Of a DNA stretch of 28,919 bases, positions 1 through 28,919 are shown piece after piece. Each line of letters begins with the position of its first letter. The first letter of the stretch is position 1. The notes under the pieces are model-generated. The model did not search any database, had not been told where the DNA came from, and worked only from the letters and a program-made list of their open reading frames with translations. Origin of the DNA: a virus; the IMG/VR virus record IMGVR_UViG_3300042402_004692, positions 1 through 28,919 of that record; one strand, 5' to 3'. The translations under genes and the position numbers were made by a program.

Positions 1-1908
1 ATAAATGACAAAAAACTTAGGAAACGTAGATGGATTTGCAACAGTTTGTATTCTTGTGTAGTCATTTCTGAACATAATGTATTTTTCATTAGGTCTGTCC
101 ACATATAATATAACGTCAACATTATCTTCTTTATATTTTGTGTGGTTATGCCAAGAAGGTACTTTGTAATAATAACCTCTTTCAGACCCAATTTTTTCGA
201 CCTTACTAACGTCAACTGGTTTTACTTGAACAAAGTATGAAGTGTTTTCAATTATCAAATCGAAGTCTTGACCAAGTTTTCTATCTCTTATATCACCAGC
301 ACATCTTTCTTTAATTTGCCAAGTCATACCTTCTTCTTGTGGGTTAAGTTTGAAAGATTGTATTAAAACTGATTTGGCATAGTTTTCATTTTCCCTACCA
401 TCTATTATAGTTTGGCTATTCAAATTTACTAACCGTTCAGTAAATCTCCCATCGTTACCAACAAGGTCATCAATATTATTCATAATCCAAATCCTAAAAT
501 TTTCCAAACCATCAGTTTCTTCGACCCATATTTTTTGGATTTCTTTGTGTACCGCACTGTTAGTGTCAAATCTATTTATAATAGACCAATTTCCTAAACC
601 ACCATAATTTTCTTCTGTAAATCTACCACCTATTATTCCATCTTCAGTTTGACATTCATCAGTTTGTATTTTACCTAAACAACCATTCGGATGAAACTCA
701 CCTTCACAAAAAGGATATGCTTTATTTATAATAAGCCTAAAGGATTTTGGTTTGATTGGAAAAACTTCTTTACTTTCATTTAAAACTTTTTTACGAACTG
801 TAGATTCTTTTAAAGTTTTTTTTTCAATTTTTTTCTTATACAGATCGTTAACAAAGTCCCAATTTACGTGGTTCCAAAATTTTTTGATATAATCATCTTT
901 TTTGTTTTGGTATTTCAAATAGTACGCGTGTTCCCAAAGATCTAATCCTAAAAGCGGATAACCACCATCTTTAACAATATTCATTAATGGGTTGTCTTGA
1001 TTTGGTGTGGACAATATTTTTAATTTTTTGTTCTTTCCTATCACTAACCAAACCCATCCAGATCCAAATCGTTTTTTTGCTTCTTCATTAAATTGGTCCT
1101 TCATTTTTTTTACATTACCAAAATCTTCGGTAATCTTATTGAAGATTTCATCTTTTGGTATTTGTTTTTTTGGTGACAACATTTTCCAAAATAAAGCGTG
1201 GTTAAAGGCTCCCCCTGCGTTATTTCTTACCGAGTCGTCAAATTTATTTATAGATATTATTATATCTTCTAAATCCATTTCCCCTTCTTTATTTTTTAAC
1301 GCATCATTAAGTTTTTTTACATATCCTTTATAATGTTTATTATAATGTATGTTCATAGTCTTAGGATCTACAAACTGTTTCATTGCGGAATATGAATACG
1401 GGAGTTTTTCTATACCAATTTTTTTCATTTCCAAAATGAAGTTTTCTTGGATGTTGAATTTATCTTGAATAAGAATCTTTTCTTCCAATAATTGAATTTT
1501 GTCTTGGATTGGTTTCAATCCTTCAAAAATAATATTTTCTAAATCAGGATTTTCTTTTTCAAAAGTTTTAATAAGTGAACCTGCCAAAGAATTGGCTTCG
1601 TCTTCGTTTTGACCACCAATATCAGGTCCTCTTTTTCTACCTAAAACATTTCTTTGATGACTATGAACCCATTCGTGTGCTAATGTTCTAAGAATATCTC
1701 TGTTCATTCTATTATTTACTAAAATTTTGATTCCCTTTTCTTTGTGTTGACTTCCTGTGGTCATTCTACCTTCACGTTGTCCCAACAGATGAATTACTAA
1801 GTCATCTTTTAGTGGATACTCTTTTTGTAAAAACTTACAAAAAGTTTTAAGTAGATCTTTTTCTTGCTTGCTTATGTCTGAATTTATATTTTTGAAAGTA
1901 ACGTTCAT
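1..1908 (-). CDS. HExxH peptidase / Mn-type superoxide dismutase / PD-(D/E)XK-like fusion protein (3' end beyond window)
   Basis: An open frame of 636 codons runs from ATG at 1908 to the left edge without a stop, so the C-terminus is missing. Residues 1-125 carry a metallopeptidase signature, HEWVH at 78-82, followed by EDEAN at 102-106, resembling the ImmA/IrrE-type HExxH...E pattern. Residues about 165-360 form a complete Fe/Mn superoxide dismutase. Ligands H188, H237, D323 and H327 are present, as are the gateway residues Y196 and H192. NNAGG before NH (229-233) and Q304 in NQD are the Mn-type choices rather than Fe-type. A Cys/His cluster follows (C401, H406, C410, C419). Residues about 500-636 look like a PD-(D/E)XK nuclease fold: D550 in DFDLII, then Q561-V-K563, then a later strand VDVILYVD. 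The SOD assignment is certain, the peptidase likely, the nuclease fold an inference. A TATTTAT box lies 5 bases before the ATG. Confidence 0.88.
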   Translation of the reverse strand, partial: MNVTFKNINSDISKQEKDLLKTFCKFLQKEYPLKDDLVIHLLGQREGRMTTGSQHKEKGIKILVNNRMNRDILRTLAHEWVHSHQRNVLGRKRGPDIGGQNEDEANSLAGSLIKTFEKENPDLENIIFEGLKPIQDKIQLLEEKILIQDKFNIQENFILEMKKIGIEKLPYSYSAMKQFVDPKTMNIHYNKHYKGYVKKLNDALKNKEGEMDLEDIIISINKFDDSVRNNAGGAFNHALFWKMLSPKKQIPKDEIFNKITEDFGNVKKMKDQFNEEAKKRFGSGWVWLVIGKNKKLKILSTPNQDNPLMNIVKDGGYPLLGLDLWEHAYYLKYQNKKDDYIKKFWNHVNWDFVNDLYKKKIEKKTLKESTVRKKVLNESKEVFPIKPKSFRLIINKAYPFCEGEFHPNGCLGKIQTDECQTEDGIIGGRFTEENYGGLGNWSIINRFDTNSAVHKEIQKIWVEETDGLENFRIWIMNNIDDLVGNDGRFTERLVNLNSQTIIDGRENENYAKSVLIQSFKLNPQEEGMTWQIKERCAGDIRDRKLGQDFDLIIENTSYFVQVKPVDVSKVEKIGSERGYYYKVPSWHNHTKYKEDNVDVILYVDRPNEKYIMFRNDYTRIQTVANPSTFPKFFVIY

Positions 1909-1913
1909 TGAAA

Positions 1914-1920
1914 ATAAATA
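1914..1920 (-). promoter_or_regulatory. TATTTAT box upstream of the SOD fusion gene
   Basis: On the minus strand TATTTAT ends 5 bases before the ATG at 1908. If it acts like a -10 element, the mRNA would be almost leaderless. The HAD gene at 9857 has the same 5-base spacing. It lies directly behind the terminator of the preceding minus-strand gene. Confidence 0.5.
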
Positions 1921-1931
1921 TCATTTAAAAT

Positions 1932-1954
1932 AAAAAACCCCATTTTAGATGGGG
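1932..1954 (-). terminator. Rho-independent terminator of the membrane/coiled-coil gene
   Basis: On the minus strand CCCCAT, a five-base loop and ATGGGG form a 6-bp hairpin followed by six T residues. It lies about 25 bases beyond the stop of the 123-residue gene and before the box of the SOD fusion gene. Confidence 0.75.
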
Positions 1955-1979
1955 TCAATTAGATGAGGTTATGTTTTTT

Positions 1980-2351
1980 TTATTTTTTGTGTTCTTTAAT
2001 TTTTGCGTCTAATTTATCACAACGCGAATCTATATGACTTGACAGGTTTGAAATGTCAAATTTAGTTAGTCTTTCTAAATCTGTAAATCTTCTATCAACT
2101 TCGTCACTATAGTTGTTTAAATTAATTGATAGATCTTTATGTAGATCATCAATACGATTGTTTATCTCACTAAGTGAGTGTCTTCTTTCCCTTTCTATAT
2201 GATCAATATAATCATGAAATGATTTAACTTCAGTAAAAAAAGTGTTTTTATCAACCTTAACTTTTAACTTTAAAAACGTGACCACAACTGATGTTACAAC
2301 CGCAACCACACCCAAAGTAGATAAAACTGATATTAATATAACTGTTTCCAT
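1980..2351 (-). CDS. Small membrane-anchored coiled-coil protein, unknown function
   Basis: Encodes 123 residues. Residues about 4-28 are a single hydrophobic segment (ILISVLSTLGVVAVVTSVVV), so the protein is probably inner-membrane anchored with a short N-terminus outside. The remainder is hydrophilic and heptad-like from about 35 to 120 (repeated I/L spacing, many K/E/D/R), suggesting a long coiled coil in the cytoplasm or periplasm. There is no enzyme motif. It stands alone between two hairpin terminators and has its own upstream TATTTAT box 65 bases away. A spanin-like or host-membrane role is possible, but nothing in the sequence proves it. Confidence 0.7.
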   Translation of the reverse strand: METVILISVLSTLGVVAVVTSVVVTFLKLKVKVDKNTFFTEVKSFHDYIDHIERERRHSLSEINNRIDDLHKDLSINLNNYSDEVDRRFTDLERLTKFDISNLSSHIDSRCDKLDAKIKEHKK

Positions 2352-2377
2352 AACTTTATTTTTTTTAATGTTTATTA

Positions 2378-2403
2378 AACCTCATCTTAAAACAAGATAG
2401 GTT
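2378..2403. other. Hairpin in the leader of the membrane/coiled-coil gene
   Basis: AACCTCATCTT and AAGATAGGTT can pair over 10 bp with one bulged C and a loop of five bases. It falls in the 65-base untranslated leader between the TATTTAT box at 2417-2423 and the ATG at 2351 on the minus strand. There is no T-run behind it in that direction, so it is a leader structure rather than a terminator. Confidence 0.4.
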
Positions 2404-2416
2404 ATCAAAAACTTAA

Positions 2417-2423
2417 ATAAATA
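2417..2423 (-). promoter_or_regulatory. TATTTAT box upstream of the membrane/coiled-coil gene
   Basis: TATTTAT on the minus strand ends 65 bases before the ATG at 2351, and it overlaps the T-run of the preceding terminator. The spacing is longer than at any other box in the window, so this is one of the weaker instances. Confidence 0.35.
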
Positions 2424-2445
2424 AAAAACCCCACTATTGGTGGGG
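2423..2445 (-). terminator. Rho-independent terminator of the 100-residue gene
   Basis: On the minus strand CCCCAC, a five-base loop and GTGGGG form a 6-bp GC-rich hairpin followed by a run of T. It sits about 20 bases after the stop codon of the gene ending at 2465. Confidence 0.75.
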
Positions 2446-2464
2446 TCTTAAGAAATTTTTTAGA

Positions 2465-2767
2465 TTAATATCTGTATCTACTTCTAAACCTTCTTGATTC
2501 ATTCATATCCCCTATTTTTTCCATGGGATTTTCAAGTGGTTCATCTGATTGTTGAGATAACTTCTCAAACAATTTTACAAATTCAGGAGCTGGTAATGTT
2601 TTGAAAGCTTCAGTCGAACATTTTTGGAAATCTAATCTAGCAGGATCACATCCAGGTATGTTACTATGTGTCTTTAGAAGCTCCACATCCGCAGCAAGAT
2701 TTATTTCTTCTTCTTTTAAAATTCTTCGAAGAACGTTTTCTATTCTTTTTTCACTATATCTGTTCAT
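2465..2767 (-). CDS. Hypothetical protein, 100 residues
   Basis: I do not recognise this family. The N-terminus is a charged helix (MNRYSEKRIENVLRRILKEE). The middle has two cysteines (CDPARLDFQKC), and the C-terminal tail is rich in arginine and tyrosine (RRFRSRYRY), so nucleic acid contact is conceivable but unproven. The gene is bounded by a TATTTAT box 13 bases upstream of its ATG and a hairpin terminator downstream. That unit structure supports it as a real gene. Confidence 0.65.
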   Translation of the reverse strand: MNRYSEKRIENVLRRILKEEEINLAADVELLKTHSNIPGCDPARLDFQKCSTEAFKTLPAPEFVKLFEKLSQQSDEPLENPMEKIGDMNESRRFRSRYRY

Positions 2768-2780
2768 AATTTTTTTATTT

Positions 2781-2787
2781 ATAAATA
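2781..2787 (-). promoter_or_regulatory. TATTTAT box upstream of the 100-residue gene
   Basis: The minus strand reads TATTTATAAATA, a palindrome, ending close to an A-rich leader. The TATTTAT heptamer is 13 bases from the ATG at 2767, close to the 15-base class seen at 4622, 12353, 14388 and 25990. Confidence 0.55.
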
Positions 2788-2806
2788 TGAAAGAAAAATA
2801 AAAAAA

Positions 2807-4609
2807 TTATCTTTTATTGATGTGATTTAAAATTTCTTCAACAACGTCACCAATATTTTCTGAATCACCATCACCCATTACAGTACTTATTATTTTTTTC
2901 TTATGGTTTAATATATCATAAATTGCACCTTCGATTGTGTTTTCGAATATAGGATAGTAAACCAAAACGTTGTTTTTTTGACCATATCTATATGCTCTGT
3001 CTTCGGCTTGAGAATGTTCTGCAGGCACAAAAGATAAGTCATTCATAATTACAACTTCCGCAGATGTTAATGTCAAACCAACACCAGCGGCTTTTAGATT
3101 ACCTACAAATACTTTTATTTTTTCATCATTTTGAAAAGAATCAACCGCTTGTTGTCTTACTGAATTTGAACAACTTCCATCAAGGTAAACCGCTTGTTTT
3201 CCAAAATGTTGATATATGGATTGTAGGGTGTCAGTAAAGTTTGTAAAAATAATTACTTTTTTACCTTGGTCTAATATGTTTTCTGCAAATTCTATAGTTT
3301 GACTTATTTTTTCATTTGCTATGACTTTTCTAACTTTCATAAGTTTAGAAAATTGAACTGTAAGGGATGAAGATTCATTGGGGTTTTTATCGTACCAATC
3401 ATAATACTCACCCATAAGATTTTCATATTCTTTAGATCTCAATCGTAAATAAACGGGTGTTATAATTTTATCAGGTAAATCTAAAACATCTTCTTTTAGT
3501 CTTCTCAATATTTGTTTAGACGTTCTGTCTTTTAATTCTTCTAAATTAGACGCACCAGTAACGTTCCAAACTTTTCTTTTACCCGCGTTAAATTGATACC
3601 CTTGACAATATCTTATTGCGTAAGCCATCCAATTTTGGGCAACAGGACTTTCTATAATATTTAGAAGATTATAATAATTCATCGGTCTTGATGTCATTGG
3701 TGTACCCGTAAGTAACCAAACCCTTTTTATGTTTTTAACGAAACTATTTATAATTTTTGTTCTTTGGGCTTGTGCGTTTGACACCATATGTGCTTCATCT
3801 AAAATAACCAACTCGAACTGTGACTTTAAAAGTAATGAATTTTCTTTTTCTTTGGGGTCGTGAAAATTTTTTAATATATCATAATTTACAATAACAAAAT
3901 CAGATTCTGTTGAATATTTTTTTCCTTCTGATATAAAAACAGACCTTTCGGTGTAGTTTTGTATTTCCCTTTGCCAATTTATTTTCAAAGACGCAGGACA
4001 AATAATAAGAATTTTTTTGGCACCTGTTTCTAGTGCCGCAATTATAGTTGATGTTGTTTTTCCAAGACCCATATCATCCGCCAAAATAAACCTTCTTGAA
4101 CCTACTAATTTTTCTATTGCTTCTTTTTGATGTGAAAGTGGTGGTCTATGTGAATATTTATCATAACTAATTTCAACGATGTCAGTAGTGTGTGATTTTA
4201 TTAGTGCGGATTTAGGTACCCAAAATTCTGAAAGAACATCCTTTTCAAAAAATTTACCCCAAATATGGTAAGATTTTTCTTTTTCCACTAAAAGTTTTTC
4301 GACGTATATTTTATTAGGTACTTCTAAAAGATATCTTTCTTCCGAAAATTTTTTAGCAAAATACGTGTCCAAGTCCACCCACTTTCTTGCTACTTTTGGT
4401 TGTACATTATAATAATTGTTTATATAGTCGGCTTGAGTTCTCGTTGGGTAAAACTTTTTATTATTTTCTTTTTTTGTTTTAAGAAACAAAATATAATTGT
4501 TGGCACCACTATATGTATCTAATAGCTCTAATGCTTGGTGTTCTATTAATTGCTTACTGTTAGACAAAACTTTTTTTAAAAAAATAAACAAAAAAAAGAT
4601 ATTTATCAA
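2807..4609 (-). CDS. SNF2-family DNA helicase/translocase
   Basis: A superfamily 2 ATPase of up to 600 residues. Motif I is DDMGLGKT (178-185), the Walker B box is DEAH (271-274) and motif III is TGTP (301-304). The C-terminal RecA lobe holds the SNF2 hallmark QAEDRAYRYGQ (about 535-545) after VGLTLTSA. SNF2 proteins translocate on double-stranded DNA; a short protein of this layout resembles SMARCAL1/HARP-like annealing helicases. A role in phage recombination, fork remodelling or genome clearing is inferred, possibly replacing T4 UvsW, which is a different SF2 branch. The start is uncertain. The ATG at 4609 would encode an unusual Phe-rich leader and overlaps the promoter of the divergent gene. 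A TTG at 4567 (residue 15), 16 bases behind a TGTTTAT box, is an alternative. Confidence 0.9.
   Translation of the reverse strand: MINIFFLFIFLKKVLSNSKQLIEHQALELLDTYSGANNYILFLKTKKENNKKFYPTRTQADYINNYYNVQPKVARKWVDLDTYFAKKFSEERYLLEVPNKIYVEKLLVEKEKSYHIWGKFFEKDVLSEFWVPKSALIKSHTTDIVEISYDKYSHRPPLSHQKEAIEKLVGSRRFILADDMGLGKTTSTIIAALETGAKKILIICPASLKINWQREIQNYTERSVFISEGKKYSTESDFVIVNYDILKNFHDPKEKENSLLLKSQFELVILDEAHMVSNAQAQRTKIINSFVKNIKRVWLLTGTPMTSRPMNYYNLLNIIESPVAQNWMAYAIRYCQGYQFNAGKRKVWNVTGASNLEELKDRTSKQILRRLKEDVLDLPDKIITPVYLRLRSKEYENLMGEYYDWYDKNPNESSSLTVQFSKLMKVRKVIANEKISQTIEFAENILDQGKKVIIFTNFTDTLQSIYQHFGKQAVYLDGSCSNSVRQQAVDSFQNDEKIKVFVGNLKAAGVGLTLTSAEVVIMNDLSFVPAEHSQAEDRAYRYGQKNNVLVYYPIFENTIEGAIYDILNHKKKIISTVMGDGDSENIGDVVEEILNHINKR
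4600..4606 (+). promoter_or_regulatory. TATTTAT box, start of the rightward tail gene run
   Basis: TATTTAT ends 15 bases before the ATG at 4622 and is followed by an A-rich leader (CAATAAAACATCAAA). It sits in the narrow divergent gap between the helicase gene and the neck gene. Confidence 0.55.
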
Positions 4610-4621
4610 TAAAACATCAAA

Positions 4622-5134
4622 ATGGATAGTAAAGTTCCAATAACTAGATTAGGTAAATTTTTTGGTGAAAAAGATTTTTCACTTGAAGTATCTATGGGTC
4701 AAGAGTGGTTAAATGGTGATATGAATTATACTTGTGTACTTTATAGAGTTGATAGAACAAAAACAAAAACTGACGATGTTTATGGTGAAACTTTATCCGA
4801 CAGTATAAATTTTCATCCTCCTGTTGAATTTAATGCTTATGTTGCTATAGCGGCACCCGAAAATAAAATGATCGGATCTACTAAAATTGATCAAGTAGAA
4901 CCAGGTAACATTACAATGTCTGTTTACTTGAAAACTTTGGAAGATTTAAACATAGAAATAAGTTTTGGTGATTATGTGGGTTATTACGATAGCGAAAACT
5001 TTGTAAGATATTATACAGTTGTCAATGATGGTCGTGTGATTTCTGATATAAAACATACATATAAAGGGTATAAGCCATTTTATAGAACAATAATTGCATC
5101 ACCTGTTACATCAAATGAGTTCAGAGGATTATAA
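4622..5134 (+). CDS. Probable neck / head-tail connector protein
   Basis: Encodes 170 residues with a beta-rich pattern and no catalytic motif. A glycine-aromatic stretch near the middle (FGDYVGYYDSENFVRYY) and a basic, tyrosine-rich end (YKGYKPFYR) are the most distinctive parts. It lies 9 bases upstream of the tail terminator gene, the place taken by neck proteins gp13/gp14 in T4. I did not identify a family from the sequence, so the neck role rests on position. It is the first gene of the rightward structural run. Confidence 0.5.
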   Translation: MDSKVPITRLGKFFGEKDFSLEVSMGQEWLNGDMNYTCVLYRVDRTKTKTDDVYGETLSDSINFHPPVEFNAYVAIAAPENKMIGSTKIDQVEPGNITMSVYLKTLEDLNIEISFGDYVGYYDSENFVRYYTVVNDGRVISDIKHTYKGYKPFYRTIIASPVTSNEFRGL

Positions 5135-5143
5135 TAAAAAGAT

Positions 5144-6175
5144 ATGGGATTACCTAAAAAAATAAAAAAATATATACCATTAGAAAATGGTGTAAGTCCG
5201 TTGGAAAGAAGACATCAGTTAGCAGACATGATTGCTGAACATGGTACTTTTTTACCAAAAGGTTTATTACATGCAGATTTAGATAAAGGTTTTTTGGAAT
5301 TTGTAAAAGATAACATGACAATATCCATCGAAGGAAAAAAAATATCTGTCGTTGATATTCTTATAACAACACAGAACTGGGCTCAGTTTACCGAAACTTG
5401 GGAATTCCAAAATATTGATAAAAATGCTGAACCTCCTTTTGTTACTGTTGTTAGACAACCCGAAGTTAAATTTGGTGATCCACAATTAAAATATAATATT
5501 CCTAACAAAAGATTATATCATTATGCTCAAGTTCCTACTTGGGACGGTCAAAGACATGGTATGGATATATATAAAATTCCCCAACCTGTACCAATCCAAA
5601 TAAACTATACTGTAGTGATTATTTGTAACCGTATGAGAGAGTTGAATGAGTTCAACAAAACAATAATGGAACTTTTTGCATCTAGACAAGCTTACCAAAA
5701 AATAAAAGGTCATTATATTCCGATTGTTATGGGTGACATAGCAGATGAATCAGTTTTAGATTTAGAAAAAAGAAAATACTATATTCAGAAATATCCAATG
5801 ACATTACAGGGATTTTTACTTGATGAAGATGAATTTGTTGTACAACCTGCGATTGTAAGAACAATGCAGATTTATGAAACTGATACTTCCATAAAGAAAC
5901 AAAAACCAAAAAAGAATCAAGAGTTACCAACAAATTTAACTTTTCCTTTTAAAGTTGGGGTAAACACGTTTTCAGACAAAATATTTTTTACTTCTGATAT
6001 GACAGTTGCTGAAGTCGATAACATATCTACATATAGTGTTTATATAAATGATGACTTCTATGGTAATGATATTTCAGAAATCCAAATCAACACTAATGAC
6101 ATTTTAAAAATAGATGTAACAAAAAATGATGGTACAAAAAACGCTAAGTTAGTATTACAACAAAAACTAATTTAA
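5144..6175 (+). CDS. Tail terminator / sheath-stabiliser protein, T4 gp15-like
   Basis: Encodes 343 residues. The part from about 130 to 245 follows the T4 gp15 pattern: a strand with PVPIQINYTVVIICNR, a helix with EFNKTIMELFASRQAY, then IPIVMGD, and a basic RKYYIQKYPMTLQGFLLDE strand. T4 gp15 caps the finished tail tube and sheath and docks to the neck. The last 80 or so residues are an extra domain, likely small and beta-rich, absent from T4 gp15. It sits between the probable neck gene and the sheath gene, as expected. It converges with the small minus-strand gene with no space between the stop codons. Similarity is by pattern only, hence moderate confidence. Confidence 0.6.
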   Translation: MGLPKKIKKYIPLENGVSPLERRHQLADMIAEHGTFLPKGLLHADLDKGFLEFVKDNMTISIEGKKISVVDILITTQNWAQFTETWEFQNIDKNAEPPFVTVVRQPEVKFGDPQLKYNIPNKRLYHYAQVPTWDGQRHGMDIYKIPQPVPIQINYTVVIICNRMRELNEFNKTIMELFASRQAYQKIKGHYIPIVMGDIADESVLDLEKRKYYIQKYPMTLQGFLLDEDEFVVQPAIVRTMQIYETDTSIKKQKPKKNQELPTNLTFPFKVGVNTFSDKIFFTSDMTVAEVDNISTYSVYINDDFYGNDISEIQINTNDILKIDVTKNDGTKNAKLVLQQKLI

Positions 6176-6337
6176 CTATTCTCCGTATAAATCTTTTTTT
6201 TCTGAACATTTTTCTAAAATCAGGTTTTCCAAAAATCTATACATTTTAATCCCTCTTTTATCACAATACTTTTTAAGAACATCGTGAACTTTTGGATCAA
6301 TTTTTAAATTTTTTATTTTTTTTGGTTCTTTATTCAT
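6176..6337 (-). CDS. Small ribbon-helix-helix-like protein
   Basis: Encodes 53 residues from the ATG at 6337. A frame-open ATG exists at 6406, but it would add a hydrophobic leader and swallow the promoter box at 6374-6380. With the 6337 start, the box-to-ATG distance is 36 bases, matching the sheath and tube genes. The protein has a short strand (KIKNLKIDP) and two helices (KVHDVLKKYCDKRG and KMYRFLENLILEK), the layout of Arc/CopG/MetJ repressors, which bind DNA as dimers. It is transcribed against the sheath gene. A role in setting tail gene transcription, or its own, is inferred. Confidence 0.6.
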   Translation of the reverse strand: MNKEPKKIKNLKIDPKVHDVLKKYCDKRGIKMYRFLENLILEKCSEKKDLYGE

Positions 6338-6338
6338 A

Positions 6339-6368
6339 GGTAGAAAAAAGGTAGAAAAAAAACCTACC
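6339..6368. repeat. GGTAG / GGTAG / CTACC repeats in the leader of the ribbon-helix-helix gene
   Basis: GGTAG occurs at 6339-6343 and 6350-6354, 11 bases apart (about one helical turn), and in inverted form as CTACC at 6364-6368, separated by A-runs. They lie between the promoter box and the start codon of the small gene, where an autoregulatory operator would be placed. Confidence 0.4.
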
Positions 6369-6373
6369 AAGAT

Positions 6374-6380
6374 ATAAATA
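6374..6380 (-). promoter_or_regulatory. TATTTAT box of the ribbon-helix-helix gene
   Basis: Minus-strand TATTTAT ends 36 bases before the ATG at 6337. It is back-to-back with the sheath box at 6417-6423, so the two promoters diverge from a gap of fewer than 40 bases. Confidence 0.5.
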
Positions 6381-6416
6381 GTTTTATATAAGTAAAGTTT
6401 TTGCATAAAATCTCGG

Positions 6417-6423
6417 TATTTAT
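6417..6423 (+). promoter_or_regulatory. TATTTAT box of the tail sheath gene
   Basis: TATTTAT ends 37 bases before the ATG at 6461. The leader is almost entirely A and T with no Shine-Dalgarno sequence, and its length is nearly identical to the tube and gp26 leaders. Confidence 0.6.
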
Positions 6424-6460
6424 ATAAAAAATAAATTATAATAAACTAACATTAAAAAAT

Positions 6461-9400
6461 ATGGCAACTAACAGTAAAATTTTCGTTTCACCTGGTGTCT
6501 ATACTTCTGAAGTAGATTTAAGTTTTGTGGCACAAAGCGTTGGTGTTACAACTTTAGGTATTGTCGGAGAAACACTTAAAGGTCCGGCCTTCGAACCTAT
6601 TTTTATTAAAAACTATGATGAGTTCCAATCTTACTTTGGTCCTACTTCACCTGAAAAATTTGTAAATACTCAAATTCCTAAATATGAAGCGGCATACATC
6701 GCCAAATCATATTTACAACAATCTAATCAATTATTTGTAACTAGAGTTTTAGGTTTATCGGGATATGATGCGGGTCCTTCTTGGTCAATAATTACAAGCG
6801 CAAACTTAGATCCTTCCACTTTGGCACCTTATTGTTTGAGTTCAGTAACAATAGATTGTCAGGATGTTTGTGTGTCAGCTAAGACATTACCTTTTCAAGT
6901 GGCATTTACAGGTTGTACTAACTCACCAAGTTCTGTTTCTTTCGGAGCCTTTCCTGCAGAAATAGAAGCGTTGTTAACATCACAATACGAACAGTTCAAC
7001 GGTAATACTTCGACTTTATTAGAAGATTTACAGTTTTTTACATATCAAAGAATTTTAAATCCTCTTTCTCAAAATACATCTATTGCTTACTTCGGTACTA
7101 TTGATGGTGATGATTATGACATGTTGTCAAGTGGATATACAGCTTCTACAAATGTGTTTAATGTACCATCACCTTCTAGTAACTTAACAAACTTCTTATC
7201 ACCATTTAATGATACTTGGTACTATGCTTTGTTTGAAAACACAGGAAATAGTAATTATTCGGGTTATTCATTTTGGTCTGTTGTTTCAGGGTTAACATCA
7301 ATTAATCCAATAACTACAACTACAATTCCTCCAACAACTACGTCAACGACTACAAATCCTTGTATAACACCAACACCTGTGGTTCCTACTACAACAACTA
7401 CTACTACTGTTGTTGATTGTTACTCAGGAACAGTTATAGGTATGATATATTATTATACCGGTAATTCATACACTCTTTATGATGACATGGTTATTGCAAC
7501 ACTAAGATCAAGAGGTATTGCGGATTACAGCGATGACGTGAACCCAAGATATGAAATAACTGGTTTGACTGATGTTACAATGGATTGTTCAGGTCAATAT
7601 TCGGGCGTATTAAAAAATCCATTTGCTAAATTTGCAATAAATGCGACTAACTACTTAGGTAACAACTTTACTTTTGTTACGTCGTTCGCAAATTCGGATT
7701 CAGAATATCTTACAAAAGTATTCGGAACAAGTAACTTTGGTAAACCAAGAAATGTGGTACCACTTTTTGTGGAAGAAAGATTCCAATCACTTTTAAGATG
7801 GGCGTATAACAAAGGTTACATACGAGGTTTAAAATGTGGTTTAATATCATTACCTGAAGCACAAAGCGAAGATCCAACATCAATTGCTTGGTACTTAGAA
7901 AAGTATCAATCACCTGAAAGTCCATGGGTTGTTTCTGAAGTTAGAGGTTCCAAAGTTTATAACTTATTTAAATTTTACACAATTTCTGACGGGAACAGTG
8001 CCAACACAGAAGTTAAAATATCTATATCTGATATATCTTTCGCAAATGAAACATTTACAGTTTTAATTCGTGATTACTACGATACAGATTCAAATCCTGT
8101 TGTGTTAGAAAAATTCACAAACTGTACTATGAATCCAAGCGAAAATAGTTTTATAGCCAAAAAAATTGGTACTTTGGACGGTGAGTTTGAATTGAAATCA
8201 AGATATGTAATGGTTGAAATGAATGAAGACGCACCAATAGATTCATTACCTTGTGGATTTGAAGGATATAATTTCAGAGAATATGCAGGAGCAAAATCAC
8301 CATTCCCTATAATTAAAACTAAATATGATTACCCAGGTGAGTTAGTTTTCAATCCACCTTTTGGTACACCATCAGGTACAGACGATGCTGGATTATCATC
8401 AGGTGATAATATAAGAAAAACTTTCTTAGGGTTTTCTACAAGTGCCGATTACGGTTATGACCCAAGTTTCTTCGAATATAAAGGTAAAAGAAATCCTTCA
8501 AACATATGTTTTGCAACTGAATCATCTCCTTGGTTATATAGAACTAAAGGGTTCCACATGGACAAAAACGCAAGTGGTATTACAATTGCTAACGTTTTTG
8601 CAACAAGTGGCACTCCTCGTTTCTACGTAGGTGATGCGTCTTTCAGTTCTGAACCTACTGTTGAAACAAACCCTTACTACCGTTTATTTGCTCGTAAATT
8701 TACTTTACTTGTACAAGGTGGATTCGATGGTTGGGATATCTACAGAGAAAGAAGAACAAACGCAGATAAATACCAATTAGGTAGAACTGGTTACTTAAAT
8801 GGGGCTTGTGCAACAACAAGATACCCTTCAGCAGTTGGTTGGGGAGCGTTTAAACAAATTACTGTTGGTGACGGTACAAGAGAATACGCAAACACTGACT
8901 ATTACGCTTACTTACTTGGTATCAGAACTTTTGCTAATCCTGAAGCGGTTAATATAAATGTATTTGTTACACCAGGAATTGACTATGTTAACAACAGTGA
9001 CTTAGTAGAAGATACAATAGATATGATAGAAAACGAAAGAGCGGATTCTTTGTATATAACAACTACACCTGACTACAATTTGTTATTACCTACCACAACT
9101 GGTGTAGATGGTTTGATTTATCCACAAGAAGCGGTTGATAATCTTGATGGTACAGGAATCGATTCTAACTATACCGCCACTTACTATCCGTGGGTGTTAA
9201 CAAGAGATAGTGTAAATAACACACAAATTTATCTACCACCAACGGCTGAAGTAACCAGAAATTTAGCATTAACAGACAACATTGCGTTTCCTTGGTTTGC
9301 TGCGGCGGGTTATACTCGTGGTATTGTAAACGCTATCAAAGCTCGTAAGAAGTTGACTCAAGAAGACAGAGATGTTCTTTATCTTGGTAGAATCAACCCT

Positions 9401-9784
9401 ATTGCTACATTCTCAGATGTGGGTACAGTAATATGGGGTAATAAAACCCTACAAGTAAGACAGTCAGCACTTGATAGAATAAACGTTCGAAGATTATTGT
9501 TACAAGCACGTAAGTTAATTTCGGCAGTTTCAGTAAGATTATTGTTTGATCAGAACGATGAAAAAGTAAGACAAGATTTCCTAAATGCGGTAAATCCAAT
9601 ATTAGATGGTATCAGAAGGGATAGGGGTCTTTATGACTTTAGAGTTACCGTATCAAATGACACGGCTGATCTAGATAGAAATCAGATGACTGGTAAGATA
9701 TATATCAAACCAACAAGATCACTAGAATTTATAGATATTACATTCTACATTACACCAACAGGTGCTTCTTTCGAAGATGTATGA
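6461..9784 (+). CDS. Tail sheath protein, T4 gp18-like, enlarged
   Basis: Encodes 1107 residues, against 659 for T4 gp18. The start is typical of sheath proteins (VSPGVYTSEVDLSF at about 9-22), and the conserved C-terminal domain is clear: RRLLLQARKLISAVS, VRQDFLNAVNPILDGI and DRGLYDFRV, ending in a strand with ITFYITPTGASFEDV. Sheath subunits assemble around the tube and contract at infection. The extra length is mainly in the N-terminal half: a Cys-containing region (about 124-150) and a Thr/Pro-rich linker at about 285-320, bounded by cysteines and followed by another domain. These insertions probably project outward from the tail. The gene has its own promoter box and a strong terminator, so it forms a single-gene unit. 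Confidence 0.95.
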   Translation: MATNSKIFVSPGVYTSEVDLSFVAQSVGVTTLGIVGETLKGPAFEPIFIKNYDEFQSYFGPTSPEKFVNTQIPKYEAAYIAKSYLQQSNQLFVTRVLGLSGYDAGPSWSIITSANLDPSTLAPYCLSSVTIDCQDVCVSAKTLPFQVAFTGCTNSPSSVSFGAFPAEIEALLTSQYEQFNGNTSTLLEDLQFFTYQRILNPLSQNTSIAYFGTIDGDDYDMLSSGYTASTNVFNVPSPSSNLTNFLSPFNDTWYYALFENTGNSNYSGYSFWSVVSGLTSINPITTTTIPPTTTSTTTNPCITPTPVVPTTTTTTTVVDCYSGTVIGMIYYYTGNSYTLYDDMVIATLRSRGIADYSDDVNPRYEITGLTDVTMDCSGQYSGVLKNPFAKFAINATNYLGNNFTFVTSFANSDSEYLTKVFGTSNFGKPRNVVPLFVEERFQSLLRWAYNKGYIRGLKCGLISLPEAQSEDPTSIAWYLEKYQSPESPWVVSEVRGSKVYNLFKFYTISDGNSANTEVKISISDISFANETFTVLIRDYYDTDSNPVVLEKFTNCTMNPSENSFIAKKIGTLDGEFELKSRYVMVEMNEDAPIDSLPCGFEGYNFREYAGAKSPFPIIKTKYDYPGELVFNPPFGTPSGTDDAGLSSGDNIRKTFLGFSTSADYGYDPSFFEYKGKRNPSNICFATESSPWLYRTKGFHMDKNASGITIANVFATSGTPRFYVGDASFSSEPTVETNPYYRLFARKFTLLVQGGFDGWDIYRERRTNADKYQLGRTGYLNGACATTRYPSAVGWGAFKQITVGDGTREYANTDYYAYLLGIRTFANPEAVNINVFVTPGIDYVNNSDLVEDTIDMIENERADSLYITTTPDYNLLLPTTTGVDGLIYPQEAVDNLDGTGIDSNYTATYYPWVLTRDSVNNTQIYLPPTAEVTRNLALTDNIAFPWFAAAGYTRGIVNAIKARKKLTQEDRDVLYLGRINPIATFSDVGTVIWGNKTLQVRQSALDRINVRRLLLQARKLISAVSVRLLFDQNDEKVRQDFLNAVNPILDGIRRDRGLYDFRVTVSNDTADLDRNQMTGKIYIKPTRSLEFIDITFYITPTGASFEDV
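7315..7418 (+). repeat. Low-complexity ACA/ACT-rich tract coding for the sheath Thr/Pro linker
   Basis: The codons here are mostly ACN and CCN, giving about 33 residues dominated by threonine and proline, with runs of up to seven Thr. It separates two beta-rich parts of the sheath protein and looks like a flexible spacer carrying a surface domain. Confidence 0.7.
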
Positions 9785-9804
9785 TGATATAAATGTGATT
9801 TTTT

Positions 9805-9833
9805 AAAAGAGGGATTCGTCCCTCTTTTTTTTT
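9805..9833 (+). terminator. Strong terminator after the sheath gene, TTCG loop
   Basis: A perfect stem AAGAGGGA / TCCCTCTT, extendable by further A-T pairs, closes a TTCG loop and continues into a T-run. It begins 20 bases after the sheath stop codon. Confidence 0.9.
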
Positions 9834-9844
9834 CATAATTAATA

Positions 9845-9851
9845 TATTTAT
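9845..9851 (+). promoter_or_regulatory. TATTTAT box of the HAD-family gene
   Basis: TATTTAT ends only 5 bases before the ATG at 9857, directly behind the sheath terminator. The same short spacing is found at the SOD fusion gene. A nearly leaderless mRNA is implied if the box acts as a -10 element. Confidence 0.5.
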
Positions 9852-9856
9852 ATGAT

Positions 9857-10756
9857 ATGAATTACTACAAATTTTTAGTTAAAAAAATTATTAAGGAAGT
9901 TGTTGAAGAAAACCCATCTTATGCAATGAAGTACTACGCTTTTGATTGGGATGATAATTTAATGAAAATGCCAACTTTAATTTATTTGAAAGATGAAGAT
10001 GGTGACGTAATAGGAATGAACACCGAAGATTTTGCTGAGTATCGTACTTTAGTTGGTAGTCAACCTTTTGATTACGAAGGTCACATGATAGTTGGTTTTG
10101 ATGAAAGTCCATTTAGGGATTTCAATGTAACTGGTGATCGTAAGTTTTTAGAAGATATAAAATATGCCCCTATAGCATCCGAAAAAGTGTGGAATGATTT
10201 TGTTGAAGCGATAAATAGTGGATCTGTTTTTGCAATTATAACAGCAAGGGGTCATTCACCAGCAGCGTTAAAAAAGGCTGTCAAATATATAATAGAAAAC
10301 AATATGCATGGTGTAGAAAAAGGACAACTTGTTAAACACCTTAAAGAATATCGTCGTATTGCCGGCCTAAAACAAATAGAAAATGAAAATTGGTTAAATA
10401 AAGATTATTTAGATAGATGTCAATTTTCACCCGTTTCACACGGTAAGGGGTCTGCTGCGAACCCTGAAGAAGAAAAATATAACGAATTATTAAGATTTTA
10501 TAATAGAATGACTAGATCATCCAAAAAATTTCAAAAATCACAATTTATAAATCACGTAAATACTGGAAGTGAGTCAATTGGTGGTGGATTGTTTAAATTT
10601 AAAAAACCTTCATTTGGTTTTTCAGATGATGATGAAAGAAATGTTAAATCAATTAAGAAAAGATTTTCAGATATAGGAAAAGATTTAAATATTTATTATA
10701 CTAAAGGAGGAGAAAAACAACTATATGAAAACCGGTCTAGTAGAAGAATATTTTAA
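9857..10756 (+). CDS. HAD-superfamily phosphatase-like protein
   Basis: Encodes 299 residues with the HAD motifs in order. Motif I is FDWDDN with D30 (nucleophile) and D32 (acid/base). Motif II is ITARGH with T129. Motif IV is FSDDDERN with D257-D259. The basic residue of motif III is not certain. HAD enzymes remove phosphate from small molecules, proteins or nucleic acid ends using Mg2+; the substrate here cannot be told. A long insert lies between motifs II and IV (about 150-245), rich in Lys and Glu. It is placed between sheath and tube with its own promoter box, so co-expression with tail proteins is likely. The first 20 residues form a basic amphipathic helix before the catalytic fold. 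Confidence 0.75.
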   Translation: MNYYKFLVKKIIKEVVEENPSYAMKYYAFDWDDNLMKMPTLIYLKDEDGDVIGMNTEDFAEYRTLVGSQPFDYEGHMIVGFDESPFRDFNVTGDRKFLEDIKYAPIASEKVWNDFVEAINSGSVFAIITARGHSPAALKKAVKYIIENNMHGVEKGQLVKHLKEYRRIAGLKQIENENWLNKDYLDRCQFSPVSHGKGSAANPEEEKYNELLRFYNRMTRSSKKFQKSQFINHVNTGSESIGGGLFKFKKPSFGFSDDDERNVKSIKKRFSDIGKDLNIYYTKGGEKQLYENRSSRRIF

Positions 10757-10795
10757 AAAAAGATGGAAGTAAATAGAAAAATTTTTTCATCGATA

Positions 10796-10802
10796 TATTT
10801 AT
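10796..10802 (+). promoter_or_regulatory. TATTTAT box of the tail tube gene
   Basis: TATTTAT ends 38 bases before the ATG at 10841. The leader is purine-rich, almost all A, with no Shine-Dalgarno sequence. Confidence 0.6.
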
Positions 10803-10840
10803 AATAAAATAAAAATAAACTAAAACAAAAAAATAATAAC

Positions 10841-11329
10841 ATGGCTGATCTTTTAATGAAAATGCCGATACCGTATGAACCAAAAAAACAGAATAGGTTT
10901 ATTCTACGGTTTCCAACTGATTTAGGAATTAATGAATGGTTTGTACAAACCGCATCAAGACCTAAAATAACTATTACATCAAACACAATCAAATTTTTGA
11001 ACACTGAAACATACGTAGCGGGTTCTTTTAACTGGGGTGATATAAGTGTAAAAATGTTAGACCCTATTGGACCATCAAATGCTCAGGCGGTTATGGAATG
11101 GGTACGATTAGTTGCCGAATCAGTTACAGGTCGTATGGGTTACGCCGCGGGTTATAAAAGAAACGTTGACTTGGAAATGTTAGACCCAACAGGTGTTGTT
11201 ATCGAAAGATGGATATTAGTTAATGCATTTCCAATAAGTGCTGACTTTGGTTCAGTCGGATACGGAACTGATAGTCCTACTGAAATTACAATGAACCTAA
11301 AAATGGACAGAGCAATTTTAGTTTATTAA
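10841..11329 (+). CDS. Tail tube protein, T4 gp19-like
   Basis: Encodes 162 residues, the same size as T4 gp19 (163). It has the typical tube layout: N-terminal PYEPKKQNRFILRFP, a central WGDISVKMLDPIGPSNAQAVMEWV, then MLDPTGVVIERWILVNAFP, and a closing strand TEITMNLKMDRAILVY. Hexamer rings of this protein stack around the tape measure to form the inner tube of the tail. It is a single-gene unit bounded by a promoter box and a 12-bp terminator hairpin, as suits a protein needed in very many copies. Confidence 0.93.
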   Translation: MADLLMKMPIPYEPKKQNRFILRFPTDLGINEWFVQTASRPKITITSNTIKFLNTETYVAGSFNWGDISVKMLDPIGPSNAQAVMEWVRLVAESVTGRMGYAAGYKRNVDLEMLDPTGVVIERWILVNAFPISADFGSVGYGTDSPTEITMNLKMDRAILVY

Positions 11330-11356
11330 AATCTAAAATTTAATTTCCAAAATATC

Positions 11357-11393
11357 AAATCCATATTGTCAAGTACAGTATGGATTTTTATTT
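11357..11393 (+). terminator. Terminator after the tail tube gene
   Basis: AAATCCATATTG and CAGTATGGATTT form a 12-bp stem with one G-T wobble and a 7-base loop, followed by TTATTT. The T-rich tail overlaps the putative promoter box of the next gene. Confidence 0.8.
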
Positions 11394-11395
11394 AC
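11389..11395 (+). promoter_or_regulatory. Variant box TATTTAC of the gp26-like gene
   Basis: TATTTAC differs from the window consensus in the last base and ends exactly 37 bases before the ATG at 11433, the same spacing as the sheath box. It overlaps the tail of the preceding terminator. Confidence 0.45.
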
Positions 11396-11432
11396 TATCA
11401 AACAATTAGAATTATTTTTATAGAAAAAAAAT

Positions 11433-12188
11433 ATGGAAAACGAAATACTTTACGGTCAAATGAATTTTACATTACCACACGATGTGGTAGAATTACCATC
11501 TAAAGGTCTTTATTATAAAAGTAAAAAATCAAGTATTAAGGTAGGTTACTTAAATGCCGCAGATGAAGATATTTTATCATCAGGTATTAAAAACAATAAT
11601 TTGTTAATTACCCTTTTAAGAAACAAAATTTATGAACCTGATTTGAAACCAGAAGAATTATTGGATGGTGATATTGAAGCGATTTTAATTTTTTTAAGAA
11701 ACACATCTTTTGGCCCTGAATATACTTTGAATTTGACGGACCCATTAACAGGTAATTTATTTCAACACACTTTTATTTTGGACGAAATAAATTTTAAAAG
11801 TCCAAAAAATAAACCAAATGATGATGGAACATTTACTGCCATTTTACCTAGAAGTAATGCTAACGTAAAATTAAAACTGTTAAACTTGGGTGATAAAAGT
11901 AAGATAACAAATCAAGAATCAAGTTACCCAAAAGGTAGAGTTGCTCCTACTACATTGTGGACTTTACAAGAACAAATTGTTGAATTAAATGGGGATACCG
12001 ACAAAGGTAAAATTATTGAATTTGTTCAGAATATGCCGATAATGGATTCCAAGTATATCAAAAAATTTATTTCAGAAAACGAACCTGGTTTAGACTTAAA
12101 AGTAAATGCAATAGCCCCGTCAGGAGAAAACGTGTCGACCTCGATAACGTTTGGGGTTGAATTTTTTCGCCCTTTCTTCGACATATAA
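11433..12188 (+). CDS. T4 gp26-like baseplate / tail assembly protein
   Basis: Encodes 251 residues. The N-terminal pattern ELPSKGLYY, then YLNAADEDILSS, and the central LDGDIEAILIFLRNTSFG match the T4 baseplate gp26-type family (about 170-256 residues). In T4 gp26 belongs to hub assembly. In phages with this gene order, the gene between tube and tape measure is often a tail assembly chaperone. The C-terminus FGVEFFRPFFDI is typical of the family. The last 40 bases of the gene overlap another open coding frame (12148-12324), as in chaperone pairs linked by a ribosomal frameshift. Confidence 0.72.
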   Translation: MENEILYGQMNFTLPHDVVELPSKGLYYKSKKSSIKVGYLNAADEDILSSGIKNNNLLITLLRNKIYEPDLKPEELLDGDIEAILIFLRNTSFGPEYTLNLTDPLTGNLFQHTFILDEINFKSPKNKPNDDGTFTAILPRSNANVKLKLLNLGDKSKITNQESSYPKGRVAPTTLWTLQEQIVELNGDTDKGKIIEFVQNMPIMDSKYIKKFISENEPGLDLKVNAIAPSGENVSTSITFGVEFFRPFFDI

Positions 12189-12324
12189 ACAATATATAAT
12201 TGATCAATATATATTTCTTGCTAAATTTTTAAGAATACCATATTCGGATTTTTGGAAAATACCTACATACCAAAGAAACTACATAATCGATAAGGTCATT
12301 GAAATGAACAACCCAAAACAATAA
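12148..12324 (+). CDS. Overlapping small reading frame behind gp26; probable frameshift product
   Basis: This frame is +1 relative to the gp26-like gene. It opens after a TAA at 12145 and ends at TAA 12322-12324, giving up to 58 codons. There is no usable ATG; the only one, at 12304, is near the end. The sequence is protein-like, with YKQYIIDQYIFLAKF, then DFWKIPTYQRNYIIDKVIEM. The P-x-x-x-R-x-x-x-I pattern resembles the short partner found after gp26-type genes in other T4-like phages. Entry could be by a +1 or -2 shift near the T6 run at 12162-12167, making a gp26 extension of about 50 residues, or by TTG starts at 12151 or 12157. A -1 shift leads to an early stop and is excluded. Confidence 0.65.
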   Translation, partial: RLGLNFFALSSTYKQYIIDQYIFLAKFLRIPYSDFWKIPTYQRNYIIDKVIEMNNPKQ

Positions 12325-12330
12325 AATAGG

Positions 12331-12337
12331 TATTTAT
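12331..12337 (+). promoter_or_regulatory. TATTTAT box of the tape-measure gene
   Basis: TATTTAT ends 15 bases before the ATG at 12353, followed by an A-rich leader. Confidence 0.55.
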
Positions 12338-12352
12338 TATTAAAAAAGAATT

Positions 12353-14347
12353 ATGGTTGTATCAGGAACAACTTTTGGTACAGATACTCTTAAAAACGTA
12401 TCTGAAGCTTTAAAAAAGAATATCACCGGTATTCAAGCAATGGTTGAAGACATAGACAAACAGTTTTCAACGCTAGCAAAAACTATAGGGGCAGGAAGGG
12501 AACAGGCGTTTTTACTAAAACAAACACTTACAGAAGGTCTTACAGAAATAACAAGATTAGGAGGTAGTGTTGCTGATATAGTAAAACAACAAGAAGCTCT
12601 TTTTGCTACATTTGGAACACAACTAGTTCTTAATAAGAATGCAACAGATGAATTGTTTGCGACAACACAGGCAACTGGTATAGAATCAAAAGACTTATTT
12701 ACAAGTTACGCTAATCTAGGAAAATCAATTTACGAAGCTAATTCTGAAATGGCATCAATAATGGAAAATGCTAACCTAATTGGTGTTAACGCAAAAGAAG
12801 TTGCAAAGTCGGTTAATGCTAACATGTCGGCACTTTCTAAAATTAACTTTAAAGATGGTGTCATGGGATTAGCCGACATGGCAGCTAAATCCGCGATGTT
12901 ACGTGTAGATATGTCTACAGCACTTAAATCTGCTGAAGATTTATACAAACCAGAAAAGGCACAGTCATTTGTCAATACTTTACAACGATTGGGGGCAACA
13001 GGATCTTCAGAATTAATGAACGTTGAAAGAGTCAGATTTTTAGCAAGAAATGAACCGGCAAAGTTACAAGAAGAAATTGCTAAGATGGCATCTAAATTTG
13101 TTGACGAAACGGGTAAAATGTCTGCAATTGGAATGGACTTCTTAAAGGAAATTGCTTCTGAGTCGGGTTACAGTGCGGATGAGTTATCAAAAATGGGTAT
13201 ATCAATGTCTCAGTTGAAAGACAAACAAGATCTTATCAATCAAACCGGACTACAATTAACCGATCCAAAAGAAATGGAAAAACTTACCAATTTACTTACA
13301 AAAGGTAAAGATGGTAAATTTGAAGTAACTTATGAACAAGATGGTCAACAGGTAACAAAGGCTCTTGAAGATATGAATTCTTACGAGAGAGATCAACTTC
13401 AGAAATTTCTTCAGTCACAAAATGATCAAATTAAAAATACATTCCAAGCAAAACCAGGTGAAGACAAAAATTTAGTAAAACTTATAGAGCAACAGATGGA
13501 TGTAAATACAAAATTTACACAAGCCATAAAAGCTTTAGAAACTGTAATACCATCACAAATTGCAGGTTCAAAGACCGGAGAAAAAATGATACAAAGTATC
13601 ATCGACAACACAAATAAACTTTCAACCACTGCACTTACAAAATTAGATGAGTTAAGCGATGAAGCGGGAAAGGCCGTAGACATGAAAATCAAAATAATAG
13701 AAAGTGCGGTAGACGCTATGAAACCAACACTCCAAACAGTTGTTGATACTATGGAAACTTTAGCTACCAATACCATGCCAAGTCTTACAAGCGCAGCAAA
13801 CAGATTTACAACAGCTCTTGGTAACGTGGGGACCTTTTTGACCAATACTTTTAAATTAGATGACTTTGTGAGTTTACCAGGGAACGACAGATTAATCATG
13901 GGTCCTGAAGGTTCTATAGGTAGAATAAATAGTAATGATACAATAATATCATCAACTGATGGACCAAAAACTGAAGAAGAAGTTGCTAAAATGATGGAAT
14001 TAATTAAATCACCACAAACACCATTAGTTTCTTCGCCAATAGAAACAAAACCAATCTTAACTTCAGAAAATTTGGGAACTAAATCTATGATGGAAATAGA
14101 AAGAGAAAAGGCCTTGACGGATATAATGATGTCTCAAACTCCCAAAACAAGTGAAACACCAACAGAAATTAAAACCACAAATGATATCAATCATAAATTA
14201 GACATTGTTGTTGATCTAAAAAACGTACCAACTAACATCAATCAAAATGAATTGAAAGGGGTTATTGAAAACGTTGTGTTGAAACCTGAATTTGTTAATA
14301 ACATCAAAATGGGATTAGAAAAAATTAAAGGTGTTAATTACTATTAA
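12353..14347 (+). CDS. Probable tape-measure protein
   Basis: Encodes 664 residues, mostly alpha-helical with many Ala, Lys, Thr and Met, and no enzyme motif. The position between the gp26/chaperone pair and the baseplate proteins is where tape measures lie in most long-tailed phages. Length sets tail length: at about 0.15 nm per residue, 664 residues give roughly 100 nm, close to a T4 tail (gp29, 590 residues). A possible helical bundle spans about 1-330. A GPEGSIGRINSNDTIISS stretch at about 508-530 resembles short beta turns seen near the ends of tape measures. No transmembrane segment is obvious, which is unusual for tape measures that form a membrane channel but also true of gp29. Confidence 0.65.
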   Translation: MVVSGTTFGTDTLKNVSEALKKNITGIQAMVEDIDKQFSTLAKTIGAGREQAFLLKQTLTEGLTEITRLGGSVADIVKQQEALFATFGTQLVLNKNATDELFATTQATGIESKDLFTSYANLGKSIYEANSEMASIMENANLIGVNAKEVAKSVNANMSALSKINFKDGVMGLADMAAKSAMLRVDMSTALKSAEDLYKPEKAQSFVNTLQRLGATGSSELMNVERVRFLARNEPAKLQEEIAKMASKFVDETGKMSAIGMDFLKEIASESGYSADELSKMGISMSQLKDKQDLINQTGLQLTDPKEMEKLTNLLTKGKDGKFEVTYEQDGQQVTKALEDMNSYERDQLQKFLQSQNDQIKNTFQAKPGEDKNLVKLIEQQMDVNTKFTQAIKALETVIPSQIAGSKTGEKMIQSIIDNTNKLSTTALTKLDELSDEAGKAVDMKIKIIESAVDAMKPTLQTVVDTMETLATNTMPSLTSAANRFTTALGNVGTFLTNTFKLDDFVSLPGNDRLIMGPEGSIGRINSNDTIISSTDGPKTEEEVAKMMELIKSPQTPLVSSPIETKPILTSENLGTKSMMEIEREKALTDIMMSQTPKTSETPTEIKTTNDINHKLDIVVDLKNVPTNINQNELKGVIENVVLKPEFVNNIKMGLEKIKGVNYY

Positions 14348-14365
14348 AAAAACATTCCTAAAATC

Positions 14366-14372
14366 TATTTAT
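14366..14372 (+). promoter_or_regulatory. TATTTAT box of the large baseplate genes
   Basis: TATTTAT ends 15 bases before the ATG at 14388. The next three genes (14388 to 25948) have no internal box and overlap or nearly touch, so they probably share this promoter. Confidence 0.55.
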
Positions 14373-14387
14373 TAATAAAATTGAATA

Positions 14388-17300
14388 ATGCCTGAAACAA
14401 GTTTAAGTTTTCAAAATAGTGCAACTTTTAGGGATAAGTTAATTGCAAAAACATTACCCCCATATAATGTGTCAGGTTTTTATAGTGCTCCTTTGGGTCC
14501 TGTTAATTATGAAAAAACCCTATCTGAAATCCCGAACATAAATTCACCTAATATTGGTTCCACTAATGAAGCTGATAATTTTTATGTTTTAAATAAGTAC
14601 GGACCTAACGGTGGATTTGTAAATGTTATTGGTACACAACAAGATCCGATTATATCTTCATCAAATGATGGTGAATACAATCCATCAAGTACCAATCTTG
14701 ACATTGTTAATGAATTTTTCATTGATAGTGCATATAACAAAAACAAGTACGGACCGGTTGGGGGATTCAACGAAATGTTTGATGTTACGGAATATACTGT
14801 GGCAAATCAAGTACACCAACCTTATTTTGACCCAATATTTTTTACACCATCAAACTACGATGCTTATTCTTTATATACACAAAACAATCCTGTAGGAAGT
14901 GACGGTTCCTTATCAAGTGATTCATATTTAGCAAGACTTTCTGCCACTAAACTTTCTACTAATTTTGATGCAAGCTCTGCAGCAGAACAAGAAAGACAAC
15001 TTTTTAGAGAAACTAATACAAATTTAACTTCACCTTCGGCTTTAGCCGGTAGTGGTTTTGGAGGAAGTAGAGATTATCGAATTACAGTTACTGATAGTAA
15101 TGTTAGTTTCTTAGATAGATTAAGAGGGGACTTTAGTCCTTCATCACCTTTAGAAGGACCTTTGTTTATCGATGAAGATACAAATAGAAATCCTACAACA
15201 GGAAATCAAATCGCAAACGTTTTACAAAATACTGCCGCAGGTTCGTTTAATTTGTTAGCAGACGGCTCGAGTAGATTCTTACAACCATCAAAGGCTCTAT
15301 TAAGTCAAACAGGGGCTGGACAAATTTCTACACTTTATGCATTGTTAAACAAAAACCAATTTAGACCATCTTACCAAATAGGGGGATTAGGAAACGTTGC
15401 AATAGCAGGTGTTAACACTATTTTAAGAAGTGTTGGTGCAGAAATTACAGGGGGTTATTATTTAGGATCTGACGCAAACAACCCTGAATTTATAACATCT
15501 CCTGTGAACGCTGTTCCTGTAAATTCACTTGGAAAACTTACAAATGCTATAGTTTTTGGACCGGATGAAATGGGTAACCAATATGAAGGTATTGGAATGG
15601 AACAGGCAAAATTTGGATTGAATGGATTTGCAACAGAAAACGGCGGAAAACCTGACGGTGGTTTTGTTTGGACATCACCAAGATTCAAAGACAACGCTGG
15701 ATTCAAAGTAAAACAGGGAGGAGATGCGGTATCAGTTGACGATGACTTCAACCAAATCAGTACATCTTACCTATTCAACGAATCAACTAATTTTGGACTT
15801 AAACAAGGTTCAATACTTGATAATACACAAAGATTAGTAAATTCTGCTGACAACCTATTCGGAAAAAGAAGATTAAAACACGCCGGAAATGCTATCAATC
15901 AAGTCAGTAAAGTATTTCATGACGGTTACCGTGAAATAACCAAAGGTTCAAAAATAATGTCATACTTGGATAATTCTACTGGTGAAGAAGCTGGTATTGA
16001 ATACTGTAGAGTTTTTACAAAAGACACACCATACTACACATTTAATGACTTACAAAAGTCGGAAGGTATGACAACTCAAAATAGAAGATTTTCATATTCT
16101 GTTTTAGATAGTACATACAATCTTAATATTGCACCTATCAAAGGAATTGGGTCGACAAATGTTACGTCTAAGGGTGCAAAAAAATACATGATATCAATTG
16201 AAAACTTGGCGTGGAGAACTTCTGATAGACCAGGATACACCGTAGATGAACTTCCCCTTTGTGAAAGGGGACCAAACGGTGGTAGAATAATGTGGTTTCC
16301 ACCATATGATGTTGAATTCAGTGATGGAAGTACTGCAAATTTTGATGAAGTTCCTTTTTTAGGTCGACCTGAACCTGTTTATTCTTATAAAAATACAACA
16401 AGAGCAGGAAAACTAGGTTTCAAAATTGTTGTTGACCACCCATCGATCATTAATTTAATTGCAAACAAACAATTAGAAAAATTAGGAAAAGAAAAATTTG
16501 ATCAAGTAGTTAAGTCCTTTATTGCGGGTTGTACTAAATACGACTTGTATGAATTAGCGGCTAAATTTAACACACTTCCATTAAGAGAATTGGAAATGTA
16601 CCAAAACTTACTTAATGACCCAAGGTTAACACCGGAAGAACTAGCACAAATCCAAAATGAAATTCCTGCGGAAAATACTTCATCTGAAAACGCTTCGACT
16701 ATTGGTAATACACCTGAAGAAGAAAATAATTTTATTACTAGGTATGAAGGTTTAGGATTCTTTTTTGGGCCAAATACACAAGATTTTAATTTTCAATCTC
16801 AATACAACAGCTATGTTTCGAATGTTGCAACAATTACGGCTAACTGTCCGCCAGCTGTAGAAGTACAAGGAAATACACAGTATGTTTATATTCCTGATGA
16901 CACAACTTTGTTTATTAATAAAGTTGTTCAAAATAATTTTGATACAATAAATAATGATTTTGTTGAAGGTGTAAAAAGTATTGTATCAAACAAAAATATT
17001 GTTGATATAAAAATAGAAGGAAAAACACAAGAGTATGCCGATTCGGCAAAAAACTTTTTAACTGAAAAACTTAAATCTGAAATCGACAACAAAAAACTAA
17101 CAATACAATCAAGCGGCACTTTAGGTAAAATTACAATAAAGGATTACTCCAATAAAACTAATCCCGTAAACGGTAGTGATTTTTTAACAACACAAACTAT
17201 AGTAAGTCCTGCCAATCAACCAACAGTTCCGGCAACATCAATTCCTTATTCCTATCCTAGTTTAGCGGTTAACGCGGCAATTATAAGTAAAATAACAATT

Positions 17301-19226
17301 GTTGATGATTTAAGTGCTCAAGACCCAACAGACGCAAACGATATCAATCAAAGTGCGCCCGATCAAGTTAATTCACAAGCGGTTAAACCACAACCACTTA
17401 CTGACATTCAAGAAAGACTTAAACAAGCGATTGGTAAAAAAATAATAAGAAGATTGTTAACAGAATGTGATTACTTCGAATTGTTGAAAGATAGTGATCC
17501 TATGGTGTTTGAAACACTTAAAGACAAATTGAAATTTTTTAATCCTGCTTTCCATTCAATAACACCTGAAGGACTGAACGCAAGATTGACATTTTTAAAT
17601 CAGTGTGTAAGACCTGGGCAAACTATACCTGTCATAGGAAGTGATGGTAGACCAAAATATGATGATGCGTTAAACACGTCTTTTGGCGCTCCCCCTGTGT
17701 TAGTTATTAGGGTTGGGGATTTTTATCATACAAAGGCAATACCAGGAAACTTATCAATAACTTATGAAACACCATTCTTTGATATAAACCCTGAAGGTAT
17801 AGGTATTCAACCTATGATTGCTAAAGTAAGTTTAGATTTGAAATTTATAGGTGGTCATGGTTTATCAAGACCTGTAGAATCTTTACAAAATGCTTTGTCT
17901 TTTAATTTCTACGCAAATACTGAAATGTATGATGAAAGAGCTGAAGAAACTGAATTAAATTATGCCCTACTTGATTTGGTAGATAAAGCAATTGAAAATG
18001 CAACACAAAATAATGAACAAACAAATGATGGTGGGGAAACAATTGGTACTGTGTTGACTACTGTTAAAAGTGGTGATACTGAAAGTGGTGATATTGATTA
18101 TACTAAGATTTACACTCAACTATCTGATCAAACAAAAGAATATATTAATATAAGTACAAACCAATATAGTACTATTGTTGATCAAACAAATTTCAGTATG
18201 TTACAACTTATTTCTTACGAAAGAAACTACAATTCTGGTTTTACAATTATAAATACCGCAAGCGCGATCGATACTAAAATTTACGGTAAACCAAATGATT
18301 ATGAAAAAAGAATTAATAAATTGAGTAGTAAAATTAAAGAAGATATAGACAATGAAACTAATCCTATAATTAAAATTTTTAGAAGTGTTCAGCAAGTAAA
18401 AGATCAAGAAAACATAATCAGGGATACTAAAAGAAAGTTAAAGGCGTATGTTGAAAGTGTTGAAAGGGAAATTATAAGAGATATGGCACAACCCATAAAT
18501 ACTATTGTTGATAGTGAACAAAACTTGATTAAAGTTTTCAATAAATTGAATGTTGTAACAACCAAAAAATTAGGTAATGTCCAAACCATTACAGGTATTG
18601 ACGGAAAAATATTACCTGACGGGAATGTAAAAGTTTATAATTTAACGGGTACCACTTCAGTTTTTGACAAAATGATTACTGATTATTTGCAAATTGCAAA
18701 AAACCTAAATGATGTTGCAAAACAAAAAAGTGTAAATAAAATTGTCCCGTTACAAAACGAAAAGTTTTATGATAATGAAAAATGTTTTCAAACTTGTGTA
18801 CCCATGACAGAACTACCCGATGATGAAGATAAAAGATTTTATACTTTACTTTCTCAAACATTTACAAATAATGATAAATATCAACTTTTATTTATTGAGT
18901 TTATTTCTACACCACAGGTAGAACAAATACCAGGGGCTAAGACCGAATTGACAAGTAGGTTTGACGAGTTGAAGAAAAATTTTGACGAAACATATGGAAG
19001 GGATAAAGAAAAAATAAAATCAGATTCTGAAGACCAAGAATTTATTAGATTAAAAGATTTTGTATTGGAGGATAGTACCGATAGAAGATTATTATATAAC
19101 ACTATACCTTTAAATAACAACGATAGTCTGACCAAAGACAAAAAAACACAAATAAGTCAAATATACAGTCAAACAAACTGGAATAACCAAAAAAATACCT
19201 TTGATGGTAAAGTAAAATTAAATTGA
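14388..19226 (+). CDS. Large baseplate protein, 1612 residues
   Basis: A very long structural protein. The N-terminus has a repeated motif, NKYGPNGGF and NKYGPVGGF (about 65-75 and 118-127). At about 626-670 lies RGPNGGRIMWFPPYDVEF followed by GRPEPVYSYKNTTRAGKLGFKIVVDHPS. A segment at about 830-920 has an alternating pattern weakly like an OmpA-type fold. At about 1100-1170, PPVLVIRVGDFYHTKAIPG then FIGGHGLSRPVESL resembles the conserved core of tube-initiator and baseplate adaptor proteins (gp48/gp54-like). A charged coiled coil is likely at about 1297-1365. It ends one base before gp53, so the genes are translationally coupled. The exact T4 equivalent cannot be assigned; a fused baseplate inner ring component is my best reading. 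Confidence 0.65.
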   Translation: MPETSLSFQNSATFRDKLIAKTLPPYNVSGFYSAPLGPVNYEKTLSEIPNINSPNIGSTNEADNFYVLNKYGPNGGFVNVIGTQQDPIISSSNDGEYNPSSTNLDIVNEFFIDSAYNKNKYGPVGGFNEMFDVTEYTVANQVHQPYFDPIFFTPSNYDAYSLYTQNNPVGSDGSLSSDSYLARLSATKLSTNFDASSAAEQERQLFRETNTNLTSPSALAGSGFGGSRDYRITVTDSNVSFLDRLRGDFSPSSPLEGPLFIDEDTNRNPTTGNQIANVLQNTAAGSFNLLADGSSRFLQPSKALLSQTGAGQISTLYALLNKNQFRPSYQIGGLGNVAIAGVNTILRSVGAEITGGYYLGSDANNPEFITSPVNAVPVNSLGKLTNAIVFGPDEMGNQYEGIGMEQAKFGLNGFATENGGKPDGGFVWTSPRFKDNAGFKVKQGGDAVSVDDDFNQISTSYLFNESTNFGLKQGSILDNTQRLVNSADNLFGKRRLKHAGNAINQVSKVFHDGYREITKGSKIMSYLDNSTGEEAGIEYCRVFTKDTPYYTFNDLQKSEGMTTQNRRFSYSVLDSTYNLNIAPIKGIGSTNVTSKGAKKYMISIENLAWRTSDRPGYTVDELPLCERGPNGGRIMWFPPYDVEFSDGSTANFDEVPFLGRPEPVYSYKNTTRAGKLGFKIVVDHPSIINLIANKQLEKLGKEKFDQVVKSFIAGCTKYDLYELAAKFNTLPLRELEMYQNLLNDPRLTPEELAQIQNEIPAENTSSENASTIGNTPEEENNFITRYEGLGFFFGPNTQDFNFQSQYNSYVSNVATITANCPPAVEVQGNTQYVYIPDDTTLFINKVVQNNFDTINNDFVEGVKSIVSNKNIVDIKIEGKTQEYADSAKNFLTEKLKSEIDNKKLTIQSSGTLGKITIKDYSNKTNPVNGSDFLTTQTIVSPANQPTVPATSIPYSYPSLAVNAAIISKITIVDDLSAQDPTDANDINQSAPDQVNSQAVKPQPLTDIQERLKQAIGKKIIRRLLTECDYFELLKDSDPMVFETLKDKLKFFNPAFHSITPEGLNARLTFLNQCVRPGQTIPVIGSDGRPKYDDALNTSFGAPPVLVIRVGDFYHTKAIPGNLSITYETPFFDINPEGIGIQPMIAKVSLDLKFIGGHGLSRPVESLQNALSFNFYANTEMYDERAEETELNYALLDLVDKAIENATQNNEQTNDGGETIGTVLTTVKSGDTESGDIDYTKIYTQLSDQTKEYINISTNQYSTIVDQTNFSMLQLISYERNYNSGFTIINTASAIDTKIYGKPNDYEKRINKLSSKIKEDIDNETNPIIKIFRSVQQVKDQENIIRDTKRKLKAYVESVEREIIRDMAQPINTIVDSEQNLIKVFNKLNVVTTKKLGNVQTITGIDGKILPDGNVKVYNLTGTTSVFDKMITDYLQIAKNLNDVAKQKSVNKIVPLQNEKFYDNEKCFQTCVPMTELPDDEDKRFYTLLSQTFTNNDKYQLLFIEFISTPQVEQIPGAKTELTSRFDELKKNFDETYGRDKEKIKSDSEDQEFIRLKDFVLEDSTDRRLLYNTIPLNNNDSLTKDKKTQISQIYSQTNWNNQKNTFDGKVKLN

Positions 19227-19227
19227 T

Positions 19228-19551
19228 ATGGCTCTACAATACTTCAATAGATACAATCAGTTTTTGGTAAACGGTGAACAAATTATTGTTCCTTTTGTTA
19301 AATTGGATACAAAACCTTCAGATAAGAACTATATTTATAAAGTTGGTCAGTCAAGGTTGGACAAGATTTCCCAACAATATTATGGAACTCCTTTTTTTGG
19401 CTGGTTAATATTGGCCGCAAATCCACAATTTGGTGGAGAAGAATGGAATATTCCTGATGGATCAATTTTAAAAGTACCATTTCCTTTGGTTGGTTCTTTA
19501 CAAGATTATAAAAATGCAATAGAAAATTATTATTTTTATTATGGCGATTGA
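19228..19551 (+). CDS. Baseplate wedge protein, T4 gp53-like (LysM-like)
   Basis: Encodes 107 residues. The core at about 36-90 has the gp53/LysM pattern: YKVGQSRLDKISQQYYGTP, FFGWLILAANP, then IPDGSILKVPFPL. T4 gp53 (196 residues) joins neighbouring baseplate wedges. This shorter version keeps the conserved domain, and a LysM-like fold could also contact peptidoglycan. It starts right after the stop of the preceding gene, and its last 11 bases overlap the start of the 2135-residue gene, so translation of the three is coupled. Confidence 0.78.
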   Translation: MALQYFNRYNQFLVNGEQIIVPFVKLDTKPSDKNYIYKVGQSRLDKISQQYYGTPFFGWLILAANPQFGGEEWNIPDGSILKVPFPLVGSLQDYKNAIENYYFYYGD

Positions 19552-22500
19552 CAATGAAAATATTTTAGTAGACTTTGATTACCAAAATATCATTATTATT
19601 GACCCTAATAAAATTATTGATAATGATGGAAATGTAAAAGAACGTGCAGTCAAACATGAAAACTTGGTAATGTATGCCAATTTGGAATGTAAAGTTCTAC
19701 CAAGGACCAAATTAATAATTGGTGCAACACCAAATAACACAGACCTACAAACACTATCAATTGCTTCTATCAATTTCCTTAATCCTGGACAAAAAAAATT
19801 TTTAGATAATAGTTATACAGATCAACATACAGGAAAAGGAACTCTTAAAGGTGAAGGAGTTAATCAACCAAGTCAAACTGCGGTTGTGAACCCTAAAAAC
19901 TCAAACGAATTTTATCTCAACCAAACTTTTTTAAGTGAAGGTAAAAATCAAGTTACTGACACAGGTTTAATGGGTATTAAAAGTATTCGAGTTTCTACAG
20001 AAATGAGTTTGAAAACAATGGTAGATATTTCGTTGGTTGATATTAGAGGTAGGGCATTATTTGAATTGGCCGATGCTTCACCATATGGAGTGTTTTTTCA
20101 ATTCCCATATCCACCATTTACGTTAACAATCAAAGGGTGGTATGGTAAGGCCGTTAGGTACAAACTTCAACTTTTGGATTTCAAAAGTAAGTTTGATGCC
20201 GAAACGGGAAATTTTAATATTGATTTAAAATTTCAACCATATCAATTTACAGTTATTAATGAAATAAAGTTATCCGATACTCTTGCTTTACCACATATGT
20301 ATGAGGCTAATACAACTTTAGTATCTACGCCGAATACAGTAACACAAAACAATGTTTCTACAAATGCAAAATTAACAAGGGGATATCAAAAAATAAGGGA
20401 AGTATATAAGGAATATAAAAAGAAAAAATTGATTGATGAAAATCTACCTGAGTATACTGTTTATGAATTTAAAGAAAAATTAAAAACGTTTATCACTGAT
20501 ATTCTTAACAATTATCAAAATCAAGAATCATTAAGCGCTTTAACAAATTGTGAAGTTTATTTAAACCAATTAAGTGAATTCAAAAACACAATATATTATA
20601 ATAAAGATTCATGGTATAACACAAATTTATATGTACAAGCGCCTATAGTTTTAAGTTCATATACTTCAAATAATACAGTAACATATGTTAAAAACTTCAG
20701 GTATAAAAAAGAAATAGAAGATGATACTGGATTAAAAAATGCTGCTTTTGCAAAATTGAATAGTATTATATCTGAAAATTTAGATAAATTAAGTAAAAAC
20801 CCGACATTTGGTACTAGTCAAACCTGTAATTATACTATAAAAGGTGTACCAACTAATTCTAGTATCCCATTGAACATAAGTATAAAGGATTTTTATTATG
20901 ATAAAACTGATAATACTATATTAACAAGTGATCCTATTGATTATAAAATATCGTATCAGTACGCTTATAATACTTCACCAAGTGGAAGTACTGACCCAAA
21001 TTTTATAAAGTTTAAAACAGACTTACAAACTTCTTTACCAAGTCAAAGTTACTTTGTTTTTGATGGTATAACCGAAGGGGACAAATCTTTTATAGAAAAA
21101 ATAAATGATTTAGAAAAAGAATTAAAAACCAAAAAAACCCAAATTGAAAATGATTTAACAAATGCGCTGAAGGATACCCTTGAATTAAATTTAGGGTTCA
21201 AACCCACAATTAAAAACATGGCGGGTATTTTGATGGCCAGCGCCGAAGCCTTTTTAAGAATTTTGGATGAAGTACATAAAAACGCATGGAACAAAAGGGA
21301 TGATCCAACAAGAAGACGGGCAATACTAGATAGTGTATCAAATAGTGCTTCGGTTGACAGACCTAAAATTGCAAGAGCAAATTCTCCAGTATTTCCATGG
21401 CCACAATTTATAGTTGAAGACAATTCAAATCCTTCCAAAACAACATATCAAGTTAAATATCCTGGTGACTATCCCGCAGAAACTGGATCAAATGATTATA
21501 CAATTTGGCCTGAAGTAGAATTTGTTGAAGAATATTTATACGGGTTTACTCAAAGAAATACCAATACAAACTTTATAACAACTCAAAACCAAAGAATTAA
21601 TTTACCATACACTTCTTTGAATTCTGTTGAGTACCCACTTACGTTCGAATTGTTTTCAAGTACTGAAGATGTTAAATTTATATATGAAATATATGAAAGG
21701 GTTCTTACATACGCTTTTTATTCTAAACTAAACCGACAAGGTAGTGATGAAAATTCTGTGTATAATGTTATCATGGACATGGAAACACAGAATATAAAAA
21801 ACGCTTTGAGTACAGATAATCCTTTTCTAATACAACTTCTGAAAAGTTATAATTTTAACGCATTAAATTTTGAATTGATATTAAAACATATTTCAAATGA
21901 TGGTAACGGTGAAAGTTGGCAAAACTTCAGAAGGGGTATATATAACACACCATACTTGAAAAGTGTTACAGAAACTCCATTTTATTTATCATCCTTCGAA
22001 CCACCAACACAACCTGTTGTTGGGGATTCTTCTAAAATAACAAGTTTTTTGGCCACAACAAAAAATAATGATTTTGACAACACAGACATTTATCCATATG
22101 TAAATGTTGATTGGATTAATAAAAACTTGGCGAATTCCCTTAGTGTACAAAATGACGCAAAAAACGCTTTTAACACTAACCAAACTATATTTTATAATAC
22201 GGATATAGTACAGACTGCCAACTTTAAACAAAACAGTGATTCTGATTTTGTAAGACCATTCACGTATTTTTATAAGACAGCACCTTCTGATCCATCTAAC
22301 ACTGTCACAAGTAGGGACACATTGTATGCTTTATATGAAGATAGAAGTAAAAACTATGATAAACAATATTTCACTGAAGGTAATGTAAATTATATACAGT
22401 ATGAAAATGAACTGTTATATAATCAAACAACTTCATTGTTGAACACACCTTATTTTGCTAATGCAATATCTGTAGGTGTACAGAATTTTAGAAATAAAAA

Positions 22501-25500
22501 TTTGTACCCATACAAGGAGGCGGCATACCTATTTTTAAACTCGTTACCACTAACAACACTTAGGGAAAAATACAAAACTCTTGATGGACCCGCAGTAAAA
22601 GAATTGGACTACATGTTTGCTGCGTTTAAAAAGTTTGGGTCGGTTCACAGGTTACCATACGCTTGGGTTTTAAAATATGGGTCTATTTGGCACAGATATA
22701 AAAATTGGATTGAAACAGGATTTGACTTTATGACAACTCCTTGGGACAATTTTAACGCAAACGAAAACTTTGACCCAATAACACAAAATCCCGCAAAAAT
22801 ATATAACTTATCTGGTTTTACATCAATATCAAATCAACCTGTTGAAATATCATTACAAAGAGATATAACTTCAGGGTTTTTGACGGCAACCAAAATGGAT
22901 TTAGGGTTTTATCCAAAATTGGCAAATGACTTCAATTTATTTTACAATGGATTAGAACTATATGACACATATACAGATTTAGAAATACAAGAAACTATTG
23001 ATAGTAAAAAATTATATCTGAACTTGTCGGACAATTCCTTACTTAACTATGATTTTGGATTTGATCCGGCAGATCCAAATAGAGCTTTGAATATATCAAC
23101 CTTGTCAACTTTAGTAAAGGACGATTTAAGTGGAGACTATTTTATTACACCTTCTTTTGGTTTGAGTTTTAATCAGACAAAATACGAATGTTTTTCAGGG
23201 CCCGCAGGACAAGAAAAAATTAAGACGGAAGTTAAAAACAATCCCGCGGTGTTCAATGGATCGGTGAGAATGTTTTGGTCAATGCCTAATTATGGATATT
23301 TTGACAACAATAGATTAGGTATCAATTCACCTGATGAATATCTTAAAAGTATGATTCTTGACAAACCAAACCAAGAAAATTTTTCATTAAACGGTGACAT
23401 AACAAAGTACACAAAAATCGATGAAGTATTTTCTATTTTTGAAAAAAGAGTTTTGGACCTTTTTGAAGAACACTTTTTAAATTTTTCAAAATGTAAGTAC
23501 GACTACGTAAATATAATTAAAAGACCTGAAGGTAGTCCAGCATCAGAAGATTCTATTTTGATAAAATATAGAAATTTTCAGTTATTGGCAACGGAAATGT
23601 TTAGAATTAATAAAACAAACTTTTTGACAGAAAATGTAAGTGATGTTGCAATTGAACAGGTTAAGGCAAGCCAGTTAGTTTCAATACATGATTTAATAGA
23701 AAAATTTATTAACTATGATGTTTTATTTGATAATGGTAACCCATCATTTTATAACAAAAGAGTTTTTTACAGTTTAACCAACCTTCCATTAGTTGATAAA
23801 ATTGTTCCCAAATCATACTTTGTTGATACACCATATTCACTACCATCATTAAATGGTACCACAACTTTAGCACAATCACAAAATGCTTATCCTGATGAAT
23901 GGAGAGCCTTAGAAACATATGTAGGGTTTTCAACCATACCTAATTTAGTTTATACCGATCAAGGTTCATTTATAACAGATTTTTTTATTGATCTAGATAT
24001 TGCTTTTTCAGTAGACAATATTCGTGATTTTGCACCAATTATAAAAATATTTGCAACACAAAAGTTAACTGACAATACTTTTAATGAATTCAAACTAAGA
24101 AACTACTTAATAAATTACTTTGAAAAATGTAATTTGTTTAAGAATAATATTATTAATACTTTGATGCCTGAAGTACTAAAAAGTTTACCAAACCAAATTA
24201 TTACACCACAACCTAACAAGGCAAACTACACAGGTAACATAGGTAGAATTGAAACATGGGAAAAAATAAAGGCACTTAATGACAAGTGGATTGCTGGAAA
24301 TGATTATAAAGAAAATTCATTATTTGAAGATTTTTTATTTTTAGATAGAGCGTCAAGAAATATTGGTGGTGAAGTTTATTGTGACGTTGTTCTTTGGAAA
24401 GATAAATTGGAAGAATCAATATTAAAAGTACCTGATCGTCCATTATGGTTGATATTAAGAGAATTAATTGAAGCGTCTGGATTTACTGTTTTGGATTACG
24501 CAGGATACGTAAACTATTATGATGTAAATGATGTTACGGTAAGACCTAATCCATCTAACCAAGGCTCAACTTCCATTGCTAATGACATATTTGGAACTTT
24601 TTTGAATGTTGATTTTAGAAATTCGAAAAGTAAAATAGTTTGTACATTCGCTAACGAAGCTAGTAAAAACTTAGATATCCCTAATAGTGATTTTAGAAAC
24701 GACGTTTTCCAACTTAACAGACAATCTGAAAATCCACTTATTGAAAATCAAAGTAAAAAACAAGATTGGGGTCAGTCGAACAAGTTAGTTGCATTCAACT
24801 TGGACATCGGAAGACAAAACCAAGGGGTTTTTACAAGTTTTGATGTAAACATGAATTCGGGTCAAAAAACTGCCGAAGAAATACGGATGTTAGAATATAC
24901 CGCAAATCAAGCAGGAGGTATAAATGTAACACCTCAAAGTCAATCTATGTACAATTTTTACAAATATAGAGTTTATACTTGTGACGTTTCTATGTTTGGA
25001 AACGCACTTATTCAACCAAAAATGTACTTCAATTTGAGAAATGTACCAATGTTTTCGGGACCATATCAAATATTAAATGTTTCTCACACAATTGGAGTTG
25101 GAAGTTTCACAACAACATTTTCAGGAACAAGACAACCCGTATATGAAATTTCGGCTCAAGATTCTTATTTACAAACTATATATAAAAACTTTGTTACTCC
25201 ACTATTAAACAAGGCGAAAACTAGTACAAGTTCAAACATAACAACAAATATTATTGGACAACAGACATCTAAAATGGCTACTGTAACAGGACCAAATACA
25301 CCATCATCATCTCAGTGTGGTCAAAGTTTGGTGTCACCGTTTGATACTTTTGTTTATAGTGCATCAACACAAACAAGTATTGCAACAAGTACAGTTGTAA
25401 GTAATATTAAAAGTGTTGTTAATTTAATACCTAATAATAATTTACTTACTACAAATCAAAAAATAGCTTTAAGATACATGACATTCATTATTGGATATAT

Positions 25501-25948
25501 TTCTAACTATGATGGTACCACATTTAAGATAGATTCTAATAACTTTGGTAATGTCCCACTTAACCAATCACTATTAGGTGACAACGATACTTATGTAAAA
25601 AGTAAAACAAACAACTATTTCTGTCAGACTAATTCAAGTAATCAAGTTATTCCTGTTGGATATTTTAATAACGTACAAGACCCAATTTACGTTATTGCTA
25701 ACAAATTTATCAATTTATCTAAATCAGGTGGGGACCCATTCTTGTCTAATCTACAAACAACACAAATATTGGCAAGTAATATACCACAAACAACACTTCA
25801 AGAGTTTTCCAAGTTGTACATCACACAGTGGCCAAATATTGTTGACCAAAATGTTTACAATCAACTACAACCATCTGATAAAGCAACATTGGAATCGAAA
25901 ATTAAAGCAGCAATATTATTGGCGAACGCAAATGGTTTGAGTTCTTAA
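19541..25948 (+). CDS. Giant baseplate hub-like protein, 2135 residues
   Basis: The largest gene in the window. Near the N-terminus, GIKSIRVSTEMSLKTMVDISLVDIRGRALFE, ending in PFTLTIKGWYG (about 144-215), resembles the beta-barrel start of hub proteins. Near the C-terminus, CDVSMFGNALIQPKMYF then MFSGPYQILNVSHTIGVGSF (about 1810-1860) is typical of hub (gp27/VgrG-like) domains. About 1600 residues lie between these two halves, as if a large block were inserted into a hub fold. A last domain (about 1955-2135) reads NNFGNV, YFNNVQDPIYVIANKFINL, weakly like a glucosaminidase/lysozyme fold, but no catalytic Glu is evident. The start overlaps the gp53-like gene. A central baseplate role is well supported; the finer domain calls are inference. 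Confidence 0.68.
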   Translation: MAIDNENILVDFDYQNIIIIDPNKIIDNDGNVKERAVKHENLVMYANLECKVLPRTKLIIGATPNNTDLQTLSIASINFLNPGQKKFLDNSYTDQHTGKGTLKGEGVNQPSQTAVVNPKNSNEFYLNQTFLSEGKNQVTDTGLMGIKSIRVSTEMSLKTMVDISLVDIRGRALFELADASPYGVFFQFPYPPFTLTIKGWYGKAVRYKLQLLDFKSKFDAETGNFNIDLKFQPYQFTVINEIKLSDTLALPHMYEANTTLVSTPNTVTQNNVSTNAKLTRGYQKIREVYKEYKKKKLIDENLPEYTVYEFKEKLKTFITDILNNYQNQESLSALTNCEVYLNQLSEFKNTIYYNKDSWYNTNLYVQAPIVLSSYTSNNTVTYVKNFRYKKEIEDDTGLKNAAFAKLNSIISENLDKLSKNPTFGTSQTCNYTIKGVPTNSSIPLNISIKDFYYDKTDNTILTSDPIDYKISYQYAYNTSPSGSTDPNFIKFKTDLQTSLPSQSYFVFDGITEGDKSFIEKINDLEKELKTKKTQIENDLTNALKDTLELNLGFKPTIKNMAGILMASAEAFLRILDEVHKNAWNKRDDPTRRRAILDSVSNSASVDRPKIARANSPVFPWPQFIVEDNSNPSKTTYQVKYPGDYPAETGSNDYTIWPEVEFVEEYLYGFTQRNTNTNFITTQNQRINLPYTSLNSVEYPLTFELFSSTEDVKFIYEIYERVLTYAFYSKLNRQGSDENSVYNVIMDMETQNIKNALSTDNPFLIQLLKSYNFNALNFELILKHISNDGNGESWQNFRRGIYNTPYLKSVTETPFYLSSFEPPTQPVVGDSSKITSFLATTKNNDFDNTDIYPYVNVDWINKNLANSLSVQNDAKNAFNTNQTIFYNTDIVQTANFKQNSDSDFVRPFTYFYKTAPSDPSNTVTSRDTLYALYEDRSKNYDKQYFTEGNVNYIQYENELLYNQTTSLLNTPYFANAISVGVQNFRNKNLYPYKEAAYLFLNSLPLTTLREKYKTLDGPAVKELDYMFAAFKKFGSVHRLPYAWVLKYGSIWHRYKNWIETGFDFMTTPWDNFNANENFDPITQNPAKIYNLSGFTSISNQPVEISLQRDITSGFLTATKMDLGFYPKLANDFNLFYNGLELYDTYTDLEIQETIDSKKLYLNLSDNSLLNYDFGFDPADPNRALNISTLSTLVKDDLSGDYFITPSFGLSFNQTKYECFSGPAGQEKIKTEVKNNPAVFNGSVRMFWSMPNYGYFDNNRLGINSPDEYLKSMILDKPNQENFSLNGDITKYTKIDEVFSIFEKRVLDLFEEHFLNFSKCKYDYVNIIKRPEGSPASEDSILIKYRNFQLLATEMFRINKTNFLTENVSDVAIEQVKASQLVSIHDLIEKFINYDVLFDNGNPSFYNKRVFYSLTNLPLVDKIVPKSYFVDTPYSLPSLNGTTTLAQSQNAYPDEWRALETYVGFSTIPNLVYTDQGSFITDFFIDLDIAFSVDNIRDFAPIIKIFATQKLTDNTFNEFKLRNYLINYFEKCNLFKNNIINTLMPEVLKSLPNQIITPQPNKANYTGNIGRIETWEKIKALNDKWIAGNDYKENSLFEDFLFLDRASRNIGGEVYCDVVLWKDKLEESILKVPDRPLWLILRELIEASGFTVLDYAGYVNYYDVNDVTVRPNPSNQGSTSIANDIFGTFLNVDFRNSKSKIVCTFANEASKNLDIPNSDFRNDVFQLNRQSENPLIENQSKKQDWGQSNKLVAFNLDIGRQNQGVFTSFDVNMNSGQKTAEEIRMLEYTANQAGGINVTPQSQSMYNFYKYRVYTCDVSMFGNALIQPKMYFNLRNVPMFSGPYQILNVSHTIGVGSFTTTFSGTRQPVYEISAQDSYLQTIYKNFVTPLLNKAKTSTSSNITTNIIGQQTSKMATVTGPNTPSSSQCGQSLVSPFDTFVYSASTQTSIATSTVVSNIKSVVNLIPNNNLLTTNQKIALRYMTFIIGYISNYDGTTFKIDSNNFGNVPLNQSLLGDNDTYVKSKTNNYFCQTNSSNQVIPVGYFNNVQDPIYVIANKFINLSKSGGDPFLSNLQTTQILASNIPQTTLQEFSKLYITQWPNIVDQNVYNQLQPSDKATLESKIKAAILLANANGLSS

Positions 25949-25967
25949 ACATTTTACTAAATTGATA

Positions 25968-25974
25968 TATTTAT
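25968..25974 (+). promoter_or_regulatory. TATTTAT box of the 75-residue gene
   Basis: GATATATTTATAAATAAAC holds TATTTAT ending 15 bases before the ATG at 25990. The longer word TATTTATAAATA is palindromic, as at 2781. Confidence 0.55.
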
Positions 25975-25989
25975 AAATAAACAATTACT

Positions 25990-26217
25990 ATGAGTAACAC
26001 AAAATTAATTTTAGACAACTATTTAGGTAAAAATACTAGAATTTCTGAAAAAGACATGGGAGATGGAACTAAACAAGTTTGTGACTTGGATACAAACGAA
26101 TGTTACGTTTTAAGAATGAAAGATGGTCTTATAGAAAGAGTAGATAATACTATGAATAAATTTAAAAAAATCCAGGTTGAAACAAAATCAGGAATAAAAA
26201 CATTATTAAACGGTTAA
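25990..26217 (+). CDS. Hypothetical small protein, 75 residues
   Basis: I do not recognise a family. The protein is charged, with a central CDLDTNECYVLRMKDGLIERV stretch: two cysteines five residues apart, then a beta hairpin. It ends in a lysine-rich tail. It is followed after three bases by the next gene, so the two form an operon under the box at 25968. Its place after the hub gene suggests a virion or assembly factor, but the sequence does not show what it does. Confidence 0.65.
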   Translation: MSNTKLILDNYLGKNTRISEKDMGDGTKQVCDLDTNECYVLRMKDGLIERVDNTMNKFKKIQVETKSGIKTLLNG

Positions 26218-26220
26218 GAA

Positions 26221-26943
26221 ATGGGATTAGACAAAAAAATCTTGGAAGAAATTAGAAGGGTAAATTATATTACAAATTATATAACCGAACAAGGGGCTCC
26301 TGAAGATCCTTTGGCTGATTTAGCAGGAGCGCCAGAAGATCCAGCAGCAGGTGGAGTACCAACAGATCCGGCAGCAGGTGGAGCACCAACAGATCCGGCA
26401 GCAGGCGGAGCACCAACAGATCCGGCAGCAGGTGGAGCACCAACAGATCCGGCAGCAGGTGGAGCACCAGCGGCAGGTGGAGCACCAACTCCTGTTGATA
26501 CGGCAACAGATCCTGATGTTGAAGAAGTTGGTAAAGAAGGTGAAGAAGAAGACGAAGAATTGGATATCACCGATTTAGTAACGGCACAAAAAAATATTGA
26601 AGACAAACAAGAAGAATATTTCCAAAACTTGTTCAAACAATTAGAGGCTATGGATGCTAAACTAAAGGAAATGGATGGACTAACAAGTAAAATATCTTCA
26701 ATAGAAGATAAAATTGAAAGGTACAAACCAAAAACACCACAAGAAAAATTAGAACTTAGAAGTTTGGATTCAGGACCCTTCAAACAAAAACTTTCTGATT
26801 TCTTTGTAGACAAACAACAAGAAATGGAAAAATCAGGAAAAAATGAATATGTTTTGACAACTGATGAGGTAAAACAATTTTCACCTGGTCAAATCGAAGA
26901 TTCATTTAATGAATACGGACAAGACGACGACGATATGATGTAA
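26221..26943 (+). CDS. Acidic repeat-containing protein with coiled coil, probable virion or scaffold protein
   Basis: Encodes 240 residues. The N-terminal 20 residues are a basic helix. About 37-90 consist of nine-residue repeats of the type APTDPAAGG. A strongly acidic block (EEVGKEGEEEDEELDITDL) follows at about 100-118. A coiled coil (about 118-170) leads to a compact C-terminal domain containing KPKTPQEKLELRSLDSGPF and ending in an aspartate-rich tail. There is no catalytic motif. The flexible Pro/Ala/Gly linker joining a helix to a globular domain fits a structural or scaffold role. It shares a transcription unit with the preceding 75-residue gene and ends in a TTCG-loop hairpin. Confidence 0.7.
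   Translation: MGLDKKILEEIRRVNYITNYITEQGAPEDPLADLAGAPEDPAAGGVPTDPAAGGAPTDPAAGGAPTDPAAGGAPTDPAAGGAPAAGGAPTPVDTATDPDVEEVGKEGEEEDEELDITDLVTAQKNIEDKQEEYFQNLFKQLEAMDAKLKEMDGLTSKISSIEDKIERYKPKTPQEKLELRSLDSGPFKQKLSDFFVDKQQEMEKSGKNEYVLTTDEVKQFSPGQIEDSFNEYGQDDDDMM
26329..26490 (+). repeat. 27-bp tandem repeats coding APTDPAAGG
   Basis: About five copies of a 27-bp unit plus a shortened one, in frame, differing by a few bases (for example GGTGGA/GGCGGA and GTACCA/GCACCA). The tract is much richer in G and C than its surroundings. Near-identity of the central copies points to recent slippage, so copy number probably varies between relatives. Confidence 0.9.
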
Positions 26944-26945
26944 TT

Positions 26946-26970
26946 TGAAAGGGACATTCGTGTCCCTCTC
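26946..26970 (+). terminator. Hairpin with TTCG loop after the repeat protein gene
   Basis: AGGGACA and TGTCCCT form a perfect 7-bp stem around a TTCG loop, starting a few bases after the stop codon. The T-run is separated from the stem by a few bases (CTCAAAATTTTT), so termination may be weaker than after the sheath gene. Confidence 0.7.
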
Positions 26971-26988
26971 AAAATTTTTAAATGATTA

Positions 26989-27017
26989 TTGACTGCGACA
27001 CAAATTTTAATTATACT
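26989..27017 (+). promoter_or_regulatory. Sigma70-like promoter of gp32
   Basis: TTGACT (26989-26994), a 17-base spacer and TATACT (27012-27017) match the classical -35/-10 pattern. The typical TATTTAT box is missing here. That is expected if this replication gene is read early or mid infection by host polymerase while the tail genes are late. Confidence 0.55.
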
Positions 27018-27048
27018 TTCTATTGTAAACTTTTAATAAATAATATAT

Positions 27049-27912
27049 ATGGCGACAAACAATGTTTTAGATGCGGTTTTGGCTCAGTATGAGAACTCAA
27101 AACAAAGTGGTTCTTCTTCCACTTCAAAAATGTCACAAGAAGAAAGAATGAAAAAGTATTTTGCGGCTTTACTTAAAGATAATGAAAAACAAGCCCAAAA
27201 AAGAATCAGAATTTTACCTACAACCGATGGATCGTCACCCTTCAAAGAAGTGTGGTTCCATGAAATCTTAGTTGATGGTAAATGGCAAAAGTTTTACGAT
27301 CCAGGAAAAAATGACAACGAAAGATCACCACTAAATGAAGTGTATGATGAATTGATGTCAACAGGGAAAGAATCGGACAAAGAACTTGCAAAACAATACA
27401 AACCAAGAAAGTTTTATATTGTTAAAGTTATTGACCGTGATAATGAACAAGATGGACCAAAGTTTTGGAGATTCAAACACAACTACAAACAAGAAGGGAT
27501 ATTTGATAAAATTATACCAATCTATAAAGCTAAAGGTGACGTTGCCGACGCTAGTAACGGAAGGGACTTAATTCTTGAACTTACAAAGGCAAAAACCCCA
27601 AAAGGTGCGTTCTATACAGTAATACAAACTGTTATGTACGATGATCCGTCTCCTGTTCATTCAGAACAAGAAACTATGGATGAATGGATTAATGATGAGT
27701 TGACTTGGGAAGACGTTTATTCAAAAAAACCTACTGAGTATCTTGAAGCAATTGCAAGAGGTGAAACACCAAGATGGGATTCAGAAGCGGGTAAGTATGT
27801 TTATTCAAATGATGAAGAATCAAGTGTATCTATTGGTGGAAATAAAACAAGTGTTAATGATGTACAAGATCCACAAGTGAATGATGAAGTGGATGAAGAA
27901 TTACCATTTTAA
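27049..27912 (+). CDS. 32: Single-stranded DNA-binding protein, T4 gp32-like
   Basis: Encodes 287 residues (T4 gp32 has 301). The core has EERMKKYFAALLKDNEKQAQKRIRILP and an OB-fold strand pair at about 120-145 (PRKFYIVKVIDRD, then PKFWRFKH) rich in aromatic and basic residues for DNA stacking. The protein coats single-stranded DNA during replication and recombination and loads partners such as UvsX. There is no cysteine in the whole protein, so the structural zinc site of T4 gp32 is absent. The tail is acidic and ends in DEELPF, like the protein-binding tip of bacterial SSB (DDDIPF). It is bounded by a sigma70-like promoter and a strong terminator. The recombinase gene is two genes away. Confidence 0.9.
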   Translation: MATNNVLDAVLAQYENSKQSGSSSTSKMSQEERMKKYFAALLKDNEKQAQKRIRILPTTDGSSPFKEVWFHEILVDGKWQKFYDPGKNDNERSPLNEVYDELMSTGKESDKELAKQYKPRKFYIVKVIDRDNEQDGPKFWRFKHNYKQEGIFDKIIPIYKAKGDVADASNGRDLILELTKAKTPKGAFYTVIQTVMYDDPSPVHSEQETMDEWINDELTWEDVYSKKPTEYLEAIARGETPRWDSEAGKYVYSNDEESSVSIGGNKTSVNDVQDPQVNDEVDEELPF

Positions 27913-27928
27913 TTTCGTAAAAAAATGT

Positions 27929-27960
27929 AACGGGAGCAGTTTATTGTTCCCGTTTTTTTA
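27929..27960 (+). terminator. Terminator after gp32
   Basis: AACGGGAGCA and TGTTCCCGTT form a 10-bp stem with one G-T wobble and a 6-base loop, followed by a run of T. It begins 16 bases after the gp32 stop codon. Confidence 0.88.
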
Positions 27961-27984
27961 TCTATATTTTTTAAAAAAAATAAT

Positions 27985-28203
27985 ATGAATCCATTTATTG
28001 CAGAAAAACTTAAAGAAGCCCTTGTAAAAAAATACGAAGCAGAAATTGCCGATGCTGAAGCAAGATTGTATGTTTATTTTACTAATTCAGTTGGTATTGG
28101 AGAACATCCACAACATACTGAAGAAATGGACAAACTTGTTGAACAACTTACAAATTCAAATGACAAATTGAAAACCATTACAAAATTTAAAATTTACGAA
28201 TAA
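27985..28203 (+). CDS. Hypothetical helical protein, 72 residues
   Basis: A short, charged, all-helical protein with two predicted helices (AEKLKEALVKKYEAEIADAE and TEEMDKLVEQLTNSNDKLK) around a small central segment with VGIGEHPQH. No family recognised. It lies 2 bases before the UvsX start, so the two are co-translated, which hints at a recombination or replication accessory role. A weak TATCTAT box lies 19 bases upstream (27959-27965), less convincing than the TATTTAT copies elsewhere. Confidence 0.65.
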   Translation: MNPFIAEKLKEALVKKYEAEIADAEARLYVYFTNSVGIGEHPQHTEEMDKLVEQLTNSNDKLKTITKFKIYE

Positions 28204-28205
28204 AA

Positions 28206-28919
28206 ATGGCACTTAAAAAAAACGACTTTAGTTCGATAAAGAAAAAGTTTTCATCGGACGCAAAATACAAACCACAAAGATTTTTTGACTTAGGATCTGA
28301 ATTTCTAGATGCGGTTGGATTGCCAGGTCCGGCAATTGGTCACTTAAATATGTTACTTGGTCACTCGGACACAGGAAAAACAACCGCACTTATCAAAACC
28401 GCAGTAGACGCACAAAAGAAAGGTATTCTTCCTGTCTTTATTATCACTGAACAGAAATGGTCTTTTGAACACTCAAAACTTATGGGATTTGAATGTGAGG
28501 AAGTTGTGGATGAAGAAACAGGTGAATTGACATGGGATGGATTTTTCCTTTTCAACAATAACTTTGATTATATTGAACAAATCACGGAATACATTAATGA
28601 TTTATTAGACGCCCAAGAAAAGGGTGAATTAGATTATTCCCTTTGTATCATGTGGGATTCAGTAGGATCGGTTCCTTGTAAAATGACTTACGAGGGTAAA
28701 GGAGGTAAACAACACAATGCAAGTGTTTTAGCTGACAAAATTGGTATGGGTATCAACCAACGTATTTCAGGATCTCGTAAGGCGGATTCTAAATACGAAA
28801 ATACCTTAATCATTGTTAACCAACCTTGGGTAGAATTACCTGATAATCCATTTGGTCAACCTAAGATCAAAGCAAAAGGTGGTGAAGCAATTTGGTTAAA
28901 CTCTTCTTTGGTATTCTTA
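28206..28919 (+). CDS. uvsX: UvsX / RecA-type recombinase (5' part, runs off window)
   Basis: The first 238 codons of a RecA-family recombinase. The Walker A loop is GHSDTGKTT (residues 52-60) and the Walker B strand is LCIMWDSVGS, with D151. The region around KGGKQHNASVLADKIGMGINQR and the later LIIVNQPW is typical of T4-like UvsX. UvsX forms filaments on single-stranded DNA, exchanges strands and starts recombination-dependent replication together with gp32. Both genes are in this cluster. The ATG at 28206 is preceded by the stop of the small helical gene with two bases between them. Confidence 0.93.
   Translation, partial: MALKKNDFSSIKKKFSSDAKYKPQRFFDLGSEFLDAVGLPGPAIGHLNMLLGHSDTGKTTALIKTAVDAQKKGILPVFIITEQKWSFEHSKLMGFECEEVVDEETGELTWDGFFLFNNNFDYIEQITEYINDLLDAQEKGELDYSLCIMWDSVGSVPCKMTYEGKGGKQHNASVLADKIGMGINQRISGSRKADSKYENTLIIVNQPWVELPDNPFGQPKIKAKGGEAIWLNSSLVFL

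Follow-up and report, generated by a model that had tools for sequence, protein, structure and literature searches.

A fusion of a peptidase-like domain and superoxide dismutase in large phages, with an exchangeable C-terminus and T4-type head-protease motifs at its module boundaries

Among described systems, the closest to the locus reported here are the head cargo proteins of phage T4, IPI-III and Alt, a set of diverse and exchangeable payloads that carry the cleavage motif [I/L]xE (PMC9026906, PMC5694885). In these accounts each is a single protein with a short N-terminal propeptide of 10-20 residues. IPII and IPIII both begin with MKTYQEFIAE, and the first 10 residues of IPIII are reported to be enough for head targeting (PMC9026906). 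Cuts on the far side of the cargo also occur, since the T4 prohead protease gp21 cleaves Alt at both ITE-6 and LTE-619 (PMC5694885). In the giant phage SPN3US, the prohead protease removes a long N-terminal part of head proteins (propeptides of more than 100 residues), which that source does not describe as an enzyme (PMC5694885); the cleavage motif is AxE, with another residue ahead of the Glu. The residues ahead of Glu differ among giant phages, so the motif needs checking within the clade considered below.

For the enzymes themselves, two comparisons are available. The chlorovirus PBCV-1 packages a superoxide dismutase (SOD) in its virion (PMC7019647), but this is a Cu/Zn enzyme of a virus with an algal host and, as far as described there, not a polyprotein, and packaging of the phage SOD is only proposed here. 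Protein QPX48222.1 of Synechococcus phage S-SRM01 contains a related HExxH domain with HEFIH and ENEAN motifs (32.8% identity, E 7e-8); it differs in being a protein of 132 aa on its own, encoded among replication genes and without SOD. Neither a phage Mn/Fe-SOD fusion nor a virion-packaged phage SOD was among the matches listed from a subset of the open-access literature, and the same subset gave no match combining a polyprotein, a prohead protease and ejection proteins.

We analysed a virus record fragment of 28,919 bases (the window), whose first gene lies on the minus strand, as do all features given below by residue number. From an ATG at 1908 the frame runs without interruption for 636 codons to base 1 and is open at the edge (1..1908), as the original prediction had stated. 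The last 74 of the 710 codons fall past the window edge; we recovered the missing 3' end from a related virus record of 290,887 bases (G001), in which the complete gene (24766-26898) encodes 710 aa. Along this chain, a HExxH peptidase-like domain (1-125) is followed by a linker, an Fe/Mn SOD (163-362), a short linker and a C-terminal module that we call C1 (383-710).

The HExxH metallopeptidase-like domain (1534..1908) bears the zinc-binding motif HEWVH at residues 78-82 (1663..1677), which is HEW[VI]H in 55/55 proteins of an alignment built from those of 60 distinct ORFs with at least 362 aa, and EDEAN at residues 102-106 (1591..1605), the presumed third zinc ligand region. All 103 distinct domains retain HExxH and E.EA, with 19 residues between in 99 of them; the other four keep HExxH and EDEAN with 20 residues between. 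An AlphaFold model of residues 1-160, computed from 39 sequences (mean pLDDT 88.2), aligns with AQ_1354 (1oz9), which we take to be a YbeY relative, at Z 10.2 (rmsd 2.6, 108 residues aligned), and with zinc aminopeptidases including ERAP2 (Z 10.1), Wss1 (9.7) and YbeY (7y7o, 9.3), enzymes that we group as zincins. These matches support a zincin-type peptidase fold for the predicted structure, in line with the peptidase-like module seen originally in the HEWVH and EDEAN motifs. Other searches were weaker: Foldseek against the PDB gave 5.3e-3 at best (Wss1), Pfam DUF6055 scored 7e-4, below the cut-off, Peptidase_M78/IrrE-like (PF06114) had no match in the window protein and remained below the cut-off in the S-SRM01 relative (E 0.092), and a PDB sequence search with the HExxH profile returned nothing relevant. 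In BFVD, 24 phage or viral proteins match the fold at E <=0.001, some of them named IrrE-like or SprT-like. Three of the matches (A0A6J5R4H4, A0A6J5M1C6, A0A6J5MCV5) place it within long proteins of phages that are annotated as AAA, amidoligase and cytidyltransferase, the AAA protein having 1143 aa and the amidoligase 812 aa, so the modelled fold may recur as a building block of phage proteins with several domains.

The SOD domain (823..1422) matches Sod_Fe_C (3.4e-39) and Sod_Fe_N (1.1e-20), the two Pfam domains scoring 133.4 and 74.3 bits against cut-offs of 20.9 and 27, and PDB superoxide dismutases match residues 168-361 with a best E-value of 1.8e-62. The metal ligands H188, H237, D323 and H327, as well as Q304 and Y196, are kept in 95/95 distinct near-full-length SOD domains; we assign their roles from E. 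coli MnSOD. The phage domain thus shares with bacterial Fe/Mn SODs the four metal ligands, the equivalent of Tyr34 and the Gln of the Mn type, to which we presume the corresponding roles, and differs from them in its fusion to a preceding peptidase-like domain and in the [I/L]xE sites on either side. The enzyme is ligand-complete and looks intact, as had been proposed. Its cellular relatives, judged from the best 80 of 252, show 42-53% identity and are mostly Bacteroidota by record title.

C1, of which the window holds residues 383-636 (1..762), matches phrog_5018, a family of unknown function, in 13/15 members (best E 0.0021). Three cysteines between the SOD and the nuclease-like core, C401, C410 and C419 (652..708), are invariant wherever the residue is present (43, 43 and 44 of 45 C1 sequences); of the Cys/His cluster in the original prediction, these Cys are conserved, and no conserved His was seen in it. 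PD-(D/E)XK nucleases have the signature E...D...(E/Q)xK. In C1 the putative catalytic acid E508 (385..387) and the putative catalytic Asp D548 (265..267) are each present in 45/45 sequences, as are the Gln and the Lys of Q561-V-K563 (220..228); the middle residue varies, and two loci (L348 and L374) have QIK. The original prediction had Q561-V-K563 right and placed the Asp at D550, whereas the invariant Asp is D548, with E508 as its upstream acidic partner. A second exchangeable module, C2, has E78, D98, S108 and K110 (module numbering) in 33/33 sequences by column; a text pattern that was too strict matches 43/45 C1 and 9/33 C2 sequences. From the nuclease signature and the predicted order of helices and strands, we infer that C1 is a PD-(D/E)XK-like nuclease. 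The restriction-endonuclease fold first suggested for it thus has the E-D-QxK set in its favour and no confirmation by structure search: with a C1 model of pLDDT 66.2 as query, Foldseek and VIA-align listed no restriction-endonuclease match. PDB sequence searches with the C1 and C2 profiles gave nothing relevant, and in a 'phages' collection C1 had no match at E up to 1 and C2 a single one (24.7%), in an uncultured phage. Shared ancestry of C1 and C2 is not supported, because hhalign gives a probability of 0.5%.

The fusion is widespread. HExxH followed by SOD in one frame occurs in 106 complete distinct phage ORFs, summed over six architectures: 32 have no recognised module after the SOD, 34 continue with C1, 30 with C2, six with a small module, three with a small module and C1, and one with two small modules and C1. 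Since the loci were fetched using the modules themselves, these counts are no census; they derive from a viral-contig scan with the C-terminus (20 loci), one with the N-terminus (best 80 of 133) and three further scans added before the architecture count, one of which gave the best 80 of at least 599. The C-terminus is exchangeable, being nothing, C1 as in the window, the second PD-(D/E)XK-like module C2 or a small repeated module. The three-domain layout first noticed is therefore real and recurrent, and only one of several. HExxH and SOD share a frame in nearly all loci of the first two scans, the exceptions being L091, where they are split over two frames, and L092, where the contig ends; identity across the first set is 41-100% per domain. 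All three kinds of C-terminal module also exist as stand-alone genes, with four distinct genes for C1, one for C2 and 13 for the small modules (an 80-aa C2 piece in L312 is a fragment and was left out). In L349 the SOD has no HExxH domain in the same frame. Its SOD gene (2302-3915) carries a different C-terminal tail and is followed directly by C1 as a separate leader-bearing gene (3902-4993), a natural split of the polyprotein.

The surroundings of the fusion gene are conserved as well. A SNF2-type helicase gene (2807..4609, minus strand) is the upstream neighbour in 44/44 testable loci, and a head-tail adaptor gene (phrog_211, 1.8e-9) comes after the fusion gene in 91/92. The phage tail region originally proposed as the setting is accurate only loosely: tail genes come later in the window, and the fusion gene has the adaptor and the helicase as direct neighbours. 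Between the fusion gene and the helicase gene, a 100-aa protein (2465..2767, minus strand) has the leader-like N-terminus MNRYSEKRIENVLRRILKE (leader HMM 6.0 bits, i-E 0.32). Elsewhere in the window, a tail sheath of 1107 aa (6461-9784, plus strand) contains a Thr-rich insertion; most of its 25 listed matches span only the last ~400 residues, and that of Microcystis phage Mel-JY01 also covers the N-terminus. Between tail sheath and tail tube lies a 299-aa protein (9857-10756, plus strand) with leader-like MNYYKFLVKKIIKE and FDWDDN, presumably a HAD-like motif; Pfam (E up to 1) and PHROG (0.01) yield no match for it. Another protein (26221-26943, plus strand) carries leader-like NYITNYITE and then Pro/Ala/Gly repeats. 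Few Shine-Dalgarno sites and an A-rich upstream region are typical of Bacteroidota; in G001, only 5/240 genes have a Shine-Dalgarno-like site, and the upstream region is A-rich. The large aquatic phages termed 'moraphages' (200-307 kb) are mostly predicted on Bacteroidota, and the word 'superoxide' is absent from the searched main text of the paper describing them (PMC12619734).

Of special interest are the module boundaries, which carry the T4 head-protease motif [I/L]xE, a new observation made at the sequence level. Two sites lie in the HExxH-SOD linker: LEE at residues 141-143 (1480..1488), which is [IL]xE in 52/55 aligned proteins and in 103/115 of a wider set at this spacing, and ILE↓M at residues 158-160 (1429..1437; the arrow marks the putative cut), adjoining the SOD, where [IL]xE is found in 55/55 and 115/115. 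The wider set comprises SOD ORFs that fit a pattern for the N-terminal part of the SOD, contig-truncated ones included. Over the 367 columns of the 55-protein alignment, [IL]xE reaches 90% or more only in columns 143 and 160, where the middle residue takes six or seven forms. Conservation is lowest in this linker (0.58 vs 0.72 and 0.86). Two more sites, LKE↓S at residues 366-368 (805..813) and LNE↓S at 376-378 (775..783), stand between the SOD and C1, the latter shortly before C1. Following the SOD, at least one site is present in 86/86 and at least two in 68/86 of those members of the wider set with a tail of at least 60 aa; 200 rounds of shuffling these linkers gave means of 41 and 8 and maxima of 51 and 16, and the counts are not independent because the sequences are related. 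The motif itself is weak, with a background of 0.0153 per position in the G001 proteome.

The same motif marks the stand-alone modules. Their leaders include MKYIFTESQLDILKNKILINE↓D (L349) and MKEIILEILKEYIKENINE↓D (L374) before C1, and MENIYYTIAEQKMEKLSHVLNE↓I (L318) before C2; a small module has MKIIITE↓S when stand-alone and TINE↓S when fused, and a variant of it MKIIISESQYKLIKE↓NVSLKEKLL and KKPLNE↓SISLKEKLL, respectively. In all of these, [I/L]xE occupies nearly the same place in the two forms, to within a few residues, an agreement, from alignments by eye and carrying no formal probability, that seems unlikely by chance given 0.0153 sites per position. Two of the four stand-alone C1 genes (L380 and L318) have a leader but are not comparable with fused C1 in site position, because the matched module starts ~60-80 residues further on. 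Across all 332 ORFs of G001, many further proteins begin with leaders; in 279 proteins, 208 [IL]xE fall in residues 1-35 and 154 in residues 36-70, a modest enrichment. Pfam, applied to 29 of the 30 listed leader-bearing proteins with the capsid protein serving as control, finds few named domains. Leaders may not mean head cargo in every case, because some sit on a Peptidase_M23 protein (195278-196015, 1.8e-21) and on one with Peptidase_M23 (5.5e-9) and a phage tail lysozyme domain (3e-9; 237642-239183). At G001 172306-176249 (L112), MNLQENIxRIKxMM starts five of six adjacent genes and is followed by different proteins, the sixth having only MNLQENI; another G001 protein (262699-263652) has leader-like VRITESHLVLLIKNILKE at its extreme C-terminus and a shorter one at its N-terminus.

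G001 also encodes a protease of the T4 gp21 type with 238 aa (Peptidase_S77, 1.4e-23 in Pfam; phrog_207 head maturation protease, 2.1e-43). Its capsid protein, of the Gp23 type (2.2e-73), contains ASFLINE↓A, which resembles GSFLTE↓A of T4 near the T4 cut position; in an alignment to T4 gp23, its INE stands beside the LTE column, not on it. The chain resembles the substrates of a T4-type prohead protease in having [I/L]xE at its boundaries and, in a relative, a protease of the same family, and resembles T4 cargo in its diverse, exchangeable payloads. It departs from IPI-III and Alt in joining several enzymes in one chain, in its internal sites and in having no N-terminal propeptide: the chain begins with the peptidase fold and carries no capsid-targeting peptide, and [IL]xE is absent from the first 42 residues of the window protein.

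We propose, as the reading we consider on balance probable, that the chain is a head-packaged payload precursor of a large T4-like phage, which the prohead protease would cut into peptidase, SOD and nuclease before injection. The chain would enter the core of the assembling head, and during head maturation the gp21-like protease would cut it at residues 143, 160, 368 and 378, freeing three enzymes to be injected along with the DNA. The SOD might then quench superoxide in the virion or in the cell just infected, and the other two enzymes might attack host or rival targets. The original suggestion of a virion- or cell-delivered protein gains indirect support here from the boundary motifs and the relative's protease, the role itself being conjectural. 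Extended to large aquatic phages at large, the proposal is more tentative: their injected payloads could be modular polyproteins, with leader-cleavage cassettes shuttling cargo between stand-alone and fused forms and the head protease cutting inside the capsid, so that a manganese/iron SOD, a metallopeptidase and an interchangeable nuclease are delivered together at the start of infection.

That the frame is an assembly chimera of separate genes, a doubt raised with the original prediction and fed by the window ending within the gene, can be practically dismissed, because the fusion recurs in 106 complete distinct ORFs beside SNF2 helicase and head-tail adaptor, with the order kept and the neighbours fixed, and because members of the first set are 41-100% identical per domain. 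A rather unlikely but more serious competitor is an uncut intracellular multi-enzyme that handles oxidative stress and host proteins or DNA, its linkers being plain helices. Three findings favour it and count against our proposal: residues 131-159 are modelled by AlphaFold as a single helix, none of the linkers scores significantly with the leader profile HMM (0.8 bits at best), and there is no N-terminal targeting leader. In its favour, too, the SOD is the last recognised module in 32 distinct complete ORFs. Plain helices do not account well, however, for I or L at P3 and Glu at P1 in 115/115 pre-SOD sites whose adjacent residues vary, nor for sites recurring after the SOD ahead of unrelated modules and near the starts of stand-alone ones.

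If the chain is cut, the HExxH domain rather than the prohead protease could be what cuts the linkers, a self-processing polyprotein. The HExxH motif is kept throughout, and similar predicted folds occur in the long AAA and amidoligase proteins mentioned above; [I/L]xE is nevertheless also present in leaders of stand-alone modules without HExxH and, close to the position cut in T4, in the capsid protein, which makes this improbable. Less probable still is that Met161 is an internal start giving free SOD. It is present in 114/115 sequences, and T4 gene 21 is annotated with such a start, but L349 has Ala at 161 and yet keeps IEE. The 114 SOD Met codons have a median start-context score of -1.8, whereas 240 gene starts reach 5.2 and 1508 internal ATGs -4.4. 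Scores this high occur in 30% of the internal ATGs, and scores this low in 6% of the gene starts. Ahead of the SOD Met, T is found at positions -12 and -11 in 58 and 59 of 59 sequences; at gene starts, 57% and 63% have A there. With a context nearer to that of internal ATGs, and with IEE beside Ala161 in L349, an internal start for the SOD is disfavoured as the main explanation.

Relative to T4-type head cargo, what is new under the head-packaged precursor reading is the polyprotein layout and the SOD payload. If this reading is true, these phages would package several enzymes by way of a single precursor, which is synthesised and targeted as a unit and from which they are released, and would allow the delivery of an SOD by virions to be tested in bacteria. 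The [I/L]xE leader or linker would then also serve as a sequence rule for finding packaged proteins among the unknown genes of large phages.
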